Positions 1 through 64,000 of a stretch of DNA of 64,000 nucleotides are shown here, piece by piece; the stretch's first letter is position 1, and the number at the start of each line of letters is the position of its first letter. The DNA lies in contig AP018180.1 of assembly GCA_002368155.1 (NCBI GenBank), positions 3,350,719 to 3,414,718 on the forward strand, in the 5' to 3' direction. Source of the DNA: Nostoc carneum NIES-2107 (GTDB lineage Bacteria; Cyanobacteriota; Cyanobacteriia; Cyanobacteriales; Nostocaceae). Under the pieces are notes generated by a model. It saw only the letters and a list, made by a program, of their open reading frames with translations. It searched no databases and had not been told where the DNA came from. The position numbers were made by a program, and so were the translations under genes.

Positions 1-174
1 AAAGATTCACCAAGACAGGTGCAGTGGAGCTACTTGTTACTAGGAATTGTCATCCTCGGCATTTTATATGTTCACGGAACATTAGGGGCGCAATTAGGAG
101 AAGAGTTTGGCATCCACGTTACTGCTGCAAAATTACTTCAGCAAGGTAAAAATCCTGATTTGTTACTCAAATAA
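1..174 (+). CDS. C-terminal end of a membrane protein, probably DUF2231 family (partial)
   Basis: Frame 1 is open from the window edge to a TAA at 172-174 and gives 57 residues. It has one hydrophobic segment (LLLGIVILGILYVHG) followed by a short tail containing LGAQLGEEFGIHV and ending NPDLLLK. This pattern resembles the end of cyanobacterial DUF2231-type integral membrane proteins. The 5' part lies outside the window, so family and length cannot be confirmed. The molecular function is unknown. Confidence 0.5.
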   Translation, partial: KDSPRQVQWSYLLLGIVILGILYVHGTLGAQLGEEFGIHVTAAKLLQQGKNPDLLLK

Positions 175-427
175 TTATGCTTGTCTATTATTTCATTGCG
201 GGTAACTATAGCAAGAGTAATTTCGGTGTAAGTTCAGCTAGTTTATTTTGGCATTGTGTTGATGTTGTGTGATACCAATTCAATACCTTACTGCTACAAA
301 TTACTTCATCTGCTTGCCTATGCGTATCATTTTTAAAATGAAGCAGTATGAGTGTTTTTATTTTCCCATCTCTACATTTAGCGAGCATAAAATCATTCAA
401 AAAATCGATGTTTCTCAGGAGTATTCA

Positions 428-679
428 ATGAACTTGTTATTACAACAATTACCAGGCTCAGAGCTTGCACCCAAAACAATTCAAGAAACCCCATCACCAG
501 GTGCAGCACAAGACCCACTCATTGCCAAAAATCTGCAAAAAGGTCAGTATGTCGGCATTATTGGGCTAGCGATCGCACTAGTTGCGGCTGTGGGCTTTTT
601 TAGCCGCAGAGTTGAATATGCGATTTTGCTAGCTGTTATTCTTAGCTTGGGTTTAATAGCCTTTTTCTTATTTCTCTAA
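428..679 (+). CDS. small two-helix membrane protein, unknown function
   Basis: 83 residues starting at ATG 428, preceded by CAGGAG about 7 bases upstream. A longer reading back to 269 is possible but has no ribosome site. The first 40 residues are polar and Pro/Gln-rich. Two hydrophobic segments follow, QYVGIIGLAIALVAAVGFF and YAILLAVILSLGLIAFFLFL, separated by a basic SRRVE turn. This predicts a hairpin in the thylakoid or plasma membrane. I do not recognise the family. It stands alone, with about 180 bases to the next gene. Confidence 0.6.
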   Translation: MNLLLQQLPGSELAPKTIQETPSPGAAQDPLIAKNLQKGQYVGIIGLAIALVAAVGFFSRRVEYAILLAVILSLGLIAFFLFL

Positions 680-857
680 GCAAATATGTTCTGAGTCATT
701 TGTCAATACAAATGGCTCTTTATATTGGTTGATATATTGGGGAGTACGGGAATAAATAATTAACCGCAGATGGAAGAGGATAAACGCAGATACAGCAGAT
801 TAGGCGTGAAAAAATAGCAATTTAACTATCTAAAAATTTTGCAAGGGAAGAGATTTT

Positions 858-2225
858 ATGAGCAACCCAGTTTATCAAACTGTGATTCTAGGTGGTGGCT
901 TCACAGGTCTATTTACTGCTTTACATTTAGCTCACGAACATTATCCTCGCTCAGTCATATTAATTGATAAAAATGAGCGCTTTTGTTTTAAGCCATTACT
1001 GTATGAATATTTCGATGGCGAGATGGATAGTTTTCAAGTAGTACCCCGCTTTTCGGAATTACTTCAAGGTAGTGGTGTAATTTTTGTTCAAGATACCGTC
1101 GATTCCATAGACTTGCAGCAACGAGAAGTAAAATTAGCTTCGGGAAATTCCTACAGCTACAGTAATTTAGTCTTAGCTTTGGGTAGTGTGACTGGCTATC
1201 ATCAGGTTAAAGGTGCAAAAGAAAATGCTTTCCCATTTTGGACACAAGCAGATGCGATCGCACTCGATAAACATTTGCGTGACTGCTTACAAAGAGCCTT
1301 GCAAACTGAAGATGCAGAACAACGCCGACAATTGCTAACGGTAGTCATAGTTGGTGGTGGTGCTTCTGGCGTAGAAATGGCAGCAACTTTAGCAGATTTT
1401 CTCCCGCTTTGGTATAGCGCTTTAGGCGGAAATCCTCAGGAAATCCATGTGGTTTTGCTCAATCATGGTGACAAAATTCTCGACGGCGATATTAACGATC
1501 CGCTACGCCCAAACGCCGAACAAGAATTACGAAAACGCACTGTACCAATCGAAATTCTCAGGGGAGCAGAAGCCACTGCGGTTGACTCCAACTCTATTGA
1601 ATATAAAACTAACGAGCAAGTTAAAACTTTACCAACTTACACCACAATCTGGACAGCCGGAACTTCCAACCATCCCTTAATTCAAGACTTACCAATTCCC
1701 AAAGAAAACCGCGATCGCCATAATCACCCCCTAGTTACGCCTACTATGCAACTGCTCGACTTTCCCGAAGTCTTTGCAGGCGGTGATTGTGTAGCAGTTC
1801 AGGGTAATTCCCTACCACCTACAGCGCAAGTCGCTTATCAACAAGGCGCTACTATTGCCAAAAATTTAAAAGCGATCGCTCTCGGAGAAGAACTGAAACC
1901 TGTGAAAGTTAATATCCGGGGAACTCTCTTAAAGTTGGGGTTAAATGATGCTGCTGCTAACCTTTTCAATGTTTTTGAAGTTGCAGGCGAACCCGCACAC
2001 TTAATTCGTCAAAGCACTTATTTAACACTATTACCAACACCAATTCATGATTTTAAAGCGACTGAAGAATGGGTACATGATGAGATTTTTCACCATCACT
2101 TAGACAATCAAGATGTTGGTAAAAAAGTTGTACAAGCAGTTGAATTAGTTGGTGCTGGAGTTGTAGGTGTTTTAGCTGCCAGAAGATTATTAAAAATGCT
2201 TGGTGATGACGACAAAAATCCGTAG
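858..2225 (+). CDS. NAD(P)/FAD-dependent oxidoreductase, type II NADH dehydrogenase-like
   Basis: 455 residues. The N-terminal FAD-binding Rossmann motif is GGGFTGL (residues about 11-17), and a second dinucleotide-binding motif, GGGASGVE, lies near residue 165. A late FAD-contact motif, FAGGDCVA, is near residue 310. This layout is typical of NDH-2 enzymes, which pass electrons from NAD(P)H to quinone without pumping protons. The C-terminus has a hydrophobic stretch (AVELVGAGVVGVLAARRLL) that could hold the protein at the membrane. The electron acceptor cannot be read from sequence; a phylloquinone-related reductase role as for cyanobacterial Ndb proteins is possible. The stop codon abuts a perfect 27-bp palindrome. 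Confidence 0.85.
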   Translation: MSNPVYQTVILGGGFTGLFTALHLAHEHYPRSVILIDKNERFCFKPLLYEYFDGEMDSFQVVPRFSELLQGSGVIFVQDTVDSIDLQQREVKLASGNSYSYSNLVLALGSVTGYHQVKGAKENAFPFWTQADAIALDKHLRDCLQRALQTEDAEQRRQLLTVVIVGGGASGVEMAATLADFLPLWYSALGGNPQEIHVVLLNHGDKILDGDINDPLRPNAEQELRKRTVPIEILRGAEATAVDSNSIEYKTNEQVKTLPTYTTIWTAGTSNHPLIQDLPIPKENRDRHNHPLVTPTMQLLDFPEVFAGGDCVAVQGNSLPPTAQVAYQQGATIAKNLKAIALGEELKPVKVNIRGTLLKLGLNDAAANLFNVFEVAGEPAHLIRQSTYLTLLPTPIHDFKATEEWVHDEIFHHHLDNQDVGKKVVQAVELVGAGVVGVLAARRLLKMLGDDDKNP

Positions 2226-2248
2226 GATGCGTTATTAACGCATCCTAC
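2222..2248. repeat. 27-bp dispersed palindrome
   Basis: Two perfect 13-base arms (GTAGGATGCGTTA and its complement) around one T. A second copy starts near 24695. Variants with a longer loop lie near 25694 and 45767. The copy here overlaps the stop codon of the flavoprotein gene and lies in the convergent gap to the SDR gene, so it could also help end transcription, although it has no T-run. Confidence 0.8.
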
Positions 2249-2265
2249 AATTTCGGCTCAAATAT

Positions 2266-3093
2266 TTACTTAAATATCATTTGTGGATGAATCAATTGAT
2301 ATCCAGCATCCTTAATTTTTTGATTTGATACCCAAGCATTATAGGGACGATTATTTTGCAGCGAAGCATCCCATTTAATTGGAGGTAGATTGTGCGTTAT
2401 TAGCAAAGTTTCAAAAAATTCACGGCTAATGAGATGTGCATCGTCAACTACATTATAAATTCCTTGCCAATTGTGTTGGCGAGCAAACTCAATCACACCC
2501 ACAATATCATCAAGATGAACCCAATTGGCGACATCATCACCATTACCTGGGCGACTAGTACCAGCAAGGCGACCAAATATTTTGATTAGTTCTCTACCTG
2601 GGCCATAAATGCCGCCTAATCGTAAAATACAAACTCGGAGATGTTCGCTAGCTGCTGATAGCAAAACATCTTCAGTTTCCTTCATAATTTTACCATTGGT
2701 AGTGCTAGGGTTAGCTGTAGTTTCTTCATCTACAAACTCACCTTTTTTGTCACCATAAACAGAATAACTACCTGTGTAGATGAGTTGCCGCACATTTGGA
2801 AATTCTGGCAAAATAGAGGCTAAAGTTTTGGCAGTTTGCAAATAAGCTTCTTCATAAAAATCAGCGCCTTTTGCACCCACACTTAAGAGCACTACATCTT
2901 GATTTGCTAATACTTTTTTTAGCCCATCTGCATCATTACCTTTAACTAATACAACTTTTTGAGCTACTTGTTCTAAGGCGGATACACGTGTTGGTGTAGT
3001 TGTGGTTGCAGTTACTACAAAATTTGTTTTTTGCCGCCAATGTTGAGCAACGGCAGAACCTACATAACCACAACCAATGATTGCAATGTTCAT
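2266..3093 (-). CDS. NAD-dependent epimerase/dehydratase (extended SDR family)
   Basis: 275 residues. The N-terminus carries the Rossmann motif GCGYVGSAVAQ. A Tyr-xxx-Lys catalytic pair (YGDKK) follows YTGSYSV near residue 125, and LRLGGIYGPGRELI is typical of sugar-nucleotide epimerase-like enzymes. VHLDDIVGVI is the usual substrate-domain motif. The fold is clear but the substrate is not; similar proteins are annotated as NAD(P)-binding YeeZ-like proteins. It is convergent with the flavoprotein gene and lies 29 bases after the glutathione peroxidase gene on the same strand, so the two may be cotranscribed. Confidence 0.8.
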   Translation of the reverse strand: MNIAIIGCGYVGSAVAQHWRQKTNFVVTATTTTPTRVSALEQVAQKVVLVKGNDADGLKKVLANQDVVLLSVGAKGADFYEEAYLQTAKTLASILPEFPNVRQLIYTGSYSVYGDKKGEFVDEETTANPSTTNGKIMKETEDVLLSAASEHLRVCILRLGGIYGPGRELIKIFGRLAGTSRPGNGDDVANWVHLDDIVGVIEFARQHNWQGIYNVVDDAHLISREFFETLLITHNLPPIKWDASLQNNRPYNAWVSNQKIKDAGYQLIHPQMIFK

Positions 3094-3122
3094 GATTTCT
3101 CACAACAAATTAATCTAGATTA

Positions 3123-3608
3123 CTATTTTGCTAATTCGCTTTCAATAGTGGCAATTAATTCTGGCGAATATGGTTTGACGCTGCTTTTAAAACGAGCTAC
3201 AACTTCACCTTGCTTATTAACTAAAAATTTTTCAAAATTCCAAGCAACAGGCCCCGTCGGCTCAACTGCATTGGTGAGACGAGTATAAAGCGGGTGCTGT
3301 TGGGAATCTTTGGCATGAACTTTATCGAACAGTTCAAAGCTAACACCGTACTTGCTTGTACAGAATTGTACAATTTCTTCGTTGCTGCCCGGCTCCTGTG
3401 CGCCAAAGTCATTGCTAGGAAACGCCAGAATCCGTAAGCCAGCGTCTCTATACTCTCGGTACAACCTTTCTAATCCCTCATATTGAGACGTGTAACCACA
3501 GTAGGAAGCCACATTCACAATTAAGAGTACTTTGCCAGCATACTCACTCAGTAGCTTATCCTCACCGTTGATGGTTTTGACTGCAATGTCAGAAATGTTG
3601 GTACTCAT
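3123..3608 (-). CDS. glutathione peroxidase (Cys type)
   Basis: 161 residues, normal for bacterial GPx. The peroxidatic Cys lies in VASYCGYTSQY (near residue 37), so this is the cysteine and not the selenocysteine form. The other tetrad residues are visible: Gln in FGAQEPG, and Trp and Asn in VAWNFEKFLV. It reduces hydroperoxides in the cytosol; the cyanobacterial Cys forms that have been studied can use NADPH or thioredoxin, which cannot be told from sequence. It lies upstream of the SDR gene on the same strand. Confidence 0.92.
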   Translation of the reverse strand: MSTNISDIAVKTINGEDKLLSEYAGKVLLIVNVASYCGYTSQYEGLERLYREYRDAGLRILAFPSNDFGAQEPGSNEEIVQFCTSKYGVSFELFDKVHAKDSQQHPLYTRLTNAVEPTGPVAWNFEKFLVNKQGEVVARFKSSVKPYSPELIATIESELAK

Positions 3609-3671
3609 CTTAAATGGATTTTTTGATAACTATTGCCAAGTTTCCCACATTGCAGGCAAAGTTTATTGATG

Positions 3672-3790
3672 AAAAAGGGATTGGGGATTAGGGACTGGGG
3701 ACTGGGGATTAGGGACTGGGGATTAGGGATGAGGGAGATGAGGGGGAATTACCAATGCCCTATGCCCTATGCCCTATGCCCTATGCCCTA
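3672..3790. repeat. short tandem heptamer repeats (GGGACTG/GGGATTA and TGCCCTA types)
   Basis: Two adjacent tandem arrays: units of GGGATTA and GGGACTG (3672-3735), then TGCCCTA units (about 3757-3790). Such heptamer arrays are a known trait of filamentous heterocystous cyanobacteria. They fill the gap between the glutathione peroxidase gene and the J-domain gene. Confidence 0.85.
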
Positions 3791-3792
3791 AC

Positions 3793-4497
3793 TTATTGAT
3801 GAACAGAACCATCAGGCATAATAGCGCCGGCGAGGTTAGCTCCTATCAATTTAACCAGAAGGCGATCGCCTGAGCGAATCCGTGCTCCTGTTAGATCAGC
3901 GCCTCGCAAATCAGCGCCACTTAAATCTGCTCCAATTAAGTTGGCTGAACGTAAATTCGCTTCTCTCATATCTGCTAATAAGAGGTTAGCTCTAAATAAA
4001 TTGGCTTCCGATAAATCTGCACCTCTAAGATTCACTTTGTGCATAAATGTATCGCTGAGGTTTGCACCTCTCAAGTTGGCAAAACTCAGGTTTCTTCCCG
4101 ATAAATCTTTGTTGCTCAAGTTGGCTCGACTAAAATCTTTGCCACTCAAATCTGTATTTTTAGATGATGGTTCATAACCAGTTTGAGGTGGCTTTTTTGG
4201 TTGAGGCGGATGTGGCTGATGTGACGGATGTGGCGTTGAGTATGTTGTCGGTTGGTGCTGATGGGGGTGTGAGTATGTTGTTGGTTGGTGCTTAACCTTG
4301 ATAGAACGCAATTTATCACGCGCTTCGTTAATTGCTTTTAGCTTATCTTGCGCCTTTTGTTGTAGACGGAGATTGTCTTGGGGAATGCGATCGGGATGCC
4401 ATACAAAAACCAAATCTTTATAAGCCTGGTTTACTTCTTCAAGTGTTGCTCCAGGCTCTAATTCCAAGACTCTATAATACCGCTCCAACTCGCTCAT
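3793..4497 (-). CDS. J-domain protein with C-terminal pentapeptide repeats
   Basis: 234 residues. The N-terminal J domain (about 1-65) contains the HPD tripeptide (VWHPDRIP) needed to stimulate DnaK ATPase. A His/Pro/Gln-rich linker follows (about 70-110). From about 115 to 225 there are A(N/D)Lxx pentapeptide repeats (LSRANLS, LRGANLS, LRGADLS), which fold as a right-handed beta helix. The likely role is a DnaK co-chaperone with a repeat scaffold for its client or location; the client is unknown. This architecture is common in cyanobacteria. The end of the gene runs into the TGCCCTA repeat array. Confidence 0.85.
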   Translation of the reverse strand: MSELERYYRVLELEPGATLEEVNQAYKDLVFVWHPDRIPQDNLRLQQKAQDKLKAINEARDKLRSIKVKHQPTTYSHPHQHQPTTYSTPHPSHQPHPPQPKKPPQTGYEPSSKNTDLSGKDFSRANLSNKDLSGRNLSFANLRGANLSDTFMHKVNLRGADLSEANLFRANLLLADMREANLRSANLIGADLSGADLRGADLTGARIRSGDRLLVKLIGANLAGAIMPDGSVHQ

Positions 4498-5425
4498 AGG
4501 GTGTTTTCGTGGACAATTAAGTTAATAATTAGTGATGCATCCGTCTGTTGGCTTAATTATTTATTAAATTTCAACTTTTTCAGAATATTTTATATCTCAT
4601 CTAATTTAAGATAGCGTATTAAAATACTCTCTCTAATAAAGTAGAGGAATTTTATCAGGTGCTTTTGTAATTGTAAAAGCCACCTGCCCTTTATTTTTGT
4701 GCTTAATGATTTGCTCTTTTAACATTGTCTAAAAATGGTAACAAATTTTTTGTTGCTTGACTGGACAATCAATTCTTAGCGACGCTCCTATTATTGTAGA
4801 TAATCTCACTAGATAGAATACTGGCTGCTGATTCTGGGCTTAAGTTCATAGCAAGCCAAATTTGCCCTTTCTCCAAATTTGAGATGAGAGACTGGGGATT
4901 TCTGTAGCAACTACTTGTATAGCCAAGTCCCACAGAAAAAAGTTTCACATAGGTTATTATACAAGCCAAGAGTGACTAACTCAGTCCATAAATAACCTTT
5001 CTCTTAGCTTAAGGGCTATTAATCGGCCACTATGAACTGGCTACACCTAGAGGCAATATCATAATTCTTCATCTGTCTGGGTGTAAATACTTCATAATGG
5101 CTGATTTAATAAGTAGGGACTATGGCCTAAGGACTAGAAAAGCAAAATTTTCTGGCTTGGTTGTAGGATTTTACCGCAATCAACTGACTGATAAATAGAT
5201 ATTAGGTACTGAAAATTGGCAAGTAGAAGGAAGACAACGCAGATAAACAATTCAAAATCTGTTCATTAAGAAATCTATGTGAACCTTGACTTTTGAGTAT
5301 AGACAATAAATTTTCTTTCAGTTTACTGTCCGCGGTTCATTAATGGTTACTTAATTGTTGGCAAAATTAGATAGTTAGGAGTCGATAGTTATGATTCATT
5401 TTTCTCCATCTGTCTATTTGTCCAT
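4498..5425. other. 928-bp gap, no supported gene
   Basis: AT-rich and full of stops in all frames. One imperfect hairpin (4658-4688: AGGTGCTTTT, then AAAAGCCACCT) is followed by a T-rich stretch and might end a transcript. A 66-codon reading on the minus strand (4769-4969) has no family resemblance or convincing start. I see no RNA gene. Confidence 0.6.
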
Positions 5426-5911
5426 TTATCCATTTCGCCAACGATTTATAGCTCTTAAATATGCTGCAATTGGAATTTGATAAACCTCAATACAAATCCA
5501 AAGAATAATTGCTAAATGTAACAAAAAAGTTAATATAGTCCAGATATATGGCAGCCAGGTAATAAATTCATGGGGAGTCGGGGGAAAATTGTAAGCGACG
5601 ATGCCAATTAAAGTGGTAGGTAGGAAAATAAATGCGATCGCAGCTAGCCCATAGCCCCAACCGAGTTCCACACCTTCTAGTTGAGCTTCTGTCCAACTAA
5701 AACCATTCCAACGCCAAATTAACGGCGGTTGTCTGGAAGGCATTTTGAGTTGCTGCTGTTCTAGATTGACAGTAAAAATTTCTTGGCAGAAGTCACAAGC
5801 CATAGCTTCCATCAATGGCATACGAGTAATTTTACCAACTCGACAGACTGGGCAAGGGTAAGCGCCTTGGTAGTCGAAAGATGTAGCTAAAATTTTGGAA
5901 CGACGCATCAT
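5426..5911 (-). CDS. membrane protein with N-terminal zinc ribbon, unknown function
   Basis: 161 residues. Residues about 19-42 hold two CxxC pairs (CPVC and CDFC, 20 residues apart), a likely zinc ribbon. WRWNGFSWTEAQLEGVELGWG follows, then two or three hydrophobic segments (LAAIAFIFLPTTLIGIVAYNF; IWTILTFLLHLAIILWICIEV). This predicts a membrane protein with a cytosolic zinc knuckle. I do not recognise a named family. Two consecutive Met codons open the frame, so the start could be one codon later. It stands alone, with over 900 bases on its upstream side. Confidence 0.65.
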   Translation of the reverse strand: MMRRSKILATSFDYQGAYPCPVCRVGKITRMPLMEAMACDFCQEIFTVNLEQQQLKMPSRQPPLIWRWNGFSWTEAQLEGVELGWGYGLAAIAFIFLPTTLIGIVAYNFPPTPHEFITWLPYIWTILTFLLHLAIILWICIEVYQIPIAAYLRAINRWRNG

Positions 5912-6514
5912 AAAACAGAAGTAGGCTAGTAATGTAATTGAGTTGCTGCAACAGTTAGCGGTTACGGGCTAAGTAACGAGGCATGGGAGCAGGGAGCGGG
6001 GAGCAGGGGTGAGAATAAAAATATTCTCGGACTATATTTGGATAATTTATTTTCTGGGAGTCTCTAAGAGCGGAATCTTACCCATGCTCCACTTCTCTAC
6101 GAGACACTACGCGTAGCTTACTTCCACAAAGTGGTACGCTTCGCGCAGAGGAGAAGGGCTTGTTCCCCCTGCTCCCAGCCCCCTGCCCCTTTTCCTCTTT
6201 TGATTATTACCTCCATAGCAGAATAATATATTTGCCAGTTTTGGCAGTCGTGGAATTGTCAAATTTTTGAAACTTCAGCAATTCCCATACCCATCACCTG
6301 AAAATATTTATCAGCTTATCTAAATCTTAATAGTTACAAGTCAGTCACAGGAAAACCCATAACCAAGGAATGATTTGTAGAGACGCGATTAATCGCGTCT
6401 CTCCAAGATTCCCCTTATCCCCCTGCTGCCTTAACGAGCAGCTTTTAACCGCACAAAACGAGACCAGGTCTTGACGCAAAGAACTGTGTCTGTTATTGTG
6501 GCTCTTATATTAGG
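5912..6514. other. gap with GC-rich repeats and one perfect palindrome
   Basis: Holds a purine-rich GGGAGCAGGGAGCGG stretch and its pyrimidine counterpart (about 5980-6190), enclosing a fold-back sequence around TACGCGTAGC. At 6379-6402 there is a perfect 24-bp palindrome with arms AGAGACGCGATT, a dispersed family also at 29601, 32024 and 61387. No coding potential seen. Confidence 0.6.
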
Positions 6515-6544
6515 TTTACATCGGTTTACATCAAAGATTATCTA
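6515..6544 (+). promoter_or_regulatory. candidate promoter for the aroF leader region
   Basis: TTTACA at 6515-6520 and TATCTA at 6539-6544 are separated by 18 bases, a fair sigma70-type match. Transcription would start near 6551, leaving only about 7 bases before the first leader ATG. An upstream TTGACG at 6472 has no well-placed -10. This is inference from motif spacing only. Confidence 0.35.
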
Positions 6545-6557
6545 GTTAAGTACTGTA

Positions 6558-6617
6558 ATGATTTCTAGCAGCAAATCCTATTTTTATTTTTGGCAAAAGG
6601 CGGTTCACCGGCGGTGA
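6558..6617 (+). CDS. aromatic-rich leader peptide 1 of the DAHP synthase gene
   Basis: A 19-codon ORF, MISSSKSYFYFWQKAVHRR, with five aromatic codons in a row (Tyr-Phe-Tyr-Phe-Trp, 6579-6593) and a TGA at 6615. The last codons overlap the 5' arm (6600-6609) of an RNA hairpin that excludes a T-run terminator. This is the classic layout of an attenuation leader: a ribosome starved for Tyr/Phe stops before the arm, and a ribosome reaching the stop covers it. No strong Shine-Dalgarno is visible, so translation may be nearly leaderless. It is called from layout; no database comparison was possible. Confidence 0.7.
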   Translation: MISSSKSYFYFWQKAVHRR

Positions 6618-6679
6618 ATAGTTTCCTAATGGAAACCGCCAGGTGAACCGCAGAGCATCCTCTGCGGTTTTTGTTTTTT
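6600..6679 (+). promoter_or_regulatory. transcription attenuator 1 (antiterminator/terminator pair)
   Basis: Antiterminator: GCGGTTCACC (6600-6609) pairs perfectly with GGTGAACCGC (6642-6651), enclosing a second hairpin (GTTTCC 6621-6626 with GGAAAC 6631-6636, extended by GGCG/CGCC). Terminator: CCGCAGAG (6648-6655), loop CATC, CTCTGCGG (6660-6667), then TTTTTGTTTTTT (6668-6679). The two stems share CCGC at 6648-6651 and are mutually exclusive. There is no gene on this strand upstream for the terminator to serve, except leader 1. Confidence 0.75.
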
Positions 6680-6697
6680 CAGGAGTATTTCGTCGTC

Positions 6698-6760
6698 ATG
6701 ATCTATTGCGGTAGCTGGTTTTATAGCTTTTACTTTTGGCCCAGAGCAAGTTCCGGGTAA
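6698..6760 (+). CDS. aromatic-rich leader peptide 2 of the DAHP synthase gene
   Basis: A 20-codon ORF, MIYCGSWFYSFYFWPRASSG, with eight aromatic residues, seven of them in WFYSFYFW (6716-6739). AGGAG at 6681-6685 lies 12 bases before the ATG. The last codons and stop overlap AGTTCCGGGT (6749-6758), the 5' arm of the antiterminator. It repeats the logic of leader 1, including the FYFW block placed 7-9 bases before the antiterminator arm. The likely role is to sense charged tRNA-Phe/Tyr/Trp. No strong alternative reading. Confidence 0.78.
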   Translation: MIYCGSWFYSFYFWPRASSG

Positions 6761-6823
6761 ATAGCGTCATGTCGATTCATCACAACGCACCCGGAACTCA
6801 CAAGATGAGATTCCGGGTTTTTT
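6749..6823 (+). promoter_or_regulatory. transcription attenuator 2 (antiterminator/terminator pair)
   Basis: AGTTCCGGGT (6749-6758) is perfectly complementary to ACCCGGAACT (6789-6798), forming the antiterminator. The alternative terminator pairs ACCCGGAACTCA (6789-6800) with TGAG (6806-6809) and TTCCGGGT (6811-6818), with a CAAGA loop and one bulged A, followed by six T (6818-6823). Both structures use 6789-6798. The ribosome site AAGGAG of the DAHP synthase gene follows at 6853. Confidence 0.82.
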
Positions 6824-6867
6824 GTTATCCATCAACCTCATAATCCAAACACAAGGAGAATTTCACC

Positions 6868-7740
6868 GTGATTAATGCTAAACTCGCCGCCCAATCCCAT
6901 CCTAGCCATCAGACAATTGTCAAACTCTCAGAAACAGTCAGTTTCGGTGGTGAAGAATTAGTGATTATTGGTGGCCCCTGCACAGTAGAAAGCTTAGAAC
7001 AAATGGAAACAGTTGCCCAAAAGTTAGCAGCTGCACCTGTACAGGCTTTGCGTGGTGGTGTCTACAAACCCCGCACATCTCCCTACGCTTTCCAAGGTAT
7101 GGCAGAAGCAGGATTAGAAGTTTTGGCAGAAGTGCGATCGCGTTACAATATCCCAGTCGTCACAGAAGTAATGTCAATTGCTCAAATTGAAGTAGTCGCA
7201 GCTCATGCTGATATGCTGCAAGTTGGTAGCCGCAATATGCAAAACTTCGACTTACTCAAAGCTTTGGGACAAGCTGGGAAGCCAATATTACTTAAGCGCG
7301 GACTAGCGGCGACAATTGAAGAATTCGTGATGGCTGCTGAATATATTCTGAGTCACGGTAATCCTGATGTGGTGCTGTGCGAGCGAGGTATCCGCAGCTT
7401 CGATAATTACACCCGCAATGTACTGGATTTAGGCGCAGTAGCAGCTCTCAAGCAAATTACTCACCTACCCGTGATTGTAGATCCATCCCATGCCGTAGGT
7501 AAACGTGAATTAGTAGCACCTATGGCTAAAGCTGCTATAGCTTGTGGTGCAGATGGCTTAATTATCGAATGTCACCCAGAACCAGAAAAATCTGTATCTG
7601 ATGCACGTCAAGCTTTGTCTTTAGAAGACATGGTGAATTTGGTTACAAGTTTAAAGCCTTTAGCCGCAGCAGTTGGACGCAATATTTCCGATTTAGGGGT
7701 GGGTGTAAAATCTGCCCCTATTTTTTGCGCGGCGGCGTAA
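6868..7740 (+). CDS. aroF: 3-deoxy-7-phosphoheptulonate (DAHP) synthase, type I beta
   Basis: 290 residues from a GTG start, with AAGGAG 9 bases upstream. It condenses phosphoenolpyruvate and erythrose 4-phosphate, the first step of the shikimate pathway. Visible family motifs are [68 protein letters not shown] and ECHPEPEKS; the Cys, Lys, His and Glu metal and substrate ligands are all present. There is no fused ACT or chorismate-mutase domain and no long N-terminal regulatory domain, so feedback control by the enzyme itself may be weak. Control is probably at the RNA level through the two upstream leader peptides and attenuators. Heptamer repeats follow the gene. Confidence 0.95.
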
Positions 7741-7826
7741 GGTGGGGAAGGGGGAAGGGGTAATGGGTAATAAGTAATAAGTAATAAGTAATTCTCCCTC
7801 ATCTACCTCATCCCCCTCATCGCTAA
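7741..7826. repeat. tandem repeats GTAATAA/TCATCCCC
   Basis: Four GTAATAA-type units (about 7763-7790) and pyrimidine-rich CCTCATC units up to 7822. Low-complexity repeat between two convergent genes. Confidence 0.7.
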
Positions 7827-9221
7827 TTAAACAGGAATTTCAATGACAAACCTAGCACCTTGCCCTAGAGAAGATACACAATTTAATTTCCCACAGTGCT
7901 GCTCGACTATAATTTGATAGCTGATGGAGAGTCCTAAGCCAGTACCGGAACCAACGGGTTTAGTAGTGAAAAAAGGATTAAATATTTGGGATAATGTGGC
8001 TTCATCCATACCCACACCATTATCTATAATTGAAATTCTGACTGCTTTATTATCTGCGATCGCTTCTGTTTTGACTCGAATATTTGGAGATGAAATGGTG
8101 GGGAAGGCAGATTTCAAAGCATCAATAGCATTGCTGAAAATATTCATGAATACTTGATTAATTTGGCTAGCATAGCAGTTGACTTGGGGTAATTTACCAT
8201 ATTCCTTAATGACGGTAATTTCCGGTAGATGATTTTCTGCTTGTAGCCGATGTTGTAAAATGAGCAAAGTGCTTTCAATACCTTCATGTAAGTCTACTGA
8301 TTTCTTTCCCGCTTCATCAAATCGTGAGAAATTCCGTAAACTCAGCACAATATCACGGATGCGATCGCTACCACTTTGCATAGAACTGAGCATTTTAGAA
8401 GCATCTTCTTGCAGAAATTCCAAATCTGCTGCCTGAATTTTTTCTTGCAGTAATGCAGATGGTTGAGGACATTCTGATTGATATGCTGCTAGCAATTCTA
8501 AAAGAGTATTGAAATACTCTTGAGTATGAGTAATGTTGCTATGAATAAACCCAATGGGATTATTGATTTCGTGAGCAATCCCTGCAACTAGATGTCCCAA
8601 ACCTGACATCTTTTCTGCCTGAATCAGTTGCGCTTGGGTTTGCTGCAACTTTTTTAAAGTTGCTTGTAAATAAATATTTTGCTGTTTTAATGCCTTTTCA
8701 GCTAACTGACGCTCAATTTCTGCTGCTGATCGAGCAGCAAAAATTTTTAAAATAGCTTCCTGTTCTTGATAGTTATGTTCTAATGGCTGAGTATGCAAAC
8801 CAGCAATATGTCCTAAAGGCTTACCTTGAGGATCAAGAATCGGAATTCCCAGATAACTCTCAGCATTCAAGGTTATTAAATCTTTATCTTCTGGAAACTG
8901 TTGTTGAAGTAACTGAGGATAAATTTGCAGTCCTTGCTCATACAAAACACCACAAGGAGTCCCTGCTAAATCATATTCAAAATTTTCACCAAATTCTTTT
9001 CCTGCCCAAAATGCTAAAACTTTAGCTCGTGGCTGACTATCATTGACAAACTCGGCAATTAATGCATATTGAATGTGTAGTACCTCTGCTAAATAATGGG
9101 CGCAAGCTTGAAAGAATGCTTCTCCAATTTGGGAGGCAATCCCTTCCACAATCAGTTTCAGATCGATAAATTCTGGGTTCAGTTGTTGAGTAGAAGTTTC
9201 TGAGGATGATTGAGTCAGCAT
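7827..9221 (-). CDS. GAF-domain sensor histidine kinase
   Basis: 464 residues, no membrane segment, so cytosolic. A GAF domain covers about 20-170, followed by a coiled linker with repeated Gln (about 175-205). The H box is GIAHEINNPIGF (His near residue 215), the subtype often seen in cyanobacteria. The catalytic ATPase domain shows the N box (QVFMNIFSNAIDAL), G1 (IIDNGVGMDE), F (IFNPFFTTKP) and G2 (GSGTGLGLSISY) motifs. No receiver domain is attached. Its partner is not evident: the neighbours are the DAHP synthase gene (convergent) and the GHL10 gene. Confidence 0.9.
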   Translation of the reverse strand: MLTQSSSETSTQQLNPEFIDLKLIVEGIASQIGEAFFQACAHYLAEVLHIQYALIAEFVNDSQPRAKVLAFWAGKEFGENFEYDLAGTPCGVLYEQGLQIYPQLLQQQFPEDKDLITLNAESYLGIPILDPQGKPLGHIAGLHTQPLEHNYQEQEAILKIFAARSAAEIERQLAEKALKQQNIYLQATLKKLQQTQAQLIQAEKMSGLGHLVAGIAHEINNPIGFIHSNITHTQEYFNTLLELLAAYQSECPQPSALLQEKIQAADLEFLQEDASKMLSSMQSGSDRIRDIVLSLRNFSRFDEAGKKSVDLHEGIESTLLILQHRLQAENHLPEITVIKEYGKLPQVNCYASQINQVFMNIFSNAIDALKSAFPTISSPNIRVKTEAIADNKAVRISIIDNGVGMDEATLSQIFNPFFTTKPVGSGTGLGLSISYQIIVEQHCGKLNCVSSLGQGARFVIEIPV

Positions 9222-9530
9222 GGTAGCGATTAAGCCTTGAGTGGGAGTTATGACACTATGTTTTGAGGTTTAGTATTCCCATCTTTCAAGAAGCAATCTC
9301 TAGTATTAATCACCTAGAACGAATCTTCATATAGCAATCTGATTTCAGTTGTGAAAAACATCGGTTTTGGCTGTTAAATGTTGAGTGAAACAATAAATAT
9401 TCTTATATAACTATATAGTGAAATTAAAGTTACTTTGTAGAGGCTTTCAAGATTCATGTTGGGGATTGGGTAATTGGTAATTGGTAAGAAAAATTACTCA
9501 CATGCTTATCTTTCTTAGTCTACATCCTTA
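9222..9530. other. 309-bp gap with a short ATTGGTA repeat
   Basis: AT-rich, without an ORF. TTGGTAA-type heptamers lie at about 9460-9487. The kinase promoter must lie in the part near 9222-9300; no clear -35/-10 pair stands out. Confidence 0.5.
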
Positions 9531-11081
9531 TTAATTCGCCAACAATTTCATAAAGTTGCCAGTTTTATCAATATAGCCACTATAGACATCTTTCTCATCA
9601 ATTTTGACGAGAGCTACTCCTTCAGAAAAAGGCTCGGCTTTGTCATATTCCATCCCAACAACGAGTTTACCTGTGGTATCAATGTAGCCGTATTTGTAAC
9701 CCATTTTGACAGCTGCCATTCCTTCAGAAAAAGGTTCAGCTTTGTCATATGCCATCCGGACAACAAGTTTTCCTGTGGTATCAATGTAGCCGTATTTGTA
9801 ACCCATTTTGACAGATGCCATCCCTTCCGAAAATGACTCCACCCAATCAAATTGAACCTTGAGAGTATTTTCTGGTGATGTACTTATCTCTGTATAATTA
9901 TTGATGCGCCGATGACTAAATGTATTCTTTTTAATTTCTTTTGGGTCAAATTTTCCGGGTGGTTGAGAGTAAACACCAGATTTGAGAACATTAGCTAAAG
10001 CATAATTATCTTCTCGTAAACCTTCATAGAAAAACATAACTTCTCCTTGAATACCCAGACAACGATTAGTTTTGATGGCAGTTTCTAAATATTCCGGAGT
10101 AATTTTATAGGTACTTTTCTTTAGAAGGATAGCTGGAATTAGTTGTGGCAATTGCTGTTGATTAAATTGCTTAGATATTACCTTGTCTATCCCTATTTGA
10201 TAAAGGTTCAATTCTTTATCATATATCTGTGGATGAATTAAATCGACTAATCCCCAATCAATCCAAGTTTGCGAATCTTGGAGGTAGTTTTCATAACACC
10301 AAGGATAATTATTCGGGGACATAGAAATAATTAAGTCGGGGTTGACATTAATTACTGCACGATAGAGGCGGTGTAAAAAATGGGAAAGAATATCCGCCCG
10401 CCATATTACCCATTGTCGCCATTGTTGTCTCCATTCTGAATCTTGCCAGAGTGGATCTAATGGTTCTTGTGGATCTAGAGGATTTCTTCTTTTTGGTGGT
10501 TTGGGGGGTGGTTGAGCAAACTCATCTTGATAGCGTTTAACAGTTTTTTCATCATAACCACCTTCCATAGGAAAAGCAGGCAGGTGATCGTCTCCTTGTA
10601 TGCCTGCAATGCCGTCACCATATTTATTTACAACTTCTAAAAATATACTTAATATAAATTCTTGGATTTCGGGATCGAGGGCATTTAACCAATAATAATC
10701 ATTGACAACCAGGGGTTTACCATCAACACCACAGGCAGCCCATTGAGGTTTTGCTTGAATAATTTTGCCGCCATCTCCTTTATAAGAACTCATAAAGCCA
10801 TATTCAAACCAAGGAATCACCGCAATATCAAATTTTTTGGCTTCTGTAATTAATTCTTGTAAAGGATCTCGATTTTTAAATTCCTGACGAGGTTTTATCT
10901 CTATGCCAAATTTTTCTTTCATGACTTGGCTAGGATAATTAGTTGAGCCTTGATTCCAGACAACAGGAAATACAACGTTAAATCCAGTTTCGGCGAGAAA
11001 TTTGATCGCCTCGGCAATATTTTCTTTAGAGTCTAATACTTTACTATCTGTTGTAGTGAGCCAAACGCCGCGAATTTCCAT
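9531..11081 (-). CDS. GHL10-type glycoside hydrolase-like protein with C-terminal WG repeats
   Basis: 516 residues, no signal peptide. Residues about 1-330 match the GHL10 (DUF187-like) TIM-barrel family: MEIRGVWLTTTDSKVL at the N-terminus, AETGFNVVFPVVWNQG, VIPWFEYGF, GIAGIQGDDHLPAFPMEGGYD and WIDWGLVDLIHPQIYDKEL. From about 410 to the end there are three WG (KWG) repeats of the form FSEGMAxVKMGYKYGYIDTTG. The first two units are nearly identical at DNA level, which suggests recent duplication. The substrate is unknown; the barrel is related to enzymes acting on polysaccharide or peptidoglycan. An Asp pair in QGDDHLP could be catalytic. Confidence 0.8.
   Translation of the reverse strand: MEIRGVWLTTTDSKVLDSKENIAEAIKFLAETGFNVVFPVVWNQGSTNYPSQVMKEKFGIEIKPRQEFKNRDPLQELITEAKKFDIAVIPWFEYGFMSSYKGDGGKIIQAKPQWAACGVDGKPLVVNDYYWLNALDPEIQEFILSIFLEVVNKYGDGIAGIQGDDHLPAFPMEGGYDEKTVKRYQDEFAQPPPKPPKRRNPLDPQEPLDPLWQDSEWRQQWRQWVIWRADILSHFLHRLYRAVINVNPDLIISMSPNNYPWCYENYLQDSQTWIDWGLVDLIHPQIYDKELNLYQIGIDKVISKQFNQQQLPQLIPAILLKKSTYKITPEYLETAIKTNRCLGIQGEVMFFYEGLREDNYALANVLKSGVYSQPPGKFDPKEIKKNTFSHRRINNYTEISTSPENTLKVQFDWVESFSEGMASVKMGYKYGYIDTTGKLVVRMAYDKAEPFSEGMAAVKMGYKYGYIDTTGKLVVGMEYDKAEPFSEGVALVKIDEKDVYSGYIDKTGNFMKLLAN
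9638..9850 (-). repeat. near-identical tandem DNA repeat inside the WG region
   Basis: Two units of about 102 bp encode FSEGMA(S/A)VKMGYKYGYIDTT and differ at few bases. A third, more diverged unit follows toward 9540. Confidence 0.75.
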
Positions 11082-11248
11082 AAATGATATCGAGTTTGAT
11101 GCTTACCTTGGGGTTTGATGTTGGATATTCGTGCCAATTACCAATTACCCCTTACCTAATCTTCAAGTAGCAAATTTACCATGTTAAATACGGCGGTGTG
11201 ATGGGAATTATAAAAGAACCAGCTTAAAAAATTCTGAAGATTGCACGC

Positions 11249-14200
11249 ATGTTCACATCTCCTACTGGTTTGACGCAAGCCGATCTGGAATCAGCTATTG
11301 TCCGTAACCCACTAATAGTTTCGCCAGACACATCTGTGACGATGGCAATTGCCCAGATGAGTGGGGTTCGTACTGTGTGTTCTTCTTCTAGGGAAACGGA
11401 TAGTGAAATCGACGCTTTGCATCTGGAAGTGCGCTCTAGCTGCGTGTTAATTGTAGAAGCAAATAAGTTATTGGGCATTTTTACAGAACGAGATGTGGTG
11501 CGCCTGAGTTCACAAAAGCGATCGCTAGAAAATTTGTGCATTGCTGATGTGATGACAACTCCTGTAATTAGTTTGCGTCAATCGGCATTTACTGATTTTT
11601 TCTTTGCAATCAATCTACTCCAGCAGTATCACATTCGCCATTTACCAATTCTCGACGAGCAAGACAAAATTGTTGGGTTGGTAAACCATGAGACTTTACA
11701 GCAATTGTCTCGTCCGATAGATTTGCTGCGCCTACGCTTGGTAGCAGATGTGATGACTCCGCAAGTAATTACTGCTGCTCCCACTGTTTCTATGCTGGCT
11801 GTTACGCAACTGATGGCGGAATATCGGGTGAGTTCGGTAGTGATAGTGGAGGAGCGATCGCCTAAAACTCACAACCAAGTTTTACAAGTGCCGATTGGGA
11901 TTGTCACAGAGCGAGATATTGTGCAATTTCAGGCGCTAGAGCTAGATTTTGAACGTCTGCCAGCAGCAACGGTAATGAGTACCCCTGTGTTCTCTGTCCA
12001 TCCTGAAGAATCGCTGTGGAGCGTGCAACAGGTGATGCAGCAATATTTAGTCAAGCGGATTGTGGTGACGGGAAAGCAAGGAGAATTGTTAGGAATTGTC
12101 ACTCAAACTAGTATTTTAAAAGTCCTCAATCCCCTGGAGTTATCACATTTAGTTGATGTCTTAGAAAATCGTGTGTCGCGCTTAGAAGCAGAAAAATTAG
12201 AATTGTTGCAAAATCGTAACAGCGAATTAGAGCAGCAAGTCCAAGAACGCACAGCGATACTCAAAGCCAAAGCCGAAAGAGAGCAATTAATTACGAATAT
12301 TGCCACTCAAATTCGTTCTTCACTCAACCTGCAAGATATTTTAGACAGAACCGTCAAAGAAGTGCGATCGCTCCTCAATTGCGATCGCGCTGCGATTTGG
12401 CAATTGCAACCGGATGGGAGCATTATTGCGGTGGCGGAATCGGTAGCCAATGGTTGTGTTTCTTTTCAGAATAGAAAAGTTCAGGATATGTGTTTTGCTC
12501 CTGATTGGGTTGATGTCTATCGCAATGAACGGATTCGCGTCGTATCTGATATATACAAAGCTCCCATGAGTGATTGCCATCGCCAACTCCTAGCCAGCTT
12601 GGATATTCGGGCGAAAATTTTGGTGCCAATTATCCATAATGGTAATTTGTGGGGAATGTTAAATGTTACCCAAAGCTGGGAGCCGCGAGAATGGCAAGCT
12701 GAAGAAGCTATGTTATTGCGACAGTTGGCGACACAGTTAGCGATCGCGATTCAGCAAGCAACGGCTTACGAACAATTGCAAACGGAACTCACAGAACGGC
12801 AACGCACAGAAGCAAATCTCCGACAAAGCGAACAACGTTATGCTTCTTTGGCAGCAGCGGCTCCAGTGGGGATTTTCCGCACCGATGCTCAAGGAAACTG
12901 TATTTATGTCAATGAACGCGGTTGTCAGATTGCTGGATTAACATCTCAAGAAGCTCAAGGTAGTGGCTGGGTAAAAGGTATTAACCCCGAAGATCGCCAA
13001 AAATTTGCAGCTGAGTGGTATTCGGCAACGCAGGAAAATCGTCCTTTCCAGCTAGAGTATCGATTTCAACAATCTGATGGTACTATCGTTTGGGTATTTG
13101 GACAGGCGGTTGCGGAATATAATCAAGCCGGGCAGATTACAGGTTATATCGGCACCATCACAGATATTAGCGATCGCAAACTAGCCGAAGAACAGCTAGT
13201 TTACAACGCACTACATGATAGGCTCACAGGCTTGCCCAACCGTAATTTTTTAATGGAACGGCTAGAATTAGCGATTCACAGAGCCAAGCACCGGGAAAAT
13301 TATTACTTTGCAGTTTTGTTTCTCGATATGGATCGCTTCAAACTGATTAATGATAGTTTAGGGCATTTAGCTGGAGATGAATTACTAACTCTCATTGCGC
13401 GAAAACTTAAATCCAAAATTCGCACCACAGATTTAGCTGCACGTCTCGGTGGCGATGAATTTGTTGTTTTATTAGAAGATTTGCGAGGTATTGAAGAAGC
13501 CATTTATGTTGCTGAACGTTTGATCCAAGAATTTCAAACACCAATTATGCTCAACGGCTATGAATTTTTTCTAACTACGAGCATCGGTATTGTATTTGCA
13601 CAAGACAATTATCAGCAAGCTTCTGATTTACTGCGAGATTCAGATATTGCTATGTATCGGGCAAAGGCTCAAGGCAAGAGTTGCTATAAAATCTTTGATG
13701 CCCAAATGCATAATCAAGCACTCATCCGACTCAATATAGAGAATGATTTACGCAAGGCTTTAGAACGAGAAGAATTTATTGCTTACTATCAACCAATTGT
13801 TGATCTCAATACGCAGAATTTGATTGGCTTTGAGGCGTTAGTCCGCTGGCAGCATCCCACACGCGGATTTGTTTCACCATTAGAATTTGTTTCTATAGCT
13901 GAAGAAACAGGTTTAATTGTGCCTTTGGATCGGTGGATGCTCTACACTGCTTGCAAGCAACTAGCAACCTGGCAAACTCAGTTTACTAGCCAATTTCCCC
14001 TCAAGGTAAGTGTGAATCTCTCAGTTCAGGATTTGCGTAAAGCTAATTTAATTAAAGATGTCGAAAGCATATTGGTACAAACAGGATTAGATGGCGAATC
14101 TCTCACCCTAGAAATTACCGAAAGTATGCTAATCGATAATATTATGGAGACGATCAAAGTCTTAGAACAATTAAAAAGGCTGGGAGTACAAATTAGCATT

Positions 14201-14527
14201 GATGATTTTGGCACGGGATATTCATCGCTCAATTATCTACATCGCTTACCTGCAGACACTTTAAAAATTGACCGTTGTTTTATTCAGCAAATGCAAGAAG
14301 GTAGCCGTAATTATCAAGTAGTTAAAACCATAATTACACTCAGCAATCAACTAGGACTAGGAGTTGTCGCAGAAGGCATTGAAACACAACAACAATTACA
14401 ATCATTACAGCATTTAGGTTGTGAATTTGGGCAAGGTTACTTATTTTCTAAACCTCTAGCTACTAATGATATTGAAACGTTATTGATGGGCATGGGGCAT
14501 GGGGCATTGGGCATTGGTAATGGGTAA
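11249..14527 (+). CDS. CBS(x4)-GAF-PAS-GGDEF-EAL cyclic-di-GMP signalling protein
   Basis: 1092 residues, cytosolic. Four CBS domains occupy about 1-310 (VMTTPVIS, VMTPQVIT, VMSTPVFS, plus ITERDIV-type ends), then a coiled coil (about 310-345), GAF (about 350-510), PAS with PAC (about 529-647), GGDEF (RLGGDEFVVLL near 733) and EAL (GFEALVRWQHP near 861). Both GGDEF and EAL signatures are intact, along with DDFGTGYSSL, so it may both make and degrade c-di-GMP. CBS pairs usually bind adenine nucleotides, which would link c-di-GMP to energy state. The final dozen residues (LLMGMGHGALGIGNG) are translated heptamer repeat. The large hybrid kinase follows on the same strand after 257 bases. Confidence 0.93.
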   Translation: MFTSPTGLTQADLESAIVRNPLIVSPDTSVTMAIAQMSGVRTVCSSSRETDSEIDALHLEVRSSCVLIVEANKLLGIFTERDVVRLSSQKRSLENLCIADVMTTPVISLRQSAFTDFFFAINLLQQYHIRHLPILDEQDKIVGLVNHETLQQLSRPIDLLRLRLVADVMTPQVITAAPTVSMLAVTQLMAEYRVSSVVIVEERSPKTHNQVLQVPIGIVTERDIVQFQALELDFERLPAATVMSTPVFSVHPEESLWSVQQVMQQYLVKRIVVTGKQGELLGIVTQTSILKVLNPLELSHLVDVLENRVSRLEAEKLELLQNRNSELEQQVQERTAILKAKAEREQLITNIATQIRSSLNLQDILDRTVKEVRSLLNCDRAAIWQLQPDGSIIAVAESVANGCVSFQNRKVQDMCFAPDWVDVYRNERIRVVSDIYKAPMSDCHRQLLASLDIRAKILVPIIHNGNLWGMLNVTQSWEPREWQAEEAMLLRQLATQLAIAIQQATAYEQLQTELTERQRTEANLRQSEQRYASLAAAAPVGIFRTDAQGNCIYVNERGCQIAGLTSQEAQGSGWVKGINPEDRQKFAAEWYSATQENRPFQLEYRFQQSDGTIVWVFGQAVAEYNQAGQITGYIGTITDISDRKLAEEQLVYNALHDRLTGLPNRNFLMERLELAIHRAKHRENYYFAVLFLDMDRFKLINDSLGHLAGDELLTLIARKLKSKIRTTDLAARLGGDEFVVLLEDLRGIEEAIYVAERLIQEFQTPIMLNGYEFFLTTSIGIVFAQDNYQQASDLLRDSDIAMYRAKAQGKSCYKIFDAQMHNQALIRLNIENDLRKALEREEFIAYYQPIVDLNTQNLIGFEALVRWQHPTRGFVSPLEFVSIAEETGLIVPLDRWMLYTACKQLATWQTQFTSQFPLKVSVNLSVQDLRKANLIKDVESILVQTGLDGESLTLEITESMLIDNIMETIKVLEQLKRLGVQISIDDFGTGYSSLNYLHRLPADTLKIDRCFIQQMQEGSRNYQVVKTIITLSNQLGLGVVAEGIETQQQLQSLQHLGCEFGQGYLFSKPLATNDIETLLMGMGHGALGIGNG

Positions 14528-14740
14528 TTGGTAATTGGTAATTGGTAATTACTTTTGTCCCCTCATCTCCCACCCTGCGGGTACTCCTACGCTGTGAGAA
14601 GGGCTACGCCCAACGGAGAACTCGCAGAGTAGCCGCTACGCGTCTACATCTCCCTCATCTCCTTCATCTTCCCAATCCCCAGTCCCCAGTCCCCAGTCCC
14701 CAGTCCCCAATCCCCAATCCCCAGTCCCCAACCCCTCCTT
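14488..14740. repeat. heptamer repeat cluster (GGGCATT, ATTGGTA, CCCCAGT)
   Basis: GGGCATG/GGGCATT units at 14488-14520, TAATTGG units at 14520-14550, a fold-back TACGC-rich block (14570-14645) and about nine CCCCAGT/CCCCAAT units (14675-14735). It runs from the end of one coding region to just before the true start of the next. Confidence 0.85.
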
Positions 14741-14784
14741 TGACTGATACAATTTCTATACCCAGGGGTAATAAGGAATCGCTG

Positions 14785-17700
14785 ATGAGTGCTAAACAGC
14801 TAGAGCAGGTAAAGCAATTACAAGCTACCCTCACCAAGATGGAAGTAACGCTAAATGCGATCGCTGATGCTGTAGTCTGGGTAGGGGAAGACCGATGTAT
14901 TCAATGGTGCAATGCTCAGTTTCAGTCTTTGGTTAACCAATTTGATGGTGCTGTCTGCGGTTTGCAGTTAACCGATTTACTTCCTTTAACACAAGCAGGA
15001 CGAGCAGTTGCAGCAACATCCTATCCAGATGTGCGGATATTAAATGGAGAATACGCCACCACAATTTATCAGTTAACACAAAATAACCGTACCTTAATCT
15101 TAGAAATCTCTGGTAACTGTACGGTATTGCCTGATGAAAAATTTGCTGTACTGGTAATTCGAGATATTACTAAGGTACAACAAACTCAAGAATCTTTACA
15201 AGCGATTGAGGAGCAGTTACAAACATTAATTAATGCCACACCTGATATTATTTGTTTAAAAGATGGTGAAGGCAGATGGTTACTTTCTAATCAAGCTAAT
15301 CTAGAATTTTTAGAACTCCCCGGTGTTAATTATCAGGGTAAAACTGACGCAGAATTAGCACAGTTTAGTAATTTTTATTATGATACTTTAAGCAATTGCT
15401 ATCAAACAGATGAGGAAGCTTGGCAATTGGGATGTGTGCATAGAGTAGAAGAGATTGTTCGCCGCCCTGATGGGAAAGTCAGCATTTTAGATATGATTAA
15501 AGTGCCTGTATTTCATCAGGATGGTAGACGTAAAGCACTGGTAGTGTTAGGGCGTGATATGAGCGAACGCCAACAAACTCAGGCAGCTTTAGAAAATTCT
15601 CTATCTTTATTAAGCGCTATCCTAGAATCGATTCAAGATGGCATTTTAACGGTAAATAGTGTAGGAGATATCACTAGTTATAATCAAAAGTTCTTAGAAA
15701 TGTGGTCAATTCCTCCAGAACTTTTGACAGAACCAGATCATCATACTAGACTGGCTTATTTAGCAAATCAACTCCTAGAACCAGAGGGATTTTTACAGCG
15801 AGTCCGAGAATTATATGCCCATCCAGAATTAGATACATACGATTTATTAGAGTTGCGCGATGGCAGAGTATTTGAGAGATATTCTTGCCCGCAACTAATC
15901 AAAGAGCAAATTATTGGTAGAGTTTGGAGTTTCCGCGATGTCACCGAACGCCATAAGGCGGAAGTAGCATTGCGACAAAGCGAGTTGCAATACCGAAGTG
16001 TGTTTGAAGCGATTAATGATGGATTATTTATTACAGAAATAGAGACAGAAACAATTGCTGAAGTTAACCCAGCGGCTTGCCAGATGCATGGTTATACTTA
16101 CGAAGAATTTATCACTCTGCATCCATCAACATACATTCACCCAGACTCTCATCCGGTATTTCATGAGTTTATTGAAACTACAAAAGCTGGAGGACAATTT
16201 TATGGACAAGCCGTTGATGTTTGCAAAGATGGCAGCTTAATTAATGTGGAAGTGAAAGGCACAACTTGCATTTACAATGGCAAGCGGCACGTTTTGGCAA
16301 TTGTACGCGATATTAGCGATCGCAAACGCACTGAGAAAGCTTTACGTCAAAGCGAAGTTCAGTATCGCGATTTGGTGCAAACAGCCAACTGCATTATTCT
16401 CCGTTGGGATGCTAATGGTAATGTCATATATTTAAATGACTACGGTCAAAAACTGTTTGGCTTTGATTTAAACGAAATTACAGGACGCAATGTTGTCGGT
16501 ACAATTGTGCCTGAAACTGAAACCTCTGGGCGCGATTTACAGTGGTTAATGGTTGATATTTGCCAGCACCCAGAAAATTACCTGTTCAACGAAAATGAGA
16601 ACTTATGCAAAAATGGCGATCGCGTCTGGATTGTTTGGGCAAATAAACCCATATTAGATGAGCAAGGAAATTTAATTGAGATTCTCTCAGTGGGAACCGA
16701 TGCTACAGAACGCAAACGTATCCAAGCTGCTTTGCAAGCAAGTGAGTTAAAGTTTCGCACTATTGTAGAGAATGCTAATGACTTAATTTTTACCATCTCT
16801 CCCGAGGGAATTTTTACTTACCATTCGCCGAATGTGACTCCCATTATGGGTTACAGCCTGCCGGAAATCGAGGGACATTCTGTAGTCGAATTTACCTACC
16901 CGGAAGATTTAGCAATTAGCGCCGTAGGTATGCAAAAAGCCATAGCCGGAGAAAAGCAAACTGGTATTGAGGTGCGATTAAGACACAAAAACAATAGCTG
17001 GCGCTGGTTTAGTTTTAATACTTCCACTATTCACACCCCCAATGGTGAAATTGCGATCGCAGGTGTCGGGCGTGACATCACAGAACGCAAACAAGCCGAA
17101 GAAGCCTTGCGTCGCAGTGAATTAAAATACCGCAATATCTTTGAAAATTCCCAAGTCGGGATTTTCCGCACCCGTCAACAAGATGGATTAATTGTGGATG
17201 CTAATCAACGCGGTGCAGATATCTTAGGTTTCGCCACTGCTAGTGATTTGATTGGCAGATATTTCACAACCGAATTGTATGTCAATCCTAGCGATCGCAC
17301 GCGGATGTTAGCAGAGTTAGGAGAGTCCGGCGAAGTTCGCAATTTTGAAATCGCTTTACGCCGCCTCGATGGCTCTATTGTTTGGGTATTATTATCAGTG
17401 CGCCTCAACGCTGAAGAATCCTGTTTAGATTCTGTCTTTACCGATATTAGCGATCGCAAACAAGCAGAAGAGGCTTTGAGAGTTGCTAAAGAAGCAGCCG
17501 AAACCGCCAACCGTGCCAAAAGTGCTTTCTTGGCAAACATGAGTCATGAACTGCGTACCCCTCTCAATGCCATCTTAGGTTATTCGCAGTTGATGGAGCG
17601 AGATACTAGTCTCAACTCAAAGCAACTGGAATCTTTAGCTACTATCAACCGTAGTGGAGAACACTTACTTAATTTAATTAATGACGTACTGGAAATGTCC

Positions 17701-18966
17701 AAAATTGAAGCTGGACAAATGGTGTTTCACCCAGAAGACTTTGATTTATATCTGTTGCTGCAAACACTGCAAGAAATGTTCCAAGTACGGACACAAGCCA
17801 AGCAATTATTCCTCAAATTTGAAATCGCCGCCAATCTTCCCCGTTATATCCAAACAGATGAAGGCAAACTGCGCCAAGTTCTGATTAACCTTTTGGGTAA
17901 CGCTGTTAAGTTTACTCAAACAGGCGGAGTAACCTTGCGCGCGAGATTGGGGAAAGGAGATATGGGGGATGAGGGAGAATTAACTAATATCAATTACCAA
18001 TTACCAATTACCCATTACCAATTACCCCTAACCTTTGAAGTACAAGATACTGGGCGGGGAATTGCACCAGAAGAAATACATAACCTCTTTCAGCCGTTTG
18101 TGCAGACTACTAGCGGTATTCAAACTAAGGAAGGTACAGGATTAGGGCTGACTATCAGCAGACAATTTGTCCGGTTAATGGGGGGCGATATTCACTTAAA
18201 TAGTACTCTGGGACAGGGATCTACTTTTAGCTTTGATATTCAAGTCACTTTAGCGGAACCATTAGCAATTAAACCCCAGTTGCATAAAGGACGCGTACTC
18301 AAGCTAGATGCAAATCAACCAACTTACCGTATTCTGGTAGTTGATGACCGTCAAGAAAACTGCAACTTAATTGTGCAGCTTCTTAGTAGTGTGGGTTTTG
18401 AAATTGTAGCAGCTCGTAATGGACAAGATGCGATCGCACTTTGGGAAAGTTGGCAACCCCACTTAATTTTTATGGATATGCGAATGCCTGTTATGAACGG
18501 CTATGATGCAACAAAAGAAATTAGAGCCAGAGAAGAAAATACAAATACAAATCATCGCACAGTAATTATTGCCCTAACTGCTAGTGCTTTTGAAGAACAA
18601 CAAGCAAGTATTTTAGCCGCAGGTTGTGACGACTTAGTTCGCAAACCATTCCGCGAGCATATAATCTTTGAAAAGATAGCTGAATATTTGCAAGTACGCT
18701 ACATTTGCTCAGAAGATTGTAACGAAAATAGTATCAATAATCAGCAAGAAAATGTAGAATCTACTATTTTGGATCTGCACTCTGCTATCAATTTGATGCC
18801 TAGCGAATGGATAGCAGAAATTCATCAAGCAGCCATTGCCGTTGATGGCGATCGCATTTTGCAATTAATTGAGCAAATACCACTAACTCATGCTGAATTG
18901 GCAGATAAATTAACAAATTTAGTCCGGAGTTTCTGCTTTGATGAAATTTTAGAACTGACAGAATAA
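14785..18966 (+). CDS. multi-PAS hybrid histidine kinase with receiver and Hpt-like tail
   Basis: 1393 residues from ATG 14785. The frame is open back to 14542, but that part is translated repeat DNA, and AAGGAA lies just before 14785. About seven PAS/PAC modules cover roughly 1-900 (each ending DITERKQAEEAL or similar). The HisKA H box is SHELRTPLNAILGY (His near 919). The ATPase domain (about 1020-1165) has NLLGNAVKF, DTGRGIAP and GTGLGLTIS. A receiver domain (about 1185-1310) has phosphoacceptor Asp in FMDMRMP near 1230. A helical Hpt-like tail ends the protein without an obvious phospho-His. It is soluble. The ATPase domain carries an in-frame insertion of ATTACCA repeats. Confidence 0.93.
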   Translation: MSAKQLEQVKQLQATLTKMEVTLNAIADAVVWVGEDRCIQWCNAQFQSLVNQFDGAVCGLQLTDLLPLTQAGRAVAATSYPDVRILNGEYATTIYQLTQNNRTLILEISGNCTVLPDEKFAVLVIRDITKVQQTQESLQAIEEQLQTLINATPDIICLKDGEGRWLLSNQANLEFLELPGVNYQGKTDAELAQFSNFYYDTLSNCYQTDEEAWQLGCVHRVEEIVRRPDGKVSILDMIKVPVFHQDGRRKALVVLGRDMSERQQTQAALENSLSLLSAILESIQDGILTVNSVGDITSYNQKFLEMWSIPPELLTEPDHHTRLAYLANQLLEPEGFLQRVRELYAHPELDTYDLLELRDGRVFERYSCPQLIKEQIIGRVWSFRDVTERHKAEVALRQSELQYRSVFEAINDGLFITEIETETIAEVNPAACQMHGYTYEEFITLHPSTYIHPDSHPVFHEFIETTKAGGQFYGQAVDVCKDGSLINVEVKGTTCIYNGKRHVLAIVRDISDRKRTEKALRQSEVQYRDLVQTANCIILRWDANGNVIYLNDYGQKLFGFDLNEITGRNVVGTIVPETETSGRDLQWLMVDICQHPENYLFNENENLCKNGDRVWIVWANKPILDEQGNLIEILSVGTDATERKRIQAALQASELKFRTIVENANDLIFTISPEGIFTYHSPNVTPIMGYSLPEIEGHSVVEFTYPEDLAISAVGMQKAIAGEKQTGIEVRLRHKNNSWRWFSFNTSTIHTPNGEIAIAGVGRDITERKQAEEALRRSELKYRNIFENSQVGIFRTRQQDGLIVDANQRGADILGFATASDLIGRYFTTELYVNPSDRTRMLAELGESGEVRNFEIALRRLDGSIVWVLLSVRLNAEESCLDSVFTDISDRKQAEEALRVAKEAAETANRAKSAFLANMSHELRTPLNAILGYSQLMERDTSLNSKQLESLATINRSGEHLLNLINDVLEMSKIEAGQMVFHPEDFDLYLLLQTLQEMFQVRTQAKQLFLKFEIAANLPRYIQTDEGKLRQVLINLLGNAVKFTQTGGVTLRARLGKGDMGDEGELTNINYQLPITHYQLPLTFEVQDTGRGIAPEEIHNLFQPFVQTTSGIQTKEGTGLGLTISRQFVRLMGGDIHLNSTLGQGSTFSFDIQVTLAEPLAIKPQLHKGRVLKLDANQPTYRILVVDDRQENCNLIVQLLSSVGFEIVAARNGQDAIALWESWQPHLIFMDMRMPVMNGYDATKEIRAREENTNTNHRTVIIALTASAFEEQQASILAAGCDDLVRKPFREHIIFEKIAEYLQVRYICSEDCNENSINNQQENVESTILDLHSAINLMPSEWIAEIHQAAIAVDGDRILQLIEQIPLTHAELADKLTNLVRSFCFDEILELTE
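17941..18030 (+). repeat. ATTACCA heptamer repeat inserted in frame in the kinase ATPase domain
   Basis: GGGGATGAGGGAGAA followed by four ATTACCA/ATTACCC units. It is translated as NINYQLPITHYQLPLT between the N box and G1 box and keeps the frame. Confidence 0.8.
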
Positions 18967-18996
18967 AAATAAAATCAAAAGATTCAGCGATGCAAC

Positions 18997-19432
18997 AGGT
19001 AGGGACACAGCATCGATTAAATATCGGTTTTATCGAAAGTTTATGGATGCCGTGCCCAGATGACTAAATGTTTGGTGATATTTCCAAATCAATGGGCACG
19101 GCACCAATTAAATTGATGTTTTTTGGGGTTAAATGTCATCCCGATAATGTTCGGTAATATTTATGAATAACAAGTATATTATTTATGGTAGGGGCACGGC
19201 ACCGATTAAATATCGGGTTTACCGAAAGTTTATGGATGCCGTGCCCAGATGACTGAATGTTTGGTGATATTTCACAATCAATGGGCACGGCACCGATTAA
19301 ATATCGATTTTCACAAAAAATTGTGGATGTTCCCTACATCCAGATTTTGTGATATTTCCTAAATCAATGGGCACGGCACCGATTAAATGTCGATTTTATC
19401 GAAAGATTGTGGATGCCGTGCCCCTACAGAAC
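18997..19432. repeat. REP palindrome cluster, left of the RAYT gene
   Basis: Repeated units whose arms are GGGCACGGCA and TGCCGTGCCC around a 35-40 base spacer (ACCGATTAAATATCG and similar). Arm copies are visible near 19047, 19094, 19192, 19237, 19283, 19368 and 19412. Between units at 19115-19190 lies a 76-bp copy of the RAYT gene's 5' end and upstream region. Confidence 0.88.
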
Positions 19433-19487
19433 ATTTATCTGTCGCAAAAATTCTTTGAATTGGTATGATTTTATAAGTGATGTAAAT

Positions 19488-20111
19488 TTAAAAATATAAA
19501 CCTAAATCTAATTGCTCATGTGGTTGGCGATCAGGATTTTCTTCATCCTCTGCCCACGCACAAGGATTATTTATAATATATTGACGCACATTATCTAATC
19601 TATCTTGCCGGATAATACTTTCGTAATAATCTCGTTGCCAAATGGGGGGATATGGAGTTTTTCGCATTAAGTTAATTCGTTTGGTAACGGCTGATTTAAA
19701 AGCACGAATTACTGTAGGAATTGAACCTGCAATAGGCTTACCAAACTGTTCATCTTTTTGATTATTGTTATTTTTTAGGGGCAGGTCTTCAGAAAAATTA
19801 TCTGCGGATGGAAATGATTGTGATTGCCATGCCCCCATAGCATCAGTAATAATGAGTATCCCATGCACATGATTTGGCATGACTACAAAAGCATCTAATT
19901 GAATGTGGGAAAAACGACGCGGAAGAGCCTGCCAAAAGTTGTAAGTAATTACACCCAATTGATTATATTGCATTTTCCCATTAACTACATTGCCAAACCA
20001 ACATTGCTTTTTATATGTACAAATTGTTGTGAAATACGCGCCGATTTGAGTATAGTCATATCCTGGTAAACGAATTGAACGGCGATGATGTTTTTTGGGG
20101 TTAAATGTCAT
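19488..20111 (-). CDS. REP-associated tyrosine transposase (RAYT, Y1 family)
   Basis: 207 residues. The N-terminus has HHRRSIRLPGYDYTQIGAYFTT, typical of RAYTs. The HUH metal motif is HVH in VVMPNHVHGILIIT (near residue 80), and the candidate nucleophile Tyr is in WQRDYYESIIRQ (near 165), followed by RLDNVRQYIINNP. RAYTs are single-copy relatives of IS200/IS605 TnpA that nick and join REP hairpins. The gene is flanked on both sides by the palindromes that should be its substrate. Two truncated copies of its first 25 bases and upstream region lie in the flanks. It appears intact. Confidence 0.93.
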   Translation of the reverse strand: MTFNPKKHHRRSIRLPGYDYTQIGAYFTTICTYKKQCWFGNVVNGKMQYNQLGVITYNFWQALPRRFSHIQLDAFVVMPNHVHGILIITDAMGAWQSQSFPSADNFSEDLPLKNNNNQKDEQFGKPIAGSIPTVIRAFKSAVTKRINLMRKTPYPPIWQRDYYESIIRQDRLDNVRQYIINNPCAWAEDEENPDRQPHEQLDLGLYF

Positions 20112-20505
20112 CCCAATTATGTTCAGTAATAGTTATGAATAACAAGTATATTATTTATGGTAGGGGCACGGCACCGATCAAATATCGGTTTTATCGAAAG
20201 TTTATGGATGCCGTGCCCATATTGCTAAATGTTTTATGATATTTCACAATCAATGGGCACAGCACCGATTAAATTGATGTTTTTTGGGGTTAAATGTCAT
20301 CCCAATAATGTGCGGTAATATTTATGAATAACAAGTATATTATTTATGTAGGGGCACGGCACCGATCAAATATCGGGTTTACCGAAAGTTTATGGATGCC
20401 GTGCCCAGATGACTGAATGTTTGGTGATATTTCCAAATCAATGGGCACGGCACCGATTAAATATCGATTTTATCGAAAGATTGTAGATGCCGTGCCCCTA
20501 CAGAA
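20112..20505. repeat. REP palindrome cluster, right of the RAYT gene
   Basis: The same unit as on the left, with arms near 20163, 20210, 20254 (GGGCACAGCA variant), 20352, 20397, 20441 and 20490. The stretch 20276-20350 copies the RAYT 5' end and its upstream region (intact copy 20087-20162). After the last unit the sequence to 20700 has no gene, and shares TTCTTTGAATT with the end of the left cluster. Confidence 0.88.
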
Positions 20506-20700
20506 CATTTATCTGTTGCCAAAATTCTTTGAATTTGTATAATTTTATAAGTGAGGTTATGGATGTTCCCTACATCCAGGTTTTACGATATTTCCTAAAT
20601 AATAAACGCCTCTTCTTGCTATGCAGAAGAGACGTTTTAATTTCAGTATAATGCTTACAATTTAATCAATTAACAACTCAGTCAATGTTGTTTACATGAC

Positions 20701-21183
20701 TTACACTTTTGCTAAGGCAAGTTCTGCTGTAAACATTTTTTTAGTTTCTGGGTGAGTTGTAAATTGTAAGTATTGAGTTGCCATTTCTGGTGTTAGCAGT
20801 TCAATCATGATTCTGTTTTCTATCCAGAATTCAATCACATCAAAAAAGGTTTCACGGGTACAACGTACAGTGCGCCAACCTTCGCGATCGCCAATTTTTT
20901 GAATTTCTTCTTGGCTAGCAGGTACAGAAATAGCTGCATGAATATCTACATATTTAGGAGAAGTAGCATTTTGGACAAATTCACATTGTTGATCGCCTTC
21001 ACCTGGTTCTAATTGGGTACCTGAAGGATAAAGTTCAATGGCTGTACCATGTTCATCAAAAGGTATAACCATATAGCTACCTGGATGAGGAGGAAAGGGA
21101 ACAGCTTCGGCTTTTAAAATTTCTGCCAAAACTTGAGCAACATGGTGAGGATTGTTAACAGCAAAGGAAATATGGTGAATCAT
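20701..21183 (-). CDS. VOC/glyoxalase-like protein
   Basis: 160 residues, cytosolic. MIHHISFAVNNPHHVAQVLAE is the usual start of a vicinal-oxygen-chelate fold. A second strand set with GTAIELYPSG carries a candidate metal Glu, and YVDIHAAISV and IMIELLTPEM follow. His4 and Glu residues could bind a metal, but the substrate is unknown. The promoter carries the tandem CTCCCC operator shared with the next two minus-strand genes and with the receiver gene at 24257. Confidence 0.72.
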   Translation of the reverse strand: MIHHISFAVNNPHHVAQVLAEILKAEAVPFPPHPGSYMVIPFDEHGTAIELYPSGTQLEPGEGDQQCEFVQNATSPKYVDIHAAISVPASQEEIQKIGDREGWRTVRCTRETFFDVIEFWIENRIMIELLTPEMATQYLQFTTHPETKKMFTAELALAKV

Positions 21184-21209
21184 AAAGTAACCTCAGTTCG
21201 ATGTTTTAT

Positions 21210-21247
21210 AGATTAGGAGACAATCGGGGAGAACTAGGGGAGAAAAA
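21210..21247 (-). promoter_or_regulatory. CTCCCC tandem operator and -10, copy 1
   Basis: On the minus strand: two CTCCCC boxes 11 bases apart, the second running into GATT, then 6 bases and TAATCT (21215-21210). The start codon of the VOC-like gene is at 21183. The operator (21222-21247) covers the -35 region. Confidence 0.75.
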
Positions 21248-21263
21248 TATCACTTTGACAGAC

Positions 21264-21809
21264 TTACTGAGGTCGTCCATAATGAGCCTGACCTTGACCA
21301 TCGGAAGTCACAAGTAAGAGGACATCTTGTCCATACTCGTTTTTATCAATTGACCATTTGTAGGTTTCCGGCTTGGCTGTATTTTTTCCGGTATAAGTGC
21401 GTCCAGAGTTGCAAATTTGTCCTTTGGATGAACTTTCTGTAGGTTGGAAGGTAAGCTGTTGATCGTTGACGCTAATTTTTCCTTTCTCTTGGATGAAGAG
21501 GTTAGAGGCGCAGTTGTAGGTATTGATTTGAATTAATCTATTTCGCTGGTAGTTACCATTAGCTGCGACTGTAAAGCGATCGCTTGAACCATTGGGTGCT
21601 GCTGACTGTCCTGTAATTTGGTCTTGGTACTGGATAGAAGAAATTCGACCGTAAAGCCACTCACCTTGAAGTTCAGCAGGTATCGCAGCGTCATTTTTAC
21701 CAGCTTGACTAGCACTAGGGTAGACGAACAGGCTAGTACTGAGGGTTAAACCCAAAGCAGCGAGAAGACGTGCAGTTTTTGGGATTGAAGATAATTTTTG
21801 GCTAGTCAT
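21264..21809 (-). CDS. secreted protein with signal peptide, unknown function
   Basis: 181 residues. Residues about 1-36 form a signal peptide (basic start, ARLLAALGLTLSTSLFV, then SASQA with likely cleavage after ASQA). The mature part has two Cys (NCASN and QICNSG) that could form a disulfide in the periplasm, and ends with VLLLVTSDGQGQAHYGRPQ. The fold suggests a small lipocalin-like or copper-resistance-like beta protein, but I do not recognise a family. It has its own copy of the CTCCCC promoter. Confidence 0.7.
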   Translation of the reverse strand: MTSQKLSSIPKTARLLAALGLTLSTSLFVYPSASQAGKNDAAIPAELQGEWLYGRISSIQYQDQITGQSAAPNGSSDRFTVAANGNYQRNRLIQINTYNCASNLFIQEKGKISVNDQQLTFQPTESSSKGQICNSGRTYTGKNTAKPETYKWSIDKNEYGQDVLLLVTSDGQGQAHYGRPQ

Positions 21810-21838
21810 ATAATTTTTACCTTTTGATTGATGTTTTG

Positions 21839-21876
21839 AGAATAAAAAATAATCGGGGAGAAATAGGGGAGAAAAG
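21839..21876 (-). promoter_or_regulatory. CTCCCC tandem operator and -10, copy 2
   Basis: Minus strand: CTCCCC, 5 bases, CTCCCC, GATT, 6 bases, TATTCT (21844-21839). Same spacing as copy 1; upstream of the secreted-protein gene, whose start is 21809. Confidence 0.75.
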
Positions 21877-21960
21877 ATGATTTTGTCTAAAAAAAATTGC
21901 CAGCAGTTGTATTAACTACTGGCAAACTATCTTGAGCATTATTTAGTTGAAAGTTCAAAT

Positions 21961-22413
21961 TTAAGCAATAAACCGCAGATTGTACTTATCTAAAATTGGC
22001 TGCACCTTTTCCATATCTAGTGTCAAGCTATTTGCTACTTCACCCATTTCTTCATAAAAATTTTTGGCGTTACCAGGTGCAATAAAAACTAAAAATTTAG
22101 CAAAATCTGAACGAATTTTAAAAGCGTGGGCAGTATCGGCAGGAATATTCACAAAATATCCTGGGGTTGCTACCACGGTTTGTTTCCCAACTTGTAATTC
22201 TACCTCACCTTCTAGAATGTAGAATGCTTCTTCCCAAGGATGAGTATGTAAAGGCGGGCCGTTGTTTTCTGTGTCTGTAAATTCATAGATTGTCCAAGCC
22301 CCATTAGTCGTTTCACCAGTTGCTTTGGTGGTAAAATGTCCGCCTAACACAGAGAATTTATTACCTTCTCCTGGTGCTATAACTGTTGGTTTGTGCATGA
22401 GTGAATTTGACAT
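21961..22413 (-). CDS. cupin-domain protein
   Basis: 150 residues, cytosolic. The cupin 2 motif is visible: [24 protein letters not shown] (two His and Glu metal ligands, residues about 54-75), then [16 protein letters not shown] with a third His. The ligand set fits a single-domain metal-binding cupin, perhaps an enzyme or sensor for a small molecule; the substrate is unknown. It is divergent from the hybrid kinase gene at 22621 and has the third copy of the CTCCCC promoter. Confidence 0.85.
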
Positions 22414-22476
22414 ATTAGCTACTCCTAGCTCTTTAATTCGTTAACTATTAACTATGAACTTGATTTGATATTTCCT

Positions 22477-22514
22477 AGATTAGAAATGAATCGGGGAGAA
22501 CTAGGGGAGAAAAT
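22477..22514 (-). promoter_or_regulatory. CTCCCC tandem operator and -10, copy 3
   Basis: Minus strand: CTCCCC, 5 bases, CTCCCC, GATT, 6 bases, TAATCT (22482-22477), in the divergent gap between the cupin gene (start 22413) and the kinase gene. Confidence 0.75.
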
Positions 22515-22620
22515 TAAGTTATGAAGAAGTTTTCTGTAAAAGATTATTAAGCTAGTGCATTAACGATAAAATTTCTATTCATAATTAAGAGCCTGATTCT
22601 GGCTCAGAGTTAATATTGTG

Positions 22621-24150
22621 ATGCTCAACCAGCTATTCAATTCTCCGAAAGCCGACATACTAGTAATTGATGATACACCGGAAAACTTGAATCTTTTATC
22701 TGCCATGCTCACCGAACAGGGGTATAAAGTTCGCAGCGTGACTAAAGGTTCTACAGGTTTGCGGGGAGCGAATGCAGTTCCCCCCGACTTGATTCTGCTG
22801 GATGTTAATATGCCGGAGATGAATGGTTATGAGGTTTGTCAACAATTAAAGACAAGCGATCGCACTCGTGACATTCCGGTAATTTTTATCAGCGCTTTGG
22901 GTGATGTGCTGGATAAGGTGAAGGCGTTTGCAGTTGGTGGGGTGGACTATATCACCAAGCCGTTTCAACTAGAAGAGGTTTTAGCCAGAATTGAAAATCA
23001 TTTGACTATTCGCAACCTGCAAAAGCAACTCCAAGCGCAAAATCAGCAGTTACAGCAGGAAATACACGATCGCACCAAAGCTGAGGAGAAATTTGCCAAA
23101 GTCTTTCGTTCTAGTCCCAACCCAATTGCGATCGCCACAATTTCGGAAACACGTTTGCTTGATGTTAATCCCAGCTTCCTGAAGATGAGTGGCTACAGTG
23201 TAGATGAGGTAATTGGGCATACTGTCACAGAACTTGATTTAGGTAAAAATACAGTAGCGATCGCCCAAACAATTCAACGTTTACCTGAAAGTGGTTCGCT
23301 GTACAATTTGGAATTTGAATTTTCTACCAAATCTGCCGAACTCAAGACAATCTTACTATCTATAGAATTAATCGATTTGGCGGGAGTACCCTGTGCTTTA
23401 TTAATTGCCAATGACATCACCGAACGCAAACGCCTAGAAAATGAGTTTATCTCTTTAGTTAGTCATGAGTTGCGGACACCTTTAACTTCCACAATGGGAG
23501 CATTAGATTTATTAGGTTCAGGACAACTGGGAACTTTAACCGCACAGGGACAAAAAGTTTTGAGCATTGCTACCAATAACACTGAACGTTTAATTCGTTT
23601 AGTAAACGATATTCTCGATTTAGAACGGATGAAATCGGGCAAAATCTTCATGCGTAAAGCCAAGTGCAATGCTGCTGAACTGCTGATTACAGCCACAGAA
23701 GCCATGCAAGCAATGGCAGATAAACTTCAAGTCAAATTAATTGTCAATCCTGTAGCGGTGGAACTTTGGGCAGATGCGGATCGCCTGTTGCAAACCTTCA
23801 CCAACCTACTCAGCAACGCCATTAAGTTTTCCGAACCTGGGGATACGGTGTGGATTGGTGCCACACTTTCAGAAAATCAAAGTATTGAGCCTCAAGCCGA
23901 TGCACCTAGTTACCTTTTGATTACATTCCGAGATGAAGGGAGAGGAATCCCCGAAGATAAATTACAACTTATCTTTGAACGCTTTCAACAGGTTGATGCA
24001 TCCGACTCCCGCAACAAAGGCGGAACAGGTTTAGGACTGGCTATTTGTCGGAATATTGTGCAGCAACATAACGGTAAAATTTGGGTTCAGAGCGCTTTAG
24101 GGGAAGGTAGCACCTTTTACGTACTTTTACCTTTAGCTGACTCTAATTAG
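22621..24150 (+). CDS. hybrid sensor kinase: receiver-PAS-HisKA-HATPase
   Basis: 509 residues from ATG 22621 (a GTG directly before it is the alternative start). The N-terminal receiver (about 1-125) has DD pair ADILVIDDTPEN and phospho-Asp in LILLDVNMPEMNG (near 60). A coiled linker leads to PAS/PAC (about 155-270), then HisKA (SHELRTPLTSTMGAL, His near 280) and HATPase (NLLSNAIKF, DEGRGIPE, GTGLGLAIC). A receiver ahead of the kinase suggests input from another phosphorelay protein. It is soluble. The single receiver gene at 24257 follows and is a likely partner. Confidence 0.93.
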   Translation: MLNQLFNSPKADILVIDDTPENLNLLSAMLTEQGYKVRSVTKGSTGLRGANAVPPDLILLDVNMPEMNGYEVCQQLKTSDRTRDIPVIFISALGDVLDKVKAFAVGGVDYITKPFQLEEVLARIENHLTIRNLQKQLQAQNQQLQQEIHDRTKAEEKFAKVFRSSPNPIAIATISETRLLDVNPSFLKMSGYSVDEVIGHTVTELDLGKNTVAIAQTIQRLPESGSLYNLEFEFSTKSAELKTILLSIELIDLAGVPCALLIANDITERKRLENEFISLVSHELRTPLTSTMGALDLLGSGQLGTLTAQGQKVLSIATNNTERLIRLVNDILDLERMKSGKIFMRKAKCNAAELLITATEAMQAMADKLQVKLIVNPVAVELWADADRLLQTFTNLLSNAIKFSEPGDTVWIGATLSENQSIEPQADAPSYLLITFRDEGRGIPEDKLQLIFERFQQVDASDSRNKGGTGLGLAICRNIVQQHNGKIWVQSALGEGSTFYVLLPLADSN

Positions 24151-24170
24151 CATCTGCTTACTACTCTAAT

Positions 24171-24203
24171 CTCCCCCATTTCTCCCCGATTGCATTTTAG
24201 AAT
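24171..24203 (+). promoter_or_regulatory. CTCCCC tandem operator and -10, copy 4
   Basis: Plus strand: CTCCCC (24171-24176), 5 bases, CTCCCC (24182-24187), GATT (24188-24191), 6 bases, TAGAAT (24198-24203). It keeps the spacing of copies 1-3 on the opposite strand, and precedes the receiver gene start by 53 bases. Confidence 0.75.
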
Positions 24204-24256
24204 AGCTCTAGAGTTATCAAGCTAGTCAGCATCACATATCATGCAAGGATGGCACC

Positions 24257-24649
24257 ATGAGCAGAAATATCTTGATTGTTGATGACGAAGAAGACGTACA
24301 GGCGATCGCAAAATTGGGTTTAGAATTGGGTGCTGGTTGGAATGTATTGACAGCTTGTTGTGGACAAGAAGCATTAAATATTGCTGCTAAATCACCAGTT
24401 GATGTCATCCTTTTAGATATGATGATGCCAGATATGGATGGGCGTACGACTCTGCAAAAATTAAAGGCTAATCCTGCTACTAAGGAAATTCCGGTTATTT
24501 TACTAACTGCCAAAGTTCAAGAATCAGATCAAGATTGCTTTACAGGGTTAGATGTCGCTGCTATCTTTGCCAAGCCTTTCCGTCCCTTAAAATTAGCAGG
24601 GCAAATCAGTGAAGCATTAGGCTGGGCTTATAGTGAAATAGATGGTTGA
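24257..24649 (+). CDS. single-domain response regulator (receiver only)
   Basis: 130 residues, one receiver domain: acidic pocket VDDEED near residue 10, phospho-Asp in VILLDMMMPDMDG near 54, Thr in ILLTAK and Lys in FAKPFRP. No output domain, so it probably acts as a phosphate shuttle or through protein contact, like CheY or PatA-type partners. It follows the hybrid kinase gene but has its own CTCCCC promoter. Confidence 0.9.
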   Translation: MSRNILIVDDEEDVQAIAKLGLELGAGWNVLTACCGQEALNIAAKSPVDVILLDMMMPDMDGRTTLQKLKANPATKEIPVILLTAKVQESDQDCFTGLDVAAIFAKPFRPLKLAGQISEALGWAYSEIDG

Positions 24650-24651
24650 GA

Positions 24652-24720
24652 TAAATTCGTAATTCGTAATTCGTAATTAAGAAAGCCAGAAACAGTAGGA
24701 TGCGTTATTAACGCATCCCA
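24652..24720. repeat. AATTCGT repeats and GGATGCGTTATTAACGCATCC-type palindrome
   Basis: Three to four AATTCGT heptamers (24654-24679) followed by a second copy of the palindrome seen at 2222 (24695-24718). The rest of the gap to 24909 is AT-rich with no gene. Confidence 0.75.
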
Positions 24721-24909
24721 AAAGCTTTCGGTGCCGAATTCTTAGCGTTAACTGATAATTTACCATTGCGGCTGTTCTTTCAGTAATTTTACTGAATTAG
24801 AAATCGATTTTCAAAAAGTGAAAAAATAGTTTAGTAATTATACGATGTTTTTCTCTGAAGATAGTTGTACTTTTAGAGGTGCAACAAATTAATCAGAGGA
24901 ATTGGAGCA

Positions 24910-25197
24910 ATGGAAGTACTAAATAAATTTCAATTGAATAACAGTTTATTCAATCAAATACGATATCAAATTGATGGTATCGAAATCCATAATTCTCATC
25001 TAGCTAAACTATTATGCACAATTATTCCCTCTCATTGCCCTTTTGAAAAAACTGTCAAAGTTTTAGGTCATACAGTTTTTCAAATCCCACCTTTGTGTAA
25101 ACTTAACCCCTTCTATGAAGAAGTAGTTGGTCTGCGTTTTAAGTGTTTGTCATACTTAGTAGATGAATGTGGAGAAGATGTAACAAAATACTGCTAA
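24910..25197 (+). CDS. Mo-dependent nitrogenase C-terminal-domain protein
   Basis: 95 residues, GAGG-type ribosome site at about 24896. The whole protein matches the cyanobacterial Mo-nitro_C family (Pfam name), with IDGIEIHN, CTIIPSHCPFE, IPPLCKLNPFYEEVVGLRFK and DECGEDVTKYC. Several Cys (residues about 37, 44, 63, 77, 86, 95) could bind a metal or cluster. Despite the family name it is not a nitrogenase subunit and no nif gene is near; its function is not established. The family occurs widely in filamentous cyanobacteria. A dispersed 55-bp repeat begins at its stop codon. Confidence 0.85.
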   Translation: MEVLNKFQLNNSLFNQIRYQIDGIEIHNSHLAKLLCTIIPSHCPFEKTVKVLGHTVFQIPPLCKLNPFYEEVVGLRFKCLSYLVDECGEDVTKYC

Positions 25198-25248
25198 GTA
25201 TGTCGGCGAAATTCAAGATGACTGACTGAGGCTGTCATTTGTCTTTGG
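25194..25248 (+). repeat. 55-bp dispersed repeat, copy 1
   Basis: Begins CTAAGTATGTCGGCGAAATT and ends GAGGCTGTCATTTGTCTTTGG. A second copy with about 85 percent identity is at 49376-49430. TCATTAG/TCATTTG heptamers follow both copies. Confidence 0.75.
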
Positions 25249-25745
25249 TCATTTGTCATTAGTCATTTACATAATTACCGAGTTTTCTAATTATTATCAG
25301 CAGTATTGTTATCTAGTAATAGCATTTGAAGATTTAGCTAACCTATTTTCATCGCATTCAAATGCTGAGATAAGGATGAAAAACATATTCATATATGAAT
25401 ATATTGAAAGCAATACCCTAATATTTTTCTTGATAAATAGACCTAGACCTAGACATAAAACCTTTCAGCTTTGAGAATGTAGCTGAGATTTAATTTATTG
25501 GTGAATTATGGCTAATTGGTATTAGTGGAGAAATTATAGCAATTTGCAACAAGAATACGACAGATTGTAGGGGCAAGGCATTGCCTTGCCCTCTAGAATA
25601 TATTGATGTGTCGCAAAAATTATTTGAATTTGTATTCCTATCAAAATCCGATTTGATTTCTGAAAAAATCCCAGCACGAAAAGCTTTGAGGTTGATGCGT
25701 TACGCTATCGCTAACGCATCCTAAGTGAACTATATTACCAATGCC
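25249..25745. other. gap with palindromes, no supported gene
   Basis: A 73-codon reading (25253-25474) starts inside repeat DNA and looks non-coding. A palindrome with arms GGGGCAAGGCA/TGCCTTGCCC is at 25570-25592, followed by TGTCGCAAAAATTATTTGAA, which resembles the tails of the REP clusters. Another palindrome (GATGCGTTA arms) is at 25694-25720. Confidence 0.6.
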
Positions 25746-28700
25746 CTATGCCCTAATCATTTCACAAATAGCTTTAATTAAAATATCTGGCTCTACGGGT
25801 TTGGCAATATGCTTTTGAAAGCCAACTTTGAGAGCCTGTTTTTGGTTATATTCTCCTGCATAAGCTGTGAGAGCGATCGCTTGAATTAATCCGCCCTGTT
25901 CTGGTGGTAAGGCTCTCACTTTTTGCATCAACATATAGCCATCCATATTTGGCATTCCGATGTCGCTGAGAATGATATTAGGTTGAAATTGGGTTAAAGC
26001 TGTTAAAGCTTCATTTCCAGAAGCTGCCATGACGACTGTTGCCATTTCCTGCTCTAATAAAAAAGCGACAAATTCACGGGCATCTTGCTCATCGTCAACG
26101 ACTAAAACTTTGATATCTTTTAAACTGAAAACTTGTGGCGATGATTCGCCATCCTGATTAATAAAAACGGAACTAGATATGAGCGGTAGTTGAATTGTAA
26201 AGGTTGCTCCTTGCTCAACTCCGGGGCTATCTACATAAATGGTTCCGCCATGCAATTCAGTTAAATGACGAACTATCGCTAAACCTAAACCCAATCCCCC
26301 AAATCTGCGGGTGGTTTTGCTATCTTCTTGGCGGAAATAGTCAAAGACGTAAGGTAAAAAATCTGGACTGATACCTTTACCATTATCTTTTACCTGAATT
26401 TGGGCATAGTTACCAATTTGCTCTACAAAAATTTCAACTTGTCCATTTTCTGATGTAAATTTAACGGCATTAGTCAGCAAATTCCAGACTATTTGTTGTA
26501 GCCTTGCCCCATCTCCAGATACTTGTAAAGTATCATCTGTGAAAACTGTTTGAATTTGAATCTGTTTTGCCTCTGCTGCTAGGCGCACGGTTTCTAAAGC
26601 AGATTCCACAATTGTCACTATATTGACTGGAGAAATTTGCAAAGCCAGTTTGCCGCGTAAAATTCGGGAGACATCGAGTAAATCGTCAATTAGTTGGGTT
26701 TGCAGTTTGGCGTTGCGTTCGATAGTTGCGATCGCACGTTGGCTGGTTTTGGTATCTAGTTTACCTGCCAGCAGTAGCTGTGACCAACCGAGAATCGGAT
26801 TGAGGGGTGAGCGCAATTCATGGGATAACACCGCTAAAAATTCATCTTTGATGCGATTGGCGGTTTCGGCTTCTCCTCTGGCTGCTTGTTCCCGTTCTAG
26901 TAGTCGTTCTCGCTCTGCTTCTGCAAGTTTATGCTCGGTAATGTCAGTATGGGTTCCCAACATTCGCAAAGGTTTACCCTGGCTATCCCAAGAGACAATT
27001 TTACCTATGGAAAGAATCCATTTCCACGCACCTGATTTTGTTCGCAGTCTGAACTCGGCACGATAAATATCTATGTTGCCAGCAATATAATCTTCATAGG
27101 CTTGATAAGTTGATGCTAAGTCATCGGGATGCAGGCGATCGCGCCATTGAGCGTTGGTTTCCTGAAATTTTTCTGCCTCGTAACCTAGCATCTGAGCATA
27201 TTCTGGGCTGACTACACCATCACCTGTTTGCACATTGAGGTCGAAAAGTCCCTGATTGGTGGCTGTTAAAGCCAATCGCAAACGTTCTTCACTTTCGCGC
27301 AGCGCCGTCTCCGTTTGCTTACGTCTAGTAATATCGCTAAACGAGATAGCTACCCCATCCCCTAGCTTCACTGCCATATTCCGGAACCATCCCGTAATCC
27401 CGTCGGCATTATAGAATAATTCAATGTCGTGGGCTTTGCCAGTTTCGACAACCTGGACATAGCGTTGAAACAACTCGGCATTAAATTGATTACCAGGAAG
27501 CACTTCCAGCAAATATGCTCCTAGCAGTTCTTCCACAGGATGCTTGAGAATTTCGGCTGCTTTGGGATTGACATAAGTCCAAACAAAATCCCTGATTCCT
27601 CCAGTTTGATCGCGCACGCTATCTAAAATAGTAAAAGCATCAAGGGAAAGTTCTTGACTGACGCGGAAGCGTTCTTCACTGCGGCGTAAAGCTTCTTCAT
27701 CGCGTTTGCGATCAGTAATATCAAAAAACAGACCATCCCAAGCTTTACCATATTCAGTTTGTTCAGGACGAGAACGGCCCTGAACCCACTTAAGTTGTCC
27801 CGATGGTGTAATCAGCCGTCCTTCCCATCGCCAAGGTAGTGAATTAGCAATAGCGATCGCTACGGAATCTGTAAAGGATGGCCAGTCATCAGGATGAATT
27901 AAGCTGAAAAAAGCATTTGCATCCTGAAAAATTGCCTCTGGTGACAATTCCACCAATTCCCGTGCGCCGGAACTGACATAGGTAAAAGCAGCCGAACCAT
28001 CGGTAGAGGGAGTATAGCGATAAACCATTCCTGGCATATTACTAACTAGCACCTGGTATCTAGCTTCGCTTTGGCGGAGTGCCGATTCTACTTGCTTGCG
28101 ATGGGTGATGTCCCAACCGATACCCAAGCAACCAGGATTTCCCTCAGCATCATGGGCTAAATTAGACCAAATCTCCACATCGATTATTTGCCCATCTTGG
28201 CGCTGATGCTGGACTTCAATTGCATGGAGCGATCGCCCACTCAATACTGTTTGAATACTGGTTAGAAATTCTTGTTGGCGATGGGGAACGGTGGGCATAA
28301 ATTGCCCAATTACTTCCTCTGCACTCCAACCATAAATTTGCTCGGCGGCGCGATTCCACAACTTGACAATCCCTTGGGGATCAAGAAAAGCAATGGCAAC
28401 TGGACAGAGATCAATAAGAGTTTGTAGCGTCTGATTGGTGCGCTGTAGTTTTTCCTCTACCCGTTTGCGGTTAGTAATATCAAGCACAAAGCCAACAACG
28501 GTATTTTCTCCCGACATCACAGCACCATGCAGTATCGGAATCCGAGACCCATCCTTACGAATATACTCCTTCTCAAAAGGCGTACAGGCTCCAGTTGTGA
28601 GCAGCTCCTCAACAGCGCGATCGCTCGCCTCAAGGTATTCTGGCGGAGTCATCTCCCGCCAACGCATTCGACCAGACCTTAACTCCTCCTGGGTGTAGCC

Positions 28701-29222
28701 CACCATTTGCAGAAATATGTCGTTGGCTTCCAGGATGGGGCCATTTAAATCCGCCACAATAATCCCAATAATGTTGGACTCTGCCAAACAACCAAACCTG
28801 GCCTCACTTTGCTTTAATGCTCGCAAATTCGCCTCAGCCTTTCTTTTTGCTGCTCTTTGCGCTTCGTTCAGCGAATTGATCAGCAAACCTGCCATGATAA
28901 AAACGCTCAGTTGCACTAAAGTAGCAGAATTAGAAATACTCCATGAGTAAACAGGCTCAACAAAGAAGTAATGAATTACTACCGTAGACACAGCAGTTGC
29001 TAGTAGTCCTGGCCCTAAACCTCCATACCATGCACTCACCATGACTGCGACGAAAAATAGTGGAGTTGGCGTTGCATCCAGATACGGATTTAACTTCAGG
29101 TTAATCCCCAGTGCTAAGACAACTGATAATAAGGCAACGCCATAGTGTAACAGTTTGGTGAGCAATACCTTCCACCTGCTGCGATCGCCCTTGAGAAATT
29201 GTGAATATGCCTCAGTCATCAA
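25746..29222 (-). CDS. membrane hybrid histidine kinase: DUF4118-PAS(x5)-HisKA-HATPase-receiver
   Basis: 1158 residues. The first 120 hold several hydrophobic segments with SAWYGGLGPGLLATAVSTVVIHYFF, typical of the KdpD-like DUF4118 membrane module. About five PAS/PAC modules follow (roughly 135-770). The HisKA H box is SHELRSPLNPILGWSQLL (His near 800), the ATPase domain has NLLTNAVKF, DNGKGISPD and GLGLGLAIV, and a C-terminal receiver has phospho-Asp in ILSDIGMPNMDG near 1085. Two Met codons open the frame. It is divergent from the response regulator at 29716, a possible partner, though a hybrid kinase usually needs an Hpt protein, and the regulator has an Hpt-like domain. Confidence 0.93.
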   Translation of the reverse strand: MMTEAYSQFLKGDRSRWKVLLTKLLHYGVALLSVVLALGINLKLNPYLDATPTPLFFVAVMVSAWYGGLGPGLLATAVSTVVIHYFFVEPVYSWSISNSATLVQLSVFIMAGLLINSLNEAQRAAKRKAEANLRALKQSEARFGCLAESNIIGIIVADLNGPILEANDIFLQMVGYTQEELRSGRMRWREMTPPEYLEASDRAVEELLTTGACTPFEKEYIRKDGSRIPILHGAVMSGENTVVGFVLDITNRKRVEEKLQRTNQTLQTLIDLCPVAIAFLDPQGIVKLWNRAAEQIYGWSAEEVIGQFMPTVPHRQQEFLTSIQTVLSGRSLHAIEVQHQRQDGQIIDVEIWSNLAHDAEGNPGCLGIGWDITHRKQVESALRQSEARYQVLVSNMPGMVYRYTPSTDGSAAFTYVSSGARELVELSPEAIFQDANAFFSLIHPDDWPSFTDSVAIAIANSLPWRWEGRLITPSGQLKWVQGRSRPEQTEYGKAWDGLFFDITDRKRDEEALRRSEERFRVSQELSLDAFTILDSVRDQTGGIRDFVWTYVNPKAAEILKHPVEELLGAYLLEVLPGNQFNAELFQRYVQVVETGKAHDIELFYNADGITGWFRNMAVKLGDGVAISFSDITRRKQTETALRESEERLRLALTATNQGLFDLNVQTGDGVVSPEYAQMLGYEAEKFQETNAQWRDRLHPDDLASTYQAYEDYIAGNIDIYRAEFRLRTKSGAWKWILSIGKIVSWDSQGKPLRMLGTHTDITEHKLAEAERERLLEREQAARGEAETANRIKDEFLAVLSHELRSPLNPILGWSQLLLAGKLDTKTSQRAIATIERNAKLQTQLIDDLLDVSRILRGKLALQISPVNIVTIVESALETVRLAAEAKQIQIQTVFTDDTLQVSGDGARLQQIVWNLLTNAVKFTSENGQVEIFVEQIGNYAQIQVKDNGKGISPDFLPYVFDYFRQEDSKTTRRFGGLGLGLAIVRHLTELHGGTIYVDSPGVEQGATFTIQLPLISSSVFINQDGESSPQVFSLKDIKVLVVDDEQDAREFVAFLLEQEMATVVMAASGNEALTALTQFQPNIILSDIGMPNMDGYMLMQKVRALPPEQGGLIQAIALTAYAGEYNQKQALKVGFQKHIAKPVEPDILIKAICEMIRA

Positions 29223-29715
29223 ACACTTAACTCCGTTTCTGGAAAGTACTGCTCTAGTAGTATCTGACTCTACTCCTGAGGATTAATGTCTGGTGCATTG
29301 TTCAATTTCTTGAACTGGTGTGAGGTTGCTTAAGCGTCAAACAATTTTGGATTTTGGATTGATTCCACAGATAAATCTGGGGGCTTGTACCATCAAGGAA
29401 CTATTGGTCAATATATTAAGATTCAATGTAACTATCGTCACAGCAATTCTCAATTTTGTAGCCAACTGCTCTTAGAAGAGTTCGATTAGGAACGGAAAAC
29501 TAAATAAATTCGCTAATTCTATAGCATTTGCTAACAGTGATTATCTTTCAGTGGGTGTATGTGTTTATCTATCCTGCGATAGAACTTGAAGAGTGCTGAG
29601 TTGTACAGACGCGATTAATCGCGTCTGTACAAGAGTTGTTTCATGCTTGGCTGTAAAATTTTTTCATTGGGACTGCCTTCTACCTTGCCATAACACTGAG
29701 CTACTTAATGAATTA
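29223..29715. other. divergent gap with a perfect 32-bp palindrome
   Basis: 29601-29632 is a perfect palindrome (arms TTGTACAGACGCGATT). An open frame runs back from the response regulator to 29593 across this palindrome but lacks a ribosome site. The remaining 370 bases hold the two divergent promoters; I cannot assign boxes with confidence. Confidence 0.6.
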
Positions 29716-32001
29716 ATGAAAATCTTGCTGATTGAAGACGACGAGATTTTAGTAAGTGTCTTAGCAAATTCTTTAACCCAAAACAATTATGTTGTTGACA
29801 TCGCGCCAGATGGATATGCGGGTTGGGAATATAGTCAAGCTTATAACTATGACTTGATATTAATTGATGTGGGATTACCAAAACTGGACGGTATTAGTTT
29901 ATGTCAACGCTTACGTTCTGCTGGTAATTCCACCCCGATTTTGTTAATTACCGCCAAAGATGCAACTAGCGATCGCATTCGTGGGCTGGATGCTGGTGCT
30001 GATGATTACCTCATCAAACCGTTAGATTTAGGAGAACTGCAAGCCAGGGTGAGGGCGCTGTTACGTCGGGGTGATACTCCTGTTTCTCTAATGCTGGAAA
30101 TTGGCGGCTTAAGCCTTGATCCAAGTAGTTGCGAAGTAACATTTAACAGTAAAACCCTGGATTTAACACCTAAAGAATACAGCTTGCTAGAGTTATTTAT
30201 CCGCAACCCTTCCCGAGTTTTTAGCCGGGGAAATATTATCGAGCATCTCTGGACTTTTGACGACCCACCTCAAGAGGAAAGTGTTAAATCGCACATCAAA
30301 GGCTTGCGGCAAAAGTTGAAAGCAGTCGGCGCAGTCGATTGGATTGAAAATGTATATGGTTTGGGATATCGATTGCACCCTGCGGTGAAAGCAGCGGAGG
30401 AGCAGAGAAGAGAGGATAAACCAAAATTACCCGTCTCTAATATTCAACAACAATTCAATCAGGCAATGAGTAAGTTGTGGCATCAATATGAAGGGTTGAT
30501 GCAGCAACGGATGGCGGTACTGCAAGAAGCAGCCGCCGCACTTTCTGGGGAGTTATCTCCAGAGTTACGCCAATCCGCAGAAAAAGAAGCTCATAAGCTA
30601 GCTGGTGTCTTAGGAATGTTTGAGCTAGAGACGGGTACTCAGATAGCGCGGGAAATTGAGCAGATTTTGGGGAAAAATGCCAAATTATCTGCGGCTCAAA
30701 AAACGCAATTGCGATCGCAAATTCAAGAGTTGGGTAACTTAATCAACTTGATGGGGCAAAAGTCCCATCCAACTACCAGCTTGAACGCAGAGGAAATTAG
30801 TCAGCGATTGCTATTAATTGACCCTAATCCGCAACTGAGTTCGCAGTTGCAACAACTTGTTGAGAACTTAGGCATAAGCTGGCAGCAAATTAGCAATTTA
30901 GAAGAGGCCCAAAACCTACTACAAACTACATCACCAGATTTAGTGGTGCTAAATGTCAGTGAAATGCGACATCGACAAGAAAGTTTGACGCTGTTGTCAG
31001 ATTTAGCTACTCGCACTCCGCCTATACCCGTTTTGGTACTAGCTACTGATGAATTGGCAGAACGCGTAACTTTGGCGCAGTATGGCGCACGGGGTTTTCT
31101 GGCTCAACCTGTAACAGCTGCTCAAATTTGGGATGTTGCATCTCAACTATTACAGCGCACTCACGATTTACGAGTGAATGTCTTAGTTGTCGATGATGAT
31201 CCTGTGATTCTAGCTGCATTGCGCTCAATGTTGGAACCTTGGGGTATGCGAGTTACAGCATTAGACAAGCCGTTGCGTTTCTGGGAAGTACTGCAATCTA
31301 CCACACCAGACTTGTTGATTTTGGATGTGGAAATGCCCGATATCAGTGGCATAGAATTATGCCAAGCAGTTCGCACAGATCCGCAATGGCAAGAATTACC
31401 GATTGTGTTTCTCACCGCACACCGCGACATAGAAACCGTGCAGCAGGTGTTTGCGGTTGGGGGAGATGACTATGTAATTAAACCAGTAGTAGGCGCAGAA
31501 CTGTTAGCGCGGATTAATCATCGCTTAGAACGCAGTCGCTTGCTTCAGTCGCTTTCTACTAAAGATTCGCTCACCGGATTAGCAAATCAGTTACAGTCTA
31601 GCCGCGACTTGCAGCAGTTAATTATTCAAGCCCAGAAACATCAGCATTCCCTTTGCTTGGCGATATTGAGTGTCACAGATTTACGCCAAATCAACAGCAA
31701 ATATGGACATGAAACTGGTAACCAAGTATTGCAACGATGGAGTCGTCTATTTCAATCTACATTTTGTAGCGGCGAAGTTCTCGGTTATTGGGGAAATGGA
31801 GAATTTGTCATCGGATTTTCTGGGTTAACCAAACCAGAAGTCAAAGACCGCTTAGGTAATATCTTAACTACTCTCCGCCAGCAAATATTCACAGATGTCA
31901 ATGGCGATCGCTTTCAAGCCGTTTGCAATTGTGCTGTGGTTGAGTATCCTCAAGATGGGCAAAACATTCAATCTTTATATCAAGCTGCCATTGGTCTTTA
32001 A
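29716..32001 (+). CDS. multidomain OmpR-type response regulator: REC-wHTH-Hpt-REC-REC-GGDEF-like
   Basis: 761 residues from ATG 29716 (MKILLIEDDEILV). Receiver 1 has phospho-Asp in LILIDVGLPKLDG (near 53). A winged-helix OmpR DNA-binding domain follows (about 124-225; LTPKEYSLLELFIRNP, VKSHIKGLRQKLK, YGLGYRLHP). An Hpt-like helical domain has His in AHKLAGVLGMF near 293. A degenerate receiver (about 362-478) lacks the usual Asp. A third receiver is intact (LLILDVEMPDISG near 536). The C-terminal GGDEF-like domain reads GYWGNGEF, so it has lost the GGDEF signature and is unlikely to make c-di-GMP. It could take phosphate from the divergent hybrid kinase and bind DNA. Confidence 0.92.
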   Translation: MKILLIEDDEILVSVLANSLTQNNYVVDIAPDGYAGWEYSQAYNYDLILIDVGLPKLDGISLCQRLRSAGNSTPILLITAKDATSDRIRGLDAGADDYLIKPLDLGELQARVRALLRRGDTPVSLMLEIGGLSLDPSSCEVTFNSKTLDLTPKEYSLLELFIRNPSRVFSRGNIIEHLWTFDDPPQEESVKSHIKGLRQKLKAVGAVDWIENVYGLGYRLHPAVKAAEEQRREDKPKLPVSNIQQQFNQAMSKLWHQYEGLMQQRMAVLQEAAAALSGELSPELRQSAEKEAHKLAGVLGMFELETGTQIAREIEQILGKNAKLSAAQKTQLRSQIQELGNLINLMGQKSHPTTSLNAEEISQRLLLIDPNPQLSSQLQQLVENLGISWQQISNLEEAQNLLQTTSPDLVVLNVSEMRHRQESLTLLSDLATRTPPIPVLVLATDELAERVTLAQYGARGFLAQPVTAAQIWDVASQLLQRTHDLRVNVLVVDDDPVILAALRSMLEPWGMRVTALDKPLRFWEVLQSTTPDLLILDVEMPDISGIELCQAVRTDPQWQELPIVFLTAHRDIETVQQVFAVGGDDYVIKPVVGAELLARINHRLERSRLLQSLSTKDSLTGLANQLQSSRDLQQLIIQAQKHQHSLCLAILSVTDLRQINSKYGHETGNQVLQRWSRLFQSTFCSGEVLGYWGNGEFVIGFSGLTKPEVKDRLGNILTTLRQQIFTDVNGDRFQAVCNCAVVEYPQDGQNIQSLYQAAIGL

Positions 32002-32017
32002 AAAAGTTTCCCCCTGC

Positions 32018-32085
32018 TTGTAGAGACGCGATTAATCGCGTCTTGAAACCATTACTCACCAATGACCAATGACCAATGACAGCCC
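32018..32085. repeat. AGACGCGATTAATCGCGTCT palindrome and CAATGAC heptamers
   Basis: A palindrome with 10-base arms (32024-32043) followed by three CCAATGA/CAATGAC units. The remainder of the gap to 32226 shows no gene. Confidence 0.75.
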
Positions 32086-32226
32086 TCTCTAGCTATCTTT
32101 AATTACATTGCTTTACTTATGTGAAGTAATTTTAAAGCCTAATTATGTTCCTGATGAAGCGAAGCATCTGTCCGGAATGAAAGAGAGGATTTATGTAATA
32201 ACTATGTATATTCCAACACCAAAATT

Positions 32227-32706
32227 ATGAAAAATCTTCAGTATATAGATCCTAATTTTGAGCAGCTTTTCGCTGAAATTGACCCCCAAATAGCAAATTC
32301 CTTTACGGCAGCGCAATTAGCAGCTATACACAGGGGTTTTGGCTCTAGTTCTTGGAATCGTCATCCTTTAGACATTAGAGTTACAGTACCAATTCCTGGG
32401 TTAAGGTTTTATTTGGTATTGCTAGGAGGTTCAGAACGTCGTTCTCAAAAGCGTTTACGCTATGAAAAAGGTTTATATCCTTTTTGGACTATTAAAAATA
32501 TCTTGTTTCTCATAGCAATTCTCGGAATTATATCTGCTTCTAGCTATACTATATTTTCTTTTGCTTTGTCTTCTCGCACTGACAAATCTAGGGCTTATTA
32601 TCCAACTTCAATTCCTTGGATTTCCGACCAATCAGAATGTGAAAATACAAATAGAACCTGGCGTGATGGTAAGTGTTGGGATTATCAACACAGCCCCGAT
32701 TTCTAA
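32227..32706 (+). CDS. single-pass membrane protein, paralogue of the gene at 33945
   Basis: 159 residues. The N-terminal 80 residues (FEQLFAEIDPQIANSFTAAQLAAIH, LDIRVTVPIPGLRFYLVLLGGSERR) align with the 83-residue protein at 33945. Here a membrane segment (NILFLIAILGIISASSYTIFSFA) and a 50-residue tail with two Cys (SECENTNRTW, GKCWDY) are added. The tail may be periplasmic with one disulfide. The shared domain is not one I can name. An IS630-type element now separates the two paralogues. Confidence 0.65.
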   Translation: MKNLQYIDPNFEQLFAEIDPQIANSFTAAQLAAIHRGFGSSSWNRHPLDIRVTVPIPGLRFYLVLLGGSERRSQKRLRYEKGLYPFWTIKNILFLIAILGIISASSYTIFSFALSSRTDKSRAYYPTSIPWISDQSECENTNRTWRDGKCWDYQHSPDF

Positions 32707-32739
32707 GAGACTATGAAATCTAAATACTGAGTAATTTTA

Positions 32740-33901
32740 TAGGAATCCTATTTGATTTTTGAAAAAGATTACGAGAAAATACGGTTAAGTATACAAGTGT
32801 AAGAGTAGACAATGAGAAATCAGCATCTACAAACTGCATCACTGCCACTGGGAGTGGCAACTGCGATCGCAGAACTACAAGACTTTATCGCAGTTTGTCG
32901 CGATGCCCGTGAGGCAAGAAAAGCCTTGGCAGTCAAGTTGGTTTACCAAGATTACTTATACGAAGAGATTCAAGCAATTTTAGATGTCTCTTTAGGGTCG
33001 ATAACAGGTTGGAAGCAAGCTTACGAGCAGGAAGGAATCAATGGACTCAGGCTGAACTACAAAGGACGAAAAAGCCACCTGAGTCACGAACAGCGAGAAG
33101 AAGTGTTGAGTTGGTTACAAACGAAGGACTATTGGGAACTGGGCGAACTGGAGTATAAACTAGCCTTTGAGTACGACATCGTTTATGAGTCAAAACAAAG
33201 TTACTACGACTTATTTGATGCAGCTGCCATCAGTTGGAAGAAAACCACAAAGCTAAACCCCAAAGCCAATCCAGATGCTGTTGCAGAAAAAAAAAAGAGA
33301 TTGAAACATTGTTGGCAAGCAACCGCTCCGAAATCGAAGCCGGAAAATTGAGAGTATTGTTAATTGATGAGTGTCATTTAATGTGGGGAGACTTAAGCGG
33401 TTATGTGTGGGGGAGAACTGACCAGGAAATCACGGTTCCAGTCGTAAATGAGCGAGAGAAGCAAACATATTACGGAGCAGTTGACTATCTTGAACGAAAA
33501 TTACTGCTGAAAGCTTACGACAGGGGAAATTCAAAAAATACTATCGATTACCTGCAATATCTGCTAACTGAGTCAGGCGACCAGCGATTGCTGATTTTTT
33601 GGGATGGTGCTACTTACCACCGTTCCAAAGAAATCCAAAGCTTTTTAGACGAACTTAACCAAGGTTTACCACCAGAAAAATGGAAAATTCACTGCGTTCG
33701 TTTTGCTCCTAATTGTCCAGAGCAAAATCCTATTGAAGATATCTGGTTGCAGGCTAAAACATGGGTTCGACGTTTTTGTGCTTTGATTCCAACATTCTCT
33801 CATTTAAAGTGGATGTTTGAGTGGTTTATTCGACACACTACCTTTGATTTCACAACTCTTCAGATGTACGGAGTTTTTTCAAAAATCAAATAGGAGTCCT
33901 A
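32740..33901 (+). mobile_element. IS630-family insertion sequence, apparently complete
   Basis: 1162 bp. Terminal inverted repeats match over about 27 bases with one mismatch (left end TAGGAATCCTATTTGATTTT; right end complementary, with GGAGTCC). TA dinucleotides at 32738-32739 and 33902-33903 are the expected target duplication. It holds a two-frame transposase gene joined by an A10 slippery run. The insertion point is intergenic, so neither neighbour is broken. Confidence 0.93.
32812..33893 (+). CDS. IS630 transposase, made by -1 frameshift
   Basis: ORF A (32812-33351) encodes helix-turn-helix DNA-binding parts (AILDVSLGSITGWKQAYEQEG; GLRLNYKGRKSHLSHEQREEV). ORF B (open from 33234 to 33893) encodes the DDE catalytic core: Asp in LLIDECHLMWG, Asp in LIFWDGATYHRS and Glu in CPEQNPIEDIWLQAK. 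The frames overlap at ten consecutive A (33287-33296), and a -1 shift or transcriptional slippage there joins them into one protein of about 360 residues. Both frames look intact, so the element may be active. Confidence 0.92.
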
Positions 33902-33944
33902 TATAATTACAAATTGCTAAATTGATTATTACCAGGAAACTAAT

Positions 33945-34196
33945 ATGCCAAAAAACCGTTTTACCAAACCTAACTCACAACCCGATCCATTTGTACAAAA
34001 ATTTTTCGCCCGTATTCCTCCCCAAACAGCAGCTACTTTTACTCCTGTCCAATTAGCAGAGCTAAAAAGGGTGTTTGAAAATCGGGTGAGCCGAAACCAT
34101 GCTGTGGATATGAGGCTTTCCATTCCCTTTTTTAAAAAGCGTTTTTATCTAGTTTTGTTACTCGGTAGAGAAAAGCGTTTAAAGCCACGTGTTTGA
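33945..34196 (+). CDS. small protein, paralogue of the N-terminal domain of the gene at 32227
   Basis: 83 residues, soluble. FVQKFFARIPPQTAATFTPVQLAELKRVFENR and VDMRLSIPFFKKRFYLVLLLGREKR match the first part of the protein at 32227 at about 40 percent by eye. It lacks the membrane segment and tail. CAGGAAA precedes the ATG. Function unknown; the domain's Arg-rich end could contact a membrane or nucleic acid. The pair was probably adjacent before the IS630 insertion. Confidence 0.65.
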   Translation: MPKNRFTKPNSQPDPFVQKFFARIPPQTAATFTPVQLAELKRVFENRVSRNHAVDMRLSIPFFKKRFYLVLLLGREKRLKPRV

Positions 34197-34363
34197 TACA
34201 GTATTTTTCAATTTGATGATGTAGAAATTGGCTGGCTTTGAAGCAGTTATCAGAAGAGATAAGCAGATTTTTTAGATTTTAATATGAAGTCCCTCACAAT
34301 AGCTGGAACCGCAGCAACGATTTTTTGATAGAGTGATGCTTTGTCGAATGCTCTTCATCTTCT

Positions 34364-35386
34364 ATGTCGTCCCAGGTATCGCTCCCTCAATCGCTGCAAA
34401 CAGGCTTACCTCTCACTGCGCTTGCACCCATGCAGGATGTGACAAACCTGTGGTTTATGAAAGTAATTGCCCAATACGGCAGCCCTGACTATTTCTTTAC
34501 CGAGTATTTCCGCGTTAATGAGACTTCACGGCTAAATCGTAGCATTCTGGCAGCAATCACCGAAAACGACACAGGCCGCCCGGTTTTTGCTCAAATGATT
34601 GGCGAAAGCATTCCAGATTTGGTCAGAACAGCAAAGGAACTCTGCAAATATAATATTGCTGGCGTTGACTTGAATATGGGCTGTCCAGCACCAAGAATCT
34701 ATCGCAAGCAAGTCGGGGGTGGATTGCTGCTTACGCCAGAAAAAGTGGATCGGATTTTGGGAGAATTACGACAAGCGGTAAGCGATCGCCCTTTGACTGT
34801 GAAGATGCGTGTAGGCTTTGAAAATACTGATACTTTTTACAAGATTCTAGATTTGATTAATCGCCACAGCATTGATTTACTAAGTTTGCATGGTCGCACG
34901 GTCAAAGATATGTACCACGGCCCAGTCAAATATGATTTGATTGCTGAAGCTGTAAGGTGGGTAAATTGCCCAGTGCTTGCTAATGGTAATATTTACTCAG
35001 CGAAAAAAGCCTTAGAAGTACTTTCCCAAACTGGCGCAGCAGGTGTGATGGTGGGACGCTGGGCAATTGGGAATCCTTGGTTGTTTAATCAAATTCGCCA
35101 GGCTTTGCGAAAAGAAGCGATCGCACCCATGCCATTAGTAGAAGTACGCAACTATATTGAGCGTTTATGGCAAACCCCAGAAGCACCCAATATACCAGAG
35201 CGGGCGCGCGTCGGCTACCTAAAAATGTTCCTGAATTACATTGCTTTAAGCGTAGATACAGAAGGGCATTTCCTGCGGTTGATGCGTCAGGCACAAACCG
35301 AGGTAGAACTATTTAAAATTTGCGATCGCTTTCTCCTGTCTGATGAAACAAAAACTTTAGCCCTAGAACCCTATCAAGGCGTGTAA
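34364..35386 (+). CDS. tRNA-dihydrouridine synthase
   Basis: 340 residues. FMN-dependent reduction of uridine to dihydrouridine in the D loop of tRNA. LTALAPMQDVTNLWFM is the TIM-barrel start. The catalytic Cys lies in DLNMGCPAPRIYRKQVGGGLL (near 107), FMN/tRNA contacts are in VKMRVGFE, LLSLHGRTVKDMYHGP and VLANGNIYS, and VMVGRWAIGNPWLF is the phosphate site. Length is normal for the Dus family. Subclass (A, B or C) cannot be set by eye. It stands alone, followed by a MITE. Confidence 0.93.
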   Translation: MSSQVSLPQSLQTGLPLTALAPMQDVTNLWFMKVIAQYGSPDYFFTEYFRVNETSRLNRSILAAITENDTGRPVFAQMIGESIPDLVRTAKELCKYNIAGVDLNMGCPAPRIYRKQVGGGLLLTPEKVDRILGELRQAVSDRPLTVKMRVGFENTDTFYKILDLINRHSIDLLSLHGRTVKDMYHGPVKYDLIAEAVRWVNCPVLANGNIYSAKKALEVLSQTGAAGVMVGRWAIGNPWLFNQIRQALRKEAIAPMPLVEVRNYIERLWQTPEAPNIPERARVGYLKMFLNYIALSVDTEGHFLRLMRQAQTEVELFKICDRFLLSDETKTLALEPYQGV

Positions 35387-35406
35387 GGGACTTCCTAGAG
35401 ACAGGG

Positions 35407-35529
35407 ATACTTTTCGGTTAAGGGAAAAAAGGAGAATGGGAAAAGGGAAAGAAACAACCTTTCACCCTTAACCTTTAACCTTTTTCCCAAAAGCTATTTT
35501 GAGTTCAAAACGCTTAATCAAGTAGTATT
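35407..35529 (+). mobile_element. MITE with AATACTGCTCGGTTAAG-type ends, copy A
   Basis: 123 bp. Ends GATACTTTTCGGTTAAGG and GCTTAATCAAGTAGTATT are imperfect inverted repeats. The interior has purine-rich GGGAAAAGGG and its pyrimidine complement CCTTTAACCTTTTTCCC. Sibling copies at 41233 (reverse) and 59752. No coding capacity. Confidence 0.75.
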
Positions 35530-35585
35530 GGGCAGGGGGAGAATAAATTACCAATGCCCAATGCCCCATGCCCAATGCCCATTTT

Positions 35586-35618
35586 TAAACTCCATCCCCT
35601 TCAGGGTGGAGTTTTTTT
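35586..35618 (+). terminator. hairpin with T-run after the dus gene
   Basis: ACTCCATCCC, loop CTTCA, GGGTGGAGT, then TTTTTTT (35612-35618), with one bulged T in the stem. It lies 200 bases after the dihydrouridine synthase gene and 65 before the nitroreductase gene. Confidence 0.65.
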
Positions 35619-35682
35619 AGCTAGCTGTGACTCACACTATTAATAGATTGCTGCGCGCATAAAAGTTTGAGGTAAAGTTTTA

Positions 35683-36327
35683 ATGAATATTGCTACCAGA
35701 AAAGAGCTGCTCATGACTAACAAAACCGCTGATACTGTATATCCAGTTGAAGAATTGCTGCGGGAACGGTGGAGTCCTTTGGCTTTTTCTGAGGAACCAG
35801 TGGAAACAGATAAATTATGCACTGTTTTAGAAGCAGCAGGATGGGCAGCATCTTCTTATAATGAGCAGCCGTGGAATTTTATTGTTGCTACTAAAGATAA
35901 TCCAGTAGAATTTCAACGTTTATTAGATTGCCTCGCCGAAGGAAATCAAGAATGGGCGAAAAATGCCCCAGTTTTGATGATTTCTGTAGCCAAACTTAAC
36001 TTTGAGCGCAACGGTGTAGAAAATCGGCACGCTTTTCATGATGTCGGCGCAGCGACGACTACTTTAGCAATCCAAGCAATGGCATTAGGGCTATTTATTC
36101 ACCAAATGGCGGGATTTGATGTAGCTAAAGCCAAAGAAGTATACAGCATTCCAGATGGTTATGAGCCTGTGGCTGCGATCGCCCTTGGTTATCTTGGCGA
36201 TCCGCAAACTCTTTCAGAAAGGTTACAGCAACGAGAGTTGGCGCTACGTAGCCGCAAACCTTTAGAAACATATGTGTTCTCTGGTAGTTGGAATCAAGTC
36301 TCACCAGTGATCACAAGCCAAGATTGA
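35683..36327 (+). CDS. nitroreductase-family protein (FMN-dependent)
   Basis: 214 residues from ATG 35683 (GAGGTAA 10 bases upstream); a second possible start is ATG 35713. Features of the nitroreductase fold: RWSPLAFSEEPVE (FMN phosphate contact at Arg-Ser), EAAGWAASSYNEQPWNFIVAT (near 50), and the dimer segment GAATTTLAIQAMALGLFIHQMAGFD. It uses NAD(P)H to reduce nitro compounds, quinones or related electrophiles in the cytosol; the natural substrate is unknown. No operon partner: the flanking gaps hold repeats. Confidence 0.88.
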   Translation: MNIATRKELLMTNKTADTVYPVEELLRERWSPLAFSEEPVETDKLCTVLEAAGWAASSYNEQPWNFIVATKDNPVEFQRLLDCLAEGNQEWAKNAPVLMISVAKLNFERNGVENRHAFHDVGAATTTLAIQAMALGLFIHQMAGFDVAKAKEVYSIPDGYEPVAAIALGYLGDPQTLSERLQQRELALRSRKPLETYVFSGSWNQVSPVITSQD

Positions 36328-36669
36328 AGTTCTGCTGTCCAGAGTTGAGGTCACAAGAGGCAGGGGAGCAGGGAGCAGGGAGCAAGGGAGAAGGCTAGGG
36401 TGGGGCTTCTCTGCCAGCTACTAGCCCCTTTTCCTTCTGCCTCTTCGGTGAATATTTTCCTACTCAGGTGGGAGGAGTAATTATTTAGATCAGCTAATAA
36501 TTAATTGTTCGGCTTTAGTGGTCTATATCCGATGAATATTGTTGGGCTGCGAGATACCCGACTTCTTCAAGAAGTCGGGTATCTGAACTCTGGCAAATTC
36601 TTATAGTCAACAAATAAGTTACCAATTTACATCTAATTAATTTTGCCTGGGTAGTGGAAGGGTGCGCTC
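36328..36669. other. gap with GGGAGCA repeats and a perfect 33-bp palindrome
   Basis: GGGAGCA units at 36363-36385. A palindrome with 16-base arms (AGATACCCGACTTCTT, one central C) lies at 36552-36584. A third of the gap before 36670 is AT-rich and should contain the promoter of the efflux operon. No gene seen. Confidence 0.65.
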
Positions 36670-37983
36670 ATGGAAACTCCTAATCCGAAAATCAATAATT
36701 CCGTTTTTAGAAGGCTTTCAGGACAGCAAGGGCTGCTGGTAGGGTTGGGACTGGGTATAGTCTTAGCTATTGGCGGGATGACTATGTTTTCTCGTTTTGG
36801 TAATCAGCGTGCAGCTGCTCCTACTCAATCTGCTCCCGCCGCCAGTGCTAAAAATGCCGCATTGCCGGTGAAGGTTCAGCAAGTTACCACTAGCACAACT
36901 GAAGAAAGTACCAATTTTGTCGGAGCCTTAGAAGCACAACAAAAAGTAACGCTACAACCGCAAATTCAGGGGCGAATTGAAAATATTCTCGTGTCTAGCG
37001 GGCAACGGGTGCAGAAGGGAACACCGATCGCATCTTTGAGTTTGGATCAAACTCAGGCAAATGTTGCCAGTTCCATCGCCGCGGCCAATGCTGCCCAAGC
37101 AGGGTTAAAAACAGCGCAAGCACAACTACAACAAGCCCAGGCACAGCGTACTAAGGTAGCCGCAAATCTTCAGCTTCAGCAAACCCAATTGAACCGTACC
37201 CAACAATTAGTAGCTGAAGGAGCGTTGGCAACACAGCAGTTAGATATTGCCAGGAATAATGTGCAAAGTGCGATCGCGGATTTACAAGCTGCAGATAAGG
37301 AGGTTGCTGCTGCTAATGCTGGCATTAGGCAAGCTCAGGCGAATATCCGCCAAGCCCAAGCGGGTACGGCGGCGGCGCAAGTGAATGTGAATCTCAAACG
37401 TGTAGTATCACCGATTAATGGCATAGTCGGTGAATTTCCTGTAAAAATTGGCGATTATGTCTCTACTGGACAAACAATCACCACCATTATTCAAAATGAT
37501 GCCCTGGATTTAAATCTCTCTGTGCCTTCCAATCGCTTGAAGCAACTGCGAGTTGGCTTACCTGTGCAGTTAGTCGATCCGACGACGCAACAAGTCATTG
37601 GTACAGGGGCAATTAACTATATTTCTCCTACAGTTAGTTCTAATCAACAATCGATTTTAAGCAAGGCACGTTTTAATAATTCCCCAGGAAGATTGCGCGA
37701 TGGGCAATATGTGCAAGCGCGGATTATTTGGAATCGCCAACCAGGGGTATTGATTCCCACTGTTGCTATTTCTCGGATTGGTGGACAAAGTTTTGTCTTT
37801 GTCACAGAAAACACAACTGTTAACGGCAAGCCACAGCAAATTGTGCATCAGCGTTTAGTGCGTCTTGGCGATATTCAAGGAACGAATTATCAAGTTCTTG
37901 AAGGACTCAAACCAGGCGAAACCATTGTTACCTCTGGCATTCTCAAACTCAGAGAAGGCACACCCATTCAACCCCAATCCTAA
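36670..37983 (+). CDS. RND efflux periplasmic adaptor subunit (HlyD/MFP family)
   Basis: 437 residues. An N-terminal membrane anchor (GLLVGLGLGIVLAIGGMTMF) is followed by a periplasmic body: lipoyl half-motifs (LQPQIQGRIENILVSSGQRVQKGTPIASL and later VVSPINGIVGEFPVKIGDYV), a long Ala/Gln-rich coiled-coil hairpin (about 135-235), a beta-barrel (LDLNLSVPSNRLKQL) and a membrane-proximal domain (PTVAISRIGGQSFVFVT, GLKPGETIVTSGI). It bridges the inner-membrane pump to an outer-membrane channel. The pump gene follows 17 bases downstream in the same operon; no TolC-like gene is in the window. Confidence 0.94.
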   Translation: METPNPKINNSVFRRLSGQQGLLVGLGLGIVLAIGGMTMFSRFGNQRAAAPTQSAPAASAKNAALPVKVQQVTTSTTEESTNFVGALEAQQKVTLQPQIQGRIENILVSSGQRVQKGTPIASLSLDQTQANVASSIAAANAAQAGLKTAQAQLQQAQAQRTKVAANLQLQQTQLNRTQQLVAEGALATQQLDIARNNVQSAIADLQAADKEVAAANAGIRQAQANIRQAQAGTAAAQVNVNLKRVVSPINGIVGEFPVKIGDYVSTGQTITTIIQNDALDLNLSVPSNRLKQLRVGLPVQLVDPTTQQVIGTGAINYISPTVSSNQQSILSKARFNNSPGRLRDGQYVQARIIWNRQPGVLIPTVAISRIGGQSFVFVTENTTVNGKPQQIVHQRLVRLGDIQGTNYQVLEGLKPGETIVTSGILKLREGTPIQPQS

Positions 37984-37987
37984 ATCC

Positions 37988-38003
37988 AGGAGACTTGAGC
38001 GTG
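37988..38003 (+). promoter_or_regulatory. ribosome site that fixes the RND pump start
   Basis: AGGAG at 37988-37992 lies 8 bases before GTG 38001. The TTG at 37995, which would open the frame two codons earlier, is only 2 bases from AGGAG and is too close to be used. Confidence 0.75.
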
Positions 38004-41000
38004 TCGATCGCGAACAATTTTATCAAACGCCCGGTATTAACTACCGTTTGTACCCTAGTGATTCTGCTTTTGGGGTGCCTGTGTATTCCGCTACTACCGC
38101 TTAATTATCTGCCAGATATTGCCCCGATTCGGGTTCAGGTATCAGCGAACTATACCGGGGCAGATGTTGCCACCGTTGAAAGTGCTGTGACTACAACCCT
38201 AGAGCGGCAAATTAACGGTGTCGAGGGTATGCAATATATGACCTCGAACAGTTCCGCCGGCAGCAGTCAAATTTCAGTATATTTCGGCGCAGAAACTGAT
38301 AAAAATATTGCTCAGGTTAACGTACAAAATCGCATCGCCAGGGCAACACCCCGCTTACCAACCAGCGTGCAACAACTGGGTGTGACAGCACAAACGGCTT
38401 CTACAAGTATTTTGTTGGTGTATACCTTCTATGCCGAAAATAACGAGTACGATCCGCTATTTATTAGTAACTATATTGACCTAAATTTACGCGATCAACT
38501 GCTGCGAACACCAGGAGTCGGTGATTTGACGATTTTTGGTGAAAAACGCTATGCCATGCGGTTATGGCTCGACCCCAATGCCTTGGCGAGTCGGCAATTA
38601 ACTGTGGCAGATGTAGCCACAGCACTGCGATCGCAAAATATTCTCGCTGGGGCCGGAACTATAGGACAAGCACCCATACCCCCAGGCCAAAGCTATGAAA
38701 TTCCGTTGCGGGTAAATGGTCAGTTCCAAAATGCGGCGGAGTTTGAGAACCTGGTAATTAAAGCTGGGAGTAATGGAGATTTAATAAAACTCCGAGATGT
38801 GGGACGGGCGGAACTCGGCTCGGAGACTTACGCCAGTAATGCCAGAAATAACGGTAAGCCAGCCATCGGGATGGCAATTTATCAATCGCCGGGAAGTAAT
38901 GCGCTAGATGTGGCGAAAAACATTGAAGCGCAGATGGAAGAGTTAAGCAAAGAGTTTCCACCCGGATTAAAAACTCAGGTGGTTTACGATACCGTGGGGT
39001 TTGTGCAAGCTTCCCTAGAAGAAGTAGTGAAAACTCTGGTGGAAGCGATTGTTCTGGTTGTCTTGGTGATTTTTCTGTTTCTCCAAGACTGGCGCGCCAC
39101 AATTATTCCCCTGGTGGCAATTCCGGTTTCCCTAGTTGGCGCATTAGCATTTGCTTACATATTCAAATTTTCACTCAACAATTTAACTTTATTTGGCTTA
39201 ATCTTAGCTACAGGGTTAGTCGTGGATGACGCGATTATCGTTGTGGAAGCGATCGCCCGCAAAATTGAACAGGGAGTCAGGCCCCTGCAAGCTTCCTTTG
39301 AAGCAATGGAAGAACTGACGGGGGCGGTAGTTGCAACATCGCTGGTATTGATGGCGGTGTTTATTCCCGTGGCATTTTTCCCAGGTTCCACCGGGAAAAT
39401 GTATCAGCAGTTCGCCTTAGTCATTGCCTTCTCTATTGTCATTTCCACCTTTAACGCCCTTACCTTCAGTCCCAGTATGGCGGCGATTTTGCTGCGTCCA
39501 CCGCAACCCAAACGCGGCCCCTTGGGCTGGTTTTTTACCAAATTTAATCAGATTTTGGCATGGATTATCGATAGATTTCTGGCGATCGTCCGGTTTTTAA
39601 TTCGCCTGCGTTATGCTGTCGTAGCATTGTTTGTGGTGGGATTATTCGGGACTTATTTTATGTTCACCCTGGTGCCCACAGGATTTGTACCCAATGAAGA
39701 CCAGGGGATTGTCTTAGGGATTATTCAAGGCCCCGATGGAGTCGCCCTTAACTATACAGATGAAGTAATTACCCAACTTGAACAAGTTCTGCAAAAAGAA
39801 CCAGAAGTTGATAACGTTTTTGCGACCTCCGGATTTGGTTTTGCTGGTAGCGGCTCAAATCGCGGTGTCTTCTTTGCCAAGCTAAAACCTTGGGAGGAAC
39901 GCACCAACCCAGACCAAAGCGCCTCAGCAATTTTAAAGCGAATTAATGGCGCATTTCAAACTATCCCAGAAGCGATTATTACCGCAGTCAATCCGCCGCC
40001 AATTCAAGGTTTTAGTACCTTGGGGGGATTTGAGTTACAGCTAGAAGACCGCACCAATGGCAGATTGACAATAGATGACTTCTTCGCCAACGCCCAAGCA
40101 GTGATTGCTCAAGCCAACCAGCAACCATCCCTAGCTGGTGGTGTGTTTACGCAGTTTACCGCCAGTACACCCCAGTTTCAAATCGACTTCGATCGCAATC
40201 GCCTAGAAGCACTCAATGTTGATTTTCAACAAGCTATCAACACCTTAGGCGCAGCCATCGGTTCACAATATGTCAACGATTTTACTTTGGGACAGCAAAG
40301 CTATCGCGTTTACGTCCAAGCTGAGGGGAATTATCGGCGATCGCCTGATGATATTAATCAACTTTACGTGCGATCGGCAAACAACCAAATGGTGCGCTTG
40401 AGTGAAGTAGCCAAACTTACACCAATTACAGGGCCATCCGTTATCTCTCACTACAACGGCTTCCGTTCTATAAGTATCCAAGGTAGAGAAGCACAGGGTT
40501 ACAGTAGCGGACAAGCAATCCAAGCCATGCAGCAAACAGTAACCGCCAACGCATTACCAGGCGTAGGTAGTGATTGGACAGGAACCGCCCGGGAAGAATT
40601 ATCCGCAGGTAACTTGGGGATTCTGATTTTCGGCTTCGGGATTATTATGGTGTTCCTCACCTTGGCGGCTCAATATGAAAGTTATGTTGACCCAGCAATT
40701 ATTCTGTTAACTGTACCTTTAGCATTATTCGGTGCGTTGAGTGCGCTATCGTTGCGCGGTTTGGTAAATGATGTTTACGCCAACGTCGCCTTAGTCATGT
40801 TAATCGGACTCGCCTCCAAAAACGCAATTTTGATTGTCGAGTTTGCCAACCAAGCCTTTGAGCAAGGAATGACAATTACCCAAGCAGCCTTAACAGCCGC
40901 CCAAGAGCGATTTCGACCAATCGTCATGACTTCCAGCGCCTCACTGCTGGGATTCTTCCCCCTCGTCATCGCCTCCGGTGCAGGTTCCGCCTCCCGTTGG

Positions 41001-41219
41001 TCATTAGGAACAGCATTATTTGGGGGATTACTAGTATCAACCGTCTTAAGTTTGCTAATTGTGCCAGTTTTGTATGTCATCATCAAGAATTTAGAAGAAC
41101 GCTTCTTAAAACGCAAACCTGCTCATCAAAGCAAATCGCCTAACTCTGATATACAAGAGGAACAAGTAGCGGCTGGGGTAGGAAGTGGTGATGAGCGCAG
41201 TTCCGGTGATTCCAGGTAA
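38001..41219 (+). CDS. RND efflux permease (HAE1/AcrB family)
   Basis: 1072 residues from GTG 38001. The N-terminus MSIANNFIKRPVLTTVC precedes the first of twelve expected membrane helices. Porter-domain motifs include NSSAGSSQISVYF and TARA-like loops; the proton-relay segment has GLILATGLVVDDAIIVVEAIARK with the paired Asp in TM4, and a Lys region in TM10 (LIGLASKNAILIVEFANQ). It exports hydrophobic compounds from the periplasm or inner leaflet by proton antiport. The C-terminal 35 residues after FLKRKP are Ser/Gly/Gln-rich. It is the second gene of a two-gene operon; substrate unknown. Confidence 0.95.
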   Translation: MSIANNFIKRPVLTTVCTLVILLLGCLCIPLLPLNYLPDIAPIRVQVSANYTGADVATVESAVTTTLERQINGVEGMQYMTSNSSAGSSQISVYFGAETDKNIAQVNVQNRIARATPRLPTSVQQLGVTAQTASTSILLVYTFYAENNEYDPLFISNYIDLNLRDQLLRTPGVGDLTIFGEKRYAMRLWLDPNALASRQLTVADVATALRSQNILAGAGTIGQAPIPPGQSYEIPLRVNGQFQNAAEFENLVIKAGSNGDLIKLRDVGRAELGSETYASNARNNGKPAIGMAIYQSPGSNALDVAKNIEAQMEELSKEFPPGLKTQVVYDTVGFVQASLEEVVKTLVEAIVLVVLVIFLFLQDWRATIIPLVAIPVSLVGALAFAYIFKFSLNNLTLFGLILATGLVVDDAIIVVEAIARKIEQGVRPLQASFEAMEELTGAVVATSLVLMAVFIPVAFFPGSTGKMYQQFALVIAFSIVISTFNALTFSPSMAAILLRPPQPKRGPLGWFFTKFNQILAWIIDRFLAIVRFLIRLRYAVVALFVVGLFGTYFMFTLVPTGFVPNEDQGIVLGIIQGPDGVALNYTDEVITQLEQVLQKEPEVDNVFATSGFGFAGSGSNRGVFFAKLKPWEERTNPDQSASAILKRINGAFQTIPEAIITAVNPPPIQGFSTLGGFELQLEDRTNGRLTIDDFFANAQAVIAQANQQPSLAGGVFTQFTASTPQFQIDFDRNRLEALNVDFQQAINTLGAAIGSQYVNDFTLGQQSYRVYVQAEGNYRRSPDDINQLYVRSANNQMVRLSEVAKLTPITGPSVISHYNGFRSISIQGREAQGYSSGQAIQAMQQTVTANALPGVGSDWTGTAREELSAGNLGILIFGFGIIMVFLTLAAQYESYVDPAIILLTVPLALFGALSALSLRGLVNDVYANVALVMLIGLASKNAILIVEFANQAFEQGMTITQAALTAAQERFRPIVMTSSASLLGFFPLVIASGAGSASRWSLGTALFGGLLVSTVLSLLIVPVLYVIIKNLEERFLKRKPAHQSKSPNSDIQEEQVAAGVGSGDERSSGDSR

Positions 41220-41232
41220 ATGGGAGCAGAGC

Positions 41233-41346
41233 AATACTGCTCGGTTAAGCGATTTGAATTCAAAATTGGTTTTGGGGAAAAGGTTAAGGGTTAAAGGTTT
41301 TTCTTTCCCATTTCCCATTCCCCTTTCCCCCTTAACCTTCCATATT
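41233..41346 (-). mobile_element. MITE, copy B (reverse orientation)
   Basis: Starts CAATACTGCTCGGTTAAGC, contains TTGGTTTTGGGGAAAAGG, and ends CCCTTAACCTTCCATATT. Its complement aligns end to end with copy C at 59752. It begins 13 bases after the RND pump stop codon. Confidence 0.75.
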
Positions 41347-41953
41347 TAACTTGCATATATTGGGCGGGCAAGATGCCCAACGCCACTTGCTACAACGCGG
41401 GGAACCCGCGCAACACAGTGGCTCCCCCACAATAAATATACAATTTCAGATTGTGCAAATTAGATGTGGTTTAGCTTAACAAAACCAAAAAACTACTTAC
41501 TCAACAAAAAACCGAACAATCATTTTGGAGGGGGTTTGGGGGACGCAACCGTCACCCAATCGGGGGTTTGGGGGAGAATCCCCCAATTCTGCTGGCTTCT
41601 TTAATCAGTGACAAATCAATCGCTAATAAGCTTAACCCCAGCTAGGTGATATTGAAATCCTAGCCAAGAGCGATCGCAAATTTCTATTATGCCGACTCCG
41701 TACTTAACACACCTAGCTCTAAACCCATATCAGCTGATTAAAAAATTTTAAAGATTCCGATCCGACTTAGAAATACACTGAGACAATGAAAGTGTAACCC
41801 AATAATTTCATATCAAGTCCGGTTAATTAATCATGATGCGAGCATCTGTGCAAAAACAGAGTTTCTCTGTTTCCCCTTGCTCCCCGTAGTCTTCATGATA
41901 AGTCTTTAACCAAACAAGATATAACAGGGGTGTTGAGTATCGGAGCAAAGCAA
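41347..41953. other. gap with GGGGGTTTGGGGG repeats
   Basis: A fold-back region GGGCGGGCAAGATGCCC (41364-41380) and a G-tract repeat (GGGGGTTTGGGGGA, 41528-41582, with a complementary CCCCC stretch) are present. A small hairpin AACAGAG-TTT-CTCTGTT lies at 41857-41873. An 18-codon reading at 41834 is not convincing. No gene supported. Confidence 0.55.
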
Positions 41954-42229
41954 ATGAATGCCAAACTGATCGCTTTCTCTGGAATTGTCACTGCACTATT
42001 AGGCGCAGGAATAGGTTTTATTATTGCCTATTTACTTCCTTCCCCCTATACAAGCCCAATGTATAAGGATTTGGCGGAAAAATACGCCATTATCGGTGGA
42101 GTTGCTGGTTTGCTGATTGGCTCCAGTCAAGAAATGGTTCGCGAACTCAAGCAAGAACGAGATGCAGAAGAAGAATTACTGCAAGATTTAGATAAAGCTA
42201 TTCGCTCAAGTACAAATAAAGAAAAGTAA
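41954..42229 (+). CDS. small membrane-anchored protein with coiled C-terminus, unknown
   Basis: 91 residues from ATG 41954, with GGAG 9 bases upstream; a GTG 24 bases earlier is the alternative start. Two hydrophobic segments (LIAFSGIVTALLGAGIGFIIAYLL and YAIIGGVAGLLIGSSQ) flank a short Pro/Ser loop with SPMYKDLAEK. The tail is charged and helical (VRELKQERDAEEELLQDLDKAIRSS), probably a coiled coil in the cytosol. I do not recognise the family. It stands alone, followed by the convergent nuclease/helicase operon. Confidence 0.65.
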   Translation: MNAKLIAFSGIVTALLGAGIGFIIAYLLPSPYTSPMYKDLAEKYAIIGGVAGLLIGSSQEMVRELKQERDAEEELLQDLDKAIRSSTNKEK

Positions 42230-42382
42230 GGACTCACAGATGTGTGTCCTTACAATCATCGATACCACGGAACTTGCAAAAATAAATTGCTGTAACGCAT
42301 TTCAGTTGCATAGCTACTCATCAGGATTGTCCAGATTCAAATGTCAAAAATTGGACTTTTGACATTTCACCAAACATTTACT

Positions 42383-43600
42383 TTATGATTCCATGACTGC
42401 TAGCACAGATTTTGGCAATAATTTATCTTTAAACCAAATTATTCTTGCTGGAACATCGTTTAATTTCACGCCAGCTTTTTCTAAATTCAATCTTTCAGAA
42501 ATTGCTAAAATTAAATCATCTCTTCCCGCACGTCGCACTTGCGAGAATTTCTTTTGTAAATATTCTGGTCGCCAATAACCGACAATTTCTAAAAGAAATG
42601 TGCGTCCATCGGGATGTACTAGGCGAAAATCAGGAATCATCACACTCCCAGGAATCGGAATTAAATCAACTTCTCGCTCTAATACCCATTCCGATTTCAG
42701 CGCATCCCATTTATCAGCGAAGGATGCCTCTAGCATACTATCGTAGGGTTTGCCTGGGGAATAGTGTGTTACTAAACCACATTCAGAATTAAGGGTAAAA
42801 CGTCCAGTGCGCCAAGTGTTGGTGTAAGCGTCGCGGGTTTGTAAAGTGGAAGCTAGACTCCAGCGAGTTACATGGAGTAAGGCGGGGATAAGTTTAGCGA
42901 TCGCTAATCCGTAACGCGTACTAGGATTAAATAAGCTGGTAGGGCCATCAATGGTAATGGTAAACCCATGATCGGCATCGCCTTCAATATAAGCCATCAG
43001 TTGAAATAACTTGAGATAGCGAAATAATAGCTTATATTCCCCCGGAACGTTGCGATGAGCATTTAATATTAATTGACTGGCTTTATAAAATACTCCCTGA
43101 ACTTGCGATAAGTTATAGCGATGCAATAAATCTTGTGGTGTGGGTGCATCAAAAACCGTCAAAATTTTATTTTCATTTAAATCAGCATATAAGCCATTAT
43201 GAACTTGTTCGGGTAAAACTTCTCGCTCAAGTTCATGAGTTAATTCATCGGCTATTTTATTCAGGGTAATTTGAGTTGCTTCTTTGCTAGTAACAGAGTT
43301 TGCAGCTAAAGCAAATACCCTTTCTCTTAACATGGGTGGTTCTAAGGGACTCACCACTTCAAAGGTGCAAAAACTGCTTTTAAGAATATAAGCCAAACCT
43401 CGTTTAACGCGGTAATCGGTGGTATCGCCTTCAAAATCTGTAAGTTGGCGTTCTAGCATACCTTGAGTTTTGCCAACTGCTGCTTGAAAATAGGCGATTA
43501 ATTCGTTGGCTAAATTGATATGTTTATCATCAATTTTCAACCGCTTAGGAATAATTTCTTCACCATTGTGGCGGTGCATTAATAGTTCTGTCGGTAACAT
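42383..43600 (-). CDS. DUF790 nuclease, Bax1-like partner of XPB helicase
   Basis: 405 residues. Whole-length resemblance to DUF790, the family of archaeal Bax1 (binds archaeal XPB). N-terminal motif MLPTELLMHRHNGEEIIPKRLKID. The C-terminal third has a PD-(D/E)xK-like nuclease site: Glu in MLEASFADKWDAL, Asp in VMIPDFRLVHPDG and Glu in FLLEIVGYWRPEYLQKK. Bax1-XPB complexes unwind and cleave DNA near bubbles in archaea. Here the gene follows an XPB-like helicase gene by 39 bases on the same strand, so the two proteins probably work together. The role in cyanobacteria is not known to me. Confidence 0.85.
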   Translation of the reverse strand: MLPTELLMHRHNGEEIIPKRLKIDDKHINLANELIAYFQAAVGKTQGMLERQLTDFEGDTTDYRVKRGLAYILKSSFCTFEVVSPLEPPMLRERVFALAANSVTSKEATQITLNKIADELTHELEREVLPEQVHNGLYADLNENKILTVFDAPTPQDLLHRYNLSQVQGVFYKASQLILNAHRNVPGEYKLLFRYLKLFQLMAYIEGDADHGFTITIDGPTSLFNPSTRYGLAIAKLIPALLHVTRWSLASTLQTRDAYTNTWRTGRFTLNSECGLVTHYSPGKPYDSMLEASFADKWDALKSEWVLEREVDLIPIPGSVMIPDFRLVHPDGRTFLLEIVGYWRPEYLQKKFSQVRRAGRDDLILAISERLNLEKAGVKLNDVPARIIWFKDKLLPKSVLAVMES

Positions 43601-43603
43601 TTT

Positions 43604-43634
43604 TTAATTCGTAATTCGTAATTCGTAATTAAAT
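43604..43634. repeat. TAATTCG heptamer repeat between helicase and nuclease genes
   Basis: Four TAATTCG units occupy nearly the whole gap between the two operon genes. Confidence 0.8.
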
Positions 43635-43639
43635 TGCAA

Positions 43640-45175
43640 TTATGTTAAATCAGATGAATCTTCGTTGCGATTTGTAGAATAATTAATTTCTAACTGTTCC
43701 GCAGCTTTAACACTTCTTTCTTTACCAGTTCCATAGACAACTTGCAAATGTCCTTTTTTACCTTTCTTCCCTTCGTGTCCTTTGCGCCTTTGCGGTTCGT
43801 TACTCTTCTCCATCCCTCTCCGCCGTGCCGAAGTTCTTTCCTCACTCGTATCTTCAGCGACTACTTCATATAAAATCGCCTGTTTATTGGCAATATTTCC
43901 CTTCCTTAAAACTCTCCCCAAACGTTGAATATATTCCCTTGTTGAACCAGTGCCAGATAAAATAATGGCAATCGCCGCTGCTGGAACATCAACACCCTCG
44001 TTCAACACATGGGAAGCTATTAAGGTGTTATATACACCTTCCCGAAATTTGGTTAATATTTCATGCCTTTCTTTTACAGGAGTTTGATGAGTAATTGCCG
44101 GAATTAACAACTCTTGGGAAATGCGGTAAACAGTAGCATTATCAGCAGTGAAAATGATAATTCTTTCGGGATGATGTTTCGCCAATAAATTTGCCAAAAT
44201 TCTTAACTTCCCATCAGTACCCAATGCGATTTCCTTGGCTTCACGATGTGCTAACATAGCTCTGCGTCCAGTTTGCGATCGCGCGCTCATTCGCACAAAC
44301 ATTTGCCAACCTTGGATACTGCCTAAGGAAATCCGCGAGTCGCGTAAAAAATCGTTGCGGGTTTGGATTAATTGGTTGTACTTTTCTCGCTCATGTTGGG
44401 ATAATTTCACCTTAATTTGCACAATTTCATGTTCTGCTAAGGCTTTCCCTGCTAAATCTTCAGCCCGTTTGCGATATACTTCTCTACCAATGAGGATATT
44501 TAAATCAGCGTGTTTGCCATCGGTGCGTTCGGGAGTTGCTGATAATCCTAAACGATAAGGTGCGATCGCATATTCGGCAATCACACGACTAAAATCTGTA
44601 GGTAAATGATGGCATTCATCGAAAATTATCAACCCATAGCGATTTCCCAAGCTTTCCGCATTAATCGCTGCACTATCGTAGGTAGCAATTAAAATTGGTG
44701 TTTTATCTTTAGAACCACCACCCAACAAACCCACCTCTGCATCAGGAAAGGCTGCTACCAAATGAGCATACCACTGATGCATCAAATCTAAGGTTGGTAC
44801 CACAATCAATGTGCTGCGGGGTGTGGCTTGCATCGCCATCTGTGCTAAATAAGTCTTTCCCGCCGCCGTTGGTAGCACTACTACCCCCTGTCTCCCAGCA
44901 AGTTTCCAAGCCGCTAACGCCTCACTCTGGTGGGTATAGGGTTCCATTTCCAGAGTAGCTACCAAATCTAAGGGATAAAATTCCTTCGCCTCATCAATAA
45001 AATCAACTTCTTCCGCCTGTAGTGCTTCCACCACAGAACGATATTGAATTGCTGGTAAGCGGAACTTTTCTACCCGGTCATCCCATGTAGCATAATCCAT
45101 CCAGGCTTTACCCCGTGGTGGTGGATGTAGGATGAGTGTACCGCGATCGAAAGTGAGTGTGGGAGTGCGAGCCAT
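43640..45175 (-). CDS. XPB/ERCC3-like SF2 DNA helicase
   Basis: 511 residues. An N-terminal 90-residue region resembles the damage-recognition domain of archaeal XPB. SF2 motifs: Q-like PYTHQSEALAAW, Walker A VVLPTAAGKTYLA (near 105), Ia VVPTLDLMHQWY, II IFDECHHLP, III LGLSATPERTDG, V NEGVDVPAAAIAI and VI QRLGRVLRKG. It uses ATP to unwind DNA. The last 55 residues contain NEPQRRKGHEGKKGKKGH, encoded by a common cyanobacterial intergenic repeat (GAACCGCAAAGGCGCAAAGG type), so the tail has been lengthened by repeat DNA. It is the first gene of an operon with the DUF790 nuclease. Confidence 0.9.
   Translation of the reverse strand: MARTPTLTFDRGTLILHPPPRGKAWMDYATWDDRVEKFRLPAIQYRSVVEALQAEEVDFIDEAKEFYPLDLVATLEMEPYTHQSEALAAWKLAGRQGVVVLPTAAGKTYLAQMAMQATPRSTLIVVPTLDLMHQWYAHLVAAFPDAEVGLLGGGSKDKTPILIATYDSAAINAESLGNRYGLIIFDECHHLPTDFSRVIAEYAIAPYRLGLSATPERTDGKHADLNILIGREVYRKRAEDLAGKALAEHEIVQIKVKLSQHEREKYNQLIQTRNDFLRDSRISLGSIQGWQMFVRMSARSQTGRRAMLAHREAKEIALGTDGKLRILANLLAKHHPERIIIFTADNATVYRISQELLIPAITHQTPVKERHEILTKFREGVYNTLIASHVLNEGVDVPAAAIAIILSGTGSTREYIQRLGRVLRKGNIANKQAILYEVVAEDTSEERTSARRRGMEKSNEPQRRKGHEGKKGKKGHLQVVYGTGKERSVKAAEQLEINYSTNRNEDSSDLT
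43753..43806 (-). repeat. dispersed GCAAAGGCGCAAAGGACACG repeat within the helicase gene
   Basis: On the minus strand the block reads AACGAACCGCAAAGGCGCAA and continues with GGACACGAAGGGAAGAAAGG. It is translated as NEPQRRKGHEGKKGK at the helicase C-terminus. This sequence type is usually intergenic in Nostoc relatives. Confidence 0.6.
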
Positions 45176-45625
45176 TGATAACTCAGTTTATACCTAGACT
45201 TTCATATTTCATTACTCATAACGCAAAATGTGCATAGTTGTGTTGGTTGTTATTTGATTATTTGCCATTGGTAAGTGTTTAGCAATGCTTAAAACCTACA
45301 AAATCTAGATTATTTCCGCTAAGGAATGCGGATTAAATAAAGTGCAAAACTGGTGACAGGTCATAGTAGATTGAAGAAGTGGGTTTGATAGGTGCAGTAT
45401 CGTGATGAGAATCTACTAGACAATACTGGTAAACTTTTTTTGGCGAAACTTCTTGGACAGATTAACAGGTAACAGCAAAGAAGTGATAAAGGTGTACTAA
45501 GTTTTTTCAAAAATAAAATACGAAGCATATATCTTTTGATATATGCAAATTTCATTGAATTTTCATTTTTTAATGAAACGCTATTGATAGTAGAAACGAC
45601 TGCTTAAAAGCGATCGCTAAAAATT
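45176..45625. other. 450-bp gap, no supported gene
   Basis: AT-rich, many stops. A minus-strand reading of 64 codons (45361-45555) has no recognisable features. No RNA structure stands out. Confidence 0.55.
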
Positions 45626-45760
45626 ATGTTCATCAGGGGAAAAATTCTGTTGTTAAGGCTTTACCGCCAGATGCTGCAACCGAGACGCTTGGCTTTTTTT
45701 GAAGCTTGCGCGATCGGTTTGGTTTCTGGACTGGCAGCAGTTGTAAGTAGGGAGGCATAA
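45626..45760 (+). pseudogene. N-terminal fragment of a ClC-type chloride channel gene (tentative)
   Basis: 44 codons: a start MFIRGKILLLRLYRQ, then LQPRRLAFFEACAIGLVSGL, then AAVVSREA and a stop. LQP(K/R)RLAxxEACxIGLVSGLAAV resembles the start of cyanobacterial ClC channel proteins, just before the first helices. The frame stops within 6 bases of a dispersed palindrome (45767-45799, arms GGATGGGTTA), and nothing channel-like follows. It looks like a gene remnant cut near a repeat insertion. Family assignment is by memory of the pattern and could be wrong. Confidence 0.4.
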
Positions 45761-45766
45761 TTATTT

Positions 45767-45799
45767 GTAGGATGGGTTAGCGATAGCGTAACCCATGCG
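45767..45799. repeat. palindrome with GGATGGGTTA arms
   Basis: Arms GGATGGGTTA and TAACCCAT around AGCGATAGCG-type loop; relative of the palindromes at 2222, 24695 and 25694. Confidence 0.7.
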
Positions 45800-45859
45800 G
45801 GTTTAAAACCTGATTACTCATCCCAAAATTATCTCATGTGCCACTTCCAAGGGCGGAAT

Positions 45860-47884
45860 CTAGGGTGTAGATTTAGATTCGTTATCTGAGGCAGTTTGTA
45901 ATCCTTTTAGCTGCGATTGTGCATCTTTATAGCCATCTTGATCGCCTCTCTGCTGAAATAATTTTGCGGCTTGCTGAAAATCTGCGATCGCGCCTTTTTT
46001 CTCACCCAATTTTGCCCGCAGTAAACCCCGATTATAATAGCCCAAGGCATAGCGCGAATTAACTGCGATCGCTTTGGTGTAATTTGCCAGTGCTACTTTT
46101 TTATTTCCCCATTCAAGATAAGCATTACCCCGGTTATTATAAGCAACTGCATTTTTAGGTTCTAGTTGAATCGCTTGGTTATAATCTACAATTGCGCCTT
46201 GATAATTTCCCAAAGAAAAGCGATGCATTCCTCTATGGAGATATGCTACAGCTAATTTTGGATTTAGCTCGATAACTTTGTTGTAATCTTCAGTTGCTTC
46301 TAAATTTTTGCCCAAATCGCTATAAACATCTCCCCGGCTGAGATAAGCTTCCAAATATTTCGGATTGATGTCAATGGCGCTATTATAATCTTGAATTGCA
46401 GCTTGACTTTGGTTATTCGCAAATAAAGTTAAACCCCGTTGATAATAGGCTTTAGCATCATGGGAGTTTAGCTCAATCACGGTATCAAAATCTTGAATAG
46501 CAGCTTCTTTCATTTTTAAGCGACGGCGGACAATACCCCGTTGTAAGTAGGCTTCGCTATACTTGGGATTAAAGGCGATCGCTTTGCTAAAATCTGTAAT
46601 TGCTGCAGGATAATCTTTTAATTCTACACGCGCTAAACCCCGTCCATAGTAAGTATAAGGATTTTTGGCATTCAGTTTAATTGCTTGATTAAAATCTGCG
46701 ATCGCTTGTTTATATTTACCTAATTCATAAAAAGAAAAACCTCTGTCATAATAAGCATTATCATCCCGCCGATTTAGCTGAATTGCTTTACTAGAGTCTG
46801 CTTGAGCTTTTTGATATTCTCCTAATCGATAAAAAGCATCACCTCGGCGATTATAAGCTTGTGCATTTCGCGGATTTAATGTGATTACCTGAGTCAAATC
46901 TTTAACAGCTTCTTGGAATTCACCTTGCTCATATTTTTCTATTCCTTGCAGGTATAATAACTTAGCATCACCAGCAGGTTTGGATGTTAGTGAAAACCAT
47001 GCAGCAGCACCCACTGTAATCAAGCTAGCGATTCCAGCAACAATTAACCAAGGCTTTGGAATTGTCCGCTGTGGAGTACCATTTTTTAGGTGCTTGAGGT
47101 CATTTAATACTTCAGTAGCAGACTGATAGCGTTTGTGGTAATCAAAACGCACCATTTTATCGATAATTCTGGCTAAGCCTTTGTTGACTTGCGGAATTTT
47201 ATCACGCCAAACAATTTCACCTGTCAGCAAATTTTTGTGCTTTGGTATGATAGCTATTTCATTATCTGTTAACCCGATGAGAGCTGCGATCGCTATCACA
47301 CCTAAAGCATATATATCGCTGTTAGGTTGCGTGTTACCTTGTAATTGCTCTATGGGTATATATTCGAGATTGCCAACAATATTAGCGACAATTTCTTTAA
47401 TAGAACCAAAATCAATCAAAACTAACTTGTTGTCTGATTCTCGGCGAATAATATTTGCTGGTTTAATATCCTGATGTATGATTTCTTGACTATGGATAAA
47501 TACCAAAATTTCTAATATCTCAGTTAAGAGATGAATAACTTGCTCTTCCTCCAAGGGATTACCTAAAAAGATTTCCTCCGTTAAAGGCTTACCAGGAATA
47601 AATTCTTGTACTAAGTAGAATTCTTCATTTTCTTCAAAATAATTAACTAACTGCTGAATTTGCTCGTGTTTTTTACAGACTTTTTCTAAAGTCGCCGCTT
47701 CCCGTGCAAACAAGCGGCGCAAAATTTTTATATCTTGAGGATTTTTGTTGGCGGGTTGTAGTTGCTTCAAGATAAATTGACTGTTAGGAAGGTTTGTATC
47801 TTCCACCAAATAGGTTTGTGTCAATTCCCCTGTATTTAGAACCGCCAAGATTCGGTAACGTGCATCCAGAAGGTGACTATGCAT
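45860..47884 (-). CDS. Ser/Thr protein kinase with membrane segment and TPR repeats
   Basis: 674 residues. The kinase domain (about 1-265) has Lys in QFILKQLQP, catalytic loop HQDIKPANI (HRD changed to HQD, Asp kept), DFG in LVLIDFGSIK and IPIEQLQG in place of APE. One membrane helix (PWLIVAGIASLITVGAAAWFSL, about 283-304) follows. The remainder (about 315-660) holds ten TPR units (AYNRRGDAFYRLGEYQKAQADSSKAI and similar). So the kinase faces the cytosol and the TPRs the periplasm or lumen. The Gly-rich loop is weak (NTGELTQTYLVED), which may lower activity. This Pkn2-type layout is common in cyanobacteria. Confidence 0.9.
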   Translation of the reverse strand: MHSHLLDARYRILAVLNTGELTQTYLVEDTNLPNSQFILKQLQPANKNPQDIKILRRLFAREAATLEKVCKKHEQIQQLVNYFEENEEFYLVQEFIPGKPLTEEIFLGNPLEEEQVIHLLTEILEILVFIHSQEIIHQDIKPANIIRRESDNKLVLIDFGSIKEIVANIVGNLEYIPIEQLQGNTQPNSDIYALGVIAIAALIGLTDNEIAIIPKHKNLLTGEIVWRDKIPQVNKGLARIIDKMVRFDYHKRYQSATEVLNDLKHLKNGTPQRTIPKPWLIVAGIASLITVGAAAWFSLTSKPAGDAKLLYLQGIEKYEQGEFQEAVKDLTQVITLNPRNAQAYNRRGDAFYRLGEYQKAQADSSKAIQLNRRDDNAYYDRGFSFYELGKYKQAIADFNQAIKLNAKNPYTYYGRGLARVELKDYPAAITDFSKAIAFNPKYSEAYLQRGIVRRRLKMKEAAIQDFDTVIELNSHDAKAYYQRGLTLFANNQSQAAIQDYNSAIDINPKYLEAYLSRGDVYSDLGKNLEATEDYNKVIELNPKLAVAYLHRGMHRFSLGNYQGAIVDYNQAIQLEPKNAVAYNNRGNAYLEWGNKKVALANYTKAIAVNSRYALGYYNRGLLRAKLGEKKGAIADFQQAAKLFQQRGDQDGYKDAQSQLKGLQTASDNESKSTP

Positions 47885-49425
47885 GAAAATAAATATAGTT
47901 TTATCCGGAGTGATTTGATTATAGCTTGCGTATTATTACTGATGTAAATTTATTTAGTTAGATAAAAATATGCAACAGTTTATGGCTAACTTTAGGCAGT
48001 AAAATACATTATGCCGTTAAGTTAACGCCCCGCCAATGATATCAAAGTTGACGTGTTAAAGAAATAACTAATTTGAAAATAAGGCAGGAGGCAGAAAAAA
48101 GGATTAATATTTTCATCCTTGGTTGTGCCAAAACCTGGCATAAATGGCTAATTTGAAAATAAGGCGCTTAGGCTACAGAAGAATGATTTTTATGCTGATT
48201 AGGCAGTTTTACCGCAGTTGAACAGGTAGAAACAGTGCTAACGCTTCTACGGCTTCTTGTAGGGTAGCACCGCTGTATAGATGACTTCTTAAAAAAGGTT
48301 AGCACCTACAGTAAGATATCCAAATCGCGGTAGGGGATTCACCCTCTTGTAGTCACTGCTGTTAAGTGGGATTGATGATTAACTTATATTAAGTAGCTAA
48401 AACAATCAATTACACAGATGATTTCTCTGTTCCTCTTTCCACTAATAAACTTAATTTTGCACGAGTATTTATTAGTGTATGCAGTTCATAAGGTTTATTG
48501 AGTACTACTGTCTAAACTCAAAAATCTCAGCCAACATAGAAAATACAGAGTAAAAAATTATAATTTTTTACTCTGTATTTACCTATGTATCTGCACCCTC
48601 AAGATTCGTGATGCCCTTTGCTTTATTTCTGATAATCTTAGTTTTTTTAAACTAAGATTTCCATCTGTCTTCCGATAGGTTTGAATATATTCTATTGTTT
48701 ATCAGATTCTATCTTTTTCAGTGGTTAATATCTATCTATTTTACCAGTTTATACTCATCAAAACAATGATAGGACAAAAGACTTAACTTGTTGTATTTAT
48801 TACGTGTCGCGCTTAAATATAGAAATACAAGCTTAAAAATTTTGCGACATATTTGTAACTAGTTTCTTACATATAATCAGTCGGTTGGATACCTGAAAAT
48901 GCTTGTGTAGCAAGGGTAAAGAGCAACGATTATCAGGGATACAAACTATACCAAGCTTTTTAAAAAATTAAATATTATTCTTATATATATTGAATTTATA
49001 CAAATACAACTCTTCAACAAGAATCATATTTTATACGTTGATTAAAAGCTTCATATTTAATAGAAAGCCATGAAACTTTGCTTATACAAATCTATAGCCA
49101 GTAAAAAAAGCTTCATTATATTAAGTACAGCGCGTCTTGAAGCAGGCTAGAATGCATATAGTAAGCTTGATACCAATTTGTAATGTGTAGTTTATTAGCC
49201 ATCCACCTGAGTGTAAGAATTATATTTGATGGCTAAAAAACTTTATATACCTTAATTTCTTCTTTCCTGTTCGCTTTCTACTTCAGTATTTTCTTTGCAT
49301 CAAAACTGATTGACATAGCATAGTTTGCAGCACAATAATATTGTGTTTTAATACATGGCAACTACATAAAACAGACTAAGTAGGTCGGCGAAATTAAAGA
49401 TAACAGGCTGAGGCTGTCATTTGTC
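47885..49425. other. 1.5-kb gap, no intact gene
   Basis: Longest gene-free stretch. A direct repeat TAATTTGAAAATAAGGC occurs twice (about 48071 and 48150). An inverted pair GTGCTAAC/GTTAGCAC spans 48236-48305. A perfect fold-back (AAATACAGAGTAAAAAATTA and its complement) lies at 48540-48581, and another (AATCTTAGTTT/AAACTAAGATT) at about 48629-48652; both could be bidirectional terminators. Short coding-like stretches on the minus strand near 48220-48300 are too brief to call. I see no tRNA or CRISPR. Confidence 0.55.
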
Positions 49426-49430
49426 CTTGG
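49376..49430 (+). repeat. 55-bp dispersed repeat, copy 2
   Basis: CTAAGTAGGTCGGCGAAATT through GAGGCTGTCATTTGTCCTTGG; matches 25194-25248. Its end is the target of the MITE that follows. Confidence 0.75.
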
Positions 49431-49551
49431 GGATTTCCAAAAAATAAATTATTCCATCTTGTGGGGCGGGCATCTTGCCCGCCATATAAACTGGGCGGAC
49501 AAGATGTCCACCCCACAATAAATACTGGGATATTTTTTTATTTGGAAGTCC
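49431..49551. mobile_element. 121-bp MITE with 5-bp target duplication
   Basis: Ends GGATTTCCAAAAAATAAA and, inverted, GGACTTCCAAATAAAAAA. CTTGG flanks both sides (49426-49430 and 49552-49556). The inside holds GGGCGGGCATCTTGCCCGCC and GGGCGGACAAGATGTCC fold-backs. No ORF. Confidence 0.75.
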
Positions 49552-49633
49552 CTTGGTCATTGGTCATTAGTAAGAATTTTAAGCCTATTTACATTTCTTA
49601 ACATAGTTTGATTTATTTCCACTGACTTACTTA

Positions 49634-50029
49634 TTACTGATTTTTAAATTGCTCGTCTACGGGAATCTGATAGCCATTAGCAAGGCGATTAGTTGTATTT
49701 GCTGTAGCAACGATCGCTAACAATTCACCAAACATCGTATCAGTCATGCCCTTAGCACGTCCTGATGCTGAGTGTGAAGCAATACAATAATCACAGCCAT
49801 TGGTCACGCTGACAGCAATGTAAATTAGTTCACGCATCAATGGATCAATCTCCCCTGGACTGGTCATAACTTCCTTGACTGTTTGCCAAGTGCGTTGCAG
49901 GGTAGGGGGATGATTAGCGATCGCTTTCCAAAAATTGTTGATATATTCAGTCTGACGTGTAGCGCGAATATCATCATATACCGCCCGCACTTCATCGCTA
50001 GCTTGTTCGTATTCTATTAAATTAGTCAT
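49634..50029 (-). CDS. carboxymuconolactone decarboxylase/AhpD-like protein
   Basis: 131 residues, all-helical. The AhpD signature is present: Glu in MRELIYIAVSVTNGCDYCIASHSASGRAKG with CxxC and the His four residues later (Cys near 79 and 82, His near 86). Such proteins reduce disulfides or peroxides as thiol-disulfide partners; a true decarboxylase role is unlikely with this CxxCxxxH motif. No peroxiredoxin gene is next to it. TCATTAG/TCATTTG heptamers lie directly upstream. Confidence 0.88.
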   Translation of the reverse strand: MTNLIEYEQASDEVRAVYDDIRATRQTEYINNFWKAIANHPPTLQRTWQTVKEVMTSPGEIDPLMRELIYIAVSVTNGCDYCIASHSASGRAKGMTDTMFGELLAIVATANTTNRLANGYQIPVDEQFKNQ

Positions 50030-50158
50030 TAGTCATTGGTCATTAGTCATTTGTCATTTGTCATTTGTCATTTGTCATTTTCCCTTGTCCCCTCATCCCC
50101 TCTATCTCCCTCATCTTTCTAATCCCCAGTCCCCAGTCCCCAGTCCCCAGTCCCCAAC
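50030..50158. repeat. TTTGTCA and CCCCAGT heptamer arrays
   Basis: About seven TCATTTG/TCATTGG units (50027-50080) and four to five CCCCAGT units (50126-50155) fill the gap between the AhpD-like gene and prfB. Confidence 0.88.
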
Positions 50159-51278
50159 TTAAACAGTACTTTCTACCAGCTGGTTTTCTTGACGCAAATA
50201 GGCTTGAATGAAAGCATCAAGCTCGCCGTTCATCACGTCGGTAATGGCTGTTGTTTCAATGTTGGTACGCAAATCCTTAACCATTTGGTATGGATGAAAT
50301 ACATAGTTACGGATTTGGTTCCCCCAAGAAGCTTCCACCATATCGCCGCGAATTTCGGCAATTTCTTGGGCGCGTTGTTCTCTTGCAATCACTAGTAACT
50401 TTGCTTTGAGACGAGCTAAAGCTTTCTCTTTATTTTGCAATTGCGATCGCTCTTCTGTACAACGCACAGCCAGACCAGTGGGAATGTGAACAATTCGCAC
50501 TGCTGTTTCTACTTTGTTGACGTTCTGTCCGCCTTTACCACCAGCACGAGATGTAGTAATTTCTAAATCCTTTTCAGGAATGTCTAGTTGTACAGAACTA
50601 TCTATTTGTGGCATAACTTCCACCCCAGCAAAACTGGTTTGGCGTTTACCGTTGGCGTTAAATGGCGAAATCCGCACTAAGCGATGTGTACCAGTTTCCG
50701 ATCGCAAATAACCATAGGCGTAGCGACCGGTAATTTCCAAAGTAGCCGATTTAATCCCGGCTTCATCACCTTCTGATTCTTCAGCTAAAGCCACCTTGTA
50801 ACCGTGGGCTTCTGCCCAACGGGTATACATCCGCATCAGCATAAATGCCCAGTCTTGAGCGTCTGTACCGCCTGCACCAGCGTTAATTGTTAACACAGCG
50901 CCTTTATCGTCATAGGGGCCGGAAAGTAATTGTTGTAACTCCCACTGATCGAGTTCGCTATTGAGTGTGGTAATCGTAGATTCCGCTTCTTGCAATAGCG
51001 ATTCGTCGGTTTCTAACTCCAACAACTCAACCACAGCCTTGGTATCTTCCAGATGAGTTTGCCACTGATGATACTGCTCAAGGTGGGCTTTCAGGTCATT
51101 AAGTTCTTGTAGAGTTTCTTGTGCTGTGGTTTGGTCGTCCCAAAATTCTGGTTGGGCGGAAATTTGTTCTAAATCTTGAATTTTCGCTGTCAGTGCAGGT
51201 ACGTCAAAGATAGTCCTGGGTTTTACCCAGGCGGTAAGACAACGTTTCGATTTCGCGTTTGAGTTCTAAGACATCCAT
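50159..51278 (-). CDS. prfB: peptide chain release factor 2, with programmed +1 frameshift
   Basis: 372 residues in two frames. Frame 1 starts at ATG 51278 ([20 protein letters not shown]), ends at TGA 51206-51204 within CTT-TGA-C, and a +1 shift enters the main frame at GAC 51205. CCAGGA sits just before the site, as in the bacterial prfB signal where RF2 shortage favours the shift. The main part has the stop-codon reader SPF ([17 protein letters not shown]) and the peptidyl-tRNA hydrolysis motif GGQ ([13 protein letters not shown]), so it should read UGA and UAA. A divergent paralogue gene lies 130 bases upstream on the same strand. Confidence 0.95.
51202..51220 (-). promoter_or_regulatory. 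prfB programmed frameshift site
   Basis: CCAGGACTATCTTTGAC on the minus strand: Shine-Dalgarno-like AGGA, then TAT, slippery CTT, in-frame TGA, then C. It is the canonical autoregulatory element of RF2 genes. Confidence 0.93.
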
Positions 51279-51408
51279 AGTGCTTACTAAAGATAAATCG
51301 CTCCCAATGGTGAGGAACTTGCTCTTATTTCTATTGGCTTTTTTGATTTTAGCTGTAGTTGAGCAAGTTCTCTCGTTGCATTTGTCTAAGTTGCTAAAAT
51401 TACAGAAA

Positions 51409-52537
51409 TTATTCAGTATGCATATTTGCTCGCGCTAGGGTTTGATATTGCTGTTGCAAATAGGCTTTGATCAAAAAATCAATGTCACCATTCAAAACCT
51501 CCGTTGCATCTGTTGTTTCTACTTGGGTACGCAAATCCTTGACTCTGGTATAGGGATGCAAGATATATTCACGGATGGGCTTTTTGAATAGAGATTTGAT
51601 TCTGCCAGATTGAAGATCAGAAATATTCTGAATGCCTTGGACTTGCATGAAAGCCCATAGCTTACTTTGAAGAATAGCTAAGGCTTGCTCTTGATTTTGC
51701 ATTTGGCTGATTTCTTGATCACACAAGACAGTAATTCCTGTAGGAATATGAAATGCTTGTACCCAAGTTTCTGGCCGGTTAACATTTCCACCATGCCAAC
51801 GCCATTTAGTTATTTCTAAATCCTTGTCTGGAATTTTTAACTCAAAAGATTTATCTAAAATTGGGCTAACTTCTACATTGGCAAAGCAGGTTAATCGCTT
51901 ACCGATACCATTTTGAGGAGAAGACCTGACTATTTTAATATGGTTTCCTTGTTCTGATTTTAGGCAACCGTAGGCGTAAAGACCTGTAATTTCCAATGTT
52001 GCGGACTTAATTCCTGCCCAATCTCCCAAAGATTCTGTAAGTTTGCGTACTCTGTAATTGTGGCTATTTGCCCAACAGTAGTACATTCTCAACAAAATCG
52101 CAGCCCAATCTTCGACATCTATTCCACCAACCCCGGCAGTAATAGTAAGATATGCGCTCTTTTGGTCGTAATATTCAACTAGTAACTGTTGTATTTCTAG
52201 TGTTTTAAGTTCTTGTTGAAGCTGGATCAGGTTAGTTTGCGTCTCATGCAATAATTGCTCATCGGCAGAGTATTCTAACAGTTCTAGAGCAGCTTTGATA
52301 TCTCCTAGAAGTGAATGCGATCGCTGATATTTTCTCTTTTTGGCGTTGAGAGATTCAATCTCTCGAACTGTTGGATAGGCAATAAAGCTATTTTCCCAAA
52401 AATTAGACTGAGAAATTATATTTTCTAATTCTTGAATTCTTGCAGTTATTTCTCCCAGGTCAAAGACAATCTTCTGCTTTGCCCAGGATATTCGACAACC
52501 TTTCTACTTCACGTTTGATGTTTGAGAGTTCCAGCAT
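51409..52537 (-). CDS. divergent RF2 paralogue without GGQ or SPF, frameshift site retained
   Basis: 375 residues if read with a +1 shift: ATG 52537 (MLELSNIKREVERLSNILGKAE...), TGA at 52462-52460 in CTT-TGA-C, then the main frame to 51409 without a break. It aligns with RF2 over its full length ([61 protein letters not shown]). But SPF reads SPQ (IVRSSPQNGIGKR), and GGKGGQNVN is shortened to WHGGNVN, removing the catalytic Gln. It should not terminate translation as a normal RF2. The long intact frame argues against a fresh pseudogene. It lies directly upstream of true prfB. Alternative view: a slowly decaying duplicate. Confidence 0.88.
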
Positions 52538-52618
52538 AACTTTGCTCACTTACGGCTGATAACTTACTACATATTGTATTACAAAAATTTCTTCTTAAGT
52601 TGAAATGTCATCCAAATT

Positions 52619-52651
52619 AAAAAACCGTGGTTGAATCTCAACAACCACGGT
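52619..52651 (-). terminator. intrinsic terminator of the BI-1 gene
   Basis: On the minus strand: CCGTGGTTG, loop, CAACCACGG (perfect 9-bp stem, 52650-52625) followed by TTTTTT. It lies 34 bases after the BI-1 stop codon. Confidence 0.85.
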
Positions 52652-52684
52652 AATAATTTATCAATTTTACTTACCTATGGGTGC

Positions 52685-53413
52685 TTAATCACGACCATTC
52701 AAGGCAATTAACAGCCGCAAAATAAAAATGAATAAGTTGATGTAGGTGAGGTACATAGACAAAGCCGCAGGCAAGTACTGATCGTTACGATAAGTACGTG
52801 GCAAGATGTAAAAATCAACCACAGATGCGCCGACGAACAAAAATACGCCCAAACCAGAAATAGCAATTTCTAGCCAGGTTGGTGTATAAACACCGAACAA
52901 AGCAAAGACAAACTGAGTCAAACAGACAACTACTAAGGCAATGATGCCGAGAGAGATGGTTTTACTTAAAGCCATCCCGTCTTGTTCCGAAAGATTGGAA
53001 CCTATTTGGCGGGCAACAATAAAGGTAACACCACAACCCAAGGCAGCTAAACCAATACCTTGAATCCCGACACCTTGAGTTCTTAAGGCGACAAATACCA
53101 AGCCACTGAGAGTATATCCCGATAAGAGGCTGTAGGTAGCCAATAGTGGTAGCGCCAAACCTTTGTTGCCTTTTTCGGCAACATTTTGCGCCACAAAGAA
53201 CAAAATTAGCTCTAGAATTACTGCACCAATAAAGGTGGGGAAGAAAATTCCGGGATTAGTACGGATAACTCCCAAACCACCGTAGGTTCCCAGTGCTGTG
53301 AGTACAAGACCGCCACCGACATAAGGAAGGGCATTGGCAATTACATTAGGGCCAACGAGGGCTTGAGTTCTAGCGTCCCGAATGGCATCACGAAAATTGC
53401 TGGTGTTGCTCAT
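52685..53413 (-). CDS. Bax inhibitor-1 (BI-1/YccA-like) membrane protein
   Basis: 242 residues with seven predicted membrane helices from about residue 28 on. Family features are GIFFPTFIGAVILELILFFVAQ, TYSLLSGYTLSGLVFVAL, SVVDFYILPRTYRNDQYLPAALSMYLTYINLFIFILRLL. The last helix segment with Asp residues (VDFY) matches the pH-sensing pair of BI-1 channels. BI-1 proteins act as calcium leak channels in the bacteria studied; the role here is inferred. It is an independent transcript with its own terminator, divergent from sigF. Confidence 0.92.
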   Translation of the reverse strand: MSNTSNFRDAIRDARTQALVGPNVIANALPYVGGGLVLTALGTYGGLGVIRTNPGIFFPTFIGAVILELILFFVAQNVAEKGNKGLALPLLATYSLLSGYTLSGLVFVALRTQGVGIQGIGLAALGCGVTFIVARQIGSNLSEQDGMALSKTISLGIIALVVVCLTQFVFALFGVYTPTWLEIAISGLGVFLFVGASVVDFYILPRTYRNDQYLPAALSMYLTYINLFIFILRLLIALNGRD

Positions 53414-54043
53414 ATTTAAAAACGTGTTTTACAGATAAACATTCTGCCTTACTCTCATTTTTACCAATATCTGCGGCTGGTAACCAGGGAGTACGGCTAG
53501 ATAAATTATGTTTTTTGATGTATTTATCAAATCACAATGATAATTTTGTGCTTAAAAAATCTTATTCTTGAGTTTTTGGAGACTCTACAGTATTGTTCCT
53601 ACTGACAGAAAATTCTTGGTTGTCCTGCCCCAGGGCAAAGGTAAGGATCGGTAATATTGAGTCAGTAAATTAGAAACAGCCAAAATAGTGCGATTGAGAT
53701 AACTTCTCGATGTCCAGCAATCTCCGCAAATGCTGGTATGGTTAGTTCTGATAGCAGGATGGGCAATCTAAATTTATAGATAGATTGGCAGTATTTTTTT
53801 CTCATTCAACTCAGCAAGCAAGATACTCGTTGAGAAATGTATGTATTTTTAAGCAGAAATATTTAAGGTGTGTTGCCAGAACTCAAAATAATGAGCTTCT
53901 GCAAATTGTTGTGGAGAAAACTACTTTTACCAACAACATATATCAATAAAAAATCATGCGTGTAAATACTGAATTCAAGCTTCGATACCCTAATAAGTTC
54001 AGTATAACGACGATGGTTTATTCAGTCTCGTCTAAGGAAAATA
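53414..54043. other. 630-bp divergent gap with a candidate small RNA
   Basis: Between the BI-1 and sigF genes. 53714-53736 forms a hairpin (CCAGCA/TGCTGG) and 53764-53787 another (CAATCTA/TAGATTG), followed within a few bases by TTTTTTT (53794-53800). The two hairpins with a T-run could be the 3' part of a plus-strand small RNA. No known family recognised; the rest holds no gene. Confidence 0.35.
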
Positions 54044-54901
54044 ATGACAGCTTTGATAACAATATACGCAACTCCATTTCTTCAGAAAAAGGAGTTACAA
54101 CAAAGGAATTTTTATATGGCAGCAAGTGAGTCCTCTGTGCGAATAGATGGTATAGAGCTATTACACTTATACCACCAGAATCCTTCTATTAAACTTCGTA
54201 ATCAACTTGTACAGCTACATACTGGTTTAGTACGGAAGATGGCTCACAAATTTAGCCATCAATGTAATGAACCTTATGAAGATTTAGAACAAATCGGTTA
54301 TTTTGGTTTGATTAGAGCCATTGAACGTTTTGATCCCAGCCAAGGATATGCGTTTAGTTCATTCGCCGTACCATATATTCGTGGAGAGATGCTGCATTTT
54401 CTGCGCGATCGCAGTACTCTATTAAAAATTCCCCGGCGTTGGCAAGAATTATATAACGAGGGGCAAAAGGTTCGCAAAGAATTATCAATTGCTTTAGGTC
54501 GCCCTCCTAAAGATTCTGAAATTGCTAAACAGCTGCATGTCTCTGTTCAAGAATGGCAAGAAACTAAATTAGCTGCTCAAAATCGGATGCCTTTAAGTTT
54601 AGATGCTACAGCAGTTCATTATGTTGATTGTCAAATAACTTTAGGTGAAGCCCTTCCTTGTCCTCGTTCTAGTGCACTTCAGCAACAAGAAGAAGAACGT
54701 CAACAACTGCAAGGTGCCATCAGTTTATTAGAAGAAAAGCCGCGCATGGCAGTTGAATTAGTATTCTTAAAAGAACTTTCCCGTAAAGATGCAGCTAAAA
54801 ATATTGGTACCAGTCCGATGACAGTAACACGATATCTGCAAAAGGGAATTCAAGATTTAATTTCCTATTTACAACCGCAAGCTGTTGCTAATGGGTCATA
54901 G
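54044..54901 (+). CDS. sigF: RNA polymerase sigma factor, group 3 (SigF type)
   Basis: 285 residues. Region 2 has DLEQIGYFGLIRAIERFDPSQGYAFSSFAVPYIRGEMLHFLRD, which matches the sigma-B/F/G class. Region 3 covers KIPRRWQELYNEGQKVRKEL and region 4 has ELSRKDAAKNIGTSPMTVTRYLQKG for -35 recognition. Two starts are possible: ATG 54044 (AAGGAA 5 bases upstream) and ATG 54116 (AAGGAA 7 bases upstream, MAASESSVRIDG); the second gives a length more typical of the family. Cyanobacterial SigF is linked to pilus and envelope genes. It stands alone, convergent with chlD. Confidence 0.92.
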   Translation: MTALITIYATPFLQKKELQQRNFYMAASESSVRIDGIELLHLYHQNPSIKLRNQLVQLHTGLVRKMAHKFSHQCNEPYEDLEQIGYFGLIRAIERFDPSQGYAFSSFAVPYIRGEMLHFLRDRSTLLKIPRRWQELYNEGQKVRKELSIALGRPPKDSEIAKQLHVSVQEWQETKLAAQNRMPLSLDATAVHYVDCQITLGEALPCPRSSALQQQEEERQQLQGAISLLEEKPRMAVELVFLKELSRKDAAKNIGTSPMTVTRYLQKGIQDLISYLQPQAVANGS

Positions 54902-54969
54902 TCAGTCATCAAAAGTCTATAGTTAATTAACTGTTGACTCTTGACCCTTGACCCTCAACTCTAAACTAA

Positions 54970-57003
54970 TTACCTAGATTTTAAATCCGCGATCGCACCT
55001 TTAGTCATGGCAGCAATCGCTTTATCGGTCGCTTTTGGCAAATGATAATATTTACCTCCGGCTGTTTGCGCTAATTCTTTGGCAAAGCCAGTGGAAACAA
55101 ATTTACTTTCAGTATCAATTACTAACAGTTGTATTCCCAAAGCGCGAATTCTCGCCGCAATTTCTAACAATTCGCTTTTGATATCTGGCTTTTCTCCTGG
55201 TTCCTGTGGTTCACCTAAGGAACGGGCTAAGGGTATATTACCCCGGCCATCGGTGATCGCTACAACCACAACTTGCCCAATATCTCCACTCATTTGAGCA
55301 TTTAACCCAACGCGTACAGCTTGGGTTAAACCATGCGCTAAGGGTGAACCGCCACCACAGGGTAGTCTTTCCAAACGGTTACGTGCTAAAGCAATGGAAC
55401 GAGTAGGAGGTAATAATACCTCTGCTTGTTCACCACGGAAAGGAATTAAGGCTATTTGGTCACGGTTTTGATATGCTTCGGTCAAAAGTTGCATGACTGC
55501 ACCTTTAGCTGACTGCATCCGGTTGAGGGCCATGGAGCCAGAAGCATCTACTACAAATACTACCAACGCCCCGGCTTTGCGTACTAACCGCTTGGCTCGG
55601 ATGTCTCCCTGTTCAACTATGACTTTGCGATCAGGGTGTCTTTCTCTACGTGCTTTTTGATACGGTGCTGCGGCTCTGAGTGTGGCATCTACGGCAATAC
55701 GTCTCACCTTGCCTTTGGGCAACATGGGCTTAATGTAGCGTCCCCGGTCGTCTGAGAAGATAATACTGCGGCTACCAGACTTACCTTGCCTCTTTGCCAT
55801 CTGAGCAAAATAAAGCACAGTATCATCAAGGATCACCCCTTCTGGATCGAAGATAAATTCTTCGGGGATGCTGGGTGGTTCTTGTTGTTCTTGTTCCTCT
55901 TGTTCTTGTTCTTCTTCCTGTTCCTCTTGTTCAGATTCGTCCTGATTTTCTGGTGGCTGAGGTGGTGGAGGGGGTGGAGGGGGTGCTTGTTGTTCTGGTG
56001 GCGGTGTCTGCACAACTGTGGCGCGGGGAACAATTACTAATTCCACAGCGCGGCGTAAGTCTTCTGCGTTGACAGTGTTGCGTCCATCTAAAGCCGCAGC
56101 CGCTTTTGCAACTCGCACCGCAAATAACTCGGCGCGGTGTCCTTGAACACCACCACGAATAGCTTCGTTTACCAAGTAAGCAATTTGATCGTGGGTAATA
56201 ATGACATCTTTCAACCATTCCCGCGCCAGGATAATTTGAGTTTTTAGTCCGTCTAAGTCTTCGTTATATTGTTCTAGGAACTCTTGGGGAGATACAGAAT
56301 AAGCGATCGCTTGTTCAACTGCTTGTACTCTTTGATCTAAACCCAGGACTCCATCTGCTGAGAGAGCGATCGCAATTCTATCTAGTAAATGCTCCCGTAA
56401 TGCGCCTTCTTCTGGGTTGTAGGTAGCAATAAACAAAGGTTTGCAGGGATGCTGAAAGCTAATCCCTTCCCGTTCAATTTGGTTGCGTCCTTCCGATAAT
56501 ACTGTTAATAGCTGATTGCTAATTTGGTCATCTAATAAGTTGATTTCATCCACATACAGCACACCACGATTGGCTGTAGCGAGTAACCCAGGCTGAAATA
56601 CAGTGTCGCCTTGTTGTACCGACTTTTCCACATCCACAGAACCCAGGAGTCTGTCTTCTGTCACCCCAAGGGGAATTTGCACAAACGGCGCAGGGACAAT
56701 TGCTGTGGGAACTGCTTGAATATCTTTATCTGCGTATTCTGCTAAAAGTAGATCGTCCCAATCTTGGGGTTGATTGGGGTCACAGTTACTAATCGAACCT
56801 TCAACAACTTCAATGGGTGGTAGCAAGGCGTGAATTGCACGCGCCATCACAGATTTTGCCGTACCACGACGGCCTGCGATCGCCACTCCACCCAATTCAG
56901 GATCGACTGCTGCTAAGAGTAAAGCTAATTTAATCGCTTCTTGTCCGACTACGGCTGTCAGCGGGAAGGAAGTGACTTTAGGGGTGATAGTAGGCGCAGG
57001 CAT
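54970..57003 (-). CDS. chlD: magnesium chelatase subunit D (chlorophyll synthesis)
   Basis: 677 residues, normal for ChlD. The N-terminal AAA domain (about 1-330) has a Walker A-like [13 protein letters not shown], sensor [11 protein letters not shown] and the insert typical of ChlI/ChlD. A linker (about 330-385) is a Pro stretch followed by a very acidic Glu/Gln run. The C-terminal VWA domain (about 475-677) has the MIDAS motif DASGSMA (near 487) and the Thr and Asp elements in [12 protein letters not shown]. With ChlI and ChlH it inserts Mg into protoporphyrin IX. It is oriented against sigF; ChlI and ChlH are not in the window. Confidence 0.97.
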
Positions 57004-57099
57004 TGTTTGGCAATATAGCTAGTCTCGGCTTTTAGCATATCAAGCTTCTGGCACATTTAGAATAAGTGTTGTGACAACTTTCCCCAAGGAGCAAGATTG

Positions 57100-57687
57100 A
57101 TGAGTATTGCTCAGGCTAAACGCTTCACTCTAGACGAATACCACAGACTTACAGATTTAGGTTTTTTCCATGAGGATGACCATATTGAATTAGTCAACGG
57201 AGAAATCATCGAAATGGTATCGAAAGGTAAGGCACATGAAACTTGTTTAAGAAATTTGTGGAAACTGTTACCGAAGTTAGTAGAAGATAGAGCAACTTTG
57301 CAATCTCAAGCGCCAATTACAATACCCCCTAACAGCGAACCTGAACCAGATTTTGCGATTGTTAAAAACAAAGATGATAATTATCTATCGGCCCACCCAG
57401 CACCTAGTGATGTGTTACTGGTTATAGAAGTTTCAGATTCTTCTTTAGATTATGACCAAGTTGTAAAAATTCCCCTTTATGCTCAAGCTGGAATTACTGA
57501 TTATTGGATATTTAATTTATTTGATAATCACCTAGAATGTTACAGCGAACCTTATGCAGATAGTTTAGGAAAATACGGTTATTCAATTAAGAGAATCGTC
57601 TTGCCTAATCAAACGATAAGTTTATCTTGTTTTCCTGATTTATCTCTTGATTTAAGCAAAATATTTCCGCCAAAGCTTAATTTTTAA
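57100..57687 (+). CDS. Uma2-family protein (DUF820, PD-(D/E)xK fold)
   Basis: 195 residues from ATG 57100 (AAGGAGC 8 bases upstream). Typical Uma2 features: FTLDEYHRLTDLGFFHEDDHIELVNGEIIEM, EPDFAIVKNKDD (catalytic Asp near 90) and DVLLVIEVSDSSLDYDQVVKIPLYAQAGITDYWIFNL with the Glu of the ExS/K-like site. Uma2 proteins occur in large numbers in cyanobacteria; their substrate is unknown. The next gene starts 7 bases after its stop, so the two are likely cotranscribed. Confidence 0.9.
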   Translation: MSIAQAKRFTLDEYHRLTDLGFFHEDDHIELVNGEIIEMVSKGKAHETCLRNLWKLLPKLVEDRATLQSQAPITIPPNSEPEPDFAIVKNKDDNYLSAHPAPSDVLLVIEVSDSSLDYDQVVKIPLYAQAGITDYWIFNLFDNHLECYSEPYADSLGKYGYSIKRIVLPNQTISLSCFPDLSLDLSKIFPPKLNF

Positions 57688-57694
57688 TTTGTTT

Positions 57695-58309
57695 ATGACT
57701 TATAGTGATTTTAAACTAGCTGAGATTATTGATGCTTTTGGTTTAACTATCCACGAATCATCTGGAATGTTTGCCAGCATCCAAGAGCAAGAATGTAGCG
57801 ATTTATTATCTACTATCCTCAAAGAAAATGTTGATTTAGCAGTCGCTATTAGTTCCGAGAAAGCTCGCAGCGAGATGATTATTAGCCCAATACTATTAGA
57901 AATTAGGCGGAAATTTAATTATGAAATCAGTTTATTTTCTGGAGTTGATTTTACAGTTGATAGCCAACGCGGACTCAATGGTTTTTGTGATTTTATCTTA
58001 AGTCTATCTTCCGAGCAGTTACTTGTACGCAGTCCAGTTGTTGTGCTTGTAGAAAGCAAGAATGAAAATTTAAGGTCTGGGTTAGCACAATGTATTGCCG
58101 AAATGGTAGCCGCCCAATTATTTAACGATAAAAATCAAAATCGCATCAAGGCTATATATGGTGCTGTAACTATCGGGACTATCTGGCAATTTCTCAAGCT
58201 AGAAGGAAATATAGTTTCGATTGATTTGAGCGAATATTACATCAAAGATGTTAAGAAGATATTAGGCATTTTGTATAGTGCGATCGCCGAAAATAAACAA
58301 TCAAATTAA
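57695..58309 (+). CDS. PD-(D/E)xK nuclease-like protein, unknown role
   Basis: 204 residues from ATG 57695 (TTG two codons earlier is less likely). Core motif: Asp in GFCDFILSLSSEQ (near 103) and ESK in VVVLVESKNENLRSG (near 120), the spacing of a PD-(D/E)xK nuclease core, with GLAQCIAEMVAAQLFN as the following helix. N-terminal 45 residues are helical. I do not recognise a named family. It lies 7 bases behind the Uma2 gene and 81 before the HEPN-RNase III gene on the same strand. Confidence 0.7.
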   Translation: MTYSDFKLAEIIDAFGLTIHESSGMFASIQEQECSDLLSTILKENVDLAVAISSEKARSEMIISPILLEIRRKFNYEISLFSGVDFTVDSQRGLNGFCDFILSLSSEQLLVRSPVVVLVESKNENLRSGLAQCIAEMVAAQLFNDKNQNRIKAIYGAVTIGTIWQFLKLEGNIVSIDLSEYYIKDVKKILGILYSAIAENKQSN

Positions 58310-58390
58310 TATTATTAATTTGATTAATTAGTGACAAGGTTAAAATTTCTCAATACTATTGAACAAATAAATCTAATATAGAATACTTAA

Positions 58391-59554
58391 ATGGCTATTA
58401 GTAACCACGAAAGAGTTAACAGAGCTTTAATTACTTTAGGACAAGGTTTATATCCTTATATAAAAAAGAAAATGCAATCAGTACATGGTACTGGCTGGCT
58501 AGGAATTGCCAAATCTTATTTATCTGATGACCAAAGTTTAAGACGTAAACCAGAAGAAATTCTGCAAGAAGATGTCGCTGCTATATTAAAATTAATGATC
58601 AAGCAGTGGGATCAGGTCTTCAAGAAAAACTTGACTAATAGTGAACGAGCTCTCATTAGCGAACTACTGGAAGTACGTAATAAATGGGCGCATCAATCGC
58701 GCTTTTCTACAGATGACACATATCGCGCTCTCGATAGCATTGCTCGACTACTCAAATTTACCTCAGCGACAGTAGAAGCAGATATTGTAGAAAAACAAAA
58801 ACAAGAAATTTTGCAGATACTTTCTCCAGAAAAAGCAGAAAAAGCTCTTATTCAAGAGAAATTAGCTGATATAAATAAACTGTTAATCTTCCGTGACGAA
58901 AGACTATTACGCCGTGCGCTTACCCACCGTTCTTATGTTCATGAAAATCCAGGTGAAGGTGAACATAACGAACGCTTAGAATTTCTGGGTGATGCTTTGC
59001 TAAATTATTTAAGCGGTGAGTATCTCTATAATCGTCACCCAGAAAAGGGAGAAGATGAATTAACAAGGCGACGTTCTGCATTAGTTGATGAAAAACAATT
59101 AGCAAAGTTTGCTATTGAGGTAGGTTTAGATTTTAGAATGCGCCTAGGAAAGGGTGCAATTAGAGATGGTGGCTACCAAAATCCTAATTTACTCAGTAGT
59201 ACCTTTGAAGCAGTTCTAGCCGCTTATTATTTAGATAACGATTCCAATATTGAATCGGTACGCGCCATTGTCGCACCACTATTTGATTCTGTACCAGAAC
59301 AAGTTGTTGTGATTCGTTCTAATGTAGATTCTAAAAATCGCTTTCAAGAATGGGTACAACGCAACGTTAGCCCAACTCCTCCCGTATACGAGACAGTACA
59401 AATAGGTGGTTTATCTCATGCGCCGGAGTTTTTAGCTAAAGTATTTGTTGATAAAAAAGAGTATGGAGAAGGAAAAGGACGTAACAAGAAAGATGCTGAA
59501 AAAGCTGCGGCTGAAGATGCATTAGCTAAATTAAAAAGACAAGGATTGCTGTAA
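58391..59554 (+). CDS. ribonuclease III with N-terminal Swt1-type HEPN domain
   Basis: 387 residues, about 150 longer than standard RNase III. Residues 1-135 resemble the Swt1-type HEPN domain and contain RNKWAH (Arg96 and His101), the Rx4H motif of HEPN RNases. The RNase III domain (about 155-300) has NERLEFLGDALL (Glu194, Glu197, Asp201) and Glu273 in SSTFEAVLAAYYLD. The Asp expected three residues before Glu273 is Ser270, so one metal ligand is replaced. The dsRNA-binding domain follows (about 315-385; GEGKGRNKKDAEKAAAEDAL). Expected substrate: double-stranded RNA. A canonical rnc is probably elsewhere in the genome; a specialised role is inferred. Confidence 0.85.
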   Translation: MAISNHERVNRALITLGQGLYPYIKKKMQSVHGTGWLGIAKSYLSDDQSLRRKPEEILQEDVAAILKLMIKQWDQVFKKNLTNSERALISELLEVRNKWAHQSRFSTDDTYRALDSIARLLKFTSATVEADIVEKQKQEILQILSPEKAEKALIQEKLADINKLLIFRDERLLRRALTHRSYVHENPGEGEHNERLEFLGDALLNYLSGEYLYNRHPEKGEDELTRRRSALVDEKQLAKFAIEVGLDFRMRLGKGAIRDGGYQNPNLLSSTFEAVLAAYYLDNDSNIESVRAIVAPLFDSVPEQVVVIRSNVDSKNRFQEWVQRNVSPTPPVYETVQIGGLSHAPEFLAKVFVDKKEYGEGKGRNKKDAEKAAAEDALAKLKRQGLL

Positions 59555-59639
59555 ATAAAATTTTTGACTAGTGCATAGATACAAAATTATCTTTTGCATT
59601 GAATAAAATTGGTGAAGAAAATTCAATTTATCTGGAATC

Positions 59640-60163
<524 letters not shown>

Positions 60164-60381
60164 CCAAGAGCCACAAGTTTTTTTGTCCGTACCAGCCACC
60201 ACTGAATCTAGCGCAGCGTTCTCCAGTTGCGTCAACTTTTTTCTCGCGATCGCTTGACTTTTAAGACAGTCGCTACATCTCACATATGAGTCCTATAGAA
60301 ACTCGTATTTTCTAGTCAGCACTCAGCACCGGAAAATACTGCATTACAATTATTAACAGCTACTTCACATTTCTTTAAATC

Positions 60382-61332
60382 ATGCAGGTAACAACAGCGC
60401 CTTCTACCACTCCTATACCTGGCCAATACTGGCAATGGCGCGGGCAGAAAGTTTACTATGTACGAGCCGGAGAGCAACAAGCGCAACGTCCACCCTTGTT
60501 ATTAGTGCATGGGTTTGGTGCTTCTACAGACCACTGGCGCAAAAATATCACAGGACTGTGCCAAGATTTTCAAGTTTTTGCGATCGATTTATTAGGATTC
60601 GGGCGTTCAGCGAAGCCGAAGTTAGATTACAGTGGCGACTTGTGGCGAGATCAACTGCACGATTTTATTAATGAAATCATCGGTCAAAAAGCAGTTTTAG
60701 TCGGAAACTCTCTGGGTGGCTATGCTTCTTTGTGCGTTGCAGCACAATACCCCGATAGTGCAGATGCTGTAGTTTTACTCAACAGTGCAGGCCCCTTTAG
60801 CATCGAAAAGCCAACATCTGAACCGGAAGCTTTGCAATCACAAATTCAGCCTCTCAAACAAGAATCAGGATTGCAAAAGTTACTAGGCGATGGTGTGAAG
60901 TGGATGTTTCAGCAACCTTTAGCCCAGTTTTTATTATTTCAATACGTGCGCCAACGTTGGGTAATTCGCCAAACCCTAGAGAAAGTTTATTTAGATAAAA
61001 CTGCAATCACAGACCAGTTAGTAGAAGAAATTTATCGACCAGCTTACGATGCGGGTGCATTGGATGTGTTTGTCTCAGTTTTTAGTACTCCCCAAGGAGA
61101 AAAAGTTGATGTATTGCTCAAACAATTAACTTGTCCTTTATTGTTGTTGTGGGGAGAAGCCGATCCTTGGATGAATGCTAGAGAACGTTCTCAAAAGTTT
61201 CGCCAATATTATCCACAACTACAAGAATATTTTCTATCTGCGGGTCATTGTCCCCATGATGAAATACCAGACCAAGTTAACTCACTTTTACGAGATTGGA
61301 TGTTAGGAAATACCCAGCTTTTAAGCATATAA
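60382..61332 (+). CDS. alpha/beta-fold hydrolase
   Basis: 316 residues. LLLVHGFGASTDHWRKN carries the oxyanion-hole HGFG. The nucleophile Ser is in VLVGNSLGGYAS (near 113), an acid Asp in LLWGEADPWMNARE (near 258) and the His in SAGHCPHDEIP (near 288). The complete triad supports an esterase, epoxide-hydrolase-like or lyase-type enzyme. Cyanobacterial relatives of this length are often annotated as general alpha/beta hydrolases, with no known substrate. No signal peptide. It precedes a zinc alcohol dehydrogenase gene by 154 bases with a repeat between. Confidence 0.9.
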   Translation: MQVTTAPSTTPIPGQYWQWRGQKVYYVRAGEQQAQRPPLLLVHGFGASTDHWRKNITGLCQDFQVFAIDLLGFGRSAKPKLDYSGDLWRDQLHDFINEIIGQKAVLVGNSLGGYASLCVAAQYPDSADAVVLLNSAGPFSIEKPTSEPEALQSQIQPLKQESGLQKLLGDGVKWMFQQPLAQFLLFQYVRQRWVIRQTLEKVYLDKTAITDQLVEEIYRPAYDAGALDVFVSVFSTPQGEKVDVLLKQLTCPLLLLWGEADPWMNARERSQKFRQYYPQLQEYFLSAGHCPHDEIPDQVNSLLRDWMLGNTQLLSI

Positions 61333-61359
61333 GAAAGCACATTGAGACTGCAGAGGGAT

Positions 61360-61412
61360 GAAGGGACAGAGACGCGATGGAGGGAGAGAGACGCGATGAA
61401 TCGCGTCTCTAC
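61360..61412. repeat. GACGCGAT(G/T)AATCGCGTC-type palindrome with a partial copy
   Basis: A partial unit (AGAGACGCGATGG, about 61369) and a complete 24-bp palindrome (arms AGAGACGCGAT, 61387-61410), with GGAGGGAGAGAG between. Confidence 0.75.
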
Positions 61413-61486
61413 AATTTTTGACTCAGGACTTTAAAGCTAGTCACTCTGGTCAGAAAATAAAATTAGAAGAATTTTTTTTATTAATT

Positions 61487-62470
61487 ATGCGTGCAATGAT
61501 ACTAGAGGCACCACACCAACCTCTGCAATTAGCAGACTTACCAGTGCCGAAACCCAATCCAGAGCAAGTATTAATTCGCATCCACGCCTGTGCTGTTTGT
61601 CGCACAGATTTGCATATAGTTGATGGAGAATTGACTCATCCCAAATTACCGTTAATACCTGGGCATCAAATAGTCGGTACTATAGAAGCAAAAGGCGATC
61701 GCGTTGAGCAATTTACTATTGGTCAGCGGGTTGGTGTTCCTTGGTTAGGGCACACTTGCGATCGCTGTCTGTATTGCCTTTCCCATCGTGAAAATCTCTG
61801 CGATTATGCTGAATTCACAGGTTACAATATTGACGGCGGTTATGCTGATTACACTGTCGCTGACCATCGCTTCTGCTTTCCTCTAGACCCCAGCTTCCCT
61901 GACTTGCAAGCTGCACCTTTATTATGTGGCGGTTTAATTGGTTATCGCGCTTATCGCATGGCTGGTGATGCAGAAAAAATTGGCTTTTATGGCTTTGGTT
62001 CAGCGGCCCATATATTGATTCAACTAGCTCGCTATCAACAGCGTCAAGTATTTGCTTTTACCCGTAGTGGAGATACAGAAGGACAAGAATTCGCCCGTCA
62101 GTTAGGTGCAGTTTGGGCTGGAGACTCAGAGGAATTACCCCCAGAACCCTTAGATGCAGCAATTATTTTTGCTCCCATAGGTAAATTAGTTCCCGCCGCT
62201 TTACGGGCAGTAGCCAAAGGCGGTACGGTAGTTTGTGCAGGCATTCACATGAGTGATATTCCCGCATTTCCCTACGAAATTTTATGGGAAGAACGAGTAT
62301 TACGGTCTGTTGCTAACCTGACTCGTCAAGATGGCGAAGAGTTTCTCGCTTTAGCACCCAAAATCCCCATCCGCACAGAAATTAATACCTTTCCGCTCAC
62401 TCAAGCAAATGAGGCGTTAGATGCCCTGCGGAGTGGCAAAATTACAGGGTCAGCAGTTTTAGTAATTTGA
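61487..62470 (+). CDS. zinc-dependent alcohol dehydrogenase (MDR family)
   Basis: 327 residues from ATG 61487 (MRAMILEAPHQPLQLADL). The frame is open back to 61418, but the extra part comes from the repeat edge. The catalytic zinc ligand Cys is in HACAVCRTDLH and the His in PLIPGHQIVGT; the structural zinc site has CDRCLYCLSHRENLC (four Cys). The NAD(P) domain has GFYGFGSAAHILIQLA, a diverged GxGxxG. The substrate is an alcohol or aldehyde that cannot be specified. It follows the alpha/beta hydrolase gene on the same strand. Confidence 0.92.
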   Translation: MRAMILEAPHQPLQLADLPVPKPNPEQVLIRIHACAVCRTDLHIVDGELTHPKLPLIPGHQIVGTIEAKGDRVEQFTIGQRVGVPWLGHTCDRCLYCLSHRENLCDYAEFTGYNIDGGYADYTVADHRFCFPLDPSFPDLQAAPLLCGGLIGYRAYRMAGDAEKIGFYGFGSAAHILIQLARYQQRQVFAFTRSGDTEGQEFARQLGAVWAGDSEELPPEPLDAAIIFAPIGKLVPAALRAVAKGGTVVCAGIHMSDIPAFPYEILWEERVLRSVANLTRQDGEEFLALAPKIPIRTEINTFPLTQANEALDALRSGKITGSAVLVI

Positions 62471-62500
62471 AAAATTGGTAATTGGTAATTGGTAATGGGG
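62471..62500. repeat. ATTGGTA heptamer repeat
   Basis: About four GGTAATT units directly after the alcohol dehydrogenase stop codon. Confidence 0.7.
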
Positions 62501-62546
62501 ATTTATCCTCTGTTTTCTTTGCTTTTTTAAAGATGCTCAGACTATC

Positions 62547-63071
62547 ATGCTCTACCTGTTTATAGAAAATTCGCTCTTTTTTTTGGTTACAACATTGATT
62601 ACTGTAATCATGGGCTGGTTATGGAGGAATGCCAAGCCTATGAGTTTACCGCAACCTTTGCCAGGATGGTACAAAATCTGGTTTGGTACGATACAGCTGT
62701 TTGGAATTGTGGTACCACTAGTAGTCATGCTGTTGTGGGGTATAGCCTGGGGCTACAACAGCGTGTTGACTGTATTACTGTGGTATTTTGTGATGCTGGG
62801 GTTACAAATTCTCGCGGAAATTCTGACCCTAAGAAAGTTTCACTCAGTCACTTGGGTAATGGTGCCTTATTTATATTTGCCTTACCGTATTTGGCAGCTA
62901 TATGAGGGTTTAGGAATTATTGGTTCGCAACCAGAACTAATGTGGGTAAGAAATTTATTACTGTTTGAAATTGTTTTGTGGACTGGTAACTATATTTTAG
63001 ATGTGTCGCGGTTGCCAAGATTGTTTAACTGGCCAGTTCAGGAAGATTCTCAGGTTAACATCAACAATTAA
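62547..63071 (+). CDS. integral membrane protein, unknown function
   Basis: 174 residues with four to five hydrophobic segments (IENSLFFLVTTLITVIMGW; IQLFGIVVPLVVMLLWGIAW; VLTVLLWYFVMLGLQILAE; MVPYLYLPYRIWQLYEGL; NLLLFEIVLWTGNYIL). No charged catalytic pattern. I do not recognise a family; similar small cyanobacterial proteins exist without a function. It lies on the same strand 76 bases after the alcohol dehydrogenase gene. Confidence 0.7.
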   Translation: MLYLFIENSLFFLVTTLITVIMGWLWRNAKPMSLPQPLPGWYKIWFGTIQLFGIVVPLVVMLLWGIAWGYNSVLTVLLWYFVMLGLQILAEILTLRKFHSVTWVMVPYLYLPYRIWQLYEGLGIIGSQPELMWVRNLLLFEIVLWTGNYILDVSRLPRLFNWPVQEDSQVNINN

Positions 63072-63133
63072 TTAGGCCCAGTTACACCGAACGATGTAAA
63101 GTTTTTTAGGAAATACATAATTAGCAATTACCC

Positions 63134-63700
63134 ATGCTCGAACCAGCAAGCCCAAATAACAGATGGGTAAATACAATCGATTCTCAAAATCCTGAAGTTA
63201 TTGCTCAAGCATCTCGGATTATCGACAAAAATATTTATTGCACCTTGTCTACTTGTTCGGCTGATGGCTATCCTTGGGTTTCGCCTTTATTGTTTGCCTA
63301 TGATGAGGACTGGAATATTTATTGGAGTTCTGCGATCGCATCTCAGCATTCGCAGCACATATACAATAATCATGGCAGAGTTGCGATCGCAATTTTTGAT
63401 TCCAGTATTTCTGAAGGTGCAGTAGAAGGTTTATATCTGACTGGAACTGCATCGGAGTTAAACCCAGACGCAGCCGAAACGGTATTGCAGTTACTTTTGC
63501 AGCGAGCAACTAAAAAGCACAATCGCACAGCATTAGACTATTTAAATGATTCACTCCGCAGGTTTTATCAATGTAAACCCCAAGAGGTTTGGATTACTGG
63601 TAAACGAGTAGCAGTTGGTAATCAATTAGTGGATACAAAAATTCAATTAAATTTGTCAAACTTAAGAGAAGCAAAATTGATTGAGCAATCACAATTTTGA
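63134..63700 (+). CDS. pyridoxamine 5'-phosphate oxidase-family FMN-binding protein
   Basis: 188 residues. The split-barrel FMN-binding fold is seen in NIYCTLSTCSADGYPWVSPLLFAYDEDWNIYWSS and RVAIAIFDSSIS, with EGLYLTGTASEL as the next strand. Lack of the PLP-binding tail means it is not a PdxH enzyme; related proteins reduce flavins, heme or F420-type cofactors. Length is typical. It sits 62 bases after the membrane-protein gene on the same strand; function unknown. Confidence 0.85.
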   Translation: MLEPASPNNRWVNTIDSQNPEVIAQASRIIDKNIYCTLSTCSADGYPWVSPLLFAYDEDWNIYWSSAIASQHSQHIYNNHGRVAIAIFDSSISEGAVEGLYLTGTASELNPDAAETVLQLLLQRATKKHNRTALDYLNDSLRRFYQCKPQEVWITGKRVAVGNQLVDTKIQLNLSNLREAKLIEQSQF

Positions 63701-64000
63701 ATTACTAATTAAACTCGTCGAAATTTTAGATTCCTAATTTAATAGGAATTTCAATAAATTCTGATGACATATCAATACATTTATAAGGGCACGGATTGCT
63801 GTGTCCCTATATATTATTCGCATGATTTATTTAAATTGGTATAAAACTTAAAATTTTAAAAATAGTATTGAGAAACATTTCAGTGATGAATTTAAAACTT
63901 TCACCTTTTCCTCTTCTTTTATTTTGTCTTCCTCCTATGGATATAAATTAAGTGTTAATTCCTGCCATATCCGAGAACAAACTTATATTTTCTTGTCAAA
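63701..64000. other. window end, no supported gene
   Basis: AT-rich. A fold-back GGGCACGGATTGCTGTGTCCC lies at 63787-63807, distantly like the REP arms. A 21-codon reading at 63887 with a hydrophobic stretch (FPLLLFCLPPM) is unsupported. Confidence 0.5.

Follow-up and report, generated by a model that had tools for sequence, protein, structure and literature searches.

Attenuators such as those of trp and pheA contain a short leader ORF with codons for the product of the pathway that they control. We examined a 64-kb stretch of the Nostoc carneum NIES-2107 genome (the whole stretch is called the window below), in which aroF is preceded by a leader of this kind. With trp, as described in the passages cited (PMC3641672), and with pheA, this leader shares a product-codon leader ORF and a mutually exclusive antiterminator and intrinsic terminator. 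Unlike those leaders, it has two modules in series, mixes all three aromatic amino acids in each module, and is cyanobacterial. It also differs in that the 5' strand of the antiterminator lies inside the leader ORF and in that the start region of module 2 pairs with sequence after the stop codon.

Tandem attenuators have been described before. According to the passages cited, the mgtCBR leader of Salmonella carries the tandem attenuators mgtM and mgtP, which sense ATP and proline and whose stems are unlike intrinsic terminators (PMC3641672). The aroF leader shares with it the presence of two short serial ORFs in one leader, each an attenuator. However, mgtCBR responds to two signals, whereas both aroF leaders carry Phe, Tyr, and Trp by codon content and both end in intrinsic terminators. 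In Acholeplasma, a predicted ORF, uORFC-13-1, contains one or more Phe codons and adjoins a terminator upstream of aroF; likened to the present leader by its description, it differs in having one module, in coming from 24 sequences of another phylum, and in being a prediction only (PMC8632094). The rimP leader of several Gammaproteobacteria has two serial terminators, of which the first may be countered by an antiterminator, but this leader belongs to another gene and to other bacteria, and the passage that describes it does not mention aromatic leader peptides (PMC2965389). By the account in that 2010 survey, leader-peptide attenuation was known only in Proteobacteria and Actinobacteria before the survey added Firmicutes (PMC2965389), and a passage of a 2016 paper states that reliable data were lacking for attenuation in this phylum, the cyanobacteria (PMC4833913). 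Papers on cyanobacterial engineering treat feedback inhibition of DAHP synthase, and the passages concerned are silent on attenuation of aroF (PMC10875765, PMC7997468). We found no description of tandem aroF attenuators in cyanobacteria in the open-access literature searched. Leader-peptide attenuation here appears both doubled and conserved across many families of Cyanobacteriia. The gated step is catalyzed by an enzyme at the entry to the shikimate pathway and is a deregulation target for metabolic engineers. To the original prediction for this locus, which was made from the window alone, our analysis adds the start-to-stop helix of module 2, the apparent dispensability of either module, and a gated isozyme without the domain of its paralogue.

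Two aromatic leader modules upstream of aroF

The aroF gene of the window (6868..7740, + strand, as are all features of the leader) has a GTG start and encodes a type I DAHP synthase of 290 amino acids. The original prediction placed two aromatic leaders before this GTG, each with an antiterminator and a T-run terminator; we re-read the coordinates, and folding supports the arrangement. Leader peptide 1 (MISSSKSYFYFWQKAVHRR, 19 codons) extends from the ATG at 6558 to the TGA at 6617, with its aromatic codons (YFYFW) at 6579-6593. Folds and covariation place antiterminator 1 at 6600..6651, where 6600-6609 would pair with 6642-6651 and an inner extension would join 6610-6615 to 6635-6640; the inner pairs in the window are one base out of the alignment register. 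Intrinsic terminator 1 (6646..6679) is predicted from a stem of 6646-6655 with 6660-6669 and a T-run at 6670-6679. Directly 3' of it stands a Shine-Dalgarno-like AGGAG (6681..6685), which would serve leader 2 despite its long spacing to the ATG; the Shine-Dalgarno sequences of the leaders generally appear weak or distant from the start codons. Leader peptide 2 (MIYCGSWFYSFYFWPRASSG, 20 codons) extends from the ATG at 6698 to the TAA at 6760, with its aromatic run (WFYSFYFW) at 6716-6739. Similar leaders are found in the orthologues for both peptides. Sequence, folds, and covariation place antiterminator 2 (6749..6798) in a pairing of 6749-6758 with 6789-6798, and predicted intrinsic terminator 2 (6789..6823) has its 5' arm at 6789-6800, its 3' arm at 6806-6818, and a T-run to 6823.

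Both leader ORFs end within the 5' strand of the antiterminator, and the other strand of the antiterminator overlaps the 5' arm of the terminator. Because antiterminator and terminator both use the bases of this arm, they are mutually exclusive in each module. Both modules end in a stem and T-run before aroF, as expected of intrinsic terminators. Folding of 91-base stretches around the modules was better than that of shuffles (z of -4.0 for module 1 and -3.2 for module 2). By a coarse rule (at least five aromatics in eight residues), the two strands of the window contain 10 short aromatic ORFs, two of which are leaders 1 and 2.

A probable promoter lies upstream of leader 1 at 6471..6499 (TTGACG, 17 bases, TATTGT), and its box recurs in the orthologues. 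We counted 92 occurrences of TTGAC 60-99 bases before module 1 in orthologues and 1-10 in any other 20-base bin. A promoter score of at least 9 of 12 was reached upstream of leader 1 in 33/102 orthologues. Between terminator 1 and leader 2, this score was reached in 1/103, and between terminator 2 and aroF it was reached in 1/90 (the other 13 of 103 loci being too short to score); in both intervals the mean best scores were below those of shuffled sequence. Thus, the promoter between the leaders and aroF that the original prediction had named as the observation that would count against it was sought and showed no excess, and the sole recurrent promoter-like signal precedes leader 1. Because this signal stands before module 1 and the leader region contains no excess, it follows that a single transcript would pass through both gates, the start of transcription being predicted. 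Upstream of the promoter, at 6380-6401, we noted the palindrome gagacgcgattaatcgcgtctc, which has a near copy beside the paralogue in locus L002 (about 1284-1303) and may be a dispersed repeat.

Conservation of the modules in Cyanobacteriia

We compared two sets of loci. The named loci are the best 80 of 347 relatives from a species-level genome collection and are mostly Nostocales. A profile search found both modules at the window's own locus and at 75/80 named loci; in four of the remaining five, the contig stops short of the leaders, and in the fifth a run of bases is masked. The class survey covered 290 genomes, 220 of which had a DAHP synthase at E <= 1e-60. The 107 survey rows with E of about 1e-118 or better were taken as orthologues and 13 more distant matches as a comparison, and two partial orthologues at contig edges (G003 and G102) were left out of the upstream set. 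Profile searches found both modules upstream of 103 of the 107 orthologues, module 1 alone upstream of two, module 2 alone upstream of two, and no module upstream of any of the 13 distant homologues. That the pair recurs before 103/107 orthologues and 0/13 distant homologues demonstrates that it is more than a chance occurrence. In a coarse scan, one distant homologue (L193) had a single aromatic ORF and a terminator, matched by neither profile.

We then have the results of covariance models 1 and 2, which were built from 57 sequences. Model 1 matched 99/99 orthologues plus 6/8 in a second set at E < 1e-7, and model 2 matched 98/99 plus 7/8, counts in which the training rows match by construction. 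Neither model gave a convincing match on the own-genome paralogue L002 or on the 13 distant matches (best E of 0.12). The genome carrying the window is 9.36 Mb in size, and the aroF of the window shares 99% identity with its counterpart in Calothrix membranacea FACHB-236. Across this genome, each model had one strong match, the locus itself, and no further copy (next best E of 2.6 and 0.9). A coarse ORF scan of the same genome revealed no comparable leaders before pheA and two Anth_synt_I_N (trpE/pabB-like) genes. Among 280 class genomes, 105 had a match to model 1, one each. Three of these matches (L213, L214, and L215) lie outside the fetched loci, as compared by genome handle. In L214 and L215, aroF is at a contig edge and model 2 also matches; the L214 contig ends before the gene and is matched by the start of model 2 only, while L215 includes the 5' part of aroF. 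The third, L213 (1-3201, genome G108), contains a decayed aroF: leader 1 is recognizable, but inside terminator 1 the sequence passes into a fragment of a broken aroF, and covariance model 2 did not find module 2. Model 2 gave 29 matches on 292 phylum genomes, a search with stricter filters and another genome draw, so that this number is no prevalence figure for the class. The sole match outside the class (G363) was rejected as module 2; it is a terminator adjoining a tRNA-Ser gene.

The aromatic runs and covarying stems that the original prediction expected upstream of orthologues are kept well beyond Nostocales, and in these alignments the arrangement persists in distant relatives despite changed sequence. 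Since 4/107 orthologues were without one module by profile search, the tandem arrangement is not obligatory. The natural aroF leaders of L144 and L189 contain module 1 but not module 2. L187 retains module 2 and has a terminator-like hairpin without a leader near a promoter-like box, and L186 keeps module 2 with a much diverged module 1 recognized by eye. A further locus, L222 (about 1020-1310, minus strand), has module 2 only, behind a TTGACA box. This distribution suggests that the ancestral leader had both modules and that lineages can lose either gate. These natural gate-1-only and gate-2-only loci make the value of serial gates directly testable.

We counted codons in the 103 orthologues with both leaders located (including L135, whose leader 1 frame was mis-called). 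All three of Phe, Tyr, and Trp are present in leader 1 in 95/103 and in leader 2 in 100/103. The mean numbers of aromatics are F 3.1, Y 1.7, and W 1.2 in leader 1 and F 3.6, Y 1.8, and W 1.6 in leader 2. Phe, Tyr, and Trp interchange at the same core positions in both leaders; at position -12 of leader 1, for example, there are 42 F and 41 Y, and at position -10 there are 48 Y and 40 F. If the runs were caused by U-richness, a U-rich stretch would give many Leu, Ser, and Cys codons. Instead, the T-starting codons of the leader 1 core comprise 453 aromatic codons and 5 for Leu or Ser (57 codons have another first base), and those of the leader 2 core comprise 633 aromatic codons and 6 for Leu, Ser, or Cys (82 with another first base), which amounts to 1086 versus 11 in the pooled runs. 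We rejected U-richness as the cause; the counts indicate that selection acts on the aromatic codons at the amino-acid level. The interchange of F, Y, and W and the bias among T-starting codons are as predicted if the leaders sense the charging of the aromatic tRNAs as one pool. The original prediction expected sharper or multi-input control; the similar F/Y/W proportions of the two leaders favor a single pooled signal, sensed at both gates, rather than a separate input for each. In leader 2 of L096, the aromatic run looks internally duplicated (WFYSVYFWFGFYFW).

These counts bear on two other explanations. The region could be a metabolite riboswitch or T-box with incidental ORFs, as mutually exclusive structures before an amino acid biosynthesis gene might suggest. 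However, the strong constraint falls on in-frame aromatic codons, and we consider this explanation extremely unlikely; Rfam families had 0 matches over threshold in the window, with two irrelevant ones at E up to 10. The leader peptides could also act in trans, the RNA stems being ordinary terminators; passages on peTrpL of Sinorhizobium do report a trans role for a leader peptide. However, F, Y, and W take one another's places in the aromatic run, the N-terminal parts vary, and it is the C-terminal end of the peptide (VH.., ..SG) that the antiterminator strand encodes. A trans function is, in our estimation, very unlikely.

Covariation of the stems was measured in 57-row alignments against 500 shuffles, which do not correct for the relatedness of the rows, with a control in which the partner was slid by 1 to 3 columns. 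The proportion of cells paired was 90.8% for antiterminator 1, 98.2% for terminator 1, 89.4% for antiterminator 2, and 94.2% for terminator 2, and it dropped to 12.6-61.4% in the slid controls. Both sides had changed in 8/12, 4/9, 3/9, and 5/10 pairs, respectively. All four stems exceeded 500/500 shuffles in the number of paired cells, the number of double-changed cells, and the covariation score. In the same order, the number of double-changed pairs was matched by 0, 2, 206, and 20 of 500 shuffles and the number of pair types by 0, 66, 462, and 26. Thus, antiterminator 2 is unsupported by these last two measures, since 206 and 462 of 500 shuffles were as high, and the pair types of terminator 1 show no clear excess (66/500). 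Judged by the alignments as a whole, all four alternative stems show covariation. In genus-level group g99 of family f25 (e.g., L163, L172, and L175), inspection by eye places this strand of antiterminator 2 elsewhere in the leader 2 ORF, with a complementary stretch before the terminator.

Ribosome position and the modeled behavior of the two gates

The conserved runs, the covarying stems, and a promoter signal that is found only upstream support the central claim of the original prediction. Very probably, transcription from one promoter passes two successive ribosome-mediated attenuators before it reaches aroF, and both sense pooled charged aromatic tRNAs. RNA polymerase would transcribe leader 1 first. 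With ample charged Phe, Tyr, and Trp tRNAs, the ribosome would reach the stop codon and mask the 5' strand of the antiterminator, and terminator 1 would form. With one aromatic tRNA in short supply, the ribosome would stall in the run, the free strand would pair with the 5' arm of the terminator, and the polymerase would pass. The same charging test would be repeated at leader 2.

We modeled these states by folding RNA that ends just before the 3' arm of the terminator, with an assumed ribosome footprint, at 102 loci for module 1 and 101 for module 2 (L135 and loci without a located motif were excluded). Mean modeled antiterminator pairing with the ribosome at the first and middle aromatic codons was 0.69 and 0.66 in module 1 and 0.68 and 0.62 in module 2, and with the ribosome at the stop codon it was 0.03 and 0.01, respectively. 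A ribosome at the last aromatic codon blocked antiterminator 1 (mean of 0.18, at least 0.5 in 1/102) and weakened antiterminator 2 (mean of 0.44, at least 0.5 in 50/101). Equilibrium folding of whole modules with a mid-run stall gave terminator 0.52 versus antiterminator 0.41 in module 1 and 0.59 versus 0.22 in module 2; the value for the window's own module 2 (terminator 0.01) looks wrong, the bulged terminator having probably been misplaced. Such folding does not predict read-through on stalling. In these models, a clear switch requires the antiterminator to form while the terminator is still incomplete.

The start-codon region of module 2 also pairs with bases after the stop codon. In the window, this helix would join about 6691-6708 to 6759-6777 (6691..6777), as placed by cognate pairing and folding. 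We compared cognate with swapped duplexes in 54 of 56 loci, pairing the start region, at -88 to -44 relative to the stop codon, with a stretch of 26 bases that begins at that codon; L135 (mis-called frame) and L161 (short upstream) were left out. The module 2 duplexes averaged -13.3 kcal/mol when cognate and -10.3 kcal/mol when swapped (z of -7.9, 0/5000 permutations), and the controls gave z of 0.1 for a segment further upstream and -1.3 for the core codons. The same test found no such helix in module 1 (z of -0.9). On 34 similarity-thinned loci, module 2 gave z of -7.7, the upstream control -1.0, and module 1 -0.9. The helix sequences vary widely, and most of the 57 rows have the start codon covered or touched by the helix. 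In L111, L151, L156, and L169 the strongest duplex is found upstream of this codon, and in L107, L135, and L161 it is weak. By this comparison, a covarying helix is a feature of module 2 that is absent from module 1. Weaker signals came from the module 1 core codons with the post-stop bases (z of -3.8), from within the module 1 post-stop stretch (z of -3.3), and from the inner extension of antiterminator 2 (z of -2.3). The cognate pairing test found no cross-pairing between modules 1 and 2.

It is possible that the two gates differ in kind. Gate 1 would then respond to charging only and would be open by default without translation, and gate 2 would be closed by default and would also check ribosome initiation. 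We hold this refinement tentatively, at somewhat less than an even chance, and with the same reserve its consequence, that aroF would need both aromatic shortage and working translation. The presence of the helix in module 2 and not in module 1, on the full and the thinned loci alike, is in its favor. In addition, the modeled antiterminator pairing without a ribosome was 0.66 in module 1 versus 0.47 in module 2, and the window's free module 2 folds into the start-to-post-stop helix and terminator 2. The helix could form when leader 2 carries no ribosome, and it lowers modeled antiterminator formation. This suggests that, without translation of its leader, gate 2 is probably biased towards the closed state. 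However, the modeled helix is only moderately populated (mean of 0.19, at least 0.3 in 27/101 loci), and without a ribosome the module 2 antiterminator still reached 0.5 in 56/101 loci, so that the effect of the helix is partial when set against an upstream helix of the 1:2 type, which in leader-peptide attenuators favors termination when there is no translation. Moreover, the weaker module 1 pairings described above might close gate 1 too.

Another refinement is that gate 2 simply multiplies gate 1, equal gates cutting leakage and steepening the response to one pooled aromatic signal. The like aromatic make-up of leaders 1 and 2 agrees with this, and we give it close to an even chance. However, the modules are built differently, with the helix in module 2 only, and the one-gate loci show that a single gate can suffice.

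The AroF enzyme

A ferredoxin-like domain carries feedback inhibition in related DAHP synthases. The window's AroF lacks this domain (PF18152), as do three further orthologues, whereas the ungated paralogue of the same genome carries it. The distance from the end of module 2 to the start codon is at most 177 bases in the 103 orthologues, and the PF18152 domain would need roughly 200. By a hand count, 48/107 orthologue genomes had no second DAHP synthase match at E <= 1e-60, a count that includes some drafts and used a type I query only. Since the gated isozyme is without a domain that its paralogue has, control of AroF probably rests largely on the double gate, and we infer that the two attenuators together substitute for feedback control.

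Combining this with the differing modules, we propose, at just under an even chance, an ancient two-stage switch of Cyanobacteriia, in which non-identical serial attenuators, both sensing pooled aromatic tRNA charge and gate 2 being closed by default through a start-to-stop lock, replace feedback inhibition of a DAHP synthase that lacks the regulatory domain. If so, leader-peptide attenuation would be a native cyanobacterial mechanism, and lineages with two gates and with one would offer a natural comparison.

At the other end of the gene, a terminator-like hairpin with a T-run lies within the 3' end of aroF (7694-7726). It faces a convergent gene (7827-9221, - strand) that we named histidine-kinase-like by eye.
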